64,000 nucleotides of DNA from Bryobacterales bacterium (GTDB taxonomy: Bacteria; Acidobacteriota; Terriglobia; Bryobacterales; Bryobacteraceae), in the NCBI GenBank assembly GCA_003167495.1, contig PMSX01000096.1:1-64000 (forward strand), written 5' to 3'. Below are positions 1 to 64,000 of this stretch, piece after piece; position 1 is the stretch's first letter, and each line of letters begins with the position of its first letter. The notes below the pieces were generated by a model. The model did not search any database and was not told where the DNA came from. It saw nothing but the letters and a program-made list of their open reading frames with translations. A program made the translations under genes and the position numbers.

Positions 1-542
1 TCGAAGCCATTTTTCTCTTTGCTCTTTTCGGCTCTTATCTTTAGGAGGTCGTTTAGAGATTTGTGGAAGGCGCGGGTGTGAGTGGTTTGATAGCGGAGGT
101 AGAGCGAAAACATTTTAGTGTCGGTGATTTGGCTGGTTTGTTGATCAAAGCAGCCATTTTGGAGGTTTTGCGCGCGGTTGGCAAGCCAGTGGGATTCGGC
201 CATCGTTGTCACTAATATGGATTCGGTTTCGGAGGTGGGTTGATGTTCGGCGCCGAGAGCGGCTTTCAAAAATTCGAAGCCATTGGGGTCTTCGGATGGG
301 AGAAGAACGAAGGTTCCGTTGTGTCGAGCGAGGCCGTGGGAGGTGTGGTTTTGGGAGGAAGCGGCGCGGCCTGACTCGCTCTTCGGGCCAGTGGATTGCT
401 GCGCGTTGGCGCGGTTGGCAGCGAGTTGGGCTTCGGAGACGTGCCCTTTAGGGTCGCTGACGCTCCCTGGCTCGATTTCGACGCTAGTGTTGGGTTGGAA
501 AGTTTGGCGCACGGCGGCGCGGCGTTGAGCACGGTTCGGCAT
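1..542 (-). CDS. Conserved hypothetical, 'STGPKS..GRAASSQN..HGL' family, 3' end outside window
   Basis: An open frame on the minus strand starts at ATG 540-542 and runs without a stop off the left edge, so only about 180 N-terminal residues are seen. It begins MPNRAQRRAAVRQ and carries the motif STGPKSESGRAASSQN followed by HTSHGL, then a helical, Glu/Arg/Leu-rich region with MAESHWLANRAQN. The motif defines a family of unknown function that is expanded in Acidobacteria. A paralogue lies at 61304-61987 with TGPTSPAGRATSSKN..KHG at the same position. No signal peptide or membrane segment is visible. Residues 20-29 (EIEPGSVSDP) are encoded by a dispersed 29-bp sequence also found at 46454. The function is unknown; the family call is firm, the role is not. 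Confidence 0.8.
   Translation of the reverse strand, partial: MPNRAQRRAAVRQTFQPNTSVEIEPGSVSDPKGHVSEAQLAANRANAQQSTGPKSESGRAASSQNHTSHGLARHNGTFVLLPSEDPNGFEFLKAALGAEHQPTSETESILVTTMAESHWLANRAQNLQNGCFDQQTSQITDTKMFSLYLRYQTTHTRAFHKSLNDLLKIRAEKSKEKNGF
451..479 (-). repeat. 29-bp dispersed repeat, copy 1, inside a coding region
   Basis: Read on the minus strand this is GAAATCGAGCC followed by AGGGAGCGTCAGCGACCC. The same 29 bases occur at 46454-46482 on the plus strand with one mismatch. Here the repeat is in frame within the hypothetical gene and encodes EIEPGSVSDP; at the other site it is intergenic. Two copies in 64 kb suggest a genome-wide dispersed element. Confidence 0.7.
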
Positions 543-737
543 AGGTGGTTGTGTCCTTTCGATTAGAAAAAGCCCGGCGGCGAGTGAACGCCTGCGCCGA
601 GATCAATCTGGTTGAAACTTAGCGTGCTTGGGTCCGGAAGTGAACGCTCAGCGAATTGTATAGAGGGCAAGTGCCGTTCTTAGAACGAGATACGGGCGGA
701 AAATATTTTTTGGAATTTGTGAACGACTAGTTGGTCT

Positions 738-1919
738 TCACGACTTTCCGGCGTGGTCCCCATATTCCCAGTCATAGGGGACCCCGGTATCGCCGAGAAT
801 AAACCTGACCAGCCGGGCGAAACCAGCCTCGGAGCGAACATCGTTCGAGAGAATCAAGACGCAACGCTGGGTGGCCTCTAGGCAGACCATGGTGTTGGCG
901 GTCTGGCCGTCGTGGCCTCCTTTGTAGAAACCGTGGCCCTGCGGGCCGTCGAAGAGCGTGACGCCCAGGCCAGAGTAAAGGTCTTTGCGCTGCTCAGTTG
1001 CCGGTAGATCAGGGAGGAAGAGGGGAAACAGACTGGCAGTGGTTACATGCAACACCGGCCGTGTGATCTCGGCGCGCGATGCAGGGCTCAGACCATCGCC
1101 GCTCACCAGGGCAGCGGTAAACTTCGACAGGTCGGAAATGGTCGTATTCATTGATCCAGCCACGCGTACCTTGCTGCGCTTCTCATGTGGCTGCGGCTGA
1201 CCCTGATCGTTCCAGCCATCGGCGACGTTGGTGTCGCCGTTGTGCCAAACGAGACTTGTACGCGTCATCCCCAAACGGTCGAAGTTGGCCTTGGTTAGAT
1301 CGCCGACATCCAGACCCAAGCCTTGCGCCTTGCGGCCATGTTCGATTACGAATTGCAGCAGGATGAGGCCTTCGCCCGAATAGCTGAACCGCGTGCCAGG
1401 TTCGAAATGAATGTGCAGCTTCTGGTCTGGTTCGATGAACCAGAAGTTGCTGAATCCGGTGGAGTGGGTCAAGCACATACGAGGGGTGATCTTTTTCCAG
1501 CGTGGATCGCCGGCGAGGTCCTTGTACGGTCCGTATTTGTCTGGAAAAACTGGATCAGGGCCATAGCTCGGCAACGGCATGTCGAGATCGGCCTCGATCG
1601 GAGTATCGAGTTTGAGTTTGCCTTGATCGACCAGCTGCATCACCGTGTATGCGAATACGGTCTTGGTGAGCGATGCGCCGTACATGACAGTGTCGGTGGC
1701 CAGCCGATCTCCCTTGGCATTGCGGATCCCGTACGACTGCACATAGCCGACCTTACCGTGATCGATTACCGCGACGGCCATGCCGTTGGCGTGGGTGTTG
1801 GTCATGATTTTGCCGACTTCCGCGTCAATCGCGGCTCCGCTCGGTAAAGTTTGCGAGACAGCCGCGAATGGAAGACAAAAGACAGCCCAAAACAGAAGAG
1901 CGCCGAAGAACCTTTGCAT
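738..1919 (-). CDS. Secreted serine hydrolase, beta-lactamase/D-Ala-D-Ala carboxypeptidase-like family
   Basis: The start at 1919 is chosen because AGGAAGG sits 6-7 bases upstream and the protein then opens with a clean signal peptide (MQRFFGALLFWAVFCLPFAAVSQ); a start at 1970 would add 17 unlikely residues. The mature part has the class C beta-lactamase-like fold signature: SLTK at about residues 83-86 (nucleophile Ser and Lys), a Tyr motif near FSYSGEG, and KGGHDG near the C-terminus in place of KTG. The family (Pfam beta-lactamase) hydrolyses esters, peptides or D-amino-acid peptides in the periplasm and is rarely a resistance enzyme in Acidobacteria. It stands alone on the minus strand and diverges from TonB receptor 1. 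The substrate cannot be told from sequence. Confidence 0.85.
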   Translation of the reverse strand: MQRFFGALLFWAVFCLPFAAVSQTLPSGAAIDAEVGKIMTNTHANGMAVAVIDHGKVGYVQSYGIRNAKGDRLATDTVMYGASLTKTVFAYTVMQLVDQGKLKLDTPIEADLDMPLPSYGPDPVFPDKYGPYKDLAGDPRWKKITPRMCLTHSTGFSNFWFIEPDQKLHIHFEPGTRFSYSGEGLILLQFVIEHGRKAQGLGLDVGDLTKANFDRLGMTRTSLVWHNGDTNVADGWNDQGQPQPHEKRSKVRVAGSMNTTISDLSKFTAALVSGDGLSPASRAEITRPVLHVTTASLFPLFLPDLPATEQRKDLYSGLGVTLFDGPQGHGFYKGGHDGQTANTMVCLEATQRCVLILSNDVRSEAGFARLVRFILGDTGVPYDWEYGDHAGKS

Positions 1920-1966
1920 AAAGTACCTTCCTAAACCTGATAGCTGATTATCTCCAGATCGTAAAC

Positions 1967-2055
1967 GCAAAAATGGGGACAGCCAGCACGCGATGGTTGG
2001 GCGGGCGGCTTCGTATCGGACTGATCGCGGGCGCTGTGGCAGTCCCCACCTTTGC
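1967..2055. repeat. 89-bp terminal-inverted-repeat element, copy 1
   Basis: The element runs from GCAAAAATGGGGACAGCCA to TGGCAGTCCCCACCTTTGC. The two ends are near-perfect inverted repeats of about 19 bp around a G/C-rich, partly self-complementary core. A second copy, inverted, lies at 34504-34592 with about 83 of 89 positions identical. It sits between the divergent serine hydrolase and TonB receptor genes. Size, ends and structure resemble REP/REPIN or MITE-like elements; no transposase is nearby. Confidence 0.8.
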
Positions 2056-2187
2056 TTGGTTGAGGCTCGAGATACGGGAAGTCAAAGACTAGAAGACGAA
2101 GCCGATTAGCACGCAAAGTATAGGAGAGGGTAGAATATTGTTCATGCCACGTACGCCGAAATTCATTTTGTAAGGAGACCCGTCGCT

Positions 2188-5100
2188 ATGCGTTTCGCTT
2201 TTGTGCGCAATATTTCCCCTCAACTTTTTTTGCTTGGCTTGGCCTTGCTTTCGGTATCGCGGCCCGCCTGGGCACAAGCCACCGGTACTATTGTCGGCAG
2301 TGTCACCGATCCTAGCGGCGCTGTCATTCCATCGGCCAAGGTCACAGCCAAGCGCGTCGACACTGGCATTTCACAGTCTACCGTAACCACCGGTTTCGGA
2401 ACGTATACCCTGGCGAATCTTCAAGTGGGCACTTATGACATCAGTGTAGAGAGCGGCGGCTTCAGGACGGCGCAAGCCACCGGGGTCACTCTGGACGTGA
2501 GCCAACAGCGCGAAGTGAATTTCAAATTGAGCTTGGCCGGTGTTGCCTCTTCCGTAGAAGTGAGTACCGCTCCGCCTCTTATTAATACGACCGATGCGAC
2601 GGTGGGTGGCCTCGTCTCAGAGGAGCAAGTGCAAACCCTGCCGCTTAACGGGCGCAACATTGCTGGACTCGCCATGATGCAGCCCGGCATGGCGCAAGAT
2701 ACCGGCAGCATGGGATGGATGGGACCGCAATGGATCAGCAATGGGAATCGCGGTGAAACGATGACGGCCACTCTCGACAACGCCGACGTGAGCGACGCTG
2801 AGATGGGCACTCTTCAGTTCACCAATTTCAATCTTGACGCGATTGCCGAATTCAAGATTCTGCAGAACAATTATTCCGCGCAATACGGACAAGGCGGCGG
2901 CACGATTACTCAAATGGTAAGCAAGACCGGCACAAATGAATTTCACGGCAGCGCTTTTGAATTCATACGCAACAACGCTATCGACGCGCGCAACTTTTTC
3001 GCCACCTCGGTGCCTCCGTTCAAGCGTAACGAATTCGGCGTCACTTTCGGCGGCCCCATCAAGAAAGATAGAACGTTCTTTTTCTTTCAATATGCCGGCC
3101 TTCGGCAGGTGCTAGGCGAGCCTGATATCGTGGAGGTCCCCACGCAAGCAGAACGAAACGGCCAAATCACTGCGAATGTCACCAACAGCGCTGGTCAGAC
3201 CGTTGCCGATCAGCTGCAAGTGCCACTGAATCCCGTGGCGCAGCAGATTCTCAATAAATATCCGCTGCCGAATCAGCCGGACGGAATCTTTGGGGCCAAC
3301 ACGTTTAACTTCATGTTCTCGCAGCCAACCATCGACAACCAGTATTCGATCCGCCTTGACCATCGCTTCTCCGACAAAGACACCATTTTTTTCCGCGCCT
3401 CCCTCGCTAGCCAGACCGCGAAGGAAACCGACCCGTGGGCCGCCGAACTGGGAGGCTCGAATTTTTCGACCAGCAATATCGGCGACGCTCGCAATTACAC
3501 CATCAGTGAAACGCGACTTTTCTCACCTACTCTGCTGAACGTGGCCAGCTTTACTCTGAACCGCGGCATAGAAGGCGTCCCCGAGGCCCCCGCCGAAGAA
3601 GACACTACCGCTACCGTCTTTCAAGACGGCAGCTTGCAAGGCTGGGGACCGGATACCTTCGAGACCAAATATGTCACCACCGTCTTTGATTACAAGGACA
3701 ACGTAGTTTGGACCAAGGGCCGTCACTCTTTTAATATCGGTGCACAGTTTCGCCGCGAATGGGATAACGGCACGGGAGTCACCTCCATCGGCCCCAGCGG
3801 TATCTTTTACTTCAACGCCGGCACGGCCCTCATAACGGCGATTCCGTCCAGCAACGGCGGCCCTGACTTAGCGGTTGGTTCGCCAAGTCCCAGCGGATTG
3901 GTGAGCATGATGGAAGGCGACGACGTCAACTACGCGCGCGCTACTACCGTTCCCGGTTTTGGACCGGCTGGCGGCGGCGGCGTCTGGTGGGGCTTGCGCC
4001 GCTGGACCTTCGCCGGCTACTTGCAGGACGATATCAAAATCAACCGCGCCATCACTCTGAACCTGGGCCTGCGCTACGAATACGCCTCCGTTCCCACTGA
4101 GGTGGGAAACCGTTTCGCCCGACCCGACGACCAGGGGAGTCTTTACGGAGACTTCGTCGTCAACCCGCAACCGCTCTGGAAACCAGATTATGTGGCGGGT
4201 AATTTCGCACCGCGCTTCGGCCTGGCCATTAATCTTGGTAAAGGCACTGTTCTGCGCGGCGGCTTCGCGATTTTCACCAACATGATTCCGACGGTTTATC
4301 CCGATCAGGCTTTGGTGAATTTCCCGTTGGCATCGCTCAATTACTTGCCGAATGCTACCTATTCGCTCACTCCCGCCGCGGTTTCTCTTCCGCCTTTAAC
4401 GAGTCTCTCCGGACAGGTGATCGCCGGCAATGGAAACAGCAAGACGATTCCGGCGAATACTCCCGTCAACATCGCACCCTACGCCGCCATTCTCGGTCCG
4501 CTGGGTGGGGATTATCCTTCAGACCAGTTGAAGAATGGGTACACGATCAGCGGCAATGTCACGCTCGAACATGAATTTCGTGGCGGCATCGCCGGGCAGG
4601 CATCTTACATTGCGAATAACGGCGTCGGGCTCTACAATCAGTCGTACCCCAACGCCTTCAACGGAGCGGAACCGCAATACACGCCTTACACCGACAAAAC
4701 GCCCGGATTGGGCGAGCTCCAAGTGTTTTACAACGCCGCCCACTCCACTTATAACGGTCTTCAATTGCAAGCCCGCAGAATTTCCACCACGCATGGCGTT
4801 CAGTTTCAGGCCAATTACACCTGGGCGAAAGATATGACCGACGCTGATGCCGTCTGGAGTTCTGGTGGGGTCAGCGGCGGTATCAGCCAAAACAATCCCA
4901 CATGCATAAGCTGCGAACGCGCAGCGGCGAGTTACAGCGTAGGTCAACGTTTCGTCGCTAATTTCGAATACGATCCTCCTTTAGCGGGAGTGGGCGCTCT
5001 TTCGCACATATCGAAGCGCTTGACCGACGGGTGGAAAGTACTCGGCATCTATAGTGCGCAAAGCGGATTTCCTTTCACCGTCGCCGGGCCTTACGGCAGC

Positions 5101-5550
5101 GTGGAGTATGGATACGATTCGTTCGATGGCTTCGGCGCACGCCCGTTTTTACTGGCCAAGCCGACCACAAGTTCCAGCGTCGGCAGTGGGCCTCAGTTTT
5201 TCTCCAATGCTGTGATCGGCGGATCGAATGAAGGCATCGGCACCGGCTTTTTCGGTCTGCCGACCGTCACCAGCCCGGTGAACGGCGCGGCCGCCCTCAT
5301 CGCGCCCGGCAATTTGGGGCGCAATACGTTTACCGGACCCGGCTGGTGGAATCTGGATTTCTCGTTGATTAAAGAAACAAACATCACCGAACGGATCAAG
5401 ACTCAATTCCGCGCCGAGTTCTTTAACGTCTTCAACCACGCCACGTTCGCCACTCCCGGCGAAATGCTGGGCTCCCCGAGCTTCGGCCTTTCGACCAGTA
5501 CCGCCACCGCCGAGCGCCAAATACAGTTCGGCCTGCGCGTGATGTTTTAG
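2188..5550 (+). CDS. TonB-dependent receptor-like outer-membrane protein (Oar-like), receptor 1
   Basis: A 1120-residue protein with a signal peptide ending ...RPAWAQA at about residue 30. A carboxypeptidase-regulatory-like Ig domain follows at about 30-115 (GTIVGSVTDPSGAVIPSAKV), then a plug region with TLPLNGRNIAGLAMMQPG and a long beta-barrel ending in aromatic-X-Phe style (LRVMF). This is the acidobacterial 'Oar/SusC-like' type; such proteins move large substrates, often glycans or peptides, across the outer membrane using TonB-ExbBD energy. AAGGAG lies about 10 bases before the ATG. No SusD partner or TonB box is evident. It is transcribed alone, with a 10-bp hairpin just downstream. The substrate is unknown. 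Confidence 0.92.
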   Translation: MRFAFVRNISPQLFLLGLALLSVSRPAWAQATGTIVGSVTDPSGAVIPSAKVTAKRVDTGISQSTVTTGFGTYTLANLQVGTYDISVESGGFRTAQATGVTLDVSQQREVNFKLSLAGVASSVEVSTAPPLINTTDATVGGLVSEEQVQTLPLNGRNIAGLAMMQPGMAQDTGSMGWMGPQWISNGNRGETMTATLDNADVSDAEMGTLQFTNFNLDAIAEFKILQNNYSAQYGQGGGTITQMVSKTGTNEFHGSAFEFIRNNAIDARNFFATSVPPFKRNEFGVTFGGPIKKDRTFFFFQYAGLRQVLGEPDIVEVPTQAERNGQITANVTNSAGQTVADQLQVPLNPVAQQILNKYPLPNQPDGIFGANTFNFMFSQPTIDNQYSIRLDHRFSDKDTIFFRASLASQTAKETDPWAAELGGSNFSTSNIGDARNYTISETRLFSPTLLNVASFTLNRGIEGVPEAPAEEDTTATVFQDGSLQGWGPDTFETKYVTTVFDYKDNVVWTKGRHSFNIGAQFRREWDNGTGVTSIGPSGIFYFNAGTALITAIPSSNGGPDLAVGSPSPSGLVSMMEGDDVNYARATTVPGFGPAGGGGVWWGLRRWTFAGYLQDDIKINRAITLNLGLRYEYASVPTEVGNRFARPDDQGSLYGDFVVNPQPLWKPDYVAGNFAPRFGLAINLGKGTVLRGGFAIFTNMIPTVYPDQALVNFPLASLNYLPNATYSLTPAAVSLPPLTSLSGQVIAGNGNSKTIPANTPVNIAPYAAILGPLGGDYPSDQLKNGYTISGNVTLEHEFRGGIAGQASYIANNGVGLYNQSYPNAFNGAEPQYTPYTDKTPGLGELQVFYNAAHSTYNGLQLQARRISTTHGVQFQANYTWAKDMTDADAVWSSGGVSGGISQNNPTCISCERAAASYSVGQRFVANFEYDPPLAGVGALSHISKRLTDGWKVLGIYSAQSGFPFTVAGPYGSVEYGYDSFDGFGARPFLLAKPTTSSSVGSGPQFFSNAVIGGSNEGIGTGFFGLPTVTSPVNGAAALIAPGNLGRNTFTGPGWWNLDFSLIKETNITERIKTQFRAEFFNVFNHATFATPGEMLGSPSFGLSTSTATAERQIQFGLRVMF

Positions 5551-5572
5551 CGCGGGTTCATCGTTCGCGAGC

Positions 5573-5599
5573 GCAGCCAATGCGCGACTCATTGGCTGC
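5573..5599 (+). terminator. Hairpin downstream of TonB receptor 1
   Basis: GCAGCCAATG and CATTGGCTGC form a perfect 10-bp stem with a 7-base loop, starting 22 bases after the stop codon. No U-tract follows, so it may be a 3' mRNA stabiliser or a weak bidirectional terminator rather than a classic intrinsic terminator. Confidence 0.45.
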
Positions 5600-5707
5600 G
5601 ACCGCGATAAAAGAGTGCAACGGTAGCCTGATAAACGTCACTAAATAGGCATAGAGCTAGCGCGCAAAACGTGCTAGTGGCTCTCCGAAAGGAGCCAGTG
5701 AATCGAT

Positions 5708-5899
5708 ATGTCTACTCTGTATGACCGACTGGACCACTGCAATCACGAAATCAAAAAGGCTGGTGCCGAAAATAAGCGACTGCACACGGAAGCGGAGCGT
5801 TTCGGCATCCTAATTTGGGAAATGGACAAGCGCAGTCAACGCGCATCAATTCTTGTAGAGATTGCGACACAGCGGCAAACAATTTGGGAACGGCTCTGA
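5708..5899 (+). CDS. Small predicted coiled-coil protein, function unknown
   Basis: A 63-residue frame preceded by GAAAGGAG about 13 bases before the ATG. The sequence is charged and helical with heptad-like spacing (IKKAGAENKRLHTEAERFGILIWEMDKRSQ) and no signal peptide or Cys pairs. It ends 5 bases from the stop of the convergent acyl-ACP reductase gene. I recognise no family. The case for it being real is the ribosome-binding site and a composition that is not that of an antisense shadow; the case against is its length. Confidence 0.45.
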   Translation: MSTLYDRLDHCNHEIKKAGAENKRLHTEAERFGILIWEMDKRSQRASILVEIATQRQTIWERL

Positions 5900-5904
5900 A
5901 GTTC

Positions 5905-7083
5905 CTAAGCATGCACGTATTTCTGAAAAGCTTGCTTACGCGCGCGGCTCGGAACGGAGATGCTGTCACAGGGTACTACCCCGATGGTTGATGCGCTGAG
6001 CCCAGCTGGTAATTCCAAGGGACCTTTGTTGTTGAACAGCGGAGCGAGAAAGATCCCATGCCTGTCGGCAATCCTGCCAATTTCTGCCACTCTCTCGCTG
6101 GTTATAAAGCCTCGTCCTTGGGAGAAAGGCTCAAACCTCTTGTCGAGTGCGAGAGCGATTCCTTCGAGAAGACAACCATGGACTACATTGGGAAAGGGGT
6201 GACGGTTGAGTATCCCATTCAAATCCGGCGAGAGTCTAAGATTGCCAGTGACTTGACCCAGGCCTCCATGAAACACCTTTGCACCCTGAGATCGAAGGGG
6301 CGCGAGGTTCTTGGGATAGCCCGCGTCACAGACTATCGCGTCCGGGCAAATGCCATTCAAAACGAAAGATGGCGACGGGAGGCTTGCGGCACAGATCGCT
6401 ATGTCGGCCTCACAGTCGAACTGTTGCGAGCCAGACGCAATTTCGACCTGGCATCCGCCGGCTCGTAACTGAACTGCCAGCGTGTTCAGTCTGTCCTGAT
6501 TGCGAGCCCGTAACAGCAGCCTGTTCACGAAGGGAGCGAGACAGCGCGCACATCCGGAGCCCACGTCACCGGTAGCTCCCACGATCAGTAGCGTGGACTC
6601 GGCCAGGTTACGCTGCGCAAGCGCACACATTCGTTTGATTCCCTGCACGATAAAACAAACGGTCAGAGTGTTCCCTGTAGTAAAGACGGTTTCACCTCCG
6701 CTCGGGAGGTTAGCGACGTTCCCCTCTATAAGAATTGAGCTAAAACCTCCCAAGCTTACGATCTTTGCATTTGATTTAACGGCGCAAGCCGCAGCCTGTT
6801 TCACGCGTGCAAGATTCGCCCGCAAATTCTCTGGCCCCAATTCATCGGGTGGGATAAAGCAGTCGATGTAAAGACCGTGCGCACGTGATCCGGTAACAGA
6901 ATCCACGTCGACACTGCAGATCGGTCGTGGAGGGATCCAAGGGAGGATCTCTTTGACGTCTTGATCGCCTAAAGGAGATCGATCTGCCCCGCGCAGTACC
7001 CGCAGCACACCCTTAGCGGCTGACCAACAATCCTGGTGGCCAATCAAAGCAAAGTCCAAAGCGAAGTCAGTCACAAGAGTCAC
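5905..7083 (-). CDS. Long-chain acyl-ACP reductase (aldehyde-forming, AAR family)
   Basis: The 392-residue protein matches cyanobacterial acyl-ACP reductase over its length (these are about 340 residues). Landmarks seen are FALIGHQ near residue 11, SLGGFSSIL at 110-118, FTTGNTLT at 134-141, the Rossmann motif GATGDVGSG at 169-177, RARNQDRL at 192-199, DAGYPKNL at 253-260 and HGCLLEG with Cys304 aligned to the catalytic Cys of the family. AAR reduces acyl-ACP to a fatty aldehyde with NADPH through an acyl-Cys intermediate. The start is GTG at 7081-7083, directly abutting the TAG of the ADO homologue, so the two are almost surely co-translated; another GTG three codons in is possible. A C-terminal tail of about 45 residues is extra. 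The family call is strong; the true substrate is inferred. Confidence 0.88.
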   Translation of the reverse strand: MTLVTDFALDFALIGHQDCWSAAKGVLRVLRGADRSPLGDQDVKEILPWIPPRPICSVDVDSVTGSRAHGLYIDCFIPPDELGPENLRANLARVKQAAACAVKSNAKIVSLGGFSSILIEGNVANLPSGGETVFTTGNTLTVCFIVQGIKRMCALAQRNLAESTLLIVGATGDVGSGCARCLAPFVNRLLLRARNQDRLNTLAVQLRAGGCQVEIASGSQQFDCEADIAICAASLPSPSFVLNGICPDAIVCDAGYPKNLAPLRSQGAKVFHGGLGQVTGNLRLSPDLNGILNRHPFPNVVHGCLLEGIALALDKRFEPFSQGRGFITSERVAEIGRIADRHGIFLAPLFNNKGPLELPAGLSASTIGVVPCDSISVPSRARKQAFQKYVHA

Positions 7084-7848
7084 CTATACCGGCAACTGCG
7101 AAACCCATTGGAGAGTCATGTCACCGGGAAGACCTAGCAGATCCAGCGTTCTCAGATATCGGTTAAGGGATGCGCCGCGGAGCTCGGCGGTACTCAGAGA
7201 CACTTGCGACAATACGGTCTTCACGCACACACCGCCATGGCAAACCTGACACTGGCAGTTTTTATCCTGACTGACCAGCATTTCAGCCAAGGTAGTCATG
7301 ACTTGATTGTGCAATTCATATACCTTTGCATCAAATGCCGGCGTGTCGATCAGCCGTTCTTTTTCAAGAATCGAGAGTGCATGACCTATATGCTCTTCTT
7401 CCTCTTTGGCAATGGCGGTAAATGTCTTGCCGAGAGTTCCCGGCCCAACTCTGCCTACCCGCTCGTAGCTGGCTACAGCGAAGGATTCTAGCATCAACTC
7501 CTGAATGATCAGACATCCGATGATATCGCGACGAGCCGCACAGATCATATACGCGTTGCGGATGCGTTTCCAGTATTTTGCCTCCACGTTGCTTTGCACG
7601 TCTATCCCAAGCTTGCGGCCCTCGGCGGCAAACGCAGCCGCGTGGCCCTCTTCTCCCGAGGCATGCTCCAGTGCTTCTTTAACCTCCTCGGGATCGTCAC
7701 AAATGGCGGCAAGTGCAGTGTAGTTGAGAGCAGCCATCAGTTCGCCGGTGACGGCCTGCGCCAGGATGTCCTGCCATATCGAATTGAGAGACGCCGAAGG
7801 AATCTCAGTAGAATCGCAAGGTTTGTTCACGATCTCAGTCAAGTACAT
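7084..7848 (-). CDS. Ferritin-like aldehyde-deformylating oxygenase homologue (ADO family)
   Basis: A 254-residue helical protein with all six expected di-iron ligands in ADO order and spacing: Glu36, Glu66-x-x-His69, Glu121 (in LMLESFAVASY) and Glu150-x-x-His153. The flanking segments match cyanobacterial ADO (LNYTALAAI, EGRKLGIDV, CLIIQELMLESFAV). ADO converts Cn fatty aldehydes to Cn-1 alkanes plus formate using O2 and reduced ferredoxin. The gene lies immediately upstream of the acyl-ACP reductase homologue, the same order as in cyanobacteria. One oddity is a Cys cluster, CQCQVCHGGVC (Cys198, 200, 203, 208), inserted before the last helix, which I do not know from cyanobacterial ADO. GAGG lies just before the ATG. 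It could instead act on another aldehyde. Confidence 0.85.
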   Translation of the reverse strand: MYLTEIVNKPCDSTEIPSASLNSIWQDILAQAVTGELMAALNYTALAAICDDPEEVKEALEHASGEEGHAAAFAAEGRKLGIDVQSNVEAKYWKRIRNAYMICAARRDIIGCLIIQELMLESFAVASYERVGRVGPGTLGKTFTAIAKEEEEHIGHALSILEKERLIDTPAFDAKVYELHNQVMTTLAEMLVSQDKNCQCQVCHGGVCVKTVLSQVSLSTAELRGASLNRYLRTLDLLGLPGDMTLQWVSQLPV

Positions 7849-7887
7849 AAAATCCTCATTTCTATTAGTTGTTTTGGTGCGTAGGAA

Positions 7888-8826
7888 TCAGATAGGTGCG
7901 CGATAGCGACGCAGCCGGACCGCAGCGGCGAGTAAGAGTGCGGCGATGGCCAGGCCAATCCAGAGACCTGTCGTGGTCAGGAACTTGCCGGGAGTGAGTT
8001 GTGACAGCGGAATAAAATGCGGATCGGCCGGGGAGCGAATCGCTTCGGTAAACATTCCAATCAAGCGATATCCCAGCAGGGCGGCGAAATGCGTGGTGTT
8101 GAAAGCAATTTTCTCGAAGGCGCAGATGGCGAGCGGAGGAAACACCGCCCAGAGAAATGGGGCGCGCCGGGCCCAGCCGGAAACCAGCAGCAGCCAGCCA
8201 TAGATGGGCGCATGCCAGAGGGCCATCGCAGCAAGACAATAGAGCAGCACCAATTCGATCTCAAAGAACGGAACCTGTGCCCACAACATCGCGGTACCCA
8301 CGCCGCTGAGCAGCAGGACTGCGGCGCTCAGCAGCAGCATAGTCAGTTGCACGGCAAAGACGATGGCAAAGACGAACAAAGGCAGAACCACGAGCGGAAT
8401 GCTTGCCTTGGCGAGCACGGTGGCGAGATCGGAAACCGGCAACGACTTCCAGAACAAGATGCTGCGATCGCGCCGTTCGCCGTGCAACGCGTCGAGACAA
8501 TAGAACACCCCAATGATAAACGCGGTCAAGGCGAGGAGCATTCCTACGTGGCCGTACGGCATAACGAGCGCGGCGCGCTGCTGCGCCGGCTGCAGTGCTG
8601 CCAGTGCGCGCACGCTGCGCGGCAGACCAATCAGTGTGATCAAAAAGCCGAGCAACATGACGGCGCCGGCGCCGAGAGGCGCGATATAAGTGGAACGGTT
8701 CTCCCACAATTCGCGCCGCACCGACCAATACATGGGCCGAGTCGACATAGCCGGGGGTGCGTTTCTCGGTGGGTCGAAGCGAGACTCGGGGCCGAGCTCC
8801 GGCGCGGCATTCGATTGAGTGCTCAT
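7888..8826 (-). CDS. ABC-2 type transporter permease
   Basis: A 312-residue protein with a polar N-terminus of about 45 residues and roughly six hydrophobic membrane segments, for example LGAGAVMLLGFLITLIGL, MLLALTAFIIGVFYCLDAL and LWIGLAIAALLLAAAV. The sequence ERRDRSILFWKSLPVSD is typical of ABC-2 permeases of the YtrC/NatB type. Its start overlaps the ATPase stop by ATGA (8823-8826), so it is the membrane half of the same exporter. The ADO homologue starts 39 bases after its stop, so read-through into ADO-AAR is plausible. The substrate is unknown. Confidence 0.85.
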   Translation of the reverse strand: MSTQSNAAPELGPESRFDPPRNAPPAMSTRPMYWSVRRELWENRSTYIAPLGAGAVMLLGFLITLIGLPRSVRALAALQPAQQRAALVMPYGHVGMLLALTAFIIGVFYCLDALHGERRDRSILFWKSLPVSDLATVLAKASIPLVVLPLFVFAIVFAVQLTMLLLSAAVLLLSGVGTAMLWAQVPFFEIELVLLYCLAAMALWHAPIYGWLLLVSGWARRAPFLWAVFPPLAICAFEKIAFNTTHFAALLGYRLIGMFTEAIRSPADPHFIPLSQLTPGKFLTTTGLWIGLAIAALLLAAAVRLRRYRAPI

Positions 8827-9698
8827 GTTGCCGCTTCCTGGGTTGCGCCCGGCTGATTGCCGATGACGGCAACGAACACGTCGGCGATGTTGGCGGTGCG
8901 CACGTCGCCAAGCTCCGCGAGTTGCTGACGATCGACTTGATCGAACAGCAGGATGCTGCGACCGAACAGCTGGCGCTCGTGTATTGGCCTAAGCGCCCTG
9001 GCCGAGGCGAGCTGCTCGGGATGCACCGTCATTTCGAGATATCGCGACTCGAATTCCTCCATGCTGCAAGTAAGTACGATGCGGCCACGATTGATGAACA
9101 TCAGGTCTGTGAGGACGTGCTGAATCTCTTCCACCTGATGTGTCGTTACGAGGATGGTGCGGCTGCGATCAAAGTAGTCGTTCAGCAGTGAGTCGTAAAA
9201 CTGCTTGCGATAGAGGATGTCGAGGCCGAGTGTTGGCTCATCCAGCACGAGCAATTTCGCGTCAATGGCCATTACCAGCGCGAGATGCAGTTGGGCCACC
9301 ATGCCCTTCGACAATTCCCTAACCTTGCTGGCGCGCCCGATGGTGGTTTTTGCAAGAAAACGTTCCGCCTTCGTGCGATCGAATCGCGGATGCACGCCGG
9401 CAAAGTAGTCAAGCGTTTGCGAAACCCTGATCCAGCGGGGGAGCACGGCAACATCGGCAATGAAGCAGACGTCGCGCATGAGCTGATCGCGCTGGTTCCA
9501 GGGGTCGCGTCCGAGCACGTTCAGTTCTCCCTGATAGGGAGTAAGGCCGAGAATTGCGTTCAGCGCAGTGGTCTTGCCCGCGCCGTTAGGGCCAATGAGC
9601 CCGAGGATGCGGCCCTCTTCGACACGCAAATTGACGTTATCCAGCGCGATGGTTGTGCCAAAGGCTTTGCGGAGGCCTCGTGCTTCTATGCATGCCAT
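8823..9698 (-). CDS. ABC transporter ATP-binding protein
   Basis: The start at 9698 (MACIEARGLRKAFG) is preferred: it falls 4 bases after the GntR stop with AAGGAGG upstream; the longer frame to 9749 lies inside the GntR gene. The protein of about 291 residues has Walker A GPNGAGKTT, a slightly divergent signature ELSKGM in place of LSGGQ, Walker B KLLVLDEPTLGLD and the switch His in VTTHQVEE. A C-terminal extension of about 80 residues is typical of the YtrB/CcmA-like ATPases paired with a GntR regulator. It powers the ABC-2 permease encoded next. Confidence 0.92.
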   Translation of the reverse strand: MACIEARGLRKAFGTTIALDNVNLRVEEGRILGLIGPNGAGKTTALNAILGLTPYQGELNVLGRDPWNQRDQLMRDVCFIADVAVLPRWIRVSQTLDYFAGVHPRFDRTKAERFLAKTTIGRASKVRELSKGMVAQLHLALVMAIDAKLLVLDEPTLGLDILYRKQFYDSLLNDYFDRSRTILVTTHQVEEIQHVLTDLMFINRGRIVLTCSMEEFESRYLEMTVHPEQLASARALRPIHERQLFGRSILLFDQVDRQQLAELGDVRTANIADVFVAVIGNQPGATQEAAT

Positions 9699-9702
9699 GG
9701 CT

Positions 9703-10089
9703 TCAGCGCTCCTCCTTGGCATCCGATGGGGATCGGTTTGCGCCAGCATCCAGCAGTTCTTGCGGTTTCAGACCGAGCCGATGAATGGTTGCGTAAACTC
9801 TGGGCCATTCTTCCGCCAGAAACTTCTGGCGTTCGCCCTCAAGTAGCAGGTTGTGCGCGCCGGGTTTAACGAACATGCCCATACCTCGCTTTTTTTCGAC
9901 AAGCTGCTCGTCGACCAGTTGCTGATAGCTTTTCAGGACCGTGAGCGGATTGACGCGGGATTCGGCCGCGACATTGCGTACGGAGGGCAGGGAATCGCCT
10001 TCTTTGAGCACGCCATCGAGTATCATGGCGACGACACGGTCGCGAAGCTGGCGATAAATCGGCTGACTGTCGTTCCATTCCCCGCTCAT
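9703..10089 (-). CDS. GntR-family transcriptional regulator, YtrA type
   Basis: A 128-residue protein: N-terminal winged helix-turn-helix (PIYRQLRDRVVAMILDGVLKEGDSLPSVR, then a recognition-helix region around VNPLTVLKSYQQLVDE) and only a short C-terminal tail, the layout of the YtrA subfamily. YtrA proteins repress the ABC transporter operon they head. The gene is first in the GntR-ATPase-permease-ADO-AAR block, and an 18-bp palindrome lies about 45 bases upstream of its start, consistent with autorepression. The effector is not predictable. Confidence 0.9.
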   Translation of the reverse strand: MSGEWNDSQPIYRQLRDRVVAMILDGVLKEGDSLPSVRNVAAESRVNPLTVLKSYQQLVDEQLVEKKRGMGMFVKPGAHNLLLEGERQKFLAEEWPRVYATIHRLGLKPQELLDAGANRSPSDAKEER

Positions 10090-10134
10090 CCTGTGTTGCT
10101 CTTGCGCTGGCTCAAACGCACATTACGCTCTACT

Positions 10135-10152
10135 GTTATAGTTAACTACAAC
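10135..10152. promoter_or_regulatory. Candidate GntR/YtrA operator palindrome
   Basis: GTTATAGTTAACTACAAC is an 18-bp palindrome with a single mismatched pair and a perfect TAGTTAACTA core. It lies between the divergent GntR gene (start 10089) and the plus-strand gene at 10260, in an AT-rich stretch that could overlap a -10 element. Symmetry, spacing and the adjacent dimeric regulator support an operator; binding is inferred. Confidence 0.55.
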
Positions 10153-10259
10153 ACTAAACTAATTGCAAGCTTTTTTTCGCGCCCATTTTCAGGCCATTCC
10201 TATCTAGAGTTCGCCGTAGCCGGCCACACATAGTTTCTGAGAGTCTTTCCCGGACACGT

Positions 10260-10718
10260 ATGCGCAAATTCGCTCTTTCGACCGTTCTGATTCTTGCGTC
10301 CCTTCCCGTATCCGCCGGTCACATGGGCGCCCACGCTGAATATGTTGGCGGCACGCGGGCCGACATTCCGAGCAACAACAACGGCGACATCGAGGTGATG
10401 GATAACACCTACTTCATCTTTCTGTCGAAAAAGACCCAAATCAAAATTCCGTATGACCACATCAACCTGGTCGAATACGGACAGAAAGTGGACCGGCGCT
10501 ATCTGGCGGCCGCCGTCATCTCGCCCATCTTTATGCTGGCCAAATCCCGCCAGCATTTCCTGACGGTAGGATTTCAGGATGAGAACAGCCTCCAACAGGC
10601 GCTGGTTTTTCGCGTCGACAAGAGAGACATTCGTGTCGCGCTGGTGGCTTTGGAAGCGCGGACCGGGCAACAGGTACGCTACCAGGATGAGGAAGCGAGA
10701 ATTGCGGGGAAGGGATGA
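10260..10718 (+). CDS. Secreted hypothetical protein
   Basis: A 152-residue protein with a signal peptide (MRKFALSTVLILASLPVSAG) and a small, probably beta-rich mature domain (AEYVGGTRADIPSN, DIEVMDNTYFIFL, KTQIKIPYDHINLVEYGQKV) with one hydrophobic segment (YLAAAVISPIFML). The pattern resembles acidobacterial proteins of unknown function with a Bacterial-PH-like or PepSY-sized fold. The last codons overlap the start of the next gene (ATGA at 10715-10718), so they form a two-gene operon. I do not recognise a named family. Confidence 0.75.
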   Translation: MRKFALSTVLILASLPVSAGHMGAHAEYVGGTRADIPSNNNGDIEVMDNTYFIFLSKKTQIKIPYDHINLVEYGQKVDRRYLAAAVISPIFMLAKSRQHFLTVGFQDENSLQQALVFRVDKRDIRVALVALEARTGQQVRYQDEEARIAGKG

Positions 10719-11320
10719 GGTGTCTGCTGTGCGCTTTGCTATTCGCCGCGTCGCTTCTCCCACAGGAGACCAAGCCGAGCAGCGGCGCCAGCAGCAACGT
10801 GGAAAGCCTGCTCGATGTCAGGCGCATATATGTTGGCCAACTCGCTGGCGGAGCGCAAGCCACGGCGCTACGCGAACTTATTATTGCCAGCCTGGATTCC
10901 ACAAAGCTCTTCATCCTCACTGACAACGAAACACGCGCCGACGCCGTTCTCAAAGGGGCGGCGGACGATAAAACCTTCACCGAGACGTTTGACACGTACG
11001 AAGGCATGAGCGGCCACGACGCAGTGGGTAAAACAGGCAGTGCGCTCACAACCAAGGTTGGCACTCTGGCCGGCGGCAGTACCTTGAGCGACAACGAATC
11101 TCATCACAGCAGGGAGCGGAAACACGAAGCATATGCGAGCGTGCGGTTGTGCAACAAAGATGGCGACGTCTTGTGGTCTACCACGCAGGAAAGCCTGGGC
11201 GCGAAGTTCCGCGGCGCCAGCGCCGATGTCGCGGCAAAAATCGCCCACCAAATGCAACTCGACTACCAGCGCGCGCGCCGCACCGAAGAACCCGAAGCTC
11301 CACCCGCTCCGAAACAGTAG
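10715..11320 (+). CDS. Secreted hypothetical protein, operon partner of the previous gene
   Basis: A 201-residue protein with a signal-peptide-like N-terminus (MRCLLCALLFAASLLPQ). The domain from about residue 35 to 185 has the pattern of small periplasmic proteins that measure nucleotide or envelope components in the CsgG/TolB-N style (VRRIYVGQLAGGAQATALRE, IIASLDSTKLFILTDNETRADAVLKG, VRLCNKDGDVLWST). The middle is low-complexity, rich in Thr, Ser, Gly and His. Start and upstream stop overlap as ATGA. The CsgG-like reading is tentative. Confidence 0.7.
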   Translation: MRCLLCALLFAASLLPQETKPSSGASSNVESLLDVRRIYVGQLAGGAQATALRELIIASLDSTKLFILTDNETRADAVLKGAADDKTFTETFDTYEGMSGHDAVGKTGSALTTKVGTLAGGSTLSDNESHHSRERKHEAYASVRLCNKDGDVLWSTTQESLGAKFRGASADVAAKIAHQMQLDYQRARRTEEPEAPPAPKQ

Positions 11321-11953
11321 CTATTTTCGAACTCGCAACACCTTCCGGTGAGACGTTTCCCCGTGCAGTAATTCCACATTACTCTTCGGCACCTTGAACC
11401 ATCTCGCCAACACGTCGCGCAATTCTTCGTTCGCTTTGCCTTTATCCGGCACAGCGGCAACCCTGACCTTCATAGCGCCGTCAGTGGTTACCCCAACCAC
11501 CTCACTGCGCGCAGCTCGTGGCACGGCTTTTACGTCAAAGGTCGCGACTCCATCGCGCGCCAGCAATTCACGCAAACGCGCCAGCTTGGGCTCTGCGTTG
11601 CCCGCAAGCTCACCAAGTTTCTTCATGAGATAGGCGGTGGACGATCCCTTCGCAATCACCTCTTCCACCAGACTCTTTTCCGGCAAACCATTGATGCGTT
11701 TTAGATCGGCGCCGGTAAGCACAAAAACCCGAATCGCCGCGTCGAAGGCCTTCAACGCACGAATGAGAGCCAACCCGATGGCTTCGGTAGGAATTCTCAA
11801 ATCGATCACGGCACACTGCGGGCGTTGTGTCTTCGCTTCTTCCAGGGCCGCCGCCGCTGTCGTCACCGCGATCGTTTCGTGGCCGCTTTCAGCAAGCAAC
11901 AGGCATCGTAGATCGAGTTGGTCTTTGTCGTCGTCCGCCAGCAGAATTTTCAT
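11321..11953 (-). CDS. Response-regulator receiver domain fused to DUF167 (YggU-like)
   Basis: A 210-residue protein in two parts. Residues 1-120 are a CheY-like receiver with acidic pocket Asp7-Asp9, phospho-acceptor Asp51 (CAVIDLRIP), Thr79 (VLTGA) and Lys101 (IAKGSS). Residues 135-210 are a complete DUF167/YggU domain (VKAVPRAARSEVVGV, DKGKANEELRDVLARWF, VELLHGETSHRKVLRV). DUF167 proteins are normally stand-alone, about 100 residues, and of unknown function. The gene follows the membrane protein at 11958-12440 by 4 bases. No histidine kinase is near. The fusion looks real because one uninterrupted frame joins both domains with a normal linker. Confidence 0.85.
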   Translation of the reverse strand: MKILLADDDKDQLDLRCLLLAESGHETIAVTTAAAALEEAKTQRPQCAVIDLRIPTEAIGLALIRALKAFDAAIRVFVLTGADLKRINGLPEKSLVEEVIAKGSSTAYLMKKLGELAGNAEPKLARLRELLARDGVATFDVKAVPRAARSEVVGVTTDGAMKVRVAAVPDKGKANEELRDVLARWFKVPKSNVELLHGETSHRKVLRVRK

Positions 11954-11957
11954 CAGA

Positions 11958-12440
11958 TTAATTCACAAACGTAATCTGCGCAATCACCATCTTCGGCAGC
12001 GCCTGGTTCCAGCCGTCGGGCAAGCTGTCGAACGGCATGCGGAAGGACTTGGTAGCGCCGGGTTTGAGTGAACCCGGAGTACCCGCCCCGCCTACGATGC
12101 GCAACCGCTCGCGATGCACTTCACGGCCGTCCAGGCCATAAAACAAACAGTACACATCAATCGACTTCAATTCGCGCGGGCCGTTATTCGAGATATTGCC
12201 TAGAACTTCCACAACCTTCTGGTTCACCAGGTTTTCCGACGCCTGCATATTCACGTCGCTCAGCCCTAGGTTTGTCAGATACGCTTTTGCCTCGTGCGAT
12301 GCCGTGCTCGCCAGCGTTTTCGGCGCGGGCCGGTTCAAATAAAGGACGCCGCCCAGCAGCGCCAGGACCGCCACCGCGGCCATAAGAAGCGGCACTAGCG
12401 GCACGGGTTTCTTGTTCGGTACCGCGCTAGACGATGACAT
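11958..12440 (-). CDS. Single-pass membrane protein with FxLYD-like extracytoplasmic domain
   Basis: A 160-residue protein with a short cytoplasmic N-terminus, one membrane segment at about 14-36 (VPLLMAAVAVLALLGGVLYL) and an outer domain with the pattern VVEVLGNISNNGPRELKSIDVYC, then GTPGSLKPGATKSF. That 'new term - difference - LKPG' arrangement is typical of FxLYD/DUF2393-type Ig-like domains. It precedes the receiver-DUF167 gene by 4 bases and is probably co-transcribed with it. The role is unknown. Confidence 0.75.
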   Translation of the reverse strand: MSSSSAVPNKKPVPLVPLLMAAVAVLALLGGVLYLNRPAPKTLASTASHEAKAYLTNLGLSDVNMQASENLVNQKVVEVLGNISNNGPRELKSIDVYCLFYGLDGREVHRERLRIVGGAGTPGSLKPGATKSFRMPFDSLPDGWNQALPKMVIAQITFVN

Positions 12441-12516
12441 GGCCTACAGCAAGTCTAACGCGGCCACGCCGGGCGAAAGACGAGGCTTAAGATTCATTTG
12501 TCTTCACGGCCGCCGA

Positions 12517-13572
12517 ATGCATCCAAGAAAAGTGAAGACGTTCACGCGCGCAAAAAAAAATGGACGAAAGTTTCTGAACCCGGTGGAAACCCCCATGGGT
12601 TTCTTAGGCATGATGCCAAAGGTGCTTGTTCTTTATTTGAGAAACAAAGACGAGCGGTTTCCACGGCGGCCACTGGGCCCGTTTCGCACTGACTCGCGCG
12701 TATACGAGCGGCCGCCAACCAGCGGATTGCGTGTCACTTGGCTGGGACACTCGTCGATGCTGATCGAAATCGACGGACTGCGTTTGCTCGTTGATCCGGT
12801 TTGGGACAAGCGCGCTTCGCCGTTCAGCTGGATGGGGCCGAAGCGATTCTTTCCAGCGCCCCTGGCACTAGAGAATCTGCCACCTATAGATCTGGTGCTG
12901 ATCTCGCATGACCACTACGATCATTTGGGAGGAGAGACCATCACAAAATTGGCGCGACTTGCTGCAATCGAGAAAGCTCGCTGGGTGACATCAGTCGGAG
13001 TTGGAGCAGAGTTGCGTGACTTCGGCGTGCGGGAGGAGGCGATCACAGAACTGGATTGGACTCAATCAGTGATAGTAAAGAGTGAGCGCAGTGGAGCGGA
13101 ACTCACAGTGATAGCTCTGCCCGCGCGGCACTTTTCCGGACGGAGTTTTTGGAATCGTTTCGAAACGCTATGGTCTTCCTTTGTTCTAAAGGGAAATCGG
13201 CACAACATCTACTACGGCGCGGACTCAGGAATGTGGGATGGCTTCACGGAGATCGGCGCGGAGTATGGACCATTCGATCTGACAATGCTGGAGGTAGGAG
13301 CTTACAACGAACTTTGGAAGGCAATCCATATGGGACCCGATGGCGCCACGCAAGCGTTTGCGGCGATGGGTGCAACGGGATTACTCATGCCCATACATTG
13401 GGGGTTGTTTGAATTGGCGCCCCACGCGTGGAGACAGCCTATAGAAAGAATCACGGAATTGGCGGACAAATTTGGCATGAAGCTTTGGAGTCCCGAGCCA
13501 GGTGTGCCGACCGAGGTCGTTGCCGGCGAGGAGCGCCGATCGGATTGGTGGCGCGCTTCTCACTTCAAATAG
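12517..13572 (+). CDS. Metallo-beta-lactamase-fold hydrolase, UlaG/NAPE-PLD-like
   Basis: A protein of about 351 residues with the metal site HDHYDH at 131-136, WLGHSSMLIEIDG near 75 and GADSGMWDGF, the signature of the UlaG-like branch. This branch includes NAPE-phospholipase D and many bacterial lactone or phosphodiester hydrolases. The N-terminal KKNGRKFLNPVETP fits the usual 'K.xKFxNP' opening of the branch, which is why the start at 12517 is chosen over 12412, which would overlap the divergent membrane-protein gene. No strong ribosome-binding site is visible. The 3' end overlaps the convergent regulator gene by 13 bases. The substrate is unknown. Confidence 0.85.
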   Translation: MHPRKVKTFTRAKKNGRKFLNPVETPMGFLGMMPKVLVLYLRNKDERFPRRPLGPFRTDSRVYERPPTSGLRVTWLGHSSMLIEIDGLRLLVDPVWDKRASPFSWMGPKRFFPAPLALENLPPIDLVLISHDHYDHLGGETITKLARLAAIEKARWVTSVGVGAELRDFGVREEAITELDWTQSVIVKSERSGAELTVIALPARHFSGRSFWNRFETLWSSFVLKGNRHNIYYGADSGMWDGFTEIGAEYGPFDLTMLEVGAYNELWKAIHMGPDGATQAFAAMGATGLLMPIHWGLFELAPHAWRQPIERITELADKFGMKLWSPEPGVPTEVVAGEERRSDWWRASHFK

Positions 13573-13838
13573 GCTCTGAGTGCATAAACAAGATCGTCCG
13601 CGGCCTGTGCCTGATCGTCGGTCGGCGTGACCTTCGGATCAAGAACGTGAAAACGGATATGCCCCTCGATCACCTCTGCCATTAGTGAGTCCATCGCTCC
13701 CCGGCAAGCCGAAATCGTGTGAAGGATATCCGAGCATTCCGCTTCCTGGTCAAGCGCCCGCTCTATTGAATCGACTTGCCCGCGGATGCGCCGAACACGA
13801 TTCAACAACTTCTTTTTTTCTTCTGCCGTATGAGCCAT
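13560..13838 (-). CDS. Metal-responsive repressor, RcnR/FrmR/CsoR (DUF156) family
   Basis: A 92-residue all-helical protein starting MAHTAEEKKKLLNRVRRIRG; the longer frame to 13994 is rejected because this start has the family length and an AGGA upstream. It carries His3, Cys35, His60 and His64, the complete set of metal ligands described for the Ni/Co sensor RcnR; CsoR would have a second Cys and FrmR a Glu at 64. The family binds G/C-tract palindromes and releases DNA on metal (or formaldehyde) binding. Such a site, 13864-13883, lies 25 bases upstream, between this gene and the divergent porin. Ni/Co sensing is inferred from ligands only. Confidence 0.88.
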   Translation of the reverse strand: MAHTAEEKKKLLNRVRRIRGQVDSIERALDQEAECSDILHTISACRGAMDSLMAEVIEGHIRFHVLDPKVTPTDDQAQAADDLVYALRAYLK

Positions 13839-13863
13839 AAAAAGAGTCCTGCCGCCCTTTACA

Positions 13864-13883
13864 ATATACCCCGGCGGGTATAT
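13864..13883. promoter_or_regulatory. Candidate RcnR/CsoR-type operator
   Basis: ATATACCCCGGCGGGTATAT: 8-bp arms ATATACCC/GGGTATAT around CGGC. AT flanks around a C/G tract are the hallmark of DUF156-repressor operators. It lies between the divergent regulator (start 13838) and porin (start 13975), so one site could control both. Confidence 0.7.
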
Positions 13884-13974
13884 CATCGTAACAGAGTGAA
13901 GCCGACCATGGAGACAGATACTGAAGAACCAACTCATAAACGGAGACCGCGTTTCCAAAGTCCACCTTGGATCA

Positions 13975-15357
13975 ATGGTTCGCTTGGGCATCATCCTGCT
14001 TCTGCTGAGTGCCGGTCGTGTCTCAGCGCAAGAACAGCCGCAGACGCCCGACCCCCAAGCGCCCGCGGATGCTCCGGTCTCTTCTGAGTGGTGGAACCTC
14101 TTCTACCAGGCAACGTCGATTGGGCAGTACCATGGCACCTTTCACTCCCCCTATGAAGATGCCTTTAGTCTGCAAGACTATCCGGAACGCGACGCATCCA
14201 TTACCACGACGCTCTTCTTAGGCCTGCGGCTGGGAGAAAATACGCAACTGTATTTCGACCCGGAGATTGCCGGAGGCCGCGGATTCAGCGGCGTCAACGG
14301 CCTTGCCAACTCTTCCAACGGCGAACTCCCACGAGTGGCGACAGCCGAGCCGAAGCCCTATCTCGCACGCCTCTACATCACTCACGATTTTGGATTTGGC
14401 GATGAGAAGGAGTCTGTCGATAGCGACGAGAATCAACTCGCCGGCGAACGCCCGATGAAACGCTATACCATCGTTGTCGGCCGTTTCACGTTAACAGACT
14501 TCTTCGACAACAATCGGTATTCGCACGATCCGCGCACTCAGTTTATGGGCTGGGCGGTGATGTACAACGGCGCATGGGACTATGCGGCCGACGTGCGTGG
14601 CTATACCTGGGGTTGGATGCATGAGCTTCATATGGGTAACTGGTCTCTGCGTTATGCCAGCGCCGCCATGCCAAAAGTAGCTAACGGGTCGCAGTTTGAC
14701 CGGCGTTTATTTGTCAATCGCGGCGACGTATTCGAGGCAGAACGCCGTTTTACGATTAACAAACATGCGGGAGCGATTCGCGTGCTGAACTACGAAAACC
14801 ACGCCGACGCGGGTACGTACGCCAAGTCTATTCTTCTGGCAGAACAGACCCACACAGTGCCTGATATCACATTGACACGGAAGAATGGAACTCTGAAATA
14901 CGGATTCGGCGTTAGCATGGATCAAGAAATCACCAAAGCTTTCGGCGTTTTTTCGCGCCTCGGCTGGAACGACGGCAAGACCGAGAGCTTCGCCTTTACG
15001 GCTATGGATCGCTTGGCTGCGGGAGGCATATCGCTCGGCGGCACGCGCTGGCACAGGTCTAACGACACTGTCGCCACGGAACTCACAGTCGGAGGCATCT
15101 CCGGCGTTCACGCACTGTATCTGGCAATGGGAGGACATGATTTTTTGATCGGCGATGGTCACCTGGAGTACGGGCCCGAGTATGTCTGGGAGACGTATTA
15201 CAGTGCTCGGGTATACCGAGGAATCTTTGCCAACGTCGATCTTCAGCATGTGGCCAACCCCGCCTACAACCAACAGCGTGGCCCTGTTTGGATACCTTCT
15301 ATTAGAGTCCACATCGAATTTGGAAAGCCTGATTTTGTGAAGCACACCAAATCCTGA
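13975..15357 (+). CDS. OprB-type carbohydrate-selective porin family protein
   Basis: A 460-residue outer-membrane protein with a signal peptide (MVRLGIILLLLSAGRVSAQ) and an OprB-like barrel: VVGRFTLTDFFDNNRYSHDP, then TQFMGWAVMYNGAWDYAAD and VRGYTWGWMHELHMGNWSLRY. These 'GK.T..D.FD.N.Y..DPR.QF' and 'GAWDYA.D.RGYT' blocks are diagnostic. Such porins pass sugars or other small solutes. It diverges from an RcnR-type repressor, so its solute may be a metal complex instead. No AxxA-rich N-terminal coiled coil or SLH domain is seen. The ribosome-binding site is weak (GGATCA just before ATG). Confidence 0.85.
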   Translation: MVRLGIILLLLSAGRVSAQEQPQTPDPQAPADAPVSSEWWNLFYQATSIGQYHGTFHSPYEDAFSLQDYPERDASITTTLFLGLRLGENTQLYFDPEIAGGRGFSGVNGLANSSNGELPRVATAEPKPYLARLYITHDFGFGDEKESVDSDENQLAGERPMKRYTIVVGRFTLTDFFDNNRYSHDPRTQFMGWAVMYNGAWDYAADVRGYTWGWMHELHMGNWSLRYASAAMPKVANGSQFDRRLFVNRGDVFEAERRFTINKHAGAIRVLNYENHADAGTYAKSILLAEQTHTVPDITLTRKNGTLKYGFGVSMDQEITKAFGVFSRLGWNDGKTESFAFTAMDRLAAGGISLGGTRWHRSNDTVATELTVGGISGVHALYLAMGGHDFLIGDGHLEYGPEYVWETYYSARVYRGIFANVDLQHVANPAYNQQRGPVWIPSIRVHIEFGKPDFVKHTKS

Positions 15358-15511
15358 ATGGGCGCCGCTGCGCTGGGCGTGAAATGCCACGAATTACTGT
15401 GATCTGCTAAAACTTCCGCTTCCACCGTAACTTTTGTGCACCATCGCGCGAACCTCAGGCTGGGACCTACGATTGGTACCCGGAAAACGCCTTTCTTGAG
15501 GAAAAACGAAA

Positions 15512-16642
15512 ATGTCAATTAGGTTTACTTCTACGTCGGTCGCGCTTTTGGCGACCCTATCAGTGTCCACTGTCTTCGGGCAGGTAACCAGCAACCGCGA
15601 CCGCAAGACTGACTATGCCGGCGCTGTATTCGTGATGACGAACAACGTTGAGAGCAATCGAATTCTGCGCTTTGGACGGCAGGCAACCGGCGCCCTGGTG
15701 CCACTTGGCAGCACCCCCACGGGTGGTCGCGGCAGCGGTGGGACCGTTGATCCGCTTGGTTCCCAGAATTCACTTCTGCTGACACAGGACCGTGGCTTTC
15801 TGCTGGCAGTCAACTCCGCCAGCGGCACAATTTCCTCATTCCGAGTGGATGGCGCGAATCTCGAACTCGCCGATGTTAAACACACGGGAGGTAGCGCTCC
15901 GGACGCCATTGCGCAGTGGGGCAATCTTGTCTATGTTCTCAACTTCGCCGGGAACAGCAGTGTCGTCGGCTTCCATCTGGAAGACGGCAACCTTATTACA
16001 ATTCCAGACGCCATCGGCTACCTAAGCACAGCGCTTTCCGGCGGCAGTTCTGTTAACTTTACGCCGGACGGCAAATTTCTGGTGGTAACTGAGCGAGTTA
16101 CGAACAAAATTGATGCGTTCCCGGTCAACGAGGACGGAACGCTCGGACCCATTGTTAGCAATGCAGCGCCTTATCCCGGCCTGTTTCTTTTGGCAATCGC
16201 CCCCAGCGGCGTTGCGATCTCTCTGGAGCCGGGCTCCGGCATCATAACGTCCAGCGTCGTCAATTCCGACGGTACACTCACCGCAATCTCGACCGCAGTG
16301 GATAAAGATGGCGGCACCTGCTGGGACGTCGTCACACCGAACGGCCAGTACGTCTACGCCGCGGATACGGCCGGCGATACTATTTCCGCATTTACGCTGA
16401 GCGCATCTGGCACGCTTGGTTTGGTCGGTCCGACTAACATAGCCGCAAAGCTGACTCCCGGCTCCAAGGCTCTCGATCTCGCGGTAAGCTACGACGGCAA
16501 ATTCCTCTATTCGACCAATGCCGGCAACGGTTCCGTGGGTATCTGGACCATTAACGACAATGGTTCTCTCACCGCCCAAACCTTTGTAACACTGCCCGCA
16601 TCCGACGCCTCTGCCGGCTTCAACGGTATCGCCGCTTACTAA
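15512..16642 (+). CDS. Secreted seven-bladed beta-propeller, lactonase-like (YkgB/CMLE type)
   Basis: A 376-residue protein with a signal peptide (MSIRFTSTSVALLATLSVSTVFGQ) and repeated blades of the type 'GAVFVMTNNVESNRILRF', 'NLVYVLNFAGNSSVVGF', 'GKFLVVTERVTNKIDAF', 'GQYVYAADTAGDTISAF', 'GKFLYSTNAGNGSVGIW', as in 6-phosphogluconolactonase/carboxymuconate-cyclase-like proteins. In Acidobacteria secreted members usually have no proven enzyme activity. TTGAGGAAAAACGAAAATG gives a good ribosome-binding site. The gene is alone on the plus strand, convergent with the GH67 operon. Confidence 0.85.
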   Translation: MSIRFTSTSVALLATLSVSTVFGQVTSNRDRKTDYAGAVFVMTNNVESNRILRFGRQATGALVPLGSTPTGGRGSGGTVDPLGSQNSLLLTQDRGFLLAVNSASGTISSFRVDGANLELADVKHTGGSAPDAIAQWGNLVYVLNFAGNSSVVGFHLEDGNLITIPDAIGYLSTALSGGSSVNFTPDGKFLVVTERVTNKIDAFPVNEDGTLGPIVSNAAPYPGLFLLAIAPSGVAISLEPGSGIITSSVVNSDGTLTAISTAVDKDGGTCWDVVTPNGQYVYAADTAGDTISAFTLSASGTLGLVGPTNIAAKLTPGSKALDLAVSYDGKFLYSTNAGNGSVGIWTINDNGSLTAQTFVTLPASDASAGFNGIAAY

Positions 16643-16674
16643 GTCGCGCACGAGGGGGTGTCTGTCCGAACATA

Positions 16675-19149
16675 TTACAAATGCCCCGTCACTTCGACAT
16701 AGTCAATCGCAGCCGGATCGTTACCATTGGGCACGCCCTCAATCGTAATCAAGTCATTCGGCTGCAATTTGACATTCGGTATCGTGCGGCGGGTGGATGA
16801 ATCACCGTTCAGTGTGCTGGCCGGTAAATGAGCATCCGCCCTCCAGGAACCAAAAACGCGGTTGCCAATTCTGAGTTGGAACTGCGCTTCGCCGGAATTG
16901 AGATCAAAGTACTGCACGGCTAAATCATAAGTACCTTTAGCTCCTTGAAAGGTGAACGAAGCAGTGCACCTCTGAGCTGGCTTCTCACAGGCAATCGCTT
17001 TGCCGCCGGACGCATCCTCCCAAGGCGTTACATCTTTAACAACGTAGCCATCAAGATTCATAGTCTCGGCCTCTGTACGTCCGGGGAAATGGCCAGCGCG
17101 CCCTTGAGCATCCGGGATTCCCGACTCACGCAAGAACCAGCTGCAAATCGCGTCCCGCCAAACAATCGCGTGGCCCGCCTGGTAGGTGAGCTTGTCCAAT
17201 ACGGCGTCGTATCTCTCCTGATCGATCAATCCGCGCAAGGCTTGCCAGCGCAGAGGAAAGCGTTGCGCCTCTTCCGCCGCGGCATAGTGGGAATCATAGA
17301 CGTGCTGGATGATCGTCTTTCCGGAGTGCAGTACATACGTGTAAGGCAAGTGGTGCATGAACAGCAGCAACTGATCCGGACACTCCTTCAGTGATTCATA
17401 CATACGCGCAACTTCGGCCGGGTACTGTCCAATAAAGCCAGTGCCAGTCGCTACCGTCCGATCCATGCCAATCCCATCATGATCCGCGCGAATCCACTGA
17501 CCCCAGCCATTCCTCTCGGCCGATTCAATCCCAGGACCGTAGTGACCGCGCAAAATGTCAGTCAGTGTTCCGAGCCCAAGAGGCCCGGTGTAGCCTTCGT
17601 AGACGCGCCATGAATCCATTCCTAGCGCGTTGACTGTCGACACCACCTGTTGGTCGTTGCCAAACGTCTGGCGCGTCCACTCTTGGGAGATTTCCTCCGC
17701 ACTCAAATTGGGGTTCCAGGCCAGGCGTCCGAACGCGTAGAGATTCGCCATTGCCAGGTCGGCGCCCATCCATTTCGCATCGCGGCCTACATTCGCAACA
17801 CCTACAAATCCGCCCAACGGCCGCTGAAATGTTTTGCCCGAAACAAGTTCTTTCACCGGAGTATGCGCGCCGCCCACTCGCATATCGAAATCTAGAACCT
17901 GTTTCCACATGGGCGCAAGATAACAAAGATGCCGCTGCTGGCCGGTGTATTCCTGGGTAATTTGCAACTCGAGAGTCTGATTGGTTTGGGTAAAAGCGCC
18001 AATCAAGGGTGACACTGGCTCGCGCGCTTGAAAATCAATCGGCCCGTACTTCACTTGTACCAACGCATTCTCGGCAAATCGCCCATTCAGCGGCTGAAAA
18101 TTGTCATACGCCGCGCGCGCACGGTCATTCTTCAAATTGCGCCAGTCTGCGTGATGATCATAGACAAAGCCACGATAAATGACAATCCCGCCATGCCTTT
18201 CTACAGCGTTTGCCAACAGATTGGCAGCTTGCGCATGTGTCCGCCCGTAGGTTGAAGGCCCAACCCGCCCTTCGCTGTCAGCCTTCAATACAAAACCCGC
18301 AAAATCGGGGATCAAGCGATAAATCTCGTCCGCCTTCCCTTGCCACCAAGCAATGACGCGGACATCCAACGGATCAAAAGTGTCGAGACCTCCGATGGTC
18401 TTCGGGCTGGCGAAATCGACGGACAGAGAAAGTCTAACACCCCACAGGCGCAATACATCCGCAATGCGGGCAAGCTGCGGTAAGAACTCCGTAGTCAGCG
18501 CGCGCGGGTTCGCGTTTACGTTGTTTACACTGCAGCCATTGATGCCAACGGACGCCAGCAATCGGGCATATTCGCTCGCACGCGAGAGGTCGGCCACAAC
18601 ATTGTTGTTCTCAAAGAAGATGGACCGGCCGCCGTAACCGCGTTCAATTGTGCCATCTAGGTTGTCCCACTGATTCACCCAACGCACTGGGGCGGCGGGG
18701 CCGCTCGTCTCATCTAATGAGTCGAGCTTGTCTCTTGTGGCAACGTGACGAACCCACGCAAAGGCACCGTAAAGTACACCGCGGGTGGTCGGCGATGCGA
18801 TGACGAAGAGTCGCTTCCCTCCCGTTCTTATTGTCTTGAGGTAATATCCATCACCTTGTAACACCGCCGGCAACGAGATCTCTGGAAACGTGCGTGTGAA
18901 TTGCTCGGCAGTGCCAAGAACGACAGATTCGTTTTCCGGCGTCCGACTCTCGCGCACTGTGTTGCCTGTGAAACCAGCTAACGCGACTGACACCTCCTTC
19001 GCGGCTGTATCAAGCTCCGTACCCTCGCCTAGCTTCACTACGACTCTCGGTAAGTTTTGAGGCTGATGCCGATAGCGCAACCATGCTTCTTGTCCAGTCT
19101 CCGCCCGCAGAGTGAAAACAAGGAGAGCGAAACCAACGGCACACTTCAT
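16675..19149 (-). CDS. Secreted alpha-glucuronidase, glycoside hydrolase family 67
   Basis: An 824-residue protein with a short signal peptide (MKCAVGFALLVFTLRAETG) and full-length GH67 architecture: an N-terminal domain with VVLGTAEQF, a TIM barrel from about 150 (PVRWVNQWDNLDGTIERGYGG), and a C-terminal helical domain. An extra beta domain of about 110 residues follows (FTFQGAKGTYDLAVQYFDLNSGEAQFQL). Catalytic positions are visible: Glu293 (LKADSEGR) as acid, and Asp372 (YGPID) with Glu400 (QITQE) as the base pair. GH67 removes (4-O-methyl)glucuronic acid from the end of xylo-oligosaccharides. It overlaps the SDR stop region by ATGA and is the last gene of a four-gene operon. Confidence 0.93.
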   Translation of the reverse strand: MKCAVGFALLVFTLRAETGQEAWLRYRHQPQNLPRVVVKLGEGTELDTAAKEVSVALAGFTGNTVRESRTPENESVVLGTAEQFTRTFPEISLPAVLQGDGYYLKTIRTGGKRLFVIASPTTRGVLYGAFAWVRHVATRDKLDSLDETSGPAAPVRWVNQWDNLDGTIERGYGGRSIFFENNNVVADLSRASEYARLLASVGINGCSVNNVNANPRALTTEFLPQLARIADVLRLWGVRLSLSVDFASPKTIGGLDTFDPLDVRVIAWWQGKADEIYRLIPDFAGFVLKADSEGRVGPSTYGRTHAQAANLLANAVERHGGIVIYRGFVYDHHADWRNLKNDRARAAYDNFQPLNGRFAENALVQVKYGPIDFQAREPVSPLIGAFTQTNQTLELQITQEYTGQQRHLCYLAPMWKQVLDFDMRVGGAHTPVKELVSGKTFQRPLGGFVGVANVGRDAKWMGADLAMANLYAFGRLAWNPNLSAEEISQEWTRQTFGNDQQVVSTVNALGMDSWRVYEGYTGPLGLGTLTDILRGHYGPGIESAERNGWGQWIRADHDGIGMDRTVATGTGFIGQYPAEVARMYESLKECPDQLLLFMHHLPYTYVLHSGKTIIQHVYDSHYAAAEEAQRFPLRWQALRGLIDQERYDAVLDKLTYQAGHAIVWRDAICSWFLRESGIPDAQGRAGHFPGRTEAETMNLDGYVVKDVTPWEDASGGKAIACEKPAQRCTASFTFQGAKGTYDLAVQYFDLNSGEAQFQLRIGNRVFGSWRADAHLPASTLNGDSSTRRTIPNVKLQPNDLITIEGVPNGNDPAAIDYVEVTGHL

Positions 19150-19922
19150 GAATTAACACCCGAAGCAAGATAGCCGCCATCCACGACCAGGCACTCTCCT
19201 GTCATGAAACTGGCACCGTCTGAAGCCAGCAGCACGGCCGCGCCGATGAGTTCGCGCGGATCGCCAAAGCGCTTCATGGGAGTGCGTTGCAGAATCTCCC
19301 GGCCCCGATCAGTTCCCATCAGCAGGTGAGCATTCAACTCCGTTGGAAATACACCGGGAGCAATCGCGTTTACGCAAATGCCGTGGCACGCCCACTCACA
19401 CGCCAAGCTGCGAGTGAGAGATAGAACCGCTGCTTTGGAGGCACAATACGCCGCCACTTCATGGAACGCCAGAAAAGACCCCAGCGACGCAATTGTGATC
19501 ACTCGGCCTGCGCCACTCTCCTTCAACGGCGAATAAAACTCCTGGCAGGCATGCAGCACTCCCGTCAGGTTCGTCTCGAAAAGCGCGGCCCACTCCGAGT
19601 CTTCCACGGCTAGGGTCGGCTTGCGAAACGTTTGGCCCGCTGCGTTCACCAAAATATCAATGCGGCCAAATTCCGTTAACACAGCATCGCGCAACTTGCT
19701 GATCGAACTGCGATCTCCCACATTGGCAGTCTCAACCAGTGTCTTGCGGCCCAGCGCCTCGATTTGCCCGCAAACCTCCGCTAGCATCTCTACTCGCCTC
19801 GCAGTGGGAACGACATCGGCGCCATGTTCCGCGAGTCCCACGCTGATGGCTTTTCCCAAGCCCGATGATGCCCCAAACACCACCGCGACCTTGCCCGACA
19901 AATCAAGACAACTTCTCTGCAT
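19146..19922 (-). CDS. Short-chain dehydrogenase/reductase in the glucuronoxylan operon
   Basis: A 258-residue classical SDR: cofactor motif GASSGLG at 18-24, NAAG near 92, catalytic Ser and Tyr-Lys in YCASK, APGVFPTELN and C-terminal MTGECLVVDGGYLASG. It resembles gluconate 5-dehydrogenase/uronate-reductase-like SDRs. It lies 2 bases after the dehydratase gene and overlaps GH67 by 4, so it probably handles a sugar acid made in the same pathway, for example fructuronate/mannonate or a keto-sugar acid. The exact substrate is inferred from context only. Confidence 0.88.
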   Translation of the reverse strand: MQRSCLDLSGKVAVVFGASSGLGKAISVGLAEHGADVVPTARRVEMLAEVCGQIEALGRKTLVETANVGDRSSISKLRDAVLTEFGRIDILVNAAGQTFRKPTLAVEDSEWAALFETNLTGVLHACQEFYSPLKESGAGRVITIASLGSFLAFHEVAAYCASKAAVLSLTRSLACEWACHGICVNAIAPGVFPTELNAHLLMGTDRGREILQRTPMKRFGDPRELIGAAVLLASDGASFMTGECLVVDGGYLASGVNS

Positions 19923-19924
19923 AA

Positions 19925-21169
19925 CTAGCCCAATGCCGCCGGATAGCTGTCATCGTTTGGATCAGCCCAACGGTCATTCGGCAAAACCGGCGCCCAACCC
20001 GGCCGCGCAGGGTCTTGATCGTACGGATAGCCGCCCAATTTCTTGTAAAGCTCCTGATATTCGCGCAGCTTGTCTCGATTCAGTTTCACGCCTAAACCCG
20101 GCGCATTGGGAACACTGATCGCACCACCCTCATAACGCATCAATCCGCCTTCGATAATGTCGTCGGTCAAATGATGATAGTGTGCATCCGCCGCAAACGA
20201 AAGATTCGGAATGACAGCGCCCAAGTGCAACATAGTGGCCAACTGTATGCCGAGTTCACCCGACGAATGAACGGCAACGCCAAACTGAAATGTCTCGCAG
20301 ACGCCGGCGGCTTTGACACAGGGACGAATCCCACCCCAGAAAGTAGTGTCGAGCAAAATAACATCTACGGCCGGGTCAAGAACATTCGCCGCCAATTGCT
20401 CAAAATTCACCACAACCGTGTTGGTTGCCAGCGGCGTACGCACTTTCCCACGCGTGCGGCGCATACCGTTCAACCCGTACACCGGATCTTCCAAATAGTC
20501 GTTATTCAGATCCTCAATACCTTGCCCAAAACGAATGGCTTGCTCTGTCGACCAGACACCGTTGGGATCAAAGCGCACCTTGTCTTTTGGAAACGCGTGC
20601 GCCAATGCTCGATATAGCTCCAATTCGTATTCAGGCGGAAAGACCCCGGCCTTCATCTTGTGCGTGCTGAAACCGTAGCGTTCTTTGGCCGCACGCGCAA
20701 ACGCAATGACATGATCGGCCGTCCGAACCTCCATCGCTCCCGTCAGTCGATTCCCGTACCGGAAAAAGCAATAGGAGGCAAACGGCACTCGGTCGCGCAA
20801 CTTGCCTCCCAAAATCTGATGTACTGGCACGCCCCAGGCTTGTCCCACAATATCGAGACAAGCAAACTCGAGTGCCGCTAACACCTGTGTGCGGTTGTTA
20901 TAAAGCGATGCAGTGGGATTGGCAATCAGGAAGCGCATCTCTTCCATTCGCGCCGGATCGTGTCCTACCAGGTAGCTCTTCAGCGAGCGAAATACCGCTT
21001 CGGCTGATTCGCCGCCACCTCCCATTTCTCCCAAGCCAATCAGGCCGGTGTCGGTCTCCACTTCAACAATGGTTCGCACGAAGCGACCCCAATGGCATCC
21101 GTTAGCGTGCCGCAGCGCCGCTTCGAGCGGCACCGTCACTGTGGTGGCGCGGATATCGACAATCTTCAT
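19925..21169 (-). CDS. Glucarate-dehydratase-like enolase-superfamily enzyme
   Basis: A 414-residue enolase-superfamily protein with acid-sugar dehydratase features: Lys171-x-Lys173 (HKMKAG), metal ligands Asp201 (RFDPNG), Glu227 (YLEDP) and Asn250 (LATNT), and a general-base His301 ([10 protein letters not shown]) with Asp275 nearby. The Asp-Glu-Asn ligand set is that of glucarate dehydratase. Such enzymes remove water from D-glucarate or a related acid to give a keto-deoxy acid. It sits 6 bases downstream of a tannase/feruloyl-esterase gene and upstream of SDR and GH67, so its substrate probably derives from glucuronic acid released from xylan. Confidence 0.88.
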
Positions 21170-21175
21170 GTGTTC

Positions 21176-22777
21176 TTATTTGCCGCAAGCGAACGACGCG
21201 GCGTTCTCCGGATTACCCCAGCCATTGTAGTGCGGCGTTAGCGGGTACGGACACAATGGCCGCGTGCGTCCAGGAAAAGCATTGCCCTTCGCGATGATAT
21301 GCCCGGGCGGAACGTCCTCTTCCACCCATTTCTCAATCGCTGTCAGCGAGTCAAAGCTATCCAGCCCCGGGCCGCCACCACAATGATTCACGCCGGGAAG
21401 CAGAAACAGTCGCGCGAACTCGATTGTCTGCTTTTCGCCTCCGGCGGCGGCCGTTACATCCTTGTAGTAGCGAATCAAGTCGTTAGCCGAAAACACCGGA
21501 TCACTCATCCCGGTGTACAAGATCAGCTTGCCGCCCCGCTTGCGGAAAGCCGCCAGATTCGTGGAATCCGAGTTCAAGTTCGCAGCAGCAACGTTGTTCA
21601 AGCGCGCCGCATCACGGTCGAAATCGAAATGAAAGATGTCAATCGGCGGCGGCTGCCCCGCCAAGGCCATGCCATTGATCGCCGGCGGAAAAATCAACGT
21701 ATTGATCGAAGGCATTGTGTCACTACCCAAAATCCACGCGCGCCAACCAGCTCCTGCAATGCCGCTATCATAAGGCCAATCCGAATACAAAGCTTTGCCA
21801 TGCGAATCCACTGGCCCTCCCATAACTTTTTTCAGAGCTGTAACCTGCGCGGCGCTCAGGCAGTTGCCCGTTTTCTCTCCAGCGCACTGTAGCTCTGCCG
21901 GGTCGTAGTTACAAGCCGGCGGGTTCGAAATCAGATCGTCCTTCACCCCATCTAAGGCGTCGCATTTGGCTAGCACCCCATGCGCCACTAACTGCAAATC
22001 GCTGTCCGAGAGCGCCTTGCGCAAAGCGGGCTGGCCCTGCGCATTTTGCGGCGCAATCGCCGAAAATTGCATAGTGCTCCAGGCCTCGGCAATCATAGCT
22101 CGAGTTAAGTGAAACGCTGGTGCGCCGGCAATCACGCCGTCAAAGTATTGCGGATAGCGCTGCACAGCCATCAGGCCTTCGCGCCCGCCATTCGAACACC
22201 CCCGAAAATACGACCGCTTTGGCGCCTGTCCGTAGTGCCTTACCAGAATCTCTTTGGCCGCATCCATCACCAGTTGAGTGGAGCGATACTCATAGTCGGC
22301 AAGCGCATCACGATCGGAACCAAAGGAGCCATCGATCAAGGGCGCCTTAGGATCGGCCGCGTGTCCGCCATCTGTCGAAACTACCGCATATCCACGCAAC
22401 AGAGCAGGCCGGTCAAACGTTCCATTGCCGCCAACCGCCGGCTGGACAATTCCGTCTAATCCGCCGCCACCTTGAAAAAGCAAGCGTCCATTCCAATCGG
22501 TAGGCATGCGAAGTTCAAACGTATCGCCATAGGATTTGCCATTGGCCCCTGTGTGTTTGTTCACTTCGCCGTGCAGCAGACAATGGGCCGGCATAGCCAC
22601 CCCGTTCCCATTCAACCGGGTTCCTTCGGCCACGTCCTCTGTACTCAAGACAAGCAAGCCCGGAATCTCTATCTTCTGTAGGGCTTGGCAAGTCACGCGT
22701 TCGCCCATCGATTGCGCGCGGACAATTCCAGACCCAAGGCAGACAATGCCCGCGAGAACCATTAACTTTTCACACAT
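21176..22777 (-). CDS. Secreted tannase/feruloyl esterase family protein
   Basis: A 533-residue protein with a signal peptide ending ...GIVRAQS. It shows the CS-D-HC arrangement of the tannase family: nucleophile Ser195 in GCSNGGREG next to Cys194, Asp in LYTGMSDPVF, and His-Cys in PGVNHCGGGPG. GYAVVSTDGGHA and YFDGVIAGAPAF are further signatures. These enzymes release ferulate or gallate esters from plant polymers. It heads the operon with glucarate-dehydratase-like, SDR and GH67 genes, a set fitting removal of acid and phenolic decorations from xylan. The ATG is preceded by an AT-rich leader with GAAACCCG only; the ribosome-binding site is weak. Confidence 0.9.
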   Translation of the reverse strand: MCEKLMVLAGIVCLGSGIVRAQSMGERVTCQALQKIEIPGLLVLSTEDVAEGTRLNGNGVAMPAHCLLHGEVNKHTGANGKSYGDTFELRMPTDWNGRLLFQGGGGLDGIVQPAVGGNGTFDRPALLRGYAVVSTDGGHAADPKAPLIDGSFGSDRDALADYEYRSTQLVMDAAKEILVRHYGQAPKRSYFRGCSNGGREGLMAVQRYPQYFDGVIAGAPAFHLTRAMIAEAWSTMQFSAIAPQNAQGQPALRKALSDSDLQLVAHGVLAKCDALDGVKDDLISNPPACNYDPAELQCAGEKTGNCLSAAQVTALKKVMGGPVDSHGKALYSDWPYDSGIAGAGWRAWILGSDTMPSINTLIFPPAINGMALAGQPPPIDIFHFDFDRDAARLNNVAAANLNSDSTNLAAFRKRGGKLILYTGMSDPVFSANDLIRYYKDVTAAAGGEKQTIEFARLFLLPGVNHCGGGPGLDSFDSLTAIEKWVEEDVPPGHIIAKGNAFPGRTRPLCPYPLTPHYNGWGNPENAASFACGK

Positions 22778-22825
22778 AATCGGGTTTCTGCTCGATCATA
22801 CGTCAAAGGCGAGGGCGATTCGGCC

Positions 22826-23321
22826 TTAGTGACGCACGAAGTTCAGATCGAAGACCACATCTTTGCCATTTTCCGTCTTGGTCCATTTTTCGGCGAAGTG
22901 GTCGTGATCTCGAAATTCGATAAAGACGCGCCGCATATGGGGCGCTGCGGAGTTCTGAAGATTCACCGTGCCGCGCAAAATGAACGTTAGGCTGTTATGG
23001 GTGCTGTCGACAGGCCCAGTTTCGAGACGGACCTGATGACCGTCCGGGGTCATCGCGCAAAAGTGCGTCAGAAGAATACGGCCGCCGTCGCGCGTATAGA
23101 TTGAGACCTTTATCAGTCGGTGTGCCGAGGGTCTCCTCGATGGCCTTGCCGTTCGAGACCAAACGAATCGAATTCGTCAGCTTTCCAAAGCCCGGAAGAT
23201 CGGCTTCCCAATCTCCAACCAGGGTTTTCAACTGGTCAAACGCATCCAGCGCGGGGAGACGATCCGCCTTCGAACCGTTCATGCAAATTGCGACCGTCGT
23301 AATAAGGATCACGATTAGCAT
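22826..23321 (-). pseudogene. Small secreted protein gene broken by one frameshift
   Basis: Two frames form one protein. The first starts at 23321 (MLIVILITTVAICMNGSKAD, signal peptide) and reads ...KGLNLYAR; the second reads DGGRILLTHFCAMTPDGHQV and continues to the stop at 22826. The junction falls in a GCGCG run near 23088: loss of one CG pair explains the shift, restoring LYARDGGRILLTHF. The product would be about 165 residues, a secreted domain of the kind common in Acidobacteria (KLVGDWEADLPGFGKL, KAIEETLG, FRDHDHFAEKWT), similar to DUF1579-like 'weight/effect' proteins. Either true decay or a sequencing indel. Confidence 0.7.
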
Positions 23322-23414
23322 TCGAGGTTCCGTAGAGTCCTCCTCATTCAGTTACGTGTTTTTAAGCTAACACGTTAGGCGATACCCGCGGCCACCCAGT
23401 GAAAGTGAGAGAGA

Positions 23415-23849
23415 ATGGCAGCTATGAAAATGGCTCTCCTTTCCGCAGTGCCGCTCGCGCTTCTTCTTGGATACGCTACATCACAAACGCCCGCCACCGG
23501 ACCGAAACACCGCGTAGCGTTTCAATTGAGCGAGGCCGACGATGCCGCGTGGAACTCGCTGGTAGTCCACGTCAACAACACGATGAAGGCTCTGGCCGAT
23601 GATGGCGGGTCGCAAGTGGAGGTGGTGTTTTGGGGGCCGGGGCTAAACATGCTCAGAAAGAGCAATGTAGCTTATGAAGAGCGGCTGAAACAGTTGTCGG
23701 ATCACGGTGTCAAACTGCTGGCCTGCCGGAACGCGATGAAGAACAGGAATGTGACCACCGAGGATCTGTTTCCGTTCGCCGGGCAAGTAGATTCGGGGAT
23801 TGCGGAGATCGTTCGCAAACAGGAATCGGGCTGGGCTTATATTCACTAA
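23415..23849 (+). CDS. Exported DsrE/DsrF-like protein
   Basis: A 144-residue protein with a signal peptide (MKMALLSAVPLALLLGYATSQ) and a DsrE-type Rossmann-like domain: RVAFQLSEADDAAWNSLVVHVNN, VEVVFWGPGLNML, GVKLLACRNAMKNRNVTTEDL, GIAEIVRKQESGW. One Cys (in LLACRNAM) sits at the usual active position of DsrE/TusD relatives. Periplasmic members have unknown roles in sulfur or redox chemistry. The start may be the ATG at 23415 or the one three codons on. It is convergent with the wHTH membrane regulator. Confidence 0.82.
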   Translation: MAAMKMALLSAVPLALLLGYATSQTPATGPKHRVAFQLSEADDAAWNSLVVHVNNTMKALADDGGSQVEVVFWGPGLNMLRKSNVAYEERLKQLSDHGVKLLACRNAMKNRNVTTEDLFPFAGQVDSGIAEIVRKQESGWAYIH

Positions 23850-23879
23850 CTTCTCGCCGCCCGCACCCGGACACATCGC

Positions 23880-25163
23880 TCACCAGATCTGCCGCGCAAT
23901 GAACTGCGGCTTGCCCGTCGCATGCCCGACCACCTGCGTCTTGATGATCAACTGCAGATTCTTACGCTCCCATTGCTTCGGCGCGTCTACGAAAGCCAGG
24001 GCGAGCAAGGACTCATCTGACAGGAACTCGGCCGCAGCCTCGGTTCCAAAGTCCGTAATGCCCGCAACGGAAACCACCGGCTGGCCTGAGCGTTCCTCGA
24101 AAACGCGCGATATCAAGGCGTAATCCTCTGTCAGCTTGCGGCTCCGCAACTCCTCTTGTAACGCCGGGTTTGCCCACACACGCGCCGGATTGTTGCGGTC
24201 GCGAATGACCCATCCGGGCGGCCGGTTCACGTCGAATACGAAGCGCCATTCCTTCATCAGCTCCAGGGTCCACGAGTTGGTAAATGCGCCGATGAGCACG
24301 GCGGGTGCAGAGCGGAGATCGGAGAAAGAAACATCGGCGCTCTTTCGCACCTGCAAGCTCTTGCCGAACTTGGTGAACAGCACACTCAGATAAGTGGCTG
24401 CTATCGTATCGCCCATGCCCGCATATCCGTTGGGGGCGGGGATGATCTCGCGGCCATAAACAATTCCTTGATCAGGGATCTGCGCCGCGACCACCGTCGC
24501 GTGTCCCGGGTCGTCTATGCCGAACCGCACGAATACGTTGTCATCAAGACGGTACACCCCGGGACTCGCCAGGCAAATCAGGACCGCCTTGGGGTTTTCG
24601 AGCACTGGACCCCAGAATCGCTTCAGCAGGTCCGGTTTGGCCGGAACCAACACGCGGTACACAATAGTGCTGGACAGGAGGGCCAACAAGGCAAAGGCGA
24701 TAGTGAGCGACCGCCAGGGGAAACGTCGAGGAAGCTTGGTGCTCGTCTCGCTGTTCTTAGGCAGTGGGGCATCGTGACCAGCGGCGCCGGACCAGTGGAA
24801 TTCGGTTTTGTAGGAACCCGGCGCAATCTCCAGTTTGACGGGAGGCTCGATGGCCAGCCCCGCGTAATACTGAATCAAGCGGCTGCGGACCTCCTTGGCG
24901 GTGACACGCACGATGGAATCCTCCCCCGTGTCGTAGGAGCTTGGCCGCTCGAACACGGCGATGCCAATGGAACGCTCCTTGAGGTTATGAATTTCACCGT
25001 CGAGGACATGTTGTACCGAGTAGCGCAGGAACTGCTGGCAGCGCTTGCTACTGCGAAACAGGGGACTCTCGAGGATCAGTTCTAACTCGTGGAGTATGAG
25101 GTCACGCTGCCCCTTTGGCACTATCTCATAAGGATGCGGATGATTTCCCACGCTGTGCGACAT
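23880..25163 (-). CDS. Membrane-bound winged-helix protein of acidobacterial type
   Basis: A 427-residue protein. Residues 15-120 match the domain seen at the N-terminus of many acidobacterial regulators and adenylate-cyclase-like proteins: LILESPLFRSSKRCQQFLRY, LKERSIGIAVFERPSSYDTG, DSIVRVTAKEVRSRLIQYYAG. One membrane segment lies at about 150-170 (LTIAFALLALLSSTIVYRVLV), then a periplasmic domain of about 250 residues. It probably senses something outside and acts at DNA or on partners inside. It diverges from TonB receptor 2, a common pairing in this phylum, and may regulate it. Both the sensing role and the target are inference. Confidence 0.78.
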   Translation of the reverse strand: MSHSVGNHPHPYEIVPKGQRDLILHELELILESPLFRSSKRCQQFLRYSVQHVLDGEIHNLKERSIGIAVFERPSSYDTGEDSIVRVTAKEVRSRLIQYYAGLAIEPPVKLEIAPGSYKTEFHWSGAAGHDAPLPKNSETSTKLPRRFPWRSLTIAFALLALLSSTIVYRVLVPAKPDLLKRFWGPVLENPKAVLICLASPGVYRLDDNVFVRFGIDDPGHATVVAAQIPDQGIVYGREIIPAPNGYAGMGDTIAATYLSVLFTKFGKSLQVRKSADVSFSDLRSAPAVLIGAFTNSWTLELMKEWRFVFDVNRPPGWVIRDRNNPARVWANPALQEELRSRKLTEDYALISRVFEERSGQPVVSVAGITDFGTEAAAEFLSDESLLALAFVDAPKQWERKNLQLIIKTQVVGHATGKPQFIARQIW

Positions 25164-25748
25164 CGTAACTTCCCCAAAGCCCTCTGAACTATATCACAAC
25201 AAAAATGTGCCTGGGGCAATGAAGGCTTCCAGGCATGCATGCAGGGAGTTACGGGGGTTAGTAACGCCGAATGTAACATCCTAACGTCCACGATTTGGGG
25301 TTAACAAACCCGTTCGCCGAACTCGATTGGCACAGCGCTGTGCGTCTTCGAAAGGTAATCTCCGTCAAGGGTGACGCGAAAATGGATACGCGTTCAGCGA
25401 AACCGGAAGGGCAATCTGACGAATGGGACGCTCCTGTGCGCATCTCAGTGATTTTACTGGGCTCCCTCTGAGCACGGCAGAATTGCAGGCGCTTGCGAGG
25501 CGGCGGGCTTGGCGCTTCGACCACTGCCATAAACAGATGGGACGCTCTCCCGAAAAATGGCTATGTTTTTCAGCAACATTCCGTTGTTAACCACACAAAA
25601 CCGCAGTAAGGCACTGAAAAACTTTTCACGGCTGCTGCAAACTGAAACCGTTTCGCCCGGCATTGCCGGTGTGCCAGCTAGCGGGAGTTGTGATTGCGGG
25701 GCAGGACAACTCGTTCGCGGCTTTGGGGAGGCAAATCAACAAGGGGTT
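25164..25748 (+). other. Non-coding stretch upstream of TonB receptor 2
   Basis: This 585-base gap separates the wHTH regulator from TonB receptor 2. Both strands have open frames of 70-90 codons, but their composition is that of chance translation (Ser/Arg/Pro-rich) and no family is recognised. It probably holds the promoters of the two divergent genes. No clear palindrome or terminator is seen. Confidence 0.5.
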
Positions 25749-28700
25749 ATGCACAAACATCAAATCGCATTTCTAATCGCGCTTGCTTTCGTTCTGCTGG
25801 CGTTATCGCCGCCGGTCAGCCAGGCGCAAAACTTCCGTGGCAGAATCGAGGGCATTGTCACCGACCAGAGCAATTCCATCATTGGCAATGCCACCGTCAC
25901 GTTGACCAACGTGGACACCAACATCAAAACGGTCCGTCAGACTTCCGGCACAGGACTATACGTGTTTGACAACGTGGACCCCGGCACATACTCGGTCGTG
26001 ATCGAGATGGCCGGCTTCAGTAAATTCCTTCAGGAGAACGTCCTGCTGCAGGCCAACGGCGATGTCACCGTGAATGCGGCCTTGAAGCCGGGCTCGCTGC
26101 AAACTACTGTGACCGTCACCGCAGAGCCGGCGGCCGTGGATTTCGACTCCAGCAACAAGGACACCACGCTGGATACAAAAATGGCGGAGGAAACCCCGCG
26201 TCTGGATCGAAACCCGTTCAAGATGGGCCTGGTTGAGCCGGCCGCGATCAACACCCGCGGAGAGGTGCTGCCGTACAACTCTTGGGCTCCTAATAGCGTG
26301 GATCTGGGCGGCGGCACCAACCTGCAGAATAATTTGGAGGTGGACGGCAGCCCCATCGGTCTAGGCCACAAAGCATCCGTGGTCCCCAACACAGACGACG
26401 TACAGGAAGTGGTCATCTCCACCAACAGCGTGGATGCCGAGTCCGGCCATAGTGCGGGAGGCACCATTTCGGTAACGACCAAATCGGGAACCAATCAATA
26501 CCATGGCAGCGCTTTCTATCTGGGCCGCTATCCTTGGGCCAATGCCGAGGCCGACCGCACTACCTTCAGCGCCAACGCCACGCGGCAGAACATGTTCGGC
26601 GGAACCTTCGGCAACCCGATTCTCAAGAACAAGCTGTTCAATTTTTTCTCGATGGAATACTGGAAGATCGGCCAACCGGACGTCTGGGTGGAAACACTGC
26701 CGACAGCCCTCGAAAAACAAGGGAATTTCTCGCAGTCGTATTACCTCAATAACGGGGTCAGTGGCATTCGCACGATTTACGACCCCTATAGTACTGTGGT
26801 GAATCCAACCACCGGCGCGGTCACCGTAACGCCGTTTGTGGGCAACATTGTCCCAGCCAATCGCATGGATCCCATCACCTCTACGCTGATGAGCCAGATG
26901 TGGGCGCCGAATAATCCGGGCGCCAATATTACCGGCGTCAACAATTTCGAAAAGGGCTATACCGAAACCTTCAACTATTACGACTATTCAGATCGCGCAG
27001 ATTACAACATCAGCGACAAATGGAAAGTGTTTGGCCGCGTGGCCCGCTACCATACCACAGACAACTCCGGCAACCCCACCGGCAACACGACCGGACTGTA
27101 TACACCGACGGGTACGCTACGCGCGGGTTGGCAGGTCTCCGGAGATGCGATCTTTTCGCAGAGCCCGACCACCGTTTGGACCTTCCACGGCGGTTGGAAC
27201 AACCTGATTGACTCTTATGTCTCAACGCCTTTGGGCCCGAACGGGTGGTCAAAGGTCTGGGGCAGCAACGATTGGTATTCGAATTACCTGAATCCAACCA
27301 TCAACAACCAGCCCGTTTATTTTCCTTACGTCGACATAAACGGCAACGGATACGGCGGCCGGGGTTTCTATTGGAATCAACGGCCAGCCAGCCAGAACTA
27401 CAACGCGAAGGTGACGCACCAAAAAGGTTCCCACTTCCTGAAGGCAGGCTTTGAAGTACGCGCCAGCTACGGCCTGGTGTATGTCAATGATGCGCCGCAA
27501 TTTAACTTCGATACGGCGCTAACGGCGAACACTTTCAACAATCCGAACACCAACGTCTACGGCGACGGGTATGCTACGTTCCTGCTCGGTTCGCTCGGCG
27601 GCGATTCCACGATGTACGGCGGCCCCGCTCCCGATCCGCACACTGAGTTTTACGGCTTGTACTTCCAGGATGACTGGAAACTGAACCACCGGGTCACGCT
27701 CAACCTCGGCATTCGCGACGAATATGAGACTGCTTGGCACGATCCGCCGCACGAGCTCTCGACCGGTCTCAACCTCTCGGTGCCCAACCCCGCTATCACC
27801 GCCAACCCGCCTGTTATGCCGGCCGCCGCTACCAATATTGTGGGCAGCAACTACTACTCCTGGAACGGGCAATGGAGCTTTACCAGTGGGTCTCACCCGG
27901 GCATGTGGAATCCGCAGAAACTTGCGCTGCAGCCGCGCGCCGGTATTGCCGTCAAACTCAACGACCGGACCGCTCTGCGCATGGGCTATGCCATGTATAC
28001 GGTGCCCACAGAATACATGTACTCGCCGGCTCCTCCGAATTCGGGTGCCGAGGATCTGGTCTTCCTGGAACCGCCGTTCTATGGAATGTCAGGCAACCAG
28101 AACACACTGGCTCCGTTGCAGGGAATTCCCCAGCAAACCTTCTCCAACCCGTATCCGGCGAACATCAACCCGCTTAATCCAATATTGGGCAGGAACTCCG
28201 GGCCGCAGCTCGGCGTGGGCGGATCGTCTCTGGTTTGGTACCCACAGAATCTGGAGAAGGCCTACAACCATCGCTTCAACATCTCAATTCAACACGAACT
28301 CCCTGGGCGGATCGTCGTTTCGGGAACGTACTTCCTCAATCTGGGCTATCGCACTTACACGCAAGAGTTGAACGGGGCCAATCCCACGCTCTTGTTGGAA
28401 AACGAGTCGTCCCTCTCGCAGACCGTGGCGAACCCCTTCTACCACTATCTGAATTCGACCGAGGTGCCGGGCCCACTCTACAACGAACCAACAGTTTCGC
28501 TTTCGTCACTGCTGGTGAAGTATCCGCAGTATGGGCCGCTTTTTGAGGTTGGAGCGTGCTGCGCTGTCGAGCGTTATAACTCGCTGGAGTTCAAAGCGCA
28601 AAAGGTATTCAGCCACGGCTATAACTTCTTCGCCTCTTACCTCTATATAAACGAGACGGCGCAAACCAATCAATTTAACGACCTGACCTATTACAGCAAC

Positions 28701-29291
28701 CAGATGCTGTGGGAGCCCAGCAACCAGCCCCGCCACCGATTCAACGTCGCAGGCACATACGAGCTTCCTTTCGGGAGAGGCCGTACCTTTTTCAACGGTA
28801 TGAGCAGGGCGGCAGACTACGTGCTCGGCGGCTGGCAAATCACCGGAATTGCCACCTTCGTCTCCGGCGATTTCCCCCAATTCGGCAATATGATTGTCAC
28901 GGGCAACCCGTGCGTCAGCAACCCGACGCCCCAGGAGTGGTTCAACACGGCGGCGTTCACGCCCATTTCGTCGTCGACACCTTACTCACTCCGGACGAAT
29001 CCCTTGCAATACGGCTGTCTGACCGGCCCGAAATTCTTCGATCTCGACGCCACTCTTTTGAAGACGATCAGCGTCACCGAGAAGGTCAAGCTGGAACTCA
29101 AAATGAGTGCTTACAATGCTACCAACAAACTGAACCGCGGAGACCCGGATACGAATATTTATGATTCGACATTCGGCCAAGCGCTGTATCAAGGCAGCCC
29201 CGGCGGTAATTTCGGTCCTTCGGCGCAGGGCGGTACTTCGGTTGCGAACTCAGGGCGTCAGGTGGAGTTCGGGTTGAAGCTTAAGTTCTGA
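25749..29291 (+). CDS. TonB-dependent receptor-like outer-membrane protein (Oar-like), receptor 2
   Basis: The start at 25749 (MHKHQIAFLIALAFVLLALSPPVSQAQ) gives a normal signal peptide; the frame extends 64 codons upstream but that part is not protein-like. The product is about 1180 residues: a carboxypeptidase-regulatory domain at about 30-110 (RGRIEGIVTDQSNSIIGNATV), plug segments (ETPRLDRNPFKMGLVEPA, NLEVDGSPIGLG) and a long barrel ending VEFGLKLKF. Aromatic Trp/Tyr content in the loops is high (YSWNGQWSFTSGSHPGMW), fitting large polar substrates. It diverges from the wHTH membrane regulator and is followed by a GC-rich hairpin. Confidence 0.92.
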   Translation: MHKHQIAFLIALAFVLLALSPPVSQAQNFRGRIEGIVTDQSNSIIGNATVTLTNVDTNIKTVRQTSGTGLYVFDNVDPGTYSVVIEMAGFSKFLQENVLLQANGDVTVNAALKPGSLQTTVTVTAEPAAVDFDSSNKDTTLDTKMAEETPRLDRNPFKMGLVEPAAINTRGEVLPYNSWAPNSVDLGGGTNLQNNLEVDGSPIGLGHKASVVPNTDDVQEVVISTNSVDAESGHSAGGTISVTTKSGTNQYHGSAFYLGRYPWANAEADRTTFSANATRQNMFGGTFGNPILKNKLFNFFSMEYWKIGQPDVWVETLPTALEKQGNFSQSYYLNNGVSGIRTIYDPYSTVVNPTTGAVTVTPFVGNIVPANRMDPITSTLMSQMWAPNNPGANITGVNNFEKGYTETFNYYDYSDRADYNISDKWKVFGRVARYHTTDNSGNPTGNTTGLYTPTGTLRAGWQVSGDAIFSQSPTTVWTFHGGWNNLIDSYVSTPLGPNGWSKVWGSNDWYSNYLNPTINNQPVYFPYVDINGNGYGGRGFYWNQRPASQNYNAKVTHQKGSHFLKAGFEVRASYGLVYVNDAPQFNFDTALTANTFNNPNTNVYGDGYATFLLGSLGGDSTMYGGPAPDPHTEFYGLYFQDDWKLNHRVTLNLGIRDEYETAWHDPPHELSTGLNLSVPNPAITANPPVMPAAATNIVGSNYYSWNGQWSFTSGSHPGMWNPQKLALQPRAGIAVKLNDRTALRMGYAMYTVPTEYMYSPAPPNSGAEDLVFLEPPFYGMSGNQNTLAPLQGIPQQTFSNPYPANINPLNPILGRNSGPQLGVGGSSLVWYPQNLEKAYNHRFNISIQHELPGRIVVSGTYFLNLGYRTYTQELNGANPTLLLENESSLSQTVANPFYHYLNSTEVPGPLYNEPTVSLSSLLVKYPQYGPLFEVGACCAVERYNSLEFKAQKVFSHGYNFFASYLYINETAQTNQFNDLTYYSNQMLWEPSNQPRHRFNVAGTYELPFGRGRTFFNGMSRAADYVLGGWQITGIATFVSGDFPQFGNMIVTGNPCVSNPTPQEWFNTAAFTPISSSTPYSLRTNPLQYGCLTGPKFFDLDATLLKTISVTEKVKLELKMSAYNATNKLNRGDPDTNIYDSTFGQALYQGSPGGNFGPSAQGGTSVANSGRQVEFGLKLKF

Positions 29292-29320
29292 ACCGGACAA
29301 AGGAGACTGACGGAACCTGG

Positions 29321-29344
29321 CCGGCGGCGCCCGACCGCCGCCGG
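29321..29344 (+). terminator. GC-rich hairpin after TonB receptor 2
   Basis: CCGGCGGCG and CGCCGCCGG pair perfectly over 9 bp with a 6-base loop, 30 bases after the receptor stop. No T-run follows, so termination is likely but not classic. Confidence 0.5.
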
Positions 29345-29399
29345 CGTGAGCGTTGACATCCAAGGCATAAACCATCTAAACTCTAGATTGTATAGCTCT

Positions 29400-29960
29400 A
29401 TGCAGATCGTCGAATTGAAGCTGAAGCAAGCGAGCGCGGTGTTGGGCGTTCATCCGAAGGATCTTCAGAACCTTGTGCAGCTCAGGGTGCTGCATCCGCC
29501 GCGCCGAAACAATTTCTACTGGTTCGATAGAAAGCTTTTGCTCGAAGCGAAGCTTGCCTTTTATCTCAAGGAATCTCTTGGCTCATCCACCGAACTGTTG
29601 GCCCGATTTACGGAAGTGCTCTCCCGAGATTTGCGCGATGCCGGCTCCGTCAAACGCCGCTATCTTCGCTTGCAATCGAGGCCAGCAACAGGACAGGAGC
29701 CCGTCGAGATCCGCCTTCCATTGCGGCAACTCACCAAGGAGTTGGAGGACCAACTGCCTCGCGCCCAGGTATTCAAGGATCAACCCCGCGGCAGAAAACG
29801 GCCAGGCTGGAATCGCGAGTTGACTCGCAATCTAAAGGCTGCCGCCACCGATTTGAGCGGCGTAACAGAATCTGACATCTTGCTGGCCATCCGGACCTAC
29901 CGCGCCGCAAAGAAGCAATTGCCGGAGATCAGGATTGGCAAGTCGAACCAACATCCCTAG
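29400..29960 (+). CDS. HTH-type protein upstream of a PIN gene, possible antitoxin
   Basis: A protein of about 186 residues from ATG 29400 (MQIVELKLKQASAVLGVHPKDL); the frame opens at 29346. Residues 5-50 look like a MerR/AlpA-type helix-turn-helix (LKQASAVLGVHPKDLQNLVQLRVLHPPRRNN). The rest is helical and basic, with RELTRNLKAAATDLSGVTESDILLAIRTYRAAKK. It overlaps the following PIN-domain gene by about 26 bases, the arrangement of a toxin-antitoxin pair, so an antitoxin role is inferred. I do not recognise a named antitoxin family. Confidence 0.6.
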   Translation: MQIVELKLKQASAVLGVHPKDLQNLVQLRVLHPPRRNNFYWFDRKLLLEAKLAFYLKESLGSSTELLARFTEVLSRDLRDAGSVKRRYLRLQSRPATGQEPVEIRLPLRQLTKELEDQLPRAQVFKDQPRGRKRPGWNRELTRNLKAAATDLSGVTESDILLAIRTYRAAKKQLPEIRIGKSNQHP

Positions 29961-30395
29961 AGGGGTGGTCGACACGTCAGTATTCGTAGCCGGAATCGCC
30001 GGATTTAAGTCGTTTGTCGCTAGTCCACCAAACCCCAGCGCCGCACTTCTCCGGCGCTGGCTGGACGGAGGCCTCTTCGTCTGGTTAGTCTCGGAAGAAA
30101 TTCTAACCGAATACAAGTACGTGTTGGAACGTCTAGGTGTGCGCCGTCATCTGATTGGCGTCTCATCAATCGGCTTCGAGAAGAGGCGGAGTACGTAGAT
30201 GTTGCTGGAACAGTGGAGATCTCGCCCGACCCTGCAGACAATCCGTTTTGTGCGTGCGCCGAAATCGGCAACGCTTCGTTCATTGCCACGCTGAACCCCA
30301 AAGACTTCCCGCAAAGCAAGCTGCGTGCCAAAGTGATTCCACCAGGTGCGCCCGTTCCAACGACCGCACCAAAACGCAGATCTGGAAGACGGTGA
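29935..30395 (+). pseudogene. PIN-domain toxin-like gene with one frameshift
   Basis: The first frame, from TTG 29935, reads PRGVVDTSVFVAGIAGF, SEEILTEYKYVLERLGVRRHLIG, which is the N-terminal half of a COG1569-type PIN nuclease with its first catalytic Asp. It then shifts near 30153, and the next frame gives LINRLREEAEYVDVAGTVEI, SPDPADNPFCACAEIGNASF, IATLNPKDFPQSKL, the second acidic cluster and C-terminus. Loss of one C (GGC-CGT to GGC-GT) explains the shift. PIN toxins cleave RNA. If the indel is real the toxin is dead; if it is a read error this is an intact pair with the HTH gene upstream. Confidence 0.75.
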
Positions 30396-30637
30396 AGGCG
30401 CGCGGCACCGGAAAGAAGCCCTTGGATGTCAAGCCCCACAATGCGCCAACTCGGCCGCGCGAGGAACTAAGAAAACGAGATTTCGTCTAGCTACTTGTCC
30501 TCTACCGCAAGCGAGTCGGGGCAACTACGTTGAACGAGTCGATACCGGACCATACAGAAACGTGCTTCTTGTACGATAGTGACGGCGCTGCGAACTTTCA
30601 TTCGAACCAATATGTGGTACGTGGGGCCAAGCGAGAG

Positions 30638-31491
30638 ATGCCGTCAGCTACTATCAAACTCTTCCTGCCCCGCGGAGATGCGAAGAGCCTGCGCACTGCC
30701 GAAATCTCGAATTGGACAGGTAAAGCGGTCGCCGCACCCCGCACCGAACTCGACGAGCTCCTAGCTCGAGATGAATTGGAAAAAGCGGGCGTTTACATCC
30801 TCATCGGGAGCGATCCTCTTACTAACTGGCCTCGCGCCTACATTTGGCGAGGCCGAGGTCATTCGCGACCGATTGAAGCAACACAAGACCAAGGAGTTTT
30901 GGGTTTCTGCGATCGTTTTCGTGAGCAAAGACGAAAATCTTACAAAGGCGCATTTTGAAGTATCTTGAGAGTCGGTTACTAGTCGAAGCAGCAGAGGTTA
31001 ATCGATTTGCACTTGAGCAGAATCAAATCCCTTGGCTCGCGGCTTCCCGAATCAGACCGCGAAGACATGGAAGTGTTTCTAGCACGCATTCGGCAGTTAC
31101 TTCCGGTGCTCGGCTCCGACATTCTTGCTCCGGTAGCTCAACTGACCGCGAAAGCTCAGCCTGGGGGCATGCTTTTCTGTCGTATAAAGGGAGCAGAAGC
31201 ACGCGGGCAGCGCACCGCGAACGGTTTCGTTGTATTTCGCGATTCAAGCGCCGTTCTTGAGCAGCGCCCCTCTCTGCGGAGAGCTATCCTTACGTGGTTT
31301 CGCAGCGCAACCAACTAATCGCGAATGGTTCGCTAATCGAGAAAAGCGGATTCTTGGTCTTTACGAAGGACACCGAGTTTTCTAGCCCATCGGCAGCAGC
31401 GGCGGTGGTTCACGGAGGGAGTGCAAACGGCCTCACCGCGTGGAAAAGGAAAGATGGGAAATCCCTGAAGCAACTAGATGAACAAGCTTGA
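30638..31491 (+). pseudogene. GIY-YIG nuclease with DUF4357, decayed by several frameshifts
   Basis: Five consecutive reading-frame pieces make one protein of about 280 residues. In order: MPSATIKLFLPRGDAKSL and ISNWTGKAVAAPR (frame at 30638); AGVYILIG, RAYI then GEAEVIRDRLKQHKTKEFW (frame shift near 30845); NLTKAHFEYLESRLLVEAAE (shift near 30955); LGSRLPESDREDMEVFLARI and LPVLGSDILAP (shift near 31030); then a C-terminal DUF4357 (FLVFTKDTEFSSPSAAAAVV, NGLTAWKRKDGKSLKQLDE). Intact relatives are GIY-YIG family proteins of unknown role, often near mobile or defence genes. The number of shifts supports true decay. It lies in a degraded stretch with the PIN relic. Confidence 0.75.
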
Positions 31492-31533
31492 TGGTGAGCA
31501 CCGTATACTATATAAGTCCCGCTCATACCGCCC

Positions 31534-33294
31534 ATGGCTCTTGTTACACGACGCGCCCTTCTGAGCCTCTTGGCGCTGGCGCCAGCCCGCCTCCTCCCCC
31601 AGGGAATGGTGTCGCGTGGCGTGCGCGCCGCGCCTGCCGGCAAGCCGTCCTGGCTCCCTTTCCTGGCGCAGTTTACCGACGTCGCGCGCCAAGCCGGCCT
31701 CACCGCGCCCGTCATCGCCGGTCATGACACCCGCTGCGACTACATCATCGAAACCATGTCCTGCGGCTGCGCCTTCTTCGACTACGATAACGATGGCTGG
31801 CTCGACATTCTCGTTCTTTCCGGTTCGCGCTTTGGCGACCCGCCCCCCGATTCCTCCAACCGCCTCTACCGCAATAATCGAGATGGCACCTTCAGCGACG
31901 TTACCTCGCACGCTGGCCTGTTCCGCACCGGCTACTTTTACGGCGTCACCGTCGGCGACTATAACAACGATGGCCACGAGGACCTCTTTCTCACCGGTTG
32001 GCCTCAAAACGTCCTCTACCGTAACAACGGTGACGCCACGTTCAGCGATGTCACGCAAGCGGCCGGCCTCGAGAATGCGAAGCCGCGCTGGGGCACGGGC
32101 TGCAGTTGGGTCGATTACGACCGCGATGGAAGGCTCGATCTGTTCGTTTCCAATTACGTGGACTTCGATTACCAGCGCGTGCCGCGCAGCGGCGAAAGCA
32201 ACAGTTGCAACTACAAGGGCGTGCTCGTCAACTGCGGACCGGGCGGTCTGGGCCACGGCTATCACAGCCTCTATCACAACAACGGTGATGGCACCTTCAG
32301 CGACGTAAGCGAAAAGGCCGGGATTCACAAGGTGGACCCCGGATATGGCCTCACCATAGCTTGCGCCGATTTCGACAACGACGGCTGGCCCGATATTTAC
32401 GTGGCCTGCGATTCCACGCCCAGCCTGCTATTCCACAACAACCATGACGGCACCTTCACGGAGCAGGGCCTCGACGATGGAATCGCCCTCAACGAAGATG
32501 GCATGGAACAGGCGGGCATGGGCATCGCGGTTGGCGATTTCAAGCTCGATGGCAACTTGCATATCCTCAAGACCCACTTCTGCGAGGACACACCGGTCCT
32601 CTACGAAAACGATGGCAAAGGCAATTTCCGCGATGTGACGCTACGTGCTGGACTGGCCGTTGAGACGCGCTTCATCAGTTGGGGCGCCGGTATTGCCGAC
32701 CTGGACAACGACGGCAACCCCGACCTTTTCTGGGTCACCGGCAGCATTTATCCCGAAGCCGAAAAGCAGCTGCCGAGCCTTCCGTACAAGACGCCGCGCG
32801 TCTTGTTTCGTAATCTCGGCAACGGACACTTTGAGGAGTTGCTTCACGAAGCCGGCCCTGGCGTCAGCGAGCCGCATTCCAGCCGCGGCTGCGCCTTCGG
32901 AGATTTCGATAACGATGGCGATGTGGACATTCTGATCGTGAATCAGAACGAGCCGCCGTCGCTGCTGCGCAATGATCTTCCCCAAAATGACTTGACCGGC
33001 GATCGCCACTGGATCAAGGTGAAGCTGACAGGCGCGGCTTCCAACCGCAGTGCCATCGGTGCGCGCGTTATCTTACGCTACAGCGGCAAGCTGCAGGCGC
33101 AGGAGGTGATGGCGCAATCCTCCTACCTTTCCGCGAACGACCGGCGTTTGCACTTCGGCCTGGGCGCGGCCGCACGCGCCGATATCGAAGTCCGCTGGCC
33201 GCGTGGCAAAGTTGAGAGATTTTCGAGCGTCCCGGCAGACCGGCTGATTTCGATCACCGAAGGAGCCGGCATCACGAAAGTGCAGAAGTTCTGA
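31534..33294 (+). CDS. FG-GAP/VCBS repeat protein with ASPIC/UnbV C-terminus (CRTAC1-like)
   Basis: A 586-residue protein with a twin-arginine-like leader (TRRALLSLLALAPARLL). From about residue 75 to 470 it holds at least six FG-GAP/VCBS repeats with the calcium-binding DxDxDGxxD pattern (FFDYDNDGWLDILVLS, DYNNDGHEDLFLTG, DYDRDGRLDLFVSN, DFDNDGWPDIYVA, DLDNDGNPDLFWV, DFDNDGDVDILIV). The end (SNRSAIGARVILRYSGK, QSSYLSANDRRLHFGLG, VRWPRGKVERF) is an ASPIC/UnbV domain. Such exported propellers are common in Acidobacteria, usually joined to TPR proteins; the role is unknown. It overlaps the TPR gene by one base. Confidence 0.92.
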   Translation: MALVTRRALLSLLALAPARLLPQGMVSRGVRAAPAGKPSWLPFLAQFTDVARQAGLTAPVIAGHDTRCDYIIETMSCGCAFFDYDNDGWLDILVLSGSRFGDPPPDSSNRLYRNNRDGTFSDVTSHAGLFRTGYFYGVTVGDYNNDGHEDLFLTGWPQNVLYRNNGDATFSDVTQAAGLENAKPRWGTGCSWVDYDRDGRLDLFVSNYVDFDYQRVPRSGESNSCNYKGVLVNCGPGGLGHGYHSLYHNNGDGTFSDVSEKAGIHKVDPGYGLTIACADFDNDGWPDIYVACDSTPSLLFHNNHDGTFTEQGLDDGIALNEDGMEQAGMGIAVGDFKLDGNLHILKTHFCEDTPVLYENDGKGNFRDVTLRAGLAVETRFISWGAGIADLDNDGNPDLFWVTGSIYPEAEKQLPSLPYKTPRVLFRNLGNGHFEELLHEAGPGVSEPHSSRGCAFGDFDNDGDVDILIVNQNEPPSLLRNDLPQNDLTGDRHWIKVKLTGAASNRSAIGARVILRYSGKLQAQEVMAQSSYLSANDRRLHFGLGAAARADIEVRWPRGKVERFSSVPADRLISITEGAGITKVQKF

Positions 33295-34481
33295 TGGCCT
33301 TCTTACGCCCAATCGCATTCGTAGCGCTCACCTGTGCCGTCGTTGCGCAAACTCCCGCTCCGGAAAGCGCGAAGGTGCAGGCCGCGCGACGGCTGCTCGT
33401 ACAGGGCAAAACAGAACTTGCCGGTCGCGCGCTGGCTGAAGCGATACACGACAACCCTGGAGACGGCCCGGCTTATCTGCTGCTGGGCGAGATGCTGAAC
33501 GACGACAACCGTTCGAGTGATGCCATCGAGCCGCTCACTAACGCTGTGCGGCTGCTTCCCGATTCCGCCGAAGCGCACAACGCACTTGGCGAGGCGCTCA
33601 ACAATTTGAACTCCCTCACCGCCGCCCAAGCCGAGTTCGAGAAAGCGCTGCAACTCGATCCGAACATGCCGCTGGCGCATCTGAACCTGGGCATGGTCCT
33701 TGCCCAGACCGAAGAACTCGCCCGCGCCGCCGAACATCTCGATTTGGCCATCACCAAGCTTGGTGCAACTCCGGATGGGGCCCGCGCACACTATCTGCGG
33801 GCGAAGGTTTATACCGATCTGAGCCAGGTCGAGCGGGCGAGCGCGGAGTTGCACATGGCCGTGAAGATCGCGCCGGATTTCGCCGAAGCCTGGTCCGATC
33901 TGGGCGAGGCGCGCAAGACGCTGCTCGATGATGGCGGTGCGCTCACCGCCTTTGAGCGTGCCGTCGCCTTAAGCCCCTCCGATCCCGTGGCCCTCTCGCG
34001 ATTGGGCAACGAACTTTATCAGCAGGGTAAGCTCAAGCGGGCGATCCTCGAACTTGAGAAGGCCGACCGTATAAATCCGAAGGATCAGACTACGCTGAAC
34101 GGCCTGCAGGGGGCGTTGCGCGCGGATGGCCAGATGACGCGCGCCAAACAAGTCAAAGCGCGCCTTGTCGCCGTGCTGCGCGAACGCGACCAAAAAATGC
34201 GGAACGAATTAGGCGCCGTCCGTTTGAACGACGAGGGTGCAAAGCTTGAGAAGGCGGGCGACCTGAGAGGAGCGCTGGATAAGTACCGCCAGGGGCTTCA
34301 GCTTGACCCCGAGGATGTTGGGATTCGGGTCAACCTCGCGATCACCCTGCTCCGCCTGCAACAGTGGAAGGAGGGCCTTTCCCAACTGGCCGAATCGACG
34401 CGCCGCCGCCCCGGCGATCCCGTGCTCAAAGCTGCCTGGGACGATGCGCTCCGGCAAGCACCGCCCGGCTCGTGGCCGTAA
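33294..34481 (+). CDS. Exported TPR-repeat protein
   Basis: A 395-residue protein with a signal-peptide-like N-terminus (MAFLRPIAFVALTCAVVAQ) and about eight tetratricopeptide repeats (for example AYLLLGEMLNDDNRSSDAIEPL, AHNALGEALNNLNSLTAAQAEF, AHLNLGMVLAQTEELARAAEHL, ALSRLGNELYQQGKLKRAILEL). TPRs bind protein partners; the natural partner here is the FG-GAP/UnbV protein encoded immediately upstream, whose last base is shared with this start codon. The pair is transcribed together and is followed by the 89-bp repeat element. Confidence 0.9.
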   Translation: MAFLRPIAFVALTCAVVAQTPAPESAKVQAARRLLVQGKTELAGRALAEAIHDNPGDGPAYLLLGEMLNDDNRSSDAIEPLTNAVRLLPDSAEAHNALGEALNNLNSLTAAQAEFEKALQLDPNMPLAHLNLGMVLAQTEELARAAEHLDLAITKLGATPDGARAHYLRAKVYTDLSQVERASAELHMAVKIAPDFAEAWSDLGEARKTLLDDGGALTAFERAVALSPSDPVALSRLGNELYQQGKLKRAILELEKADRINPKDQTTLNGLQGALRADGQMTRAKQVKARLVAVLRERDQKMRNELGAVRLNDEGAKLEKAGDLRGALDKYRQGLQLDPEDVGIRVNLAITLLRLQQWKEGLSQLAESTRRRPGDPVLKAAWDDALRQAPPGSWP

Positions 34482-34503
34482 CAGTATTTCGAGCATCGAC
34501 TAA

Positions 34504-34592
34504 GCAAAAGTGGGGACTGCCACAGCGCCCGGAATCGGCCCGATACGAAGCCGCCTGCCCAACCATCGCGTGCTGGCTGTCCCCATTTTTGC
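34504..34592. repeat. 89-bp terminal-inverted-repeat element, copy 2
   Basis: This is the inverted partner of the element at 1967-2055. It runs from GCAAAAGTGGGGACTGCCA to the CCCCATTTTTGC end, with about six differences over 89 positions. It lies between the convergent TPR and serine-hydrolase genes and is able to fold end to end. Confidence 0.8.
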
Positions 34593-34674
34593 GTTGCTCA
34601 CCGCCTCGTTGCGCCATGGCCGAAAGTGACAGCCTGTTCAGTCGGCACCGCCCGAGGCTGGCTGGCCTGCGACC

Positions 34675-36240
34675 TCAGTATGGTGGCGCGTCCTTTGCCA
34701 CTGGCTTCAGTGCCAAATGCTGGAAGTCGAAACTGAAGTCCGTAAGCGGCGAGACTGCTTTCATTTTTGCGCTGTCAATACTGCCGTCGGGGTTGAGCGA
34801 GAACGTGATGTAGGCATCGGCGAGCAGTGAGCGATCGGTCCAGCGGGCGACAAACGTATCTTGCTGCCAATGCTCCAGCCGGCCGGTCAACGCAGGCGAG
34901 TGCGTGAATCGGATACTAAGTCCGTCTCCTCTCTTTTCCACCAGCACATCTCCGTACCATGGGTCGCGATAGCGCCCGGCAAAGGAATCGAGGGGAAGCG
35001 ATGGCTTCGATGAAGCATCGCGTTTGGAAGCTGCCGCGGCAACCGTTTTCTCCGCTTCCACCGTCCTACGCTTGTCGACTGTATCGATGGCGGTCACCCA
35101 GTCTTTGGGCGGCGCTTCGAGGTAATGGTCGAGCACCGTATAGGCGATCGATTGAAAGGCGCCACCGGATCCCTGATTCGTTAGAACGACCACGCCGACA
35201 TGTAATTCAGGCAGCATGGCGACAATGCTCACCATTCCTTGCAAGCCTCCGGTATGGAAGACGAGCAGGTGTCCACGATAGTCGCGCAGGACCTCGCCCA
35301 TGGCGTAGTCGGCGAAATGCGCTTGCGACTCGGCGGTCTCCACCGGTGAGTCTGGCACAGGGAGAATAGTTAACGGCGTCCACAGAGTGCGAGCCTGAGT
35401 CTCGCTGAATAGCCGCTTGCCGTTGCCGAGGTCTCCCTTATTCAGCAGCGCGATGACCCACCGGCTCATGTCATCCACCGACGAGACAATCGCCCCGGCC
35501 GGTGCGTTGTTGTCGAGGGGACTGTGAGCGACGGGCTGCAGTTTGCCTTCCACCATCGTATGCGGCGCGACGGCGTCAGTCGAGTCATCGATATCGCGGA
35601 TGCTCGTTTTACTGTCGCGCATATTGAGCGGCCCGAAGAAACGAGCTTTGATAAAGTCAGCCCATGATTGTCCGGAAACTTGTTTGATCAACGCGCCCGC
35701 GATGTTGTAAAGAATGTTGTCGTAAGCGTAGGCGCTGCGGAAGCTGGTTTCGAGTGGGACGAAGCGAAGCCGGTAGTTCATCTGATCCGCCGTGAAGTCG
35801 GTCCCCGGCCAGAACATGAGGTCGCCGCCACCCAAGGGCAGGCCGCTTCGATGGCAGAGCAGGTCGCGGATTCGCATTTCACGGGTCACATAGGCGTCAG
35901 ACATCTGGAACCCGGGCAGCCGGTCCACAACGCGGTCGTTCCAATCGAGTTTGCCTTCTTCAACCAGCATCGCCAGGGCAGCGGATGTAAAGACCTTGGT
36001 GTTGGAGGCGATGCCAAACAGGGTGTGTGGAGTTACGGGAGCAGGTGCGCCCAAGCGGCGTACACCGTACCCTTTCTCGGCGACCACCTTGCCGTCTTTC
36101 ACCACAACGACAGCAATGCCGGGGACGTTGAACTCTTTGCGGGCGCGTTCGACCACGCCGTCAAGATAATCGTGGGCAAACGCAGGGACTGCCAGAGCCC
36201 ACAGGACACACGCGCCACTGATCCGCAGTAACAGACGCAT
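34675..36240 (-). CDS. Secreted serine hydrolase, beta-lactamase-like with C-terminal DUF3471-type domain
   Basis: The start at 36240 (MRLLLRISGACVLWALAVPAFAHDY) is chosen for its signal peptide and a CGGAGG 6 bases upstream; the frame runs on to 36408 without support. The product is about 521 residues. The beta-lactamase-like domain has SNTK (IASNTKVFTSA), YDN (AYAYDNILYN) and HTGG (VFHTGGLQGM). The last 120 residues (LDSFAGRYRDPWYGDVLVEKRG...LTDFSFDFQHLAL) form the lipocalin-like C-terminal domain often appended to such esterases/peptidases. Periplasmic hydrolase; the substrate is unknown. Confidence 0.88.
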   Translation of the reverse strand: MRLLLRISGACVLWALAVPAFAHDYLDGVVERARKEFNVPGIAVVVVKDGKVVAEKGYGVRRLGAPAPVTPHTLFGIASNTKVFTSAALAMLVEEGKLDWNDRVVDRLPGFQMSDAYVTREMRIRDLLCHRSGLPLGGGDLMFWPGTDFTADQMNYRLRFVPLETSFRSAYAYDNILYNIAGALIKQVSGQSWADFIKARFFGPLNMRDSKTSIRDIDDSTDAVAPHTMVEGKLQPVAHSPLDNNAPAGAIVSSVDDMSRWVIALLNKGDLGNGKRLFSETQARTLWTPLTILPVPDSPVETAESQAHFADYAMGEVLRDYRGHLLVFHTGGLQGMVSIVAMLPELHVGVVVLTNQGSGGAFQSIAYTVLDHYLEAPPKDWVTAIDTVDKRRTVEAEKTVAAAASKRDASSKPSLPLDSFAGRYRDPWYGDVLVEKRGDGLSIRFTHSPALTGRLEHWQQDTFVARWTDRSLLADAYITFSLNPDGSIDSAKMKAVSPLTDFSFDFQHLALKPVAKDAPPY

Positions 36241-36556
36241 TATTAACCTCCGAGCCTTCTTTCGGGAGACCTCAGTATAACCTGATTCGTTCGCGATCGA
36301 GCCGCCCGATTGACGTGCGACGGAGGTAACTCTCTCGACCGAGAAGTTCACTCCCACCTTGAACGTCATCGTCAGATGAATGGGAGGCAGCGCGAACGAG
36401 CTTGACAATTACGCAGAGCCGTCCTACAATCGCTTTGTGATGTTAGTCCTCTTATCCAATTCATGTTTGTCGAGCCTCAGCTATCAGCTGAGTGCGGCGG
36501 CTTTGGCTGGATTGGATGAGAGACACACATAAGTCTCATATAAATCCAAGCTTTTG

Positions 36557-36588
36557 AAAAGCCGCCGGCCTCAAGCCGAGCGGCTTTT
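36557..36588 (+). terminator. Hairpin with A/T flanks upstream of the tRNA array
   Basis: AAAAGCCGC pairs with GCGGCTTTT around a 14-base loop, with T-run TTTTT at the 3' side and A-run at the 5' side, so it could terminate on both strands. It lies 11 bases before the tRNA-Cys gene. It may end an unseen upstream transcript or be a 5' processing structure. Confidence 0.55.
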
Positions 36589-36599
36589 TCGCGTTTTAT

Positions 36600-36673
36600 G
36601 CACTGAAAACCAAGCGGTTAGGTGTCTGCCTGCAAAGCTGATTTGATGGGTTCGACTCCCATTCAGTGCTCCA
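36600..36673 (+). tRNA. tRNA-Cys (GCA)
   Basis: A full cloverleaf can be drawn: acceptor GCACTGA/TCAGTGC (7 of 7), D-arm with AAGCGGTTA loop, anticodon loop CTGCAAA with anticodon GCA, T-arm ATGGG-TTCGACT-CCCAT, discriminator T and an encoded CCA. It aligns well with bacterial tRNA-Cys. Two oddities are A at position 8 in place of the near-universal U8, and a T-T mismatch in the anticodon stem. It may be an accessory rather than the main tRNA-Cys. Confidence 0.8.
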
Positions 36674-36674
36674 T

Positions 36675-36759
36675 GGCCGAGTGGTGTAATTGGAAGCCAC
36701 GCTGGTCCTAGAAACCAGTGCCTTCGGGCGTAAGAGTTCAAATCTCTTCTCGGCCACCA
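36675..36759 (+). tRNA. tRNA-Leu (UAG)
   Basis: This class II tRNA starts one base after the tRNA-Cys end. Acceptor GGCCGAG/CTCGGCC (7 of 7), D-loop with GTGTAATTGGAAG, anticodon arm CTGGT-CCTAGAA-ACCAG with anticodon TAG, long variable arm TGCCTTCGGGCGT, T-arm AAGAG-TTCAAAT-CTCTT, discriminator A and an encoded CCA. All stems pair. Confidence 0.9.
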
Positions 36760-36772
36760 GTTCTTTGACATG

Positions 36773-36838
36773 CGGGAGGTGCTGTAAACGCATACCTCCC
36801 AGAAGACGCTAAGTGTTCGAATCACTTGGCACTCATCA
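36773..36838 (+). other. tRNA-like fragment
   Basis: The 3' part holds a perfect T-arm (AAGTG-TTCGAAT-CACTT) followed by GGCACTC-A-TCA, in the place of an acceptor strand and a mutated CCA. The 5' part instead forms a 7-bp hairpin GGGAGGT/ACCTCCC. No complete acceptor or anticodon stem can be drawn, so it is best read as a truncated or rearranged tRNA in the array. Confidence 0.4.
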
Positions 36839-36844
36839 GAAAAT

Positions 36845-36924
36845 AGGCCGTGGCGGAAGGGTTTACGCAGCACGCTCAAAACGTGTGGTCTTCGGACACT
36901 GTGAGTTCACATCCCAACCGATCA
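36845..36924 (+). tRNA. tRNA-Leu (CAA)-like, degenerate
   Basis: It has the class II Leu features TGGCGGAAGGGTTTACGCAG (D-arm), an anticodon arm GCACG-CTCAAAA-CGTGT with anticodon CAA, and a variable arm GTCTTCGGAC. The T-stem and acceptor pair poorly and the 3' end reads ATCA in place of CCA. It may be a decayed or atypical tRNA; boundaries are approximate. Confidence 0.5.
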
Positions 36925-37169
36925 ATCAAGCAGAGGCGGTTCAGCAATGAGTTCACCAATAAGTAAGATCACTACGCCCCGAAGTAATCAATCCCAATCG
37001 TCGTCGACGTTCCGGAATGGCCAGCAAGTCTCCCGTCTACGGCGCTACAATTCCTGCTACGATCGGCAGTGGCAGTTAGTGCTCCGTCTCACGAAGCAGG
37101 CAGCCAGGCGGCCAACATGAGGGCTCGACCTCGTCTTCACGAGCAACGCACTTTGGAGCAGATTCAACA

Positions 37170-38234
37170 ATGAGTACGGTCAATACATCCGAAGAAGTCA
37201 ACCGGCGCGGTTTTCTTCGCACTGCGGCAATAACCGTCGCGGCGGCTGTTCCGGCAGCGAGCGCCGAGTCGCGCATGAGTCTTCCCGACGAAGGACCCAT
37301 GCCCGATTTAGGCGGCGCCATCGGCTGGCTCAACTCGGCACCATTGAACTCTAAGTCCCTCCGCGGAAAGGTTGTGCTCGTCGATTTCTGGACCTACACC
37401 TGCATCAACTCCCTGCGACCGCTGCCCTACGTGAAAAGCTGGGCGGCGAAATATAAAGATGCGGGTTTGGTCGTCATCGGCGCGCACACACCTGAGTTCT
37501 CGTTCGAGAAAGAGCCCGCGAAATTCGAAAACGCGCTGCGCGATTTGAAGATCACCTATCCGGTCGCGATCGATAGCAATTATCGGATTTGGCAAGGGTT
37601 TAACAACGAATATTGGCCGGCGGAATATTTCATCGATGCGAAAGGACGAATTCGTTTTCACCACTTCGGCGAAGGTGAGTATGCCGAGTCTGAACGTGTC
37701 ATCCAGGAACTTCTGAGGGAAAATGGAGCCACAGGTCTCGATGGGAGCACGGTTAGCGTAACCGCCGACGGGGTCGAGGCGGCACCTAGCGCCGATGTGC
37801 AATCTCCCGAAACCTATGTCGGCTATCGTCGCGCTGAACGTTTCGCATCGTCTCGAGACTCACGAAAGACATACAATCCACCTGCGAAGCTCTCATTGAA
37901 CAAATGGGGATTGAGCGGAGCTTGGAATGTTGGCGCAGAGAATGCGACACTTCAGGAAGTGCCTGGCAAGATTATGTTTCGGTTCCACAGCCGCGACCTG
38001 CACATGGTATTACGTCCAGCGAAGACTGGTGAGTCCGTCCGCTTCAAAGTGGAATTGGATGGCGTAGAGCCGCACGACGATTCTGGAGTTGATTCCGGCC
38101 CGGACGGCACGGGCACCGTTCGAGAGCCCCGTCTCTATCAACTCATCCGCCAAAAGGGTCCAATACAAGACCGGACTTTTGAGATCGAGTTCCTTGATCC
38201 CGGCGCTCAGGCTTTCGTCTTCACGTTTGGTTAG
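37170..38234 (+). CDS. Tat-exported DipZ-like thioredoxin-fold protein with CxxS active site
   Basis: A 354-residue protein beginning with a twin-arginine signal (EEVNRRGFLRTAAITVAAAV). The thioredoxin/TlpA domain spans about 45-195 (KVVLVDFWTYTCINSLRPLPY, HTPEFSFEKEP, YWPAEYFIDAKGRIRFHHFGEGEY). The rest, about 215-354, matches the carbohydrate-binding-like C-terminal half of DipZ/redoxin proteins (PETYVGYRRAERFAS, GAWNVGAENATLQEVPGKIMFRFHSRDLHMV). The family active site is WTYTCINC; here Cys78 is kept but the second Cys is Ser81, giving CxxS, as in monothiol or isomerase-like redoxins. It lacks the membrane CcdA-like part of full DipZ. It stands alone after the tRNA array. Confidence 0.88.
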   Translation: MSTVNTSEEVNRRGFLRTAAITVAAAVPAASAESRMSLPDEGPMPDLGGAIGWLNSAPLNSKSLRGKVVLVDFWTYTCINSLRPLPYVKSWAAKYKDAGLVVIGAHTPEFSFEKEPAKFENALRDLKITYPVAIDSNYRIWQGFNNEYWPAEYFIDAKGRIRFHHFGEGEYAESERVIQELLRENGATGLDGSTVSVTADGVEAAPSADVQSPETYVGYRRAERFASSRDSRKTYNPPAKLSLNKWGLSGAWNVGAENATLQEVPGKIMFRFHSRDLHMVLRPAKTGESVRFKVELDGVEPHDDSGVDSGPDGTGTVREPRLYQLIRQKGPIQDRTFEIEFLDPGAQAFVFTFG

Positions 38235-38302
38235 GAGATGGAAATGACTAACATGATGGCGCAGATGCAGGACGAGATGACGCGGAGTTGGCAAAAACTA
38301 CT

Positions 38303-38575
38303 ATGGCAGAAACTACTGAGGAAAGACTCGCAGCCGCGGGCATCGAACTACCCCCTGCGGTAAATCCTTTTGGTGCTTATGTGCCGGCCGTCCGAAGAGG
38401 GAATTTGTTGTTCCTGAGCGGAATGCTCCCCACGGTGGGCCATGAACCCAAATTCCTTGGTCGCGTTGGAAAGGAACTGATCCATCGGATCTTCTGAAAA
38501 TTGCCGATGCTGCCTCGGGAGAGCCTGCCGCTGGGTGTGCCGGTCGAGTTGGAAGTGATCTTCGAGGTCGGCTGA
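38303..38575 (+). pseudogene. RidA/YjgF family gene with internal deletion and frame loss
   Basis: The first 60 codons read EERLAAAGIELPPAVNPFGA, RRGNLLFLSGMLPT, GRVGKEL, the N-terminal third of a RidA-like protein (normally about 150 residues). The frame then fails, and in another frame the C-terminus ESLPLGVPVELEVIFEVG precedes a TGA at 38573. The middle 70-80 codons are missing. RidA proteins deaminate reactive enamines; this copy cannot form the trimer. Confidence 0.72.
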
Positions 38576-38595
38576 TTGAGTAAGGAGAAACAAGA

Positions 38596-39348
38596 ATGGA
38601 AACGCCGAATGTCACAGATAAGGTAATTGTAATCACGGGCGCCAGCAGCGGCTTGGGAGAAAGCACCGCGAAGCTTCTTGCGTCCCGCGGGGCGAAGGTC
38701 GTACTGGGAGCGCGCCGTAAAGACAGGATCGACTCGGTGGTGAAAGAGATTTCGGCCACGGGAGGTAAGGCCGCCGGGTTCGCCGTCGACGTCAGGAATC
38801 GCGCCCAGGTGGAGACGTTCATCAAAGAAGCCGTCGACAACTTCGGCCGCGTCGATGTGCTGGTCAATAACGCTGGTATCATGCCCATCGCACCGATTGG
38901 CCTCCTGAAGGTGGATGAATGGGATCGGCAGATCGACATCAATATTAAGGGAGTCCTGTATGGCGTTGCCGCCGTTCTGCCTCAAATGCAGAAGCAAAAG
39001 AGTGGGCACATCATCAACATGGCTTCCGTCTTCGGGATTAAAGTGTTCGCACCCGGCGGGACGGTTTATTGCGCGACCAAGGCCGCCGTTCGAACGTTGA
39101 CGGAAGGACTGCGCATGGAGTTGCATTCCGAAAACATCCGCTGCACCATGATCTCGCCGGGCGCGGTATTGTCCGAACTGCAGACTTCAACCTCTGATCC
39201 GTCCTCCGCCAAATTCGTCAAGGAGCTTTACGACAAGGTCGGCATTTCCGCGGATTCGGTTGCTCGCGCCATCCTATATGCCATCGAGCAACCCGCCGAC
39301 GTGGAAATCGATGAGGTCGTTTTGCGTCCGACCGCGCAGGATTTTTGA
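38596..39348 (+). CDS. Short-chain dehydrogenase/reductase
   Basis: A 250-residue classical SDR with GASSGLGEST at 14-23, NNAGIMP near 90, catalytic YCATK (VYCATKAAVRTL) and ISPGAVLSELQT. It resembles the YdfG/serine-3-dehydrogenase-like group that oxidises small hydroxy acids or reduces aldehydes. TAAGGAG about 9 bases before the ATG gives a strong start. It lies between the RidA relic and an alpha/beta hydrolase gene, 76 bases before the latter's start. Substrate unknown. Confidence 0.9.
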   Translation: METPNVTDKVIVITGASSGLGESTAKLLASRGAKVVLGARRKDRIDSVVKEISATGGKAAGFAVDVRNRAQVETFIKEAVDNFGRVDVLVNNAGIMPIAPIGLLKVDEWDRQIDINIKGVLYGVAAVLPQMQKQKSGHIINMASVFGIKVFAPGGTVYCATKAAVRTLTEGLRMELHSENIRCTMISPGAVLSELQTSTSDPSSAKFVKELYDKVGISADSVARAILYAIEQPADVEIDEVVLRPTAQDF

Positions 39349-39424
39349 AACGACCAAACTCGCAACCATGGTTAGAAACTCGGCGCTAGGCAGCTCGGCT
39401 GGTCGAGAAAGGATAAACACACAC

Positions 39425-40303
39425 ATGTCACAGCACGTTTTTTACCGCACCGTGAAGGTCGACGGACTCTCCATTTTTTATCGCGAAGCGGGACCGCAAG
39501 ATGCCCCAACGCTTCTCCTGCTCCACGGGCTACCCTCTTCCTCGCGAATGTTCGAGCCGCTCCTCAGCCGCCTATCCGATCGCTATCACCTTGTCGCGCC
39601 CGATTACCCGGGCTTCGGACACAGCGACTGGCCGGACACCAAATCATTCGCGTATACGTTCGATCACTACGCGGAGATTATGAATCACTTCACCGAAGCG
39701 CTCGCTCTTTCGCGCTATTCGCTCTACATGCAGGATTACGGCGGGCCGGTGGGTTTTCGTATGGCTCTGGTCTATCCTGACCGGGTCGAGGCGCTCGTCG
39801 TCCAGGACGCTGTCGCACACAACGAAGGCCTCGGGGTGAATTGGAAGCCGCGCCGCGCCTTTTGGGCCGATCGCGCTGCCAACGAAAGTACACTTCGTAC
39901 AAATCTCCTGTCCTTGCCGGCCACTCGGACACGCCACGTTGGCGGCGATCCTAACGTGGATCGCTACGACCCGGATCTATGGACGGACGAGTTCGCCTTC
40001 CTCAGTCAGCCGGGCCAGGCGGACATTCAAAGCGATCTGTTTTACGATTACCGAACGAATGTGGAGGCCTACCCGAAGTGGCAAGCATGGATGCGCGAGA
40101 AACAGCCGCGTCTGCTGGTGATCTGGGGTAAGTATGACTTGTCGTTCGATCTCTCGGAGCCGGAAGCCTATCGGCGTGATGTGCCGAATGCCGAGGTCCA
40201 TGTCCTGGACGCCGGTCATTTCGCATTGGATACTGCGGCCGAAGAAATCGCCGCATTGGTCCGAGGCTTTTTGGCTAAGGCCGCTATGCGAGCGCAGGCT
40301 TAA
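39425..40303 (+). CDS. Alpha/beta hydrolase, haloalkane-dehalogenase/epoxide-hydrolase-like
   Basis: The start at 39425 (MSQHVFYRTVKVDGLSIFYRE) is chosen over 39260, whose extra residues overlap the SDR gene; AAAGGA lies upstream. The 292-residue protein has the oxyanion motif HGLPSSSRM, a nucleophile Asp104 (YMQDYGGPVGF) where esterases have Ser, and a C-terminal His (LDAGHFALD). Asp in this place is typical of haloalkane dehalogenases and epoxide hydrolases; the following Tyr replaces the halide-binding Trp of true dehalogenases. The cap domain is helical (WKPRRAFWADRAANESTLR). Confidence 0.88.
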   Translation: MSQHVFYRTVKVDGLSIFYREAGPQDAPTLLLLHGLPSSSRMFEPLLSRLSDRYHLVAPDYPGFGHSDWPDTKSFAYTFDHYAEIMNHFTEALALSRYSLYMQDYGGPVGFRMALVYPDRVEALVVQDAVAHNEGLGVNWKPRRAFWADRAANESTLRTNLLSLPATRTRHVGGDPNVDRYDPDLWTDEFAFLSQPGQADIQSDLFYDYRTNVEAYPKWQAWMREKQPRLLVIWGKYDLSFDLSEPEAYRRDVPNAEVHVLDAGHFALDTAAEEIAALVRGFLAKAAMRAQA

Positions 40304-40313
40304 CCTCAGCCGC

Positions 40314-40922
40314 TCAACGTGATTGCAGCCCAACAGTGCGAAAACAGAGCCGTTCGAATCGCTGGGCCAAGCGACCCCGGTTGAGCCGCTTCTCGTTCGC
40401 ACTTGCGTGGTCAACAACGCCGTGCAGCCCGCTAAAGAGAAAGACCGCCGTGAACCGAGGGTCGTCAATCTCCCATACCCCCGCCTCAGAGCCGTCCCGA
40501 AGCAATTCGTAAAGATGATCGATGATGGCGTTGTTCACAAGACCTTCTCGCGTGGGAGGGCGAGACTCGTAAAAGACAACATCGTGAAGCCGAGTGGAGT
40601 CCAGATAGCCGGCGACACTGCTCTTGGCCCATGCTGCCAGCCGCCCCTCCCAGTCCTCTTTCTGCTTTGTTTCGACCGCTGCTTTTATGCTGCGCAGGAG
40701 TTCTTGCGCAAAGCGTTCGCGAAGTTCAGTCAGTATGTCCTCTTTCGAGGAAAAATAGAGATAGAACGTCCCCTTGGCGACGCCGGCGCCAGAAGTGATC
40801 TGCTCTATCGTCGTTGGTCCTACCCCTTGTTCGAGAAACAGACGTTGCGCGGCGTTCACAAGCTCATTGCGACGCTCTTCAGGAGGCTTGGTCCTCGGTC
40901 GCAACTTGCTTACGGCGGGCAT
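40314..40922 (-). CDS. TetR-family transcriptional regulator
   Basis: A 202-residue protein with an N-terminal helix-turn-helix (RRNELVNAAQRLFLEQGVGP, TTIEQITSGAGVAKGTFYLYFSSKEDIL), the TetR signature, and a helical C-terminal ligand domain. It follows the NmrA-like gene by 36 bases on the same strand, and a perfect 17-bp palindrome of TetR-operator type lies before that gene. It therefore probably represses its own operon. The ligand is unknown. Its stop lies 11 bases from the convergent hydrolase stop. Confidence 0.92.
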   Translation of the reverse strand: MPAVSKLRPRTKPPEERRNELVNAAQRLFLEQGVGPTTIEQITSGAGVAKGTFYLYFSSKEDILTELRERFAQELLRSIKAAVETKQKEDWEGRLAAWAKSSVAGYLDSTRLHDVVFYESRPPTREGLVNNAIIDHLYELLRDGSEAGVWEIDDPRFTAVFLFSGLHGVVDHASANEKRLNRGRLAQRFERLCFRTVGLQSR

Positions 40923-40958
40923 AAGAACAGTTTAGGCTGCGACCCGGCGTTCCCGTTA

Positions 40959-41807
40959 TCAGCAGAACGCCGCCGCATTCTCCTGCGCCCACTGCTCGAA
41001 ACGGATGGGCTTTCGTCCAACCACGCGATTGACGTTGTCCGTAACTCGCGCCAGACGCCCTTCGCGGATTGCGCGGTAGATCGAAATGTGCGCTTCGATG
41101 ATTTCCGGCGGCTCGTCCTCTTTCGTCATTTGCTGACGCTCTTGTTCCTCGGAGATCGGCTCGAACTTCACCGGTTTCCCGGCGGCCGCCCCGATCTTCT
41201 CCGTCATCTCGGCATAACTGAGCGCCTCGGGGCCTGAGATCGGCAACATCTCTCCCTCGTACTTCTGCGTCGTCAACGCCAAAGTCGTAACGGCGACAAT
41301 ATCGTCGGGATGAATAAACGCGATCCTGCCGTCTCCTGTGGGCGAGCGTACAACCCCTTCCGCCTTGATCGAGGCCGCCCATCCAAGCGCATTCGACATG
41401 AAACCACCGGGCTGCACGAACGTGAACGCGATCCCGCTCACGCGAATAGCGGACTCACCTCGCGCATGCCATGCGCCGGTCCCGGCATTTTGCTGTGCAT
41501 CCATCGAAGAAAGTTTGACCAGATGCTTCACGCCCGCTGCCTTTGCAGCCCTCGCCGCCGCCTCGTCCCGCGCCTCGATCTCGTGACCTACGTTAATAAG
41601 TAAGAGAGCGTCGATGCCTCGGAGCGCTGCCGCCAGCGACTTCGCATCCGCCAGATCGCCAGTGATGATATCGACACGATCGCCGTAGCGCGCTCGCGCC
41701 TTCTCCGCATCGCGCACAAAGACACGCGGGCGTTCGCCGCGCTCAAGCAGACATTTAACGACGCCAGACCCGATCTGTCCGGTCGCGCCTGTAATGAGAT
41801 AGTTCAT
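40959..41807 (-). CDS. NmrA-like NAD(P)-binding protein (atypical SDR, azoreductase-like)
   Basis: The start at 41807 (MNYLITGATGQIGSGVVKCL) has AAAGGAG 6 bases upstream; the frame extends 11 codons further but without support. The 282-residue protein shows the Rossmann motif GATGQIGSG at 7-15, FVRDAEKARARYGDRVDIITGD, VKLSSMDAQ, and an NmrA/TMR-type C-terminus. This group includes NAD(P)H:quinone oxidoreductase-like and redox-sensing proteins. It heads an operon with the TetR gene and has a palindromic operator 35 bases before its ATG, a typical stress- or xenobiotic-response unit. Confidence 0.9.
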   Translation of the reverse strand: MNYLITGATGQIGSGVVKCLLERGERPRVFVRDAEKARARYGDRVDIITGDLADAKSLAAALRGIDALLLINVGHEIEARDEAAARAAKAAGVKHLVKLSSMDAQQNAGTGAWHARGESAIRVSGIAFTFVQPGGFMSNALGWAASIKAEGVVRSPTGDGRIAFIHPDDIVAVTTLALTTQKYEGEMLPISGPEALSYAEMTEKIGAAAGKPVKFEPISEEQERQQMTKEDEPPEIIEAHISIYRAIREGRLARVTDNVNRVVGRKPIRFEQWAQENAAAFC

Positions 41808-41841
41808 AAGTTTCTCCTTTGAATTCGTCCATAGTAGCACA

Positions 41842-41858
41842 TGACTGACGGTCAGTCA
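41842..41858. promoter_or_regulatory. Palindromic TetR-type operator
   Basis: TGACTGACGGTCAGTCA is a perfect 8-1-8 palindrome, 34 bases upstream of the NmrA-like start and likely overlapping its promoter. Its form (TGACTGAC-N-GTCAGTCA) is common for TetR regulators that sit in the same operon, as here. Confidence 0.8.
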
Positions 41859-41892
41859 AAAAAGCACGCCTATTTGAAGATGTCCGTTTCGT

Positions 41893-42045
41893 TCAATACT
41901 TTCCTGGGCTGCGCTTATTCACCTCGCGGATGAGGTGCGACTCGTCTGCATAACCGTAAGACTGCGCAAGATCGGATGGAATTCGTTGGAGTGACGCCAA
42001 CAAGCCTTCTGAGGGCATTGGGAAAGGGAAAGCCTTCCGCGCCAG
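41893..42045 (-). pseudogene. Relic of an AraC-family regulator (C-terminal HTH)
   Basis: A minus-strand frame ending at TGA 41893-41895 reads SEGLLASLQRIPSDLAQ followed by SYGYADESHLIREVNKRSPGKY, the second helix-turn-helix of AraC/XylS regulators (consensus 'A..GY.D.SH..REF'). Nothing upstream continues it; a decayed PIN gene abuts it. It is shorter than 60 codons, so it is easy to miss. Only the tail of the gene remains. Confidence 0.6.
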
Positions 42046-42051
42046 AAGGGC

Positions 42052-42464
42052 TTAGGGATCCCGGAACAGAGCGCGAAAACCTTCCTGCTCGAAATGCTTG
42101 TCGCTGTGAGAACTTCCGTCAGGCCCTCGCGCCGCATGGTCTGCATCGAAATACAGTCGGTGAGGCTGTAGCCCTTGTCGGGACGGCTGGCATAGAGATC
42201 GAACCCGGACCAAAACGATTCATGACTCTGCGGAATGATGCGCACGGCGTCATCGGAAAGCAGCTCGCGCACGGTCTCCACAGCGCGGTTTCTAAGCCAG
42301 CTATCCCCGGCAAAGAACGTCAGCAGCCCGGTCAGAACTTCTTCGGTCGTGGTGACGTAGCCTCCGGAAAGAAGATCATCGAAACGCAGGGCCACTTCGG
42401 CATGCAGGTCGCCCCGATTCGTTAATGCGATCCGGTAAAACGTGTCGGCAAAAACCGGTTTCAC
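42052..42464 (-). pseudogene. PIN-domain toxin-like gene with one frameshift
   Basis: From GTG 42464 the frame reads KPVFADTFYRIALTNRGDLH, TTEEVLTGLLTFFAG, ESFWSGFDLYASRPDKGYSLTD and CISMQTMRREGLTEVLT: PIN nuclease with first Asp, conserved Glu and the 'SLTDC' acidic centre. One base is then lost (CACAAGC to CACAGC) near 42107; restoring it gives SDKHFEQEGFRALFRDP and a stop at 42052. This is the usual 'D.HF.QAGF..LL' C-terminus of VapC-like toxins. The paired antitoxin-like frame overlaps upstream. It is inactive unless the indel is a read error. Confidence 0.78.
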
Positions 42465-42567
42465 TGCTCTCTCTTGGGAACACCATAAATGTAAGTCCGC
42501 GGACCTGCACGTAAGCCTCGAGGGCTGCCGCCTGTTGGTCGGGCATCTGGATTTGAACGGTTGTCAT
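42376..42567 (-). CDS. Short antitoxin-like protein, probably truncated or fused
   Basis: MTTVQIQMPDQQAAALEAYV is the N-terminus of small ribbon-helix-helix-like antitoxins that precede PIN toxins. The usual continuation (60-80 residues ending near the toxin start) is lost: the frame runs on into the PIN gene out of phase, giving an unlikely tail (SSETGFCRHVLPDR). It overlaps the toxin start by 89 bases, far more than normal. It is most likely a damaged antitoxin. Confidence 0.5.
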   Translation of the reverse strand: MTTVQIQMPDQQAAALEAYVQVRGLTFMVFPRESSETGFCRHVLPDRINESGRPACRSGPAFR

Positions 42568-42831
42568 GGCAAGTCCTTGCAGGTTTCTTCTGCTTTTAGA
42601 GTAGAGCATGTGGGACGCTCTGTCATCTTCGAACGCGCTTTCACCATTCTCAGGAAGCGGGGGGCGGACTTGACGTCGGGCTGCCAGCTCTCGGCCTAAT
42701 AGGCCGCCAGACGCCTCAACCGGACAAATTGCCAACGCCCTTCATCCACATCCCCTACGATGCAGCAATGACAGACCATATTGGTCGCCATTCAACATCC
42801 ACTTTTCTCCATCAACTGCTAAACTCTTATC

Positions 42832-42850
42832 TAAGACCATATCAGTCTTA
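42832..42850. promoter_or_regulatory. Inverted repeat upstream of TonB receptor 3
   Basis: TAAGAC and GTCTTA flank a 7-base spacer (CATATCA), 13 bases before the GTG start of the receptor. The position suggests an operator or leader hairpin. Arms are short, so chance cannot be excluded. Confidence 0.35.
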
Positions 42851-42862
42851 TATCCTGTAGCC

Positions 42863-45800
42863 GTGCCGTTTTTTCGCCATCTCAGGCAAACTATGTTTCT
42901 AGTCGTTGTCCGATTTATATCTCTCGCCGTCATCGCCCCTTGTCTTCTCCTATGCAGCGTTGGCGGCCGCATCCAAGGCACCGTCAAAGATTCCTCGGGC
43001 GCGGTCATTCCCCAAGCCAAAGTAACCGCAACCAACCTCGCTACCGGCGCGGCGCAAACGGTCATTACCGGCGTTGACGGTACGTACGCCTTTCCGGTTT
43101 TGCCTGTCGGTCGCTACTCGGTTGAGATCGACTTTCCGCATTTCACATCCTATAAGCGTACGGGCATTGCCGTCGACGCCGACAGTTCTTTGGTCATCGA
43201 TGCCTCTCTCGAGTCCGGCCGGCAGCAAGAAACGGTAACAGTCACCGATAGCACCGTTCATGTCGAAGCGGTGAACAGCCAACTGGGAGAAGTGATCTCA
43301 GGGCGTTGGATGACGTCCATTCCGTTGAACGGCCGCAGCTTCACAGACCTGCTCTCCATGCAGCCGGGAGTCGCGCCCGCCACTTCCATCACCGCGAACA
43401 CGGTTCAAGATGTCGGCGCGAGCGTTTTTTCGCCCTCGGGCGATTTGAACCCCGGCACCATTTCCGTGAATGGGCAGCGCGAATTTGCCAACGCCTTTAT
43501 CGTCAATGGAAGCGACGTTGAAGAAGACGTAAACATGGGCACGTCCATTATTCCGAATCTTGATTCCATCGCCGAGTTCCGAATTCTCACCAGCAACTTC
43601 GACGCCGAATATGGCGAATTCAGCGGCGGACAAATCAACGTCATTACCAAGTCCGGAACCAACGAAGTGCACGGCGATGCTTTTGAGTTTCTGCGCAACA
43701 CAGATCTGGATGCACGAAACTATTTCTCCCCTTCGCGCGCGGCGTTTCACCAGAACCAATACGGCGGCACGGTGGGCGGCCCCATTCGGCGCAATCAAGT
43801 GTTCTTCTTTTTCGACTATCAAGGCACCCAGCAGAGCCAAGGCATTGACACTGGTTCGATTCCCGTACCATCCGCGCAAGATCGAGCCGGCAATCTTTCA
43901 GATCTCGCTTCTTCCCTCACCGGAACTGTCAGTGGACCCTACTTCGCCAATTTGCTTTCTCAGAAATTGGGATATTCGGTAGCTACGGGCGAGAATTACT
44001 ACACTGCGGGCTGCTCCGTCACTACTCAATGTGTGTTTCCCAACGCCATCATTCCTCAACGCGCGTGGTCCACTCCTGCGCAAAAACTCCTCCAGTACAT
44101 CCCATCCCCTAACCCCGGAACCAACACCTTCACCACATCCTCATACCTCCAAACTTTGAATGACAACAAAGGTGGCACGCGTCTCGATGCCAATTCGCGC
44201 TTCGGCATGCTGTCGGCCTACTATTTCCTCGATAACTACACTCTCAATAATCCCTATCCCGTGGCGCAAGGTGGCGCGAGCGTCCCCGGCTTTAACGCGC
44301 AGTATCTAGGCCAAGCCCAACTTGTAAACCTGGGCGATACAAAATCATTTGGTCCGAACACAGTGAACGAATTCACACTCAGTTTCATGCGTAACCACAA
44401 CGTTCTCGGCAAGCCGGAAGGCGGCCTCGGAGTCAGTCTGGCCTCTCAAGGCTTTGTGACAAATTCAGGCGCGCCCAGCATCGTTCCGTTGGCTCCGCAA
44501 CTCGTAGGTGTCGAGAATCTCGTCTTCAACAGCTTCTCCATCGGCACCAACACCAATGAGCTAAAGCAGGTGAACAATACCTATCAAATAGCCGATGGTT
44601 TTTCCCACGTCCTGGGCAGGCACACTCTGAAAATGGGAGGTGAGTCTCACTATGACCAGGTGAACGTCGACCCCATTGCCCAGTTCAACGGGAGTTTTGT
44701 CTTCACAGGTAGTGAAACGGGCAGCGATTTTGCCGATTTCTTGCTCGGCGCGCCAAGTCAATACAACCAGAGCCAGCTAAATTCTTTTTACAGCCGAAAT
44801 AAGTATGTGGGAGCCTACCTCCAGGACAGTTGGCGTGTTTCCCCTCAACTGACACTGAACTATGGCCTGAGGTGGGACCGCATTGAGCCTTGGTATGAGA
44901 AATACAATCAAATCTCCACGTTTGTTCCCGGGGGGCAGTCGGAGGTTTTTCCTGGAGCTCCCGCAGGGATTCTCTATCCCACTGATCCGGGCGTCCCACG
45001 CACCCTCGCTCCTCCCGGCGAAGAATTTTCACCTCGCATTGGCATCGCCTACTCACCTACCGCGCAATCGGACACCTTTGTGAGCAAGCTGCTCGGTGGG
45101 CCGGGAAAAACCAGTATTCGCGCCGGTTTTGGGATGTTCTATACCGCCATCGAAGCTCTGTCCATTTCGGTCGCTGCGGCGAACGCGCCATACGGAACCA
45201 CCTACACAAGCCCGGCGCCACCTTTGTTGAACGATCCGTTTGTCACCGCCTCCACCGGTCAAAACTTCGGCCAACCATTCCCTGTCAATCTCGCGCCATT
45301 GAACGCATCAAGATCAAACCCCGATTCGAATATCGATTGGGCGCAATACACCCCCATCAGCGGCATCCCCGCGTACCTCACATCCAACAAAATCCCGTAC
45401 AGTGAGCAGTATATGTTCTCCCTGCAACGTCAAATCGGCCAAAACACGCTACTCAGTGCCAACTATGTGGGCAACGAAGGCCATCGGTTACTGGTATTGA
45501 TTGAATCGAATCCTGGCAATCCGGCGCTTTGTGTCAGCTTGAGCCAGCCCGCCGCCGTGGCGCCTGGAACCGTTACCTGTGGACCGTTCGGAGAAGGGAA
45601 CACTTATACCACCGCATCGGGTCAAACCGTGTACGGCACGCGCTCACCGCTCGGAGCAAATTTCGGCAGCAACGCCAATCAATCCACCACCGGCAATTCC
45701 AACTTCAATTCTTTGCAACTCAGTCTCCGCCACACCAGCGGTCCTTTGCAAATGTTCGCTTCTTACACATATGGCAAATCTCTCGACCATTCTTCTAATG

Positions 45801-46414
45801 TCGGCGAAGAAGCGAATCCAACAAATGCCGCGCTCAGCTACGCTGTTTCGTCTTTCGACATCAAACACAATTTCGTTCTCAGCTACGATTACACGCTTCC
45901 CGTCGATCGCCTGTTTCGCAAGGCAAATCGCTGGGCAAAGGATTGGACCATCTCCGGTATCACTCACTTGAGCACGGGGTTCCCCATTACTATGGTGAAT
46001 AACAGCGATAACTCCCTGCTCGGGACCAATCCCAATGGTGTCAATAACTCCGGCATTGACGAGCCGGAATACACCGCGGGCCCTCTCGAAATAAACCACA
46101 ATCCACGGAACGGCGCGAGCTACTTCAACACGTCGCTGTTTAGCTTGCAGCCGCTAGGAACGCCCGGCAATAGCCCCCGCCGCTTCATCTACGGGCCCGG
46201 TTCGGAGAACTTCGATATGGCGCTGAGCAAAAAACTGTCGCTGGGGGAATCTACCGCGTTGCTGTTCCGCTTAGAAGCGTTCAACGTCTTCAACCACGCC
46301 CAATTCTTCGGTCCTTTGTCTGTGGATGGCACACTGGGAAGTTCGTCTTTCGGAGACGTCGTCAGCGCAGCGCCGCCTCGTCTGATTCAAGCTGCAGTGA
46401 AGTTCACCTTTTAG
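42863..46414 (+). CDS. TonB-dependent receptor-like outer-membrane protein (Oar-like), receptor 3
   Basis: A 1183-residue protein from GTG 42863; ATG 42893 (MFLVVVRFISLAVIAPCLLL) is an alternative that fits the signal peptide better. A carboxypeptidase-regulatory domain spans about 35-115 (GGRIQGTVKDSSGAVIPQAKV), plug motifs follow (SIPLNGRSFTDLLSMQPG, FDAEYGEFSGGQINVITKSG) and a barrel ends IQAAVKFTF. It contains NVFNHAQFFGP near the end, a usual motif of this family. It is convergent with receptor 4, with 74 bases between stops that hold the dispersed 29-bp repeat. Substrate unknown. Confidence 0.92.
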   Translation: MPFFRHLRQTMFLVVVRFISLAVIAPCLLLCSVGGRIQGTVKDSSGAVIPQAKVTATNLATGAAQTVITGVDGTYAFPVLPVGRYSVEIDFPHFTSYKRTGIAVDADSSLVIDASLESGRQQETVTVTDSTVHVEAVNSQLGEVISGRWMTSIPLNGRSFTDLLSMQPGVAPATSITANTVQDVGASVFSPSGDLNPGTISVNGQREFANAFIVNGSDVEEDVNMGTSIIPNLDSIAEFRILTSNFDAEYGEFSGGQINVITKSGTNEVHGDAFEFLRNTDLDARNYFSPSRAAFHQNQYGGTVGGPIRRNQVFFFFDYQGTQQSQGIDTGSIPVPSAQDRAGNLSDLASSLTGTVSGPYFANLLSQKLGYSVATGENYYTAGCSVTTQCVFPNAIIPQRAWSTPAQKLLQYIPSPNPGTNTFTTSSYLQTLNDNKGGTRLDANSRFGMLSAYYFLDNYTLNNPYPVAQGGASVPGFNAQYLGQAQLVNLGDTKSFGPNTVNEFTLSFMRNHNVLGKPEGGLGVSLASQGFVTNSGAPSIVPLAPQLVGVENLVFNSFSIGTNTNELKQVNNTYQIADGFSHVLGRHTLKMGGESHYDQVNVDPIAQFNGSFVFTGSETGSDFADFLLGAPSQYNQSQLNSFYSRNKYVGAYLQDSWRVSPQLTLNYGLRWDRIEPWYEKYNQISTFVPGGQSEVFPGAPAGILYPTDPGVPRTLAPPGEEFSPRIGIAYSPTAQSDTFVSKLLGGPGKTSIRAGFGMFYTAIEALSISVAAANAPYGTTYTSPAPPLLNDPFVTASTGQNFGQPFPVNLAPLNASRSNPDSNIDWAQYTPISGIPAYLTSNKIPYSEQYMFSLQRQIGQNTLLSANYVGNEGHRLLVLIESNPGNPALCVSLSQPAAVAPGTVTCGPFGEGNTYTTASGQTVYGTRSPLGANFGSNANQSTTGNSNFNSLQLSLRHTSGPLQMFASYTYGKSLDHSSNVGEEANPTNAALSYAVSSFDIKHNFVLSYDYTLPVDRLFRKANRWAKDWTISGITHLSTGFPITMVNNSDNSLLGTNPNGVNNSGIDEPEYTAGPLEINHNPRNGASYFNTSLFSLQPLGTPGNSPRRFIYGPGSENFDMALSKKLSLGESTALLFRLEAFNVFNHAQFFGPLSVDGTLGSSSFGDVVSAAPPRLIQAAVKFTF

Positions 46415-46453
46415 CTTCTGTCTTTTGCGTATGGGGCGGCGCCCGACAAATCT

Positions 46454-46482
46454 GAAACCGAGCCAGGGAGCGTCAGCGACCC
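46454..46482 (+). repeat. 29-bp dispersed repeat, copy 2
   Basis: The sequence matches the minus-strand sequence at 451-479 at 28 of 29 positions. Here it is intergenic, between the stops of two convergent TonB receptor genes. Confidence 0.7.
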
Positions 46483-46488
46483 AAAAAC

Positions 46489-49400
46489 CTAAAAACTGAA
46501 TCGAGCTCCGAGTTGCGCGGCGAACGGGATGCCTACAGTGGTGCCGGGTCCAAAGAAATCTCCCAAAGCTCCCGCCGGAACGCGCAACTGGTTCAGACTC
46601 GTAATTGGCTGCGATTGCGTGCAGTTTGCGTTCAAGCAAATGGCCGTCGCATTGTAGAGATTATTCACCGGATTCGGCAATGCCGCCAGGTTCGTCACAT
46701 AGTTGGCGCCCGGATTGTTGCGGTTAAACAAGTTGAAAAACTCGACGAATGGCACTAACTTGTAACGCTCTTTGAACCTGACCGGGCGCGATACTCGCAA
46801 GTCAACCTGAATGTAAGGCGCGCCGCGAAATTCGTCCAGAGACGTTTGAACCCCATTGATCACCGCCCGATCGTCAATTGCGTCTCCGAACCCGTTCACA
46901 TCCACCGGCGTCGTTATGGTAAACGGCCGCGCACTCTCCGCTTGGCTCAGCGTCGTTAAGTCCACTCCTCCCCACAAATGGAGAGTTCCCGCTAAAACGA
47001 ACCGATGCCTAACGTCTTCGCCCGATGCCCCATAATCGCCCTTCGCAAAAGCGTTCAGCGGATCGCAAACGCCATTCACATAGTCGAATAGCTCACCCAG
47101 CACGCAGCCCCAGGTTTGCGCCTTCGACAGCGTATAGTTCGCCACCACATTAAAGCGGTCTGTCACGTTACCCTGCAGGTGCACCGAAAAGCCGTTGTAG
47201 CTCGAACGGTTGTCCGTTCTATACACGGAGATATTCGGAACGGTCGCTTGCTGCGTTGCCACATCCTGCGAAAACAGCGGTGAAAAAAGCGTGTAGCCGG
47301 CAGTGTATTGATATCGCCTGTAAGCGTGTACGCCCTCTTCGTGTGTAAAATCCGCGCTCAGCTTCCAGTTCGCATTGAAGGCGTGTTCCATTCCTCCCGT
47401 TGCATGCAGCGCATACGGAGTCTTGTAGGCTGGGTCGATCAAAGCGCCGCTGCCGCCATTGGCCGCGCCCGGTAGACACCCCGGATCTCCCGGCGCCGTG
47501 CATACACCCGGCGCTTGATTCACTGCCTGAAATGCGGTCACCCAGCCGTTCTGTGCCAGATCGTTATAGAACATTCCGAACCCCGTCCGAATCACAGTCT
47601 TCTTATCTTTGCCCGGCGCATAAGCAATGCCCAATCTTGGTCCAAACTGCAGCCGGTAATCGTGTGGCGCGCCTGGATGCTCAAACAACGGAATGTGCAG
47701 CGCTTCTATTGTGAGCAGCGCGGGGTTTTCCAGTTGCGACTCTCCGGACGCCGTAAACAGGCCGAAAGTCGTGTCGTACCGTAACCCATAATTAATGGTT
47801 AAAGCGTGTGTGACACGCCATGAATCTTGTGCGTAGAATCCAAGCCGCTGCACATTTTGAGAAAACGAACCGTCGCCGGCGGGCGTGCTGCTGCATGTTG
47901 TTCCGGGCGTCACCGTCAGCCCCCCGCTGGGAGTACACGACAGATCAACCCCAAATTGCTGTGGGTTGCTCAGGTAGTCAGTCGGATTCATTGCAAACAC
48001 GGTCAGCTTTTCCGCGTTTGCCGAAAGGGCGCCGCTCATCACCGGCTCATGAATCACATCTACGCCCCAATTAAACGAGTGTGTTCCGGCCGTATGCGTC
48101 AGCGCGTAGCGAACCTGATATTTTTCTTGATTTCGCAGAATCGGAAACGCCGTTATGGGCGTGACAAACTGATTGTCTCCGAAAGTCTCGAAACCCGAAA
48201 TGGTCTGGGAGGTCGAACTGAACGGGAAGGCGAGAGCAAAGCCCAGCGTGGAATTCCGTTCCTGTGTGAGATGCAGATAGCTGCTGTCAAACGTGAAGCT
48301 CCCAAGCCATGTAGGGCTAAAAATGAATTGATTTCCCAGCACCAGATTGAAATAGTTCGAGTGCCAGGTAGTTCCCGTCGAAGGCAGCGTCGCTTGTTCC
48401 ACAAAGGCGTTGTCCGTTGTGTACGTGTCCACAGACCCGCGCAGAAACCACTGCGACCGCGCTGATTCAGACCAATCCAGCCGCTGTGACGCTAAGTTGT
48501 CGCGAAACGGAATCGCGACATTGTTCGGCACCGCTATGGAACTGACACCTGGAATCAAACCCTGGCTCGCTAACGAAGCCAATGCCTGAAACTGCGTCAA
48601 GCTAGCGGGACTGTAAGCGATGCTGGCTCTCTCCCGCACTCCCTCATATGATGAAAAAAACCACAGCTTGTCCTTGATAATCGGCCCGCCGATAGTAGCC
48701 ACATAGTTCTGCCGCGAGAAGGGCTGCTTCGGCAAGGGCGCCGGATTCTCAATCGGGTACCGCGCATCCAAAGCCGCGGCCCGCTCATAGAAGGCTTCGT
48801 CTCCATGCCAGTCGTTCGTGCCCCGCTTCGTGGTGATGATCACCGAACCGCCCACGGTTCGACCTGTGGCCGCATCTTCTTGCGATGTCTGCACCGCGAA
48901 TTCCTGTATGTCGTCAGGTGAAAAGCTCTGCAGAAAACCACCAATATAATCGTCTGAGTTGTCCCCGCCATCCACCGAAAGAACATCGTTGAGACCAGAA
49001 CTGCCTCCGAATGAGACCGCGGTAATCCGCGCCTTTGTCGGGTCCGAAGGTTCCACCGGTTCCGTGCCCGGCACCAGAAAAGCAATGTTTGCGAAACTGC
49101 GGCTTGCCAGCGGAATCGTTTGCAGATCCCCGCGAGTGACCACTCCTCCGTGCACTGCGCTCGTCACGTCAATAGGCGCGGTCGTAATCGAAGACGACGC
49201 TCCTTGTACATTGACGCTTTGCTTCAGAGTTGCCGGCTGCAGCGTCACCGCGATCTGCCGCGCGGAGCTCACTTCGATGCCAACTGTGGCTTCCGCCTGC
49301 GCGAGACCGGGAGCCGTGACGGAAACCTGATACGTCCCGGGCGGTAGGTCGTTGAGCCGGAATTCACCATTCTCGTTGCCTATGGCTTCTCGCTGGCTTT

Positions 49401-49560
49401 GCGAACCAACCAAACTTGCCTTAACCTTCGCTCCCGGAACCCGCGCGCCGCTCGAGTCGCTAACCGTTCCCAGCAAACTGCCGTGGAAATCCTGCGCTGA
49501 GCACGGGCCCGAAAGAACCATCAACGTAAACCACAAATAACGCCCCAAGCGAATATTCAT
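46489..49560 (-). CDS. TonB-dependent receptor-like outer-membrane protein (Oar-like), receptor 4
   Basis: The start at 49560 (MNIRLGRYLWFTLMVLSGPCSAQ) gives a clean signal peptide; the frame opens at 49584. The product is about 1023 residues, slightly shorter than its three relatives. It has a carboxypeptidase-regulatory domain (GSLLGTVSDSSGARVPGAKV), a plug with SVDGGDNSDDYIGGFLQSFS and GGSVIITTKRGTN, and a barrel ending GIPFAAQLGARFSF. NLFNRNNPGANY near the C-terminus is the family motif. It is convergent with receptor 3, yet the two are clearly different in sequence, so this is not a recent duplication. Confidence 0.92.
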   Translation of the reverse strand: MNIRLGRYLWFTLMVLSGPCSAQDFHGSLLGTVSDSSGARVPGAKVKASLVGSQSQREAIGNENGEFRLNDLPPGTYQVSVTAPGLAQAEATVGIEVSSARQIAVTLQPATLKQSVNVQGASSSITTAPIDVTSAVHGGVVTRGDLQTIPLASRSFANIAFLVPGTEPVEPSDPTKARITAVSFGGSSGLNDVLSVDGGDNSDDYIGGFLQSFSPDDIQEFAVQTSQEDAATGRTVGGSVIITTKRGTNDWHGDEAFYERAAALDARYPIENPAPLPKQPFSRQNYVATIGGPIIKDKLWFFSSYEGVRERASIAYSPASLTQFQALASLASQGLIPGVSSIAVPNNVAIPFRDNLASQRLDWSESARSQWFLRGSVDTYTTDNAFVEQATLPSTGTTWHSNYFNLVLGNQFIFSPTWLGSFTFDSSYLHLTQERNSTLGFALAFPFSSTSQTISGFETFGDNQFVTPITAFPILRNQEKYQVRYALTHTAGTHSFNWGVDVIHEPVMSGALSANAEKLTVFAMNPTDYLSNPQQFGVDLSCTPSGGLTVTPGTTCSSTPAGDGSFSQNVQRLGFYAQDSWRVTHALTINYGLRYDTTFGLFTASGESQLENPALLTIEALHIPLFEHPGAPHDYRLQFGPRLGIAYAPGKDKKTVIRTGFGMFYNDLAQNGWVTAFQAVNQAPGVCTAPGDPGCLPGAANGGSGALIDPAYKTPYALHATGGMEHAFNANWKLSADFTHEEGVHAYRRYQYTAGYTLFSPLFSQDVATQQATVPNISVYRTDNRSSYNGFSVHLQGNVTDRFNVVANYTLSKAQTWGCVLGELFDYVNGVCDPLNAFAKGDYGASGEDVRHRFVLAGTLHLWGGVDLTTLSQAESARPFTITTPVDVNGFGDAIDDRAVINGVQTSLDEFRGAPYIQVDLRVSRPVRFKERYKLVPFVEFFNLFNRNNPGANYVTNLAALPNPVNNLYNATAICLNANCTQSQPITSLNQLRVPAGALGDFFGPGTTVGIPFAAQLGARFSF

Positions 49561-49766
49561 AAACCCTAACGATAACGCAACCAAACAGGCCCAATTCGGG
49601 GACGTGCTACCCGTTGACCCCGCCCTTCATACACTCTTAGTACTACCACCCCTTATCCGATCGTCCTGGCCGTTTTAAAACGGCTCAGCCAGCTTTTTCC
49701 GCTACAGGTGTGTTACGATTACCCGCAAATGGCCCGATAGCATGTTTAGAACATAATTGAAATCTG

Positions 49767-50357
49767 ATGCGCCCATTCGCCCTCATCCTTTTCCTAGGCA
49801 CCACACTCCCCGCCCAGATCCCCACTGCCTACACGCCTCTCACTTCCAGCCAGCGATGGGAACACTACTGGCATAGCACTTTTCTTTATCCCGGCCTGTA
49901 TTTCGCCGCCTTCGGCGCCGCCGGCGGAACCCAACTCGTCAAAGATCCCCCGGAATGGGGACAAGGCCTTCCCGGCTACGGCAAGCGCGCCGGCACATTC
50001 TTCGCTAGCTACGCCATCCAATACACCGTGCAAGAAGCTGCCGACGCTGCCCTCGGTTATGACCCTCGCTATATTCATTGCGAATGCAAAGGCGGCGTCC
50101 GCCGCGTCGCCCACGCCTTCGTTTGGTCTTTTCTTACCAAGAACGATCAGGGCCATACTCGCTTCAACGCGCCGGTCCTTGCCGGCGCCTATGCCGGCGA
50201 AATAGTGCCCTATCTGTGGTATCCCAGCCGTTTCAGCCCTCTAAAAGACGGTTTCCGCGGAGGCTCCCAGGAAGTCGGCATCACCGTTGGCATCAACATT
50301 ATTCGCGAGTTTGGCCCCGAACTCAAACGTTTCTTCCGCGTCACGCCCAGCCCCTAA
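49767..50357 (+). CDS. Secreted hypothetical protein, acidobacterial type
   Basis: A 196-residue protein with a signal peptide (MRPFALILFLGTTLPAQ). The mature part is rich in aromatic and Gly residues with two or three amphipathic or weakly hydrophobic stretches (YPGLYFAAFGAAGGTQL, APVLAGAYAGEIVPYLW). GYDPRYIHCECKGGVRRVAHAF is its most distinctive block. Similar secreted proteins of this length are common in Acidobacteria, with no known role. It stands alone. Confidence 0.75.
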   Translation: MRPFALILFLGTTLPAQIPTAYTPLTSSQRWEHYWHSTFLYPGLYFAAFGAAGGTQLVKDPPEWGQGLPGYGKRAGTFFASYAIQYTVQEAADAALGYDPRYIHCECKGGVRRVAHAFVWSFLTKNDQGHTRFNAPVLAGAYAGEIVPYLWYPSRFSPLKDGFRGGSQEVGITVGINIIREFGPELKRFFRVTPSP

Positions 50358-50586
50358 ACCGGATCAGCCGTTCAGTCTTGCCTAGGCGTTACAACGCTCG
50401 TGGAGAGAAATGAATCCGGCTGCGCGATCCAGTCGCATTCCGCTAGTTCCCCATACGAACGGGATTTCTCGCTCACGAATCACGGGCCGCGGAAGCCAAA
50501 GAAATCTGCGACCCTCACCCATTTGCGTCCAGTGGCAACCCGCAGTTCCGTGCAACGGTTCACCCAAGAACTACACAATAGTACGT

Positions 50587-51429
50587 ATGAAACCTCCCGA
50601 TTCATCGACTCGCCGCCACTTCCTATCATCTGCCGCGATCCCGCTCACGGCAATCCTAAGCGAGCAGGCCGCACTGGCCCAAGCGTCCTATTCCGAGGCT
50701 GTCCTGAAGAAACATCCCGTCGCATATTGGCGTCTGGGAGAAAAACACGGTCCAGAAGCCGCCGACGCCTGCGGCAACGGCCACAACGGAAAATACGTTG
50801 GCAATCCTGTCTTCGGAGAACCCGGTGCCATCGTCGGCGATCCCAATACGGCGATCGGAATCGCACCGCCGGGCTCATACGTAGAGATCCCAAATTCTCC
50901 ACAATTCAGCGTGCAGACCAGCGCACGGGGACTAAGCGTGGAAGTCTGGATGCGGCCAGATGTTCTCGTTTTTCCCGGCCAAACCGAAGATCCCTACGTG
51001 ATGTGGCTCGGAAAAGGCGAAAACAGTGCAACGGAATGGGGATTCCGTTTCTATAGCCAAAAATCGACTCGGCCCAACCGTATCTCTGCTTACGCTTGGA
51101 ACGCTGACGGCGGGCTCGGTTCAGGCGCGTACTTTCAGGACGTCCTTAAAGTAGGGGAGTGGTTACACATCGTGGCGACGTTTGACTCATTTACCGAAGC
51201 CAACTCAGGCGCGGGGGTCTCTATTTACAAGAATGGCCAATTACGCGGCAGTCCGGCAACTTCAAAAGGTGCGCGGTATAGTACGTACAATGTCAAGCCA
51301 AGCGCAGGGACCGCGCCGGTGCGTTTGGGAACGCGAGACCTCGGCTCGTTCCTTACCGGAGGTCTCGATGAAGTTGCTATTTATCCCCGAAAACTTACTC
51401 CGGCGGAGGTTCGGGAACATTTCCGCTGA
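50587..51429 (+). CDS. Exported LamG/concanavalin-like domain protein
   Basis: The start at 50587 (MKPPDSSTRRHFLSSAAIPLTA) gives a twin-arginine-like leader; the upstream 59 codons of open frame are not protein-like. The mature protein of about 250 residues is a single LamG-like jelly roll (YWRLGEKHGPEAADACGNGHNGKY, LSVEVWMRPDV, EWLHIVATFD, VSIYKNGQLRG, GGLDEVAIYPRKLTPAEVREH). Such domains bind carbohydrates or proteins. It precedes the GH18-like gene by 38 bases on the same strand, a likely operon acting on a polysaccharide. Confidence 0.85.
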   Translation: MKPPDSSTRRHFLSSAAIPLTAILSEQAALAQASYSEAVLKKHPVAYWRLGEKHGPEAADACGNGHNGKYVGNPVFGEPGAIVGDPNTAIGIAPPGSYVEIPNSPQFSVQTSARGLSVEVWMRPDVLVFPGQTEDPYVMWLGKGENSATEWGFRFYSQKSTRPNRISAYAWNADGGLGSGAYFQDVLKVGEWLHIVATFDSFTEANSGAGVSIYKNGQLRGSPATSKGARYSTYNVKPSAGTAPVRLGTRDLGSFLTGGLDEVAIYPRKLTPAEVREHFR

Positions 51430-51467
51430 GCGGCAGCACAGCGAAAATACGGCGGACGGATTACGCC

Positions 51468-52358
51468 ATGCAGCACTCATTTCTTAACGCGTTGCGGACC
51501 GGCACACTACTCGCCGCGTTGTCTTTTTGCTTTGCCAGAGCAGATACTCCCATCCATGGAGTCTGGGTTTGGAAGTCCGCTTCCGTCCTCAAAGAGCCAG
51601 GAAGCCTCCAGGCGCTGCTCGGTTTCTGCCAGTCTTCCGGCGTCAATGAGGTCTACATTTCTACGGCTGGGGAGCTGACCGTCGCGTCAGAGCAGACGAA
51701 AATCGCCAATCTTATCGGTCTCCTTCATCAATCGAACATTCGAGTAGAAGGCCTGCTGTCGAGCACAGACGCAGACGAGCCCGGCCCGCACAGACAAAAA
51801 TTACTGGCTCATGTCGCTGAAATTCTGCTGTTCAACCAGCACTATCCAAGAACACGCTTCGACGGCATTCACCTTGATATTGAACCTCAGCAACGAGCGG
51901 AGAACAAAGGCGCCGGTAATTTGACGTTCCTTCCGAATCTGGTCGATACCTATCGCGCCGTAGAGGCGTCAGCCGAGCCGGCAAAGCTGAAGGTCAACGC
52001 CGACATTCAGACCAAACTATTAAAAGGCGACACTAACCAGCGAAGAATGCTTCTTTCGGCGCTGCCGCGCTTCACCCTCATGCTATACGAACTGAACAGC
52101 CCCAACGACGGAACCAGCCCAGCACAGAAAAAAACTAAACTGATCGAGGCCGGCCGAAGATATCTGGATCTTGCGTACGCCGGATTAACTGAGCCAAATC
52201 TCGCGGAGACGAGCATTGCCCTGCGAACAGCAGATTACAACGACTTACTTCCCGCCATGCTCACAGCCTTGGACGAAGCATTTCGCTCGGACCCACGCTA
52301 TCTCGGTTGGGCTCGGCATTCATACAACGACACTCTGCAGGTTGTAGCCGAGCACTAA
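51468..52358 (+). CDS. Secreted TIM-barrel protein, GH18/chitinase-like
   Basis: A 296-residue protein with a signal peptide (MQHSFLNALRTGTLLAALSFCFARA). It has IHGVWVWKSASV at strand 1, VNEVYISTAG, and RFDGIHLDIEPQ, which matches the GH18-type DxxDxDxE strand-4 motif in degenerate form with Asp and Glu kept. Short TIM barrels of this type are predicted glycosidases. It follows the LamG gene closely. The substrate is unknown; activity would need the Glu of the DIE motif. Confidence 0.7.
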   Translation: MQHSFLNALRTGTLLAALSFCFARADTPIHGVWVWKSASVLKEPGSLQALLGFCQSSGVNEVYISTAGELTVASEQTKIANLIGLLHQSNIRVEGLLSSTDADEPGPHRQKLLAHVAEILLFNQHYPRTRFDGIHLDIEPQQRAENKGAGNLTFLPNLVDTYRAVEASAEPAKLKVNADIQTKLLKGDTNQRRMLLSALPRFTLMLYELNSPNDGTSPAQKKTKLIEAGRRYLDLAYAGLTEPNLAETSIALRTADYNDLLPAMLTALDEAFRSDPRYLGWARHSYNDTLQVVAEH

Positions 52359-52442
52359 ACACAGACGGCTCCGTCCGCAAAGTAAACCTGCCCGCAGGTC
52401 GGCGCGTTGTCGGCGACCGCATCCCATACCGCTTGCGGATCT

Positions 52443-52605
52443 CTAACATTGCCCATGACACCGGCAGTTTCTAACTCACCAGATCCTCGAAAACGTCTGC
52501 CGCCACAGCTCCTCATCGCCCCACTCCGCGACCAAAAGAACATCCGTCGCAGGCGACACTTTCGGGCCGCTCCAGCCCCCGCCTTCAAGGGCAGTCTGTC
52601 TACCT
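52443..52605 (-). pseudogene. Duplicated 3' fragment of the LCAT-like lipase gene
   Basis: This stretch is homologous to 59567-59786, the 3' end and downstream flank of the lipase at 59645-61003. On the minus strand it reads RQTALEGGGW, then SGPKVSPATDVLLVAEWG, then DEELWRQTFSRIW and a stop, against RQPVKAGGL...LSGPKVSPVTDVFLVAG in the full gene. About 66 bases (some 20 codons) are deleted inside the copy. The copy reads through where the full gene stops (TGG in place of TGA). No start or upstream part of the gene is present. Confidence 0.78.
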
Positions 52606-52700
52606 AAGCGTGATCCAGCCACACTCGAGCCCCCGACCACCCTGATGCAAGGTGTTCTGCGGCTCCCCGCGGAAAGTATTCTTAGATGAAAGGAGTCGGC

Positions 52701-53501
52701 ATGGCCAGGGAACAAAAGCAAACCACCTCTGCGGCGAACGGTAGATTCTGGGGTGCAGCCGCCGCTGATTGGGCGGCGATCCAAGAACAAAACTGTCGCG
52801 CCGTCTACACAGCTACATTCGACCACCTAGGACTTGGGGCAGAAACCCGGTATCTCGATGTGGGATGTGGCTCCGGAATGGCCGTCCAGTTAGCCGCCGA
52901 AAGGGGTGCTCAAGTCTCGGGCCTGGATGCAGCCGAGAACTTGCTCGCCATCGCTCGTCAGCGTGTGCCAAAGGGTCACTTTCACATTGGCGAATTAGAG
53001 AGTCTGCCTTTTTCAGATGGTTCCTTCGATCTAGTAACGGGCTTCAATTCTTTCCAATACGCTGCGAACCCCGCTGCCGCGCTCGCGGAGGCAAAGCGAG
53101 TCGTCAGGCCCGGCTCACATGTTGTCGTGATGACCTGGGGCAAACCCGACGGGATGGAAGCCTCGTCCCTTGTCGCTGCGCTGCGCCCATTCCTGCCGCC
53201 ACCACCGCCCGGTGCGCCTGGACCATTCGCTTTATCAGAGGAATCAGCACTGCGCGCGTTCGCATCGGCCGCGGCTCTCGAACCGCTGGAGGTATTCGAC
53301 GTCGATTCGCCCTGGCAATACGTCGACTTATCTACCGCCTTACGGGGTCTTCGCTCTTCGGGAGTCGCTGCGCGTGCCATCGAGAACTCCAGCGCGGAAG
53401 CAGTCGATGCAGCTCACGCGAAGGCGCTGGCAGTATTCCGTCAATCCGATGGGAGCTACAAAATCGGCGCTTCGTTTCGCTGCCTTGTTACTAGGGCCTG
53501 A
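52701..53501 (+). CDS. Class I SAM-dependent methyltransferase
   Basis: The start at 52701 (MAREQKQTTSAANGRFWGAA) is preferred because AAAGGAG sits 5 bases before it; the frame opens at 52686. The 266-residue protein has motif I YLDVGCGSGMAVQLA, motif II GLDAAENLL, then LPFSDGSFDLVTGFNSFQYA and RVVRPGSHVVVMTWG, the UbiE/Methyltransf_11 pattern. The substrate is a small molecule not predictable here. It is transcribed alone, after the lipase fragment. Confidence 0.9.
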   Translation: MAREQKQTTSAANGRFWGAAAADWAAIQEQNCRAVYTATFDHLGLGAETRYLDVGCGSGMAVQLAAERGAQVSGLDAAENLLAIARQRVPKGHFHIGELESLPFSDGSFDLVTGFNSFQYAANPAAALAEAKRVVRPGSHVVVMTWGKPDGMEASSLVAALRPFLPPPPPGAPGPFALSEESALRAFASAAALEPLEVFDVDSPWQYVDLSTALRGLRSSGVAARAIENSSAEAVDAAHAKALAVFRQSDGSYKIGASFRCLVTRA

Positions 53502-53843
53502 GCCCCGCCGCCACCAAAGGCACGCCCCTGATCGAGCCATCTTGTCTTAGGCGGGGCGGTGCACATCCTTCGCGCCGCTTGAGCGGGGCTGCGCTGCTCT
53601 GACGCAGAGCAAACCCCTTCCCCCAAACGACAACATTTCGTGCGCGAAGCGGTGCCGGGAAAATGCGTTTTGGTTGCCACACCAGCACGGAGTGTAACGA
53701 AGTTTGCTGTGCATTCACTAAGCACAGACGCGGTTGCACAAACCATAGAACTGGCTTGGCGACCTGTCTACGAGGGTGCGCTCTAAGGTGCGCGCACTGA
53801 ATCCTCGTGACCAATGTTTCAAGACTGTCGGAGACCAACACAC
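53502..53843 (+). other. Non-coding stretch
   Basis: Between the methyltransferase and the next secreted protein no frame has protein-like composition on either strand. A GC-rich inverted segment (GCTGCTCTGACGCAGAGC) lies near 53594-53611 and may be a terminator stem. GGAG before ATG 53844 is the ribosome-binding site of the next gene. Confidence 0.5.
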
Positions 53844-54935
53844 ATGAAAACACTGAATCAATCGAAAAGGTACGCCGCTTTGCGGGTATCAACACTCTCA
53901 TGCACAGAACATTTGGGCCGCTCCATCAAAGGCATCCTGATTGCTGGCGGTCTAGCTGCCGCCCTCGGGATACCCGCTTGGGCAGCACAGAACACAGACG
54001 CAGCAACTGACCCGGAGTCGGCGGCGCACGCTACCTGGCACAAAATCATGAAGCAGGCCCCCGCGACCGAGCAAGGGTGCTTTCATGCAGCCTATCCCAG
54101 CGTCGTCTGGGAAAAGGTGGATTGCGCGATCGGACCGGCACGCGTTCCCAAGCACGTCAAACCAACTGGCGGTGAGGCCGAGGTCGTAGGCAACGGCGGC
54201 GACTACGTCGGCGAAGCGACCGGATTAATCACGTCGGCGGCTGGAGATTTCGTGGTCAGCGGCGTGAAATCCGAAAAGAGTGTGGGCGTTGCCGCATTCG
54301 GCGGGGGTGGCATTCTTGGCTCGAACGAGTACTCGGTGCAGCTCAATACGAACGACAAGATGAGCACCTCCGCATGTGACGGGCATAGCGGCTGCACGGT
54401 TTGGCAACAATTCGTCTATGCGACGGATTATTTTGGCGCGGGCACGGCCGCGGTATTCATGCAGTATTGGCTGCTTGATTGGGGCTCGTCCGCCTGTCCG
54501 AGCGGCTGGGGCAAATATGATTCAGATTGCTATGCGAATAGCCCGTTGGCGCCGGCAGCGGACATTCCGATCACGAGCCTCGCCCAGTTGGAGCTCGGTG
54601 CGTCCGTGCAGGCTGGCGGTTTTGATTCGGTTACGCTCTACTACGGCTCAGACGTGGTGACCATGAACTGGTTTGACTCTATGCTTGATATTTCCTCGGT
54701 CTGGAACAAGGTGGAGTTTAATATCGTCGGCGATGCGGGCGGCTCGCAAGCCCAATTCAATAGCGGCTCCTCGCTCAAGGTGATTCTTGCTTTCGCAGAT
54801 GGGTCCGCCAAAAAGCCAACGTGTCTCGCTAATAGCGGGACTACTGGAGAGACCAATAATTTGAACCTCGGCGCTTGTACGGCTTCTGTTGGGATCTTTG
54901 GAATCCCTCTCATCGAGTTCTCCGAATCGAACTGA
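53844..54935 (+). CDS. Exported protein of unknown function
   Basis: The start at 53844 (MKTLNQSKRYAALRVSTLSC) has GGAG 10 bases upstream. The 363-residue protein has a membrane-type leader at about 28-50 (GILIAGGLAAALGIPAWAAQ). The mature part is beta-rich and Gly/Ser-rich: GCFHAAYPSVVWEKVDCAIG, NEYSVQLNTNDKMSTSACDG, VWQQFVYATDYFGAGTAAVF, VIPLIEFSES-like end. It has about ten Cys residues, probably disulfide-bonded. I recognise no family; the 'YSVQLNTN...WQQF.Y' pattern suggests a lectin-like or peptidase-like jelly roll, without catalytic residues I can name. A strong terminator follows. Confidence 0.72.
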   Translation: MKTLNQSKRYAALRVSTLSCTEHLGRSIKGILIAGGLAAALGIPAWAAQNTDAATDPESAAHATWHKIMKQAPATEQGCFHAAYPSVVWEKVDCAIGPARVPKHVKPTGGEAEVVGNGGDYVGEATGLITSAAGDFVVSGVKSEKSVGVAAFGGGGILGSNEYSVQLNTNDKMSTSACDGHSGCTVWQQFVYATDYFGAGTAAVFMQYWLLDWGSSACPSGWGKYDSDCYANSPLAPAADIPITSLAQLELGASVQAGGFDSVTLYYGSDVVTMNWFDSMLDISSVWNKVEFNIVGDAGGSQAQFNSGSSLKVILAFADGSAKKPTCLANSGTTGETNNLNLGACTASVGIFGIPLIEFSESN

Positions 54936-54975
54936 AGCGCTTTCCGGCATCCTGCATCAACTGCGGGTCCGACAC

Positions 54976-55009
54976 GACAGCTTAGTGGGACACCCTAAGC
55001 TGTCTTTTT
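54976..55009 (+). terminator. Rho-independent terminator
   Basis: GACAGCTTAG and CTAAGCTGTC form a perfect 10-bp stem with a 9-base loop, followed at once by TTTTT. It lies 41 bases after the unknown exported protein gene and is the clearest intrinsic terminator in the window. Confidence 0.88.
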
Positions 55010-55409
55010 ATGCCTTGTGCTCAGAGCACGCGGCGCCAGTGTATCGACGCTGTTCGAGGGTCGACTGCGCTGAATCTTCTGTGAACCGAAGTAATCGAGT
55101 GCCTGCTCGGATCTGAATCGTAGGGGGTGACTTCGGGAAAGTGCTTTTCGGTCAATTGCGTGTCATCATGATTGGTCCGACCCTAGGAACACGGTGAGCA
55201 CAAAAACGCCGTGTGTGGGTTGAAGGACACCAGTGAGTTGTCGGACGAGGAAATTTGTTCGGGGTCGTGCGATTGCATTGTCTAAAGACATTCGCAGGGG
55301 CAGCCGACAAATTTGCGATGGAAGAGCGTTATATACTTCTACCCGGCGCACTGCGCCCAAGCGAGCAGCCCGCCCCTTGAGACAGCGAGTTGGAAGGGAA
55401 ACACTAAGA
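55010..55409 (+). other. Non-coding stretch upstream of the NHL propeller gene
   Basis: No protein-like frame is seen on either strand. The open frame of the next gene extends to 55233 but its extra residues are Arg-rich and lack a signal peptide. GGAAGGGAAAC lies just before the chosen start at 55410. Confidence 0.5.
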
Positions 55410-56873
55410 ATGATCCAACGTAGAATGACAGCCGCAGTGCCGTCGATGGTTTTGGCTATGACCGGTTTTCTGATGGCCGCCGACTCCGATAGCGACGTCC
55501 TGAAAAACACCGGAGCGCTCGACCGCTTGGCGAAGCAATCCGGCGTGTACAACACGTCGCCCACCGGCAAGACTCCGAATTTCGTCGTCGATCCCTCTTG
55601 GCCTCAGCCTCTGCCGAACAATTGGATCCTGGGTCAGATCGGCGGGCTCTACGTCGACTCGCACGATCACATCTGGATCTACAATCGCCCGCGCACGCTC
55701 GCCAACGAAGAGGCGGGCCTTGAAGGACCCTTGCCGGGCGTCACCAACGAAAAAGGCCAGCCCATCAACGGTCTCGGTCAAGCGCGCGTCTACGGCTCCA
55801 TCAACGATTGCTGCAAGGCCGCACCCTCTGTGATGGAGTTCGATGCCTCGGGCAAGCTACTGCGTTCCTGGGGTGGTCCGGCCGACCCTGGCTTCATCGG
55901 CGGCAAATGCAAAGCCGAAGCGGGCTGCATCTGGCCCAACAGCGAGCACGGCATCTACATCGACCACAACGATAACGTCTACATCTCAGGCAACGCCGCC
56001 GCCACTGAAGGCGTACCGTGGACCACCAACAAAGTAGGCGCCGATGGCTTCATCTTGAAATTCGATATGAACGGCAATTTCAAGCTGAGGATCGGCGGAA
56101 CGCCCAAAGCTCCGGCCAGCAATGACACCAGTGGCGGCATTAACGAAACCCCGTTGCTGTATCTGGCCGCTGACATGGTCGTCGATCCCGCCACCAACCG
56201 CCTGTATGTCGCGGATGGCTACGGAAACCGCCGCGTGCTCATCGTCGACGCTAACACCGGAAAATACATTGGACACTTTGGCGCCTACGGAAATAACCCG
56301 GTAGACGACGCCGGCGCTAGCGCCGCCGGAACCTGGATTGAGGACTCCACTAAAGGCAACAAGAAGCCCGCATTCTTCCGCAATCCCGTGCATTGCGTGA
56401 AAATCGCAAACGACGGCAAAATCTATGTCTGCGATCGCGGCAACGATCGCCTTCAAGTATTCGACAAAAACGATCCCTCGTTAGGTAAGCCCTGCAGCAA
56501 CCCCACGGGAGAACCAGGCAAATGCGGTTTTGCCGCCGAGCAGTTTGTCAGCAATCACACCAACGTCATTGGAACCGCCGTTTCCATGAGCTTTTCAACG
56601 GACAAAGCCCAAAGCTGTCTCTACGTCGGCGACAACGCCAACATGACCATGTACATTCTGAATCGCAGCAATCTTCAAGAACTGGGACGGCTGGGGCGTA
56701 GCAGCCGGATGGCGGGAGACTTCCACTGGCTGCATCAGGTCAGCGTGGATAGCAAAGGCAACATATATACCGCTGAGGTCGACACCGGTAAACGCATCCA
56801 GAAATTTCTCCGCTACGGCCCAACCGGCTGCAGCGGAACCGGCTCGGCAACCGTCGGCGGACCCATCAAGTAG
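55410..56873 (+). CDS. Secreted NHL-repeat beta-propeller protein
   Basis: The start at 55410 (MIQRRMTAAVPSMVLAMTGFLMAA) gives a signal peptide and a GGAAGGGAA upstream. The 487-residue product has six NHL-type blades: GLYVDSHDHIWIYNRP, GIYIDHNDNVYISGN, DMVVDPATNRLYVADGYGNR, HCVKIANDGKIYVCDRGNDR, LYVGDNANMTMYILN, QVSVDSKGNIYTAEVDTGKR. Several Cys pairs are present. Propellers of this kind occur as peptidyl-amidating-lyase-like or scaffold proteins; no catalytic role can be fixed. It stands alone. Confidence 0.88.
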   Translation: MIQRRMTAAVPSMVLAMTGFLMAADSDSDVLKNTGALDRLAKQSGVYNTSPTGKTPNFVVDPSWPQPLPNNWILGQIGGLYVDSHDHIWIYNRPRTLANEEAGLEGPLPGVTNEKGQPINGLGQARVYGSINDCCKAAPSVMEFDASGKLLRSWGGPADPGFIGGKCKAEAGCIWPNSEHGIYIDHNDNVYISGNAAATEGVPWTTNKVGADGFILKFDMNGNFKLRIGGTPKAPASNDTSGGINETPLLYLAADMVVDPATNRLYVADGYGNRRVLIVDANTGKYIGHFGAYGNNPVDDAGASAAGTWIEDSTKGNKKPAFFRNPVHCVKIANDGKIYVCDRGNDRLQVFDKNDPSLGKPCSNPTGEPGKCGFAAEQFVSNHTNVIGTAVSMSFSTDKAQSCLYVGDNANMTMYILNRSNLQELGRLGRSSRMAGDFHWLHQVSVDSKGNIYTAEVDTGKRIQKFLRYGPTGCSGTGSATVGGPIK

Positions 56874-57090
56874 TGCCCCGCGATTGATACCATTCCCGCA
56901 TGCTCCGACAAGGCTAGATTAAACCTGAGGCCAGCCAACTTCTGGTTAAACGACAACCCGACCGGAACCCGCAAATCTCACCTGCGTCGAGCCAGAATGA
57001 GTAACTCGGGTCTGAGCAACAGGCGCGAGCGAGGCTTACCGAAAAAGATGGCTCTTTCGGCGCAGCCGCACTTTTGACCGTACAATTCCC

Positions 57091-57595
57091 TCAGTTCCGT
57101 AGCCCCGCAATAACTGCGGCAAATTTATCGAGTATCTGGTTCCAGCCCTCTACTTCACCACTATTCTTTGCGCTCTCCATAGATTCGTTTCCAATTAAGG
57201 TGAGTTTCGTCTGGCCGTCTCCAAGATCCTCAAAGGTAATCACATCGTGCGCATCGTCTATGGCCTCATGTTCTATCCCATAGTACGCAGGCTCAACCTT
57301 GTTTCCTTTCGCGTCAGCAAAGTGCATCGAGTAAACAATCTTTTCGTGCAAAATAATCTCGTGATATTCACCACCATTCCAGAACTCCCGTCCATCCGGT
57401 GCTCTCATGCAGCAGAGAAATTTCCCCCCCCACGCGAAAATCTATCTCGCAAAAGGGCGCAGTAAAACCCTTCGGCCCCCACCACTGCATCACATATTTC
57501 GTTTCTGTCCACGCCTTCCAAACCAGTTCGCGTGGGGCATCAAAAACTCTGGTAACAACCATCCGCTCTGTCTCGTTAACCGTGTTTTTTGCCAT
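57091..57595 (-). pseudogene. AHSA1/SRPBCC-domain gene broken at a G8 tract
   Basis: The first frame from 57595 reads MAKNTVNETERMVVTRVFDA, PRELVWKAWTETKYVMQWWG, FCEIDFRVGG, then runs out of phase. The other frame continues CCMRAPDGREFWNGGEYHEI to the stop at 57091. The join is a run of eight C on the plus strand (57424-57431); seven would restore EIDFRVGGKFLCCMRAPDG. The product would be an Activator-of-Hsp90-like/SRPBCC protein of about 165 residues. It overlaps an ArsR gene, a standard regulator-SRPBCC pair. The tract could be phase-variable, a mutation or a homopolymer read error. Confidence 0.8.
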
Positions 57596-57929
57596 CTCTG
57601 GCCTCCGTTTTTTTCATTTGATTCACAACTACATCCAGCTTGTCGAAACTCTCTTCCCAGAATCGGCGATAATAAAACGCCCAGTCGCTGACTGTCTTGA
57701 TCGCCTCTGGCCTGAGCGTGCACACACTCTCTCGTCCACGCTTCGTCTTGATCACAATCCGCGCCCGCACCAGGTAGGCAATATGTTTTGAAATCATCTG
57801 CTGCGACAGCGCAAACCGCTCCGTCAATCCATGCACAGAGGCAGGACCATGTGAGAGTTGTTCGATCATCCCCCGTCGGGTTGGATCAGACAAAGCAGCA
57901 AATGTTGTATCCAATTGATCCACAACCAT
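57576..57929 (-). CDS. ArsR-family transcriptional regulator
   Basis: The start at 57929 (MVVDQLDTTFAALSDPTRRG) is the standard N-terminus of the ArsR-SRPBCC regulators; the frame to 58004 is unsupported. The 117-residue winged helix shows LSDPTRRGMIEQLSHGPASV, LTERFALSQQMISKHIAYL and VIKTKRGRESVCTL. No metal-binding Cys motif is present, so it is probably not a metal sensor. The start region holds ACCATATGGT, a perfect palindrome across the ATG. The next gene (AHSA1) overlaps by 20 bases. Confidence 0.9.
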   Translation of the reverse strand: MVVDQLDTTFAALSDPTRRGMIEQLSHGPASVHGLTERFALSQQMISKHIAYLVRARIVIKTKRGRESVCTLRPEAIKTVSDWAFYYRRFWEESFDKLDVVVNQMKKTEARDGKKHG

Positions 57930-58088
57930 ATGGTAGTGGGTCGTCTGTCGAATGTCAAGTGTGAATTCTTGCGATTCCTGATTTCCGTTCCCTGATCTCT
58001 GCACCCTGGCACTTGGCTAATTTAATACTTCCCCATGAGCGGCGTCATCGCAGCGGGGCACATGGCTTAGGAAATAGGCTCCTCTGGG

Positions 58089-58158
58089 AAGTTGGGAACG
58101 GTAGCGCCTTATTCTAAACGCCGATGGTCAACCTAGCCCCAACATCGCCATAAAAAAG
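58089..58158. repeat. 70-bp direct repeat, copy 1
   Basis: From AAGTTGGGAACG to CGCCATAAAAAAG. The same block is found in the same direction at 59478-59548 with about 8-10 differences and one extra A. The best conserved part is AAACGCCGATGGTCAA and CAACATCGCCATAAAAAA. Confidence 0.72.
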
Positions 58159-58255
58159 AGCCTCGTCCGAGGAATCTGTGCGTCATTGATACGTCCAGAT
58201 CGCGACGAGGACCTCAGGTCGTGTACCGGTTGCAGCCTGATCCCACAATCGGGCG

Positions 58256-58666
58256 TTATGCGGCAGTTGACGTGCGGCGGCTACGGCGCCATGGCAAACT
58301 CAACAGTGCGCTCGCCGACAGGATGACGGAGAACGTCGAGGTGGTTCCCAACGCGAGGATTGTCCATACGAAAAGGAAACCTTGGCTTGAGTTGCCGATG
58401 TCGCCACCGATAACCCCCCGCGTCCCTTTCATGTGGAGGACAGGGATGACCAGCCCGAGGACGGACCCTAAGAAGATGATGATGTATCCCGCCCGCCTTC
58501 CGCCGAGCACCAGCGTTCCATATAGCTGGACTACGAAAAAAAACACCGCAAACAGATTTCCGAGACCTGCCGGTGACATCCGGAACAAGATGTCGCTGGT
58601 CAGGTGAATCGTCATGAATAAAATGGTGAGCAGCGACGCTGTAGTCAAGATGGCGCTCTGTTTCAT
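58256..58666 (-). CDS. Four-helix integral membrane protein, unknown function
   Basis: The start at 58666 (MKQSAILTTASLLTILFMTI) with AAAGG upstream is chosen; the long frame beyond it belongs to a transposase relic in the same phase. The 136-residue protein has four membrane segments: 5-24, about 32-50 (GLGNLFAVFFFVVQLYGTL), 57-75 (YIIIFLGSVLGLVIPVLHM) and 95-120 (FLFVWTILALGTTSTFSVIL). It resembles small DUF-type membrane proteins common in Acidobacteria. No partner gene is evident. Confidence 0.72.
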   Translation of the reverse strand: MKQSAILTTASLLTILFMTIHLTSDILFRMSPAGLGNLFAVFFFVVQLYGTLVLGGRRAGYIIIFLGSVLGLVIPVLHMKGTRGVIGGDIGNSSQGFLFVWTILALGTTSTFSVILSASALLSLPWRRSRRTSTAA

Positions 58667-58794
58667 GTGAGATTCGCCTTTCTGCGCCTCATATACGCGC
58701 GCCGAGGTCCGATAGCTTATCATAGGTTGCGGTAGAACATTTGGTCTACAAGTTCTTTTCCCCGGGGCGCGGTTCTCGCAGCTAGGTTGCGAAA

Positions 58795-59071
58795 TTTCGA
58801 AACGGCCGAAGGTCTTCTTGCGCCGGCCCACATAGCGAGCGCTTTCACCGCAAGTGCACGGCAGCGCAGATGAGTCAGCATCGGAGTGATCGGCGTTGAG
58901 GCACTGTTCCACGGCGCGTCCGGCCAGATGCAACGCCTGCCGGCGGACGACTGACTCCAATGCTTCCAGATCGAGTTCGGCGACACTCTGCCGTCCCAGG
59001 GGAGCCTTGACGTCCCACACAATTTCAGCGGCGAGAAGGCCGTCGAGCGGAGTTTCTTTTGACAGCTCCAC
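58795..59071 (-). pseudogene. N-terminal relic of an ISKra4-family transposase
   Basis: Minus-strand reading ELDLEALESVVRRQALHLAG, VEQCLNADHSDADSS, LPCTCGESARYVGRRKKTFG matches the conserved start of ISKra4 transposases (LNxDxSD, CxCG, ARYxGRR.KT). After about 92 codons the match stops and the phase runs into the membrane-protein gene. No DDE domain or terminal inverted repeats are seen. It is a fossil of an insertion, in a region with other relics. Confidence 0.72.
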
Positions 59072-59345
59072 TCTCCTCTTCGGGGTATCGCAACTGCCAA
59101 TCGCAGATTTGTTCCGATACCTTCGGCGCTCGCGAGAAGTTACCCACCTATACTTTCGAAAACTTGACCACCTTAGTGTGAGTTGATCAGGGCGGTGTTA
59201 GTGGTGGATAAAAGATTACCAGAACCGGCGGGATAAGCCAAGCCAACGGTCACGATTTCGTTGTGCGGACCCACAACAAGAATTTTGTGTTTGGCACTCG
59301 ATGAGCGCACTGTTCCTGTAATGACTACAGCAGAGTCGATGGTGG

Positions 59346-59474
59346 CTACTCACTCCGTAGCGCCACCACCGGATCGACCGCCGTTGCCCTCCTTGCCGGA
59401 ATGTAACAAAGCCAGGAGCGAAATCCCTCCCAAGAGCAGAGTTACTCCTAAGAGCGTGAGCGGATCGGCCCTTT
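59346..59474 (-). pseudogene. C-terminal relic of an ADOP/MacB-type permease
   Basis: Two minus-strand phases join as ADPLTLLGVTLLLGGISLLA and then YIPARRATAVDPVVALRSE before a TAG at 59346-59348. This is the conserved end of FtsX/MacB-like ABC permeases, of which acidobacterial 'ADOP' genes are abundant. A one-base shift separates the last membrane helix from the P-A-R-R-A motif. All upstream parts of the roughly 800-codon gene are missing, replaced by the repeat at 59478. Confidence 0.75.
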
Positions 59475-59477
59475 GGC

Positions 59478-59548
59478 AAGTTTGGAACGCCAGCGCGTTA
59501 TTTTAAACGCCGATGGTCAATCCAGCCCCAACATCGCCATAAAAAAAG
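59478..59548. repeat. 70-bp direct repeat, copy 2
   Basis: Copy of 58089-58158. It begins exactly where the ADOP permease relic ends and stops about 20 bases before the lipase flank that is duplicated at 52443. The co-location of two repeats and a relic suggests past recombination here. Confidence 0.72.
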
Positions 59549-59644
59549 ATAAGCCAGATATGTCGGCTAACATTGCCCACGACACCAGCAGTTTCTAGCT
59601 CACGAGATCCTCGAAAACGTCCGCCGCCACAGCCACTCACTGCC

Positions 59645-61003
59645 TCACCCCGCAACCAAAAAGACATCCGTCACCGGCGACACTTTCGGGCCGCTAAGCG
59701 TGAACCGGTAATACCCGGCCGGCACCGGATCGAAAATCACCCGTTGCCCGCTCAATCCCCCTGCTTTCACGGGCTGTCTCTCTATCTCTGCATTCGTCAC
59801 TGCGTCCTGAAGCACCGCTTCTATCTCCGGTTCGCCTTCACTCGCAGCCACTCCGATTTCAATAACGTCTCCTGTTCGATATGCATCTTCAACCGTCACC
59901 GTCAAGTCCGCGACCTCAACAAAGGCTCGCACAACACCCTCAAAAACGGGTTGCGTTAGCGCTCCACGCACGTGCGCCAACAGCCCGGCGTTATTTTGCA
60001 AAGAACCGTGCCGCTCGCATGCAAACACTGCGCCATTCTCCTGTGGGATTTCTATCGGCGTCGCCGAAATACGCGGCACCGTTCCATCCCCAGACTCGTC
60101 TTTCCCCAACCGGCTAGCCACAAGCTCCAGCTTGCCGCCCTCGTACCGCGCCGTTTGCATTGTGGGTTGCTCAAACCCGATCAACGGAACAATCTTGTAT
60201 CCATAGCCAGGCAAAGTGGCGTTTAGCTTTTGTTCACTCTCAATCTTGCGGTGAAAGTCCAATGCCGCTTTCGCCCGATCCGCATCTACCTGCGGCAACC
60301 CCGGCATTTCCGCCACCCGCGCGAGATCCGTGCCTCCCGTCGACACACAAGGATAGATAGGCAGAAGCTCATACGTCGACGTCAGCGTGCGTAGCAGAGA
60401 TGTCAAATCCAGCCCAGCCATTTTGAATCCGTTGGCCAGATAGCCCAGTGAGTTGAGAGATCCTCTATACGGAGTGCCGAACGTAACCAGCGCGCGAGTC
60501 TGCCGCCACCCTCCCAAAACCTCCAGGAAATGACGGCAAACCAAACCTCCCATCGAGTGAGCCACCAGCACGGCCTTTGGATCGCTCGCGCCCGCTTGTT
60601 TTTTCACCTTCAGCCAGTCGTGCACTCTGCGCTGCAATTTGCGCGCCGCTACCGCATTGTGACGCCTCCAATCGTATGGGAAGTCAAAGAAGCTCACTCC
60701 TCTTTGAAGTCCAAAATGCTCAATTAACGATTCGGCCACGGCAGTATACCCATCGATCTTCCAAAAACCTGGAATCAGTGTAACGTCGGGCACAAGGCGG
60801 GTCGCCGTGACTCCATCTTGAAGATCGTCTTTATCTGGATCGTCGCCGCTCAGCTGCAACTCCGCGACACTCGCCCCGCCCGACAGCAGCGCCTTCAAGA
60901 TCGAGCCCGCCGATGGCCCCCAGACCTCCTTATTGTCCTTCGCCAAAACACTTCCCGTAATTCCCGGCAAAAGTATAAATATGTCTTCCGTGCTATACGG
61001 CAT
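59645..61003 (-). CDS. LCAT-like alpha/beta-hydrolase (lipase/acyltransferase family)
   Basis: A 452-residue protein with ILLPGITGSVLAKDNKEVWG at the oxyanion strand, the nucleophile elbow VAHSMGG at about residue 148, RALVTFGTPYRGSLNSLGYL, and DGTVPRISATPIEI holding the acid Asp. His in ACERHGSLQNNAGLL completes the triad. This is the lecithin:cholesterol-acyltransferase/phospholipase branch. A beta-rich tail of about 100 residues follows. No signal peptide is visible. The stop TGA is TGG in the truncated duplicate at 52443, so the ancestral C-terminus was probably about 15 residues longer (WGDEELWRQTFSRI). Confidence 0.88.
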   Translation of the reverse strand: MPYSTEDIFILLPGITGSVLAKDNKEVWGPSAGSILKALLSGGASVAELQLSGDDPDKDDLQDGVTATRLVPDVTLIPGFWKIDGYTAVAESLIEHFGLQRGVSFFDFPYDWRRHNAVAARKLQRRVHDWLKVKKQAGASDPKAVLVAHSMGGLVCRHFLEVLGGWRQTRALVTFGTPYRGSLNSLGYLANGFKMAGLDLTSLLRTLTSTYELLPIYPCVSTGGTDLARVAEMPGLPQVDADRAKAALDFHRKIESEQKLNATLPGYGYKIVPLIGFEQPTMQTARYEGGKLELVASRLGKDESGDGTVPRISATPIEIPQENGAVFACERHGSLQNNAGLLAHVRGALTQPVFEGVVRAFVEVADLTVTVEDAYRTGDVIEIGVAASEGEPEIEAVLQDAVTNAEIERQPVKAGGLSGQRVIFDPVPAGYYRFTLSGPKVSPVTDVFLVAG

Positions 61004-61303
61004 CCATCCCTCACTCTTCTGTTCTATATGCGTCCATCCTCTTCATCTGCGGCCATTCGTTTGAAAATTCGAAGCCAGCCGTGCACTGGCGCGGCTTACT
61101 CGTACCGGCCAAGTTCGTTTCGTAAAATGACTTCCGGCCTTCCTCAACCCCCGCCCTGAAAAGACGATCACAATCCTTCAAAAAAACTTATCTCCTTTCC
61201 TCCTCATCACTTACCCGCCTTTTCCCCGTAAACCCCAACGCCCTCCATACAAAATCGGCTCAGGAGCGCCTCACCCGCCTCTCATTTTTATCAAGGGAAC
61301 CAA
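61004..61303 (+). other. Non-coding stretch between divergent genes
   Basis: Probable promoter region of the lipase (minus) and the hypothetical gene at 61304 (plus). C/T-rich on the plus strand; no palindrome, repeat or protein-like frame is seen. AAGGGAACC precedes ATG 61304. Confidence 0.45.
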
Positions 61304-61987
61304 ATGCCTCAAGCCACCGAAACTTACCACTACTGCCCCGGCACTTTCGACGAACCTGCCGAGGCCCCCGTCCCTTCAACAGACGAAAAACGCAATTCCG
61401 GCCGCACGGGCCCTACCTCACCGGCAGGCCGCGCCACCTCTTCGAAAAACGCCATCAAACACGGCGCCTGTTCTCGAACCCTCATCCTCCCGCACGAGTC
61501 CGTCGGAGACTGGGAACTCCTTCTCAGTCACTGGCGCAACACCTACCAACCCAAGGAAGACTCTCTCGAATTTGATTTCGTTCTCAGAGCGGCGCAAGCG
61601 GAGTGGTATCGTCTCCGCGCTCAGCGCAACTATGACGATTTTCTGGCCTCTCTCGAAACCCGCGCCGCATACTGCTGGGATCCCAGTGAGATTAAGGCGC
61701 ACGATCTGATGCTTCGCTACAAAACCGCCGCCGAACGCGCTTTCCAACGCGATTACCGCCTCCTCGAACATCATTACAAGACCCACAAACCCGCCCCTGT
61801 CCAAGAACCCGTGAGTGAAGCCGCGCCTCCTGCTTCTTCCACAGAGCATTCCGCGCAGTCCGGCGAAACCCACTCCTATGAAGGCGAACCCCAGGCCGAA
61901 TCCGTCGTAGGAGCGCCGTCCGACGGCCCACAACCCCTAAAAGTCTCAAATCAGCCCAAAATCGTCTTGAAACCCGTCGTCAGCTAG
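61304..61987 (+). CDS. Conserved hypothetical, 'TGPTSPAG..SSKN..KHG' family
   Basis: A 227-residue paralogue of the gene at the left edge. Residues 30-50 carry the motif TGPTSPAGRATSSKN followed by AIKHGACSR; the centre is helical (DWELLLSHWRNTYQPKEDSL, FVLRAAQAEWYRLRAQRNYD, RYKTAAERAFQRDYRLLEHH) and the C-terminal 60 residues are disordered and Pro/Ser/Glu-rich. No signal or membrane segments. Members are very frequent in Acidobacteria and have been noticed only as 'hypothetical'; the motif recalls small proteins found near phage terminase genes, but nothing phage-like is near. Confidence 0.82.
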   Translation: MPQATETYHYCPGTFDEPAEAPVPSTDEKRNSGRTGPTSPAGRATSSKNAIKHGACSRTLILPHESVGDWELLLSHWRNTYQPKEDSLEFDFVLRAAQAEWYRLRAQRNYDDFLASLETRAAYCWDPSEIKAHDLMLRYKTAAERAFQRDYRLLEHHYKTHKPAPVQEPVSEAAPPASSTEHSAQSGETHSYEGEPQAESVVGAPSDGPQPLKVSNQPKIVLKPVVS

Positions 61988-62008
61988 GCCCTCTGCCAGA
62001 ATAGCTTC

Positions 62009-62305
62009 ATGGCAGCGCATAAACTCAGCAGCGACGAGATCCAAACCGTTTTGCAAAAACTCCCCGGCTGGACGATCAAAGATGCCAAACTGCATCGCGA
62101 ATACCAGTTCCCCGATTTCCCCCACGCCATCGGCTTCATCGCCATTGCCGCTATCGGCATTGAAAAAATGAACCATCATCCGGAATGGTTCAATGTTTAC
62201 AATCGCGTGCGTGTCGATCTCACCACCCACGATTCCGGCGGTATCACCCAAAAAGACGCAGACTTGGCCCAGGCGCTAGAACAAATCGCTCAAAAGCTTA
62301 CTTGA
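62009..62305 (+). CDS. phhB: Pterin-4a-carbinolamine dehydratase
   Basis: A 98-residue protein of full family length. It matches the whole PCD fold: SSDEIQTVLQKLPGWTIKDA, LHREYQFPDFPHAIGFI, and the active-site block KMNHHPEWFNVYNRVRVDLT followed by THDSGGIT. The two adjacent His (60-61) and the Trp are the pterin-binding residues. It dehydrates 4a-hydroxytetrahydropterin during aromatic amino-acid hydroxylation, and family members also act as dimerisation cofactors. No phenylalanine hydroxylase is in the window. It follows the hypothetical gene by 21 bases. Confidence 0.95.
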   Translation: MAAHKLSSDEIQTVLQKLPGWTIKDAKLHREYQFPDFPHAIGFIAIAAIGIEKMNHHPEWFNVYNRVRVDLTTHDSGGITQKDADLAQALEQIAQKLT

Positions 62306-62315
62306 TCTCAAGAAT

Positions 62316-64000
62316 ATGAGAACCCCGTTTCGACCATTGCTGACCGCTGCCACCGTGGCCATGCTATCGTCCTGCTTCGCTTTGCCGCAAGCGCCCGTCG
62401 ATATTTTGGTCGACCCCATTATCGACGAGGCTGTTCAGAGCCATCTCATTCCCGGCGCAGTTTTGCTCGTAGGCCGCAATAACGAAGTTGTGTATCGCAA
62501 AGCATACGGCCTGAAGGCTTGGCTGCCCGACCATGAACCCATGGCGCTCGATACCATCTTCGACGCCGCGTCACTCACCAAAGTCATAGCCACCACGCCT
62601 TCCGTCATGCGCTTGTTCGAGCAAGGCAAATTGCGAATTGACGATCCAGTAATCAAATACTTGCCCGAATTTCAAGGCGGCAAAAGCGAAATCACCATTC
62701 GCCTGCTCATGACTCATTTCTCTGGCCTGCCGCCCGACGTAGACCTTGTTCCCGTATGGAGCGGATACCAGACCGGCATTGACAAAGCCCTTACCGCCAA
62801 GCCGATCGCGCCTCCCGGTGTCCGCTTCATTTACAGCGACATCAACTTTGTGCTCATGGGCGAAATTGTGCGCCGCCTCTCCGGCCAGTCGCTCGCCGAT
62901 TTCGTTCACGATCAAATCTACGCGCCCCTTGGCATGAACGATACCGGCTACTTGCCCTCGCCGTCGCTAATGCCGCGCATCGCTCCCACTGAGTACGAAG
63001 AAGAAAACGGCATGCCTTTTCGCGGCGTTGTGCACGATCCCACCAGCCGTTTCATGGGCGGCGTGGCAGGTCACGCGGGCGTGTTCACCACCGCGGACGA
63101 TCTCGCCAAATATGCCCAAATGCTCGTCGGCATGGGCACCCGCAACGGTGTGCGCTTGTTTAACCCCGAGACCGTGCGCAAATTTACCGATCCTGCCAGC
63201 CCCGCCGATCAACCCGTTTTGCGCGGCCTCGGTTGGGATATCGATTCGCCCTTTTCCAGCAACCGTGGCGAGCTCTTTCCCATCGGCTCGTATGGCCACA
63301 CCGGCTTTACCGGAACGTCTTTGTGGATCGATCCCGCGAGCCAATCGTTCGTGATTTTTCTTTCCAATGTCGTGCATCTAAAGCGCGGCAATTCGTTAAG
63401 CTCTCTGCGTGCGCGTTTGGCCACGGCTATTGCCGGCAGTTTCGGCCTGAATATTCCAAACGACGTGGCCATCACCGGCTATAACGAAACCATTTCCGGC
63501 GCCGGCGCCCATCGAGTCATCGCGCGCAATGCGGATACCCAGACCGGACTCGACGTGCTCGAATCCAATGGCTTTCGCGAATTAAAAAATAAACGCATCG
63601 GCTTGATCACCAATCAGACCGGGCTCGACCGAGCTGGACATCGCAATGTGGACGCCATGCTGAGCGCCGGTGTGCATGTGACTACGCTCTTTTCGCCCGA
63701 ACACGGTCTCAACGGCGCTGAAGATTCCGATGTGGGCGACACCAAAGATCCCCAAACCGGCATTCCGGTCGCCACTTTGTATCAGCCGAATCAGCGGCGT
63801 TTAACCGCCGCCCAAATGCAAAATTTGGACGCCGTGGTGTTCGACATTCAAGACGTCGGTGCGCGCTTTTACACCTATTCGTGCACCATGCTGTACGCGC
63901 TCGAAGAAGCTGGCAAAGCGCGCAAACCTTTCTATGTGCTCGACCGCCCAAATCCGATTACCGGAACGCACATCGAAGCTCCCATGATCGACACTGACCT
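62316..64000 (+). CDS. Beta-lactamase-like serine hydrolase fused to DUF1343 (NamZ-like), 3' end outside window
   Basis: The frame opens at ATG 62316, 10 bases after the PCD stop, and is still open at the edge (561 codons). A lipoprotein-like leader (MRTPFRPLLTAATVAMLSSC) is followed by a serine hydrolase domain with SLTK (FDAASLTKVIATT), YSDIN and GHTGFTG. From about residue 410 a second domain begins: LESNGFRELKNKRIGLITNQ, TLFSPEHGLNGAEDSDVGD, AVVFDIQDVGARFYTYSCTM, VLDRPNPITG. This is DUF1343, whose characterised members are exo-beta-N-acetylmuramidases (NamZ). The pair suggests combined cell-wall peptide and glycan trimming, or peptidoglycan scavenging, in the periplasm. Confidence 0.9.
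   Translation, partial: MRTPFRPLLTAATVAMLSSCFALPQAPVDILVDPIIDEAVQSHLIPGAVLLVGRNNEVVYRKAYGLKAWLPDHEPMALDTIFDAASLTKVIATTPSVMRLFEQGKLRIDDPVIKYLPEFQGGKSEITIRLLMTHFSGLPPDVDLVPVWSGYQTGIDKALTAKPIAPPGVRFIYSDINFVLMGEIVRRLSGQSLADFVHDQIYAPLGMNDTGYLPSPSLMPRIAPTEYEEENGMPFRGVVHDPTSRFMGGVAGHAGVFTTADDLAKYAQMLVGMGTRNGVRLFNPETVRKFTDPASPADQPVLRGLGWDIDSPFSSNRGELFPIGSYGHTGFTGTSLWIDPASQSFVIFLSNVVHLKRGNSLSSLRARLATAIAGSFGLNIPNDVAITGYNETISGAGAHRVIARNADTQTGLDVLESNGFRELKNKRIGLITNQTGLDRAGHRNVDAMLSAGVHVTTLFSPEHGLNGAEDSDVGDTKDPQTGIPVATLYQPNQRRLTAAQMQNLDAVVFDIQDVGARFYTYSCTMLYALEEAGKARKPFYVLDRPNPITGTHIEAPMIDTD

Follow-up and report, generated by a model that had tools for sequence, protein, structure and literature searches.

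An ADO-like and AAR-like gene pair of Acidobacteriota and Bacteroidota as a candidate sister branch of the cyanobacterial AAR/ADO enzymes

The AAR/ADO enzyme pair has been described as the cyanobacterial route to alkanes, and its slow enzymes are targets of biofuel engineering. In Synechocystis, passages of PMC4094844 describe ado and aar genes with a promoter each, a terminator behind ado, and monocistronic mRNAs. Our literature searches on ADO outside the cyanobacteria (including Acidobacteria, Bacteroidetes, Kitasatospora, and PF11266) and on DUF3419 in conjunction with Chitinophaga found no description of the branch considered here. The nearest report, in a passage of PMC10176705, concerns a 'fatty aldehyde decarbonylase' gene, perhaps of the same family as our ADO-like group, on a single contig of Flavobacteriaceae; in a passage of PMC13170169, ADO appears as an annotation term only.

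We analyzed a 64,000-nucleotide stretch of DNA from an acidobacterium (the window), for which an initial annotation had proposed a cyanobacterial-type alkane pathway. Both open reading frames exist where they had been placed (Table 1), and the TAG stop codon of the ADO-like gene abuts the GTG start codon of the AAR-like gene. The annotation had read this arrangement as a copy of the cyanobacterial operon. The gene order is indeed that of cyanobacteria; the tight coupling, however, does not correspond to the cyanobacterial arrangement described in the passages cited above, in which each Synechocystis gene is transcribed on its own. A set of GntR regulator, ATPase, and permease genes lies upstream; a Pfam search of the permease-like protein gave no match.

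Table 1. Positions of the gene pair, its key features, and the neighboring genes within the window
Feature	Position	Strand	Remarks
ADO-like ferritin-fold di-iron protein	7084..7848	(-)	254 aa, ATG start
AAR-like acyl-thioester reductase, free-standing	5905..7083	(-)	392 aa, GTG start, immediately 3' of ADO stop
Cys-bearing insertion N197-S214 of the ADO-like protein	7207..7260	(-)	18 residues, between helices 6 and 7; MAFFT vs S. elongatus ADO
Catalytic Cys304 codon of the AAR-like protein	6172..6174	(-)	aligned to C294 of S. elongatus AAR
Putative ABC transporter permease (membrane protein)	7888..8826	(-)	312 aa; upstream of the ADO-like gene, with a 39-bp gap
ABC transporter ATPase	8823..9749	(-)	308 aa; PF00005, 77.8 bits
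GntR-family regulator	9703..10089	(-)	128 aa; PF00392, 49.8 bits

Within the libraries searched, cyanobacterial ADO is the nearest relative of the ADO-like protein by both sequence and fold. The window protein passes the gathering cut-off of PF11266 (Ald_deCOase; 52.4 against 28 bits), and all 18 members of our ADO alignment, which includes the window protein and leaves out the ADO of locus L074, match this family at E <= 0.01. It fails the TIGR04059 equivalog (54.1 bits against the NCBI curated cut-off of 222.65). A PDB search matched it with an E-value of 6.6e-11. An AlphaFold model (pLDDT 79.1) superimposes on 21 cyanobacterial ADO entries with Z scores of 23.8-27.2 and an rmsd of 2.2-2.5 over 214-217 residues, at a flat structure-based identity of 19-23%; the next-best fold match reaches a Z score of 19.8. 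The six di-iron ligands named in the initial annotation (Glu36, Glu66, His69, Glu121, Glu150, His153) are present and invariant in 18/18 rows, and they align with Glu32, Glu60, His63, Glu115, Glu144, and His147 of S. elongatus ADO. Their spacing (E36-X29-E66-X2-H69 and E121-X28-E150-X2-H153) conforms to the two EX28-29EX2H motifs given, together with the ligand list, in a passage of PMC4286721. Gln116, Tyr128, Phe73, and Phe123 are likewise invariant in all 18 rows.

The ADO-like group also carries features of its own. Cys200, Cys203, and Cys208 of the insertion are invariant in 18/18 rows; the model is unreliable in this region (pLDDT <50 at residues 192-216). According to a passage of PMC7089970, an acidic patch on helix 7 of cyanobacterial ADO (cADO) matters for docking of AAR; two MAFFT modes place A221, G225, A226, and R233 of the window protein at the positions of the S. 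elongatus docking acids E196, E200, D201, and E208. Loss of Cys71 (NpAD numbering) lowers the activity of the Nostoc enzyme to about 0.1 (PMC4383598). This column holds Glu76 in the window protein and is devoid of Cys in all 18 rows; in the ADO of L074, which was not aligned, a Cys lies one residue beyond this position. The invariant polar residues Q31, E117, and H156 occupy the positions of Ile27, Ser111, and Phe150 of S. elongatus ADO, and the invariant H62 sits inside a two-residue insertion relative to that protein.

For the AAR-like protein, cyanobacterial AAR is the nearest relative by sequence within the libraries searched. PDB entry 6jzq matches residues 11-344 with an E-value of 1.9e-31, while the TIGR04058 equivalog is failed (136.8 bits against the curated cut-off of 449.7). 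The motifs GATGDVGSG, SLGGFSSIL, and GYPKNL and the catalytic Cys304 reported in the initial annotation were all recovered. The window protein contains the AAR features examined, i.e., C304, the nucleotide loop G169/G172/G175, R194/R198/R324, and Y256; His16, Arg194, Tyr256, and Cys304 are invariant in the 17 rows of the AAR alignment, from which the AAR of L074 and the truncated AAR of L062 were left out. We set aside a structure model built from a two-sequence alignment (mean pLDDT 43). Membership in the PigE/TamH fusion reductases was considered and rejected, since the protein comprises 392 amino acids, matches AAR over residues 11-344, and contains no Pfam domain, and since S. elongatus AAR stands closer to the AAR-like group than to the fusions: it scores 94-146 bits to all 17 AAR-like proteins versus 25-73 bits to six fusion-type reductase domains. 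A profile of the fusion-type reductases, however, scores S. elongatus AAR (136 bits) and the AAR-like group (109-159 bits) alike, and the branching order of the AARs is therefore not fixed. The AAR query retrieved from a plasmid collection 10 records at 24-28% identity, eight of them annotated as class III aminotransferases and two unannotated.

We found the pair in 18 further loci, 13 of them acidobacterial and five from Bacteroidota, and the two genes adjoin, in the cyanobacterial order, in 19/19 loci. The pair is rare: a phylum-wide sample of 396 Acidobacteriota genomes contained 3 carriers, and a sample of 294 genomes from one Bacteroidota family contained 4; further phyla were covered by one single-protein scan of genome contigs that finds close relatives only. 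In the AAR family search, 61 of 200 genomes gave matches at E <= 0.001; three were kept as true orthologues, two long proteins with 29% (G164) and 24% (G096) identity were set apart, and the other 56 genomes, whose matches, among those listed, were short stretches of the Rossmann region, were dropped. Identities amount to 58-98% within the 13 acidobacterial rows and to 35-43% between acidobacterial and Bacteroidota members. The ADO and AAR distances run parallel (Pearson 0.97 for 136 pairs; 0.91 for 78 acidobacterial pairs). The ADO-like protein had no match at E <= 0.01 in plasmid and phage collections, and viral contigs yielded no confirmed relative of either protein.

The surroundings of the pair differ between the two phyla, a finding that we counted against the alkane-pathway reading. 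The GntR-ATPase-permease set accompanies it in 11 of the 14 acidobacterial loci, window included; among the 13 others, permease relatives are present in 11, ATPase copies (76-89% identical) in 10, and GntR relatives in 10. Since the permease is encoded as well in 17 of 200 genomes of the class from which the pair is not known, this module is not tied to it. A Fisher test of permease against ADO carriers gave p 2e-8, a crude value because the genomes are related; it becomes 2.5e-6 if three further ADO carriers of uncertain sample membership (G073, G1059, and G1082) were sampled without the permease. Recurrent tailoring genes were not seen in the acidobacterial loci except for a Zn-dehydrogenase in three and DUF4386-like membrane proteins in some. 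In four of the five Bacteroidota loci, GNAT and DUF3419 genes flank the pair; genes for a P450, an SDR, and a glyoxalase follow in one locus (L056), and a desaturase-like gene in another (L057).

Taken together, homology of the pair to ADO and AAR, with intact di-iron ligands and catalytic Cys, is supported. The designation as a cyanobacterial-type alkane pathway is not supported as worded: both proteins score below their equivalog cut-offs, neither the patch that docks AAR nor the activity-critical Cys71 is retained, and a Cys-rich insertion is new. With moderate confidence, we propose that the pair represents an old sister branch of cyanobacterial AAR/ADO that produces a fatty aldehyde and then cleaves off the C1 carbon, probably yielding an alkane. 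Judged by its conserved residues, the reductase would transfer an acyl chain from acyl carrier protein (or CoA) to Cys304 and reduce it with NADPH to the fatty aldehyde. Fold, ligands, and pairing suggest that the di-iron enzyme would then use O2 and external electrons to release C1 as formate and a Cn-1 hydrocarbon; it is on this basis that we infer alkane production. Contact between the partners probably involves another surface than in cyanobacteria, and the Cys-rich insertion beside helix 7 might contribute a new element to the lid, the docking face, or the entry of electrons; both suggestions are speculative. Judged by co-location only, the GntR-ABC module may have a role in controlling the product, in exporting it, or in responding to its effect on the membrane.

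A serious, though less probable, rival is a pathway of lipid or specialized metabolism with a non-alkane product, in which the reductase provides the aldehyde and the di-iron enzyme performs another oxidation (e.g., one that yields an n-1 alcohol or n-1 aldehyde, or one that acts on a polar, modified chain). The Cys-rich insertion, the new invariant polar residues, and the lost docking patch would fit this alternative, as would the Bacteroidota neighbors (GNAT, DUF3419, P450, SDR, glyoxalase, and desaturase-like genes) and the acidobacterial GntR-ABC module; moreover, the kindred reductase domains TamH and KecF act in amine and alkaloid pathways, according to passages of PMC9594044 and PMC6498172. 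It is opposed by the retention of the primary iron ligands and of several second-sphere and pocket residues, by a fold match to cyanobacterial ADO clearly above that of the next protein, and by the scarcity of recurrent tailoring genes in the acidobacterial loci. We consider unlikely a further kind of AAR-coupled di-iron pathway outside photosynthetic bacteria that forms hydrocarbons or lipids, in which the insertion would bind a metal or iron-sulfur center at the substrate entrance, and the aldehyde would differ from the cyanobacterial one; in Bacteroidota, such a pathway might supply a BtaA-like 3-amino-3-carboxypropyl transfer, and it would have spread sporadically between bacteria as a module.

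It is highly improbable that the pair stems from cyanobacterial contamination, from a chimeric contig, or from a known cyanobacterium by recent transfer. Contamination of the window genome is rated at 7.59%, and the third-position GC of the pair (0.59 and 0.56) lies under that of all 20 other window genes measured (lowest 0.596). Yet the nearest relatives of the pair are the acidobacterial rows, on contigs of up to 190 kb; eight of the 13 other carrier genomes have contamination ratings of 2% or less, many clean acidobacterial genomes hold intact copies with over 60% identity, and identity to cyanobacterial ADO is only about 20%. On these grounds we rejected both contamination and a recent cyanobacterial origin. 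The acidobacterial host assumed initially was supported by 67 ADOP permeases scoring over the cut-off in the window genome, whereas none of 14 control genomes exceeded it (13 of them gave weaker matches), and by the same pair in further members of the family, class, and phylum to which the window genome belongs; a 16S rRNA was not found in the window genome. Of the two origins initially entertained, an old non-cyanobacterial branch is favored over transfer from a known cyanobacterium, in view of the flat identity to the cyanobacterial entries and a group that spans two phyla; the same pair in scattered relatives and in Bacteroidota argues for a separate branch rather than a recent cyanobacterial gift. 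Transfer of the block inside the Acidobacteriota is likely: of 25 genomes of the class with the neighboring permease, none but the window genome comes from this family, and two ADO copies from the same family resemble the window ADO (60 and 62%) no more closely than the other copies do (58-63%). The window genome thus probably gained the block from another acidobacterium.

That a generic rubrerythrin or ferritin-like protein lies by chance beside an unrelated SDR-type reductase is hardly credible: PF02915 (Rubrerythrin) does score 30.9 bits against a cut-off of 22.8 in the window protein and matches 18/18 relatives, and encapsulin ferritin models match weakly, but PF11266 scores higher in the window protein and is clearly ahead among the 18 members (best E 6.4e-15 versus 3.9e-7), the AAR match is near full-length with the catalytic Cys included, the PDB matches of both proteins are strong, and the adjacency in every locus refutes chance pairing in practice.

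If our proposal is correct, a separate Acidobacteriota/Bacteroidota branch would shift where biological alkanes are to be sought and would offer engineering a natural variant in which lid and docking face are rebuilt. Such a branch would also allow one to ask which features of the cyanobacterial enzymes the chemistry requires, and whether the pathway predates the Cyanobacteria or moved between phyla.

Among described systems, the Kitasatospora setae 'Protein 60 with aldehyde deformylating oxidase activity' (6D9F; 321 aa), known to us from its PDB title only, shares the ferritin-like fold, and this title claims ADO-type activity outside cyanobacteria; its Z score to our model (19.4, at 14% identity) is below those of the cyanobacterial ADOs. 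The reductase domain of PigE, TamH, and KecF is homologous (4ppm matches with 67.6 bits) and forms part of a fusion with a class III aminotransferase, whereas the AAR-like protein stands alone, without aminotransferase, and is partnered with a di-iron enzyme. With cyanobacterial AAR (TIGR04058; 6JZQ) it shares a near full-length alignment, the GxTGDxG nucleotide motif, the catalytic Cys, and, in the window protein, equivalents of Arg189, Arg193, Arg314, Tyr247, and His7; it differs in that two of the three ADO-binding basic residues, R73 and R79, are missing (the third, K80, persists as R/K), and one NADPH-phosphate Arg (position 198) is absent in three of the four aligned Bacteroidota rows. 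The ADO-like protein resembles cADO (TIGR04059, PF11266; 4RC5, 2OC5, 5UX2) in its ferritin-like fold, six Fe ligands, adjoining reductase gene, and equivalents of Gln110, Tyr122, Phe67, and Phe117; it is set apart by an identity of about 20%, the 18-residue insertion with three invariant Cys residues, the missing acidic AAR-docking patch of helix 7, and the additional invariant residues Q31, H62, E117, H156, and H180.

The initial annotation had called two neighboring genes of the window as an ADO homolog and an AAR homolog, and both are real ORFs at the places assigned to them (see the table). NCBIfam searches matched the ADO-like protein to TIGR04059 (aldehyde oxygenase, deformylating; 54.1 bits) and the AAR-like protein to TIGR04058 (acyl-ACP reductase; 136.8 bits). 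Since these scores fall far short of the curated thresholds (222.65 and 449.7 bits, respectively), the pair lies, on sequence scores, outside the cyanobacterial equivalog families. In Pfam, the ADO-like protein exceeded the cut-offs of both PF11266 (52.4 bits; cut-off 28) and Rubrerythrin (30.9 bits; cut-off 22.8), and a search with the AAR-like protein of the window gave no match.

Coordinates of the paired genes and of further ORFs in the window and in two acidobacterial loci (L037, L038)
Feature	Location	Position	Strand	Length	Remarks
ADO-like ORF	window	7084-7848	-	254 aa	
AAR-like ORF	window	5905-7083	-	392 aa	starts at the base after the ADO-like stop codon
Two-domain ORF	window	11321-11953	-	210 aa	response-regulator receiver domain (PF00072) and DUF167/YggU domain (PF02594)
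Acidobacterial ORF	L037	7640-10660	-	1006 aa	TamH-like arrangement, with an AAR-like reductase domain toward the C-terminus
Acidobacterial ORF	L038	2032-4779	-	915 aa	TamH-like arrangement, with an AAR-like reductase domain toward the C-terminus

Both proteins are kin to the cyanobacterial enzymes in sequence, and the ADO-like protein also in fold. The solved structures matched by the ADO-like protein (E up to 0.001) represent 20 distinct sequences, all titled aldehyde decarbonylase or ADO; a profile of 18 relatives recovered two further ferritin-like proteins with far lower scores. An AlphaFold model of the ADO-like protein (two-sequence alignment, mean pLDDT 79) resembled 21 cyanobacterial ADO entries with Z 23.8-27.2 and rmsd 2.2-2.5 over 214-217 residues at 19-23% identity, the next-best match being an Arthrobacter protein (Z 19.8). 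Residues 11-344 of the AAR-like protein matched 6jzq (E 1.9e-31). Synechococcus elongatus AAR scored 94-146 bits against 17 AAR-like proteins and 25-73 bits against six fusion-type reductase domains; a profile of the AAR-like group gave it 199 bits, compared to 71-125 bits for the fusion-type domains. These scores place the AAR-like group near S. elongatus AAR; they do not fix the branching order, because a profile of the fusion-type domains scores S. elongatus AAR (136 bits) and the AAR-like group (109-159 bits) alike. Within the AAR-like alignment A4, the protein of locus L061 carries an insertion of about 28 residues, rich in Leu, Lys, and Pro, in the loop after SILIEG (columns 131-158), and that of L036 a shorter one at the same site.

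Relatives of the pair are rare. In overlapping genome samples, true relatives were found in 3/200 genomes of the window's family (AAR query), 11/349 of its class (PF11266), and 3/396 of its phylum (ADO query), and in 4/294 and 2/345 genomes of the family and phylum of L003, a Chitinophagaceae locus. Together they form 19 distinct loci: 14 acidobacterial ones from five families (f91, eight; f1, three; f26, f40, and f94, one each) and five from Bacteroidota. The label "acidobacterial" rests on kinship with the window's genome, and the Bacteroidota carriers were assigned via L003, four of them (G593, G765, G785, G835) being its own genome or family and G1297 being tied to it at the phylum level. 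The genome of the window (9.39 Mb, 396 contigs, 93.9% complete, 7.6% contaminated) encodes 67 above-cut-off ADOP permeases (ADOP denoting 'Acidobacterial duplicated orphan permease'), compared to 0/14 control genomes; weaker sub-cut-off matches occurred in 13 of these 14. Pairing is strict: the AAR-like gene comes after the ADO-like gene in 19/19 loci, counting that of L062, which is cut by the contig end. ADO and AAR genes are adjacent in 138/181 cyanobacterial genomes, according to PMC4094844. That the gene order copies the cyanobacterial operon thus holds; the overlap does not, as the same paper assigns the Synechocystis genes their own promoters and separate mRNAs. We found no description of this branch in the literature searched, which is not proof of novelty since subscription papers lay mostly outside the search. 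Non-cyanobacterial ADO candidates are not wholly unprecedented, because one Flavobacteriaceae contig is reported to carry a fatty aldehyde decarbonylase gene (PMC10176705) and the title of PDB 6D9F names a Kitasatospora protein with ADO activity.

Identity of the ADO-like protein to the Gloeobacter, Nostoc, Synechococcus, and Prochlorococcus enzymes is about equally low, which speaks against an origin from any of these lineages. Within the group, identities are 58-98% among 13 acidobacterial rows and 35-43% between acidobacterial and Bacteroidota members; this divergence suggests that the branch is old. Distances between the ADO-like proteins track those between the AAR-like proteins (correlation 0.97 for 136 pairs from 17 loci, 0.91 for 78 acidobacterial pairs), which supports, without proving, joint travel of the pair, since common ancestry by itself lifts such a correlation.

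Three same-strand genes precede the pair in the window. They encode a regulator of the GntR family, the ATPase of an ABC transporter, and a membrane protein without a Pfam match, which its position suggests to be the ABC permease. Among 22 genes of the window for which third-position GC was measured, the two of the pair have the lowest values (0.59, 0.56), whereas the permease and ATPase genes next to them have 0.72 and 0.70. Relatives of all three module genes accompany the pair in 11/14 acidobacterial loci (window counted). In L040 they lie downstream; in the remaining ten they lie upstream, in some cases separated from the pair by further genes. In L064, the stretch that remains before the contig breaks off contains the permease; L035 extends only 236 bases beyond the ADO gene on the upstream side and shows no module gene downstream in the stretch examined, and L036 has none within 20 kb. 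The module also exists without the pair, because the 25/200 class genomes with a permease relative comprise eight known ADO carriers and 17 genomes for which the pair is not known. Only the window's genome represents its family among these 25, and its ADO is no closer to two own-family copies (60, 62%) than to other acidobacterial copies (58-63%), which suggests that the block entered from another acidobacterial lineage.

The catalytic residues are conserved. All six iron ligands are invariant in the 18 rows of the ADO-like alignment, and the near-metal residues described for cyanobacterial ADO (PMC5356278) are partly kept: Gln110 and Tyr122 correspond to invariant Gln116 and Tyr128, and Phe67 to Phe73 (18/18 rows; Tyr in L074, a Bacteroidota locus outside the alignment), and the positions of Tyr39, Asp143, and Arg62 hold Tyr (14 rows) or Phe (4), Glu (16) or Asp (2), and Gly (14/18), respectively. 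The acyl-chain and NADPH binding residues of S. elongatus AAR (PMC7089970) have retained counterparts in the AAR-like protein of the window: C304, R194, R198, R324, Y256, and H16. Building on kinship, catalytic residues, and pairing, we propose that the AAR-like protein likely reduces an acyl-thioester to an aldehyde, from which the ADO-like protein would, on balance, oxidatively remove C1. A functional role, such as metal binding, of a cysteine insertion in the ADO-like protein, export by the ABC module, and the identity of the final product are speculative.

A product other than an alkane is a serious rival to which we give appreciable, if lesser, weight, and three features sustain it: lipid or metabolite genes beside the pair in Bacteroidota, an altered second sphere of the ADO-like active site, and loss of the AAR-docking patch. 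Four of the five Bacteroidota loci (L056, L057, L058, L074) show the order GNAT - ADO-like - AAR-like - DUF3419, the last being the BtaA betaine-lipid family; neither flanking gene was found in L003. P450, HpnA-like SDR, and glyoxalase-domain genes follow in L056, and a desaturase-like gene in L057.

Measured against the cyanobacterial enzymes, the proposed aldehyde-forming and C1-removing pair differs in several respects. These comparisons are alignment-based, at about 20% identity. Between helices 6 and 7, the ADO-like group has 18 inserted residues, among which C200, C203, and C208 are invariant in 18/18 rows; their CxxC-x3-C pattern recurs in L074. In this region the model carries no confidence. 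Invariant Q31, E117, and H156 take the places that Ile27, Ser111, and Phe150 occupy in S. elongatus ADO; invariant H62 sits in a two-residue insertion, and H180 is likewise invariant. A cysteine whose loss costs Nostoc ADO about nine tenths of its activity (PMC4383598) aligns with Glu76, and Cys occurs there in 0/18 rows. The helix 7 acids E196, E200, D201, and E208, which hold cyanobacterial ADO to AAR according to PMC7089970, correspond in the window protein to Ala, Gly, Ala, and Arg, give or take one or two residues in the alignment, and the position of E208 holds Lys or Arg in 17/18 rows. On the side of the reductase, R73 and R79 of S. elongatus AAR are replaced in the AAR-like group, and K80 is R or K.
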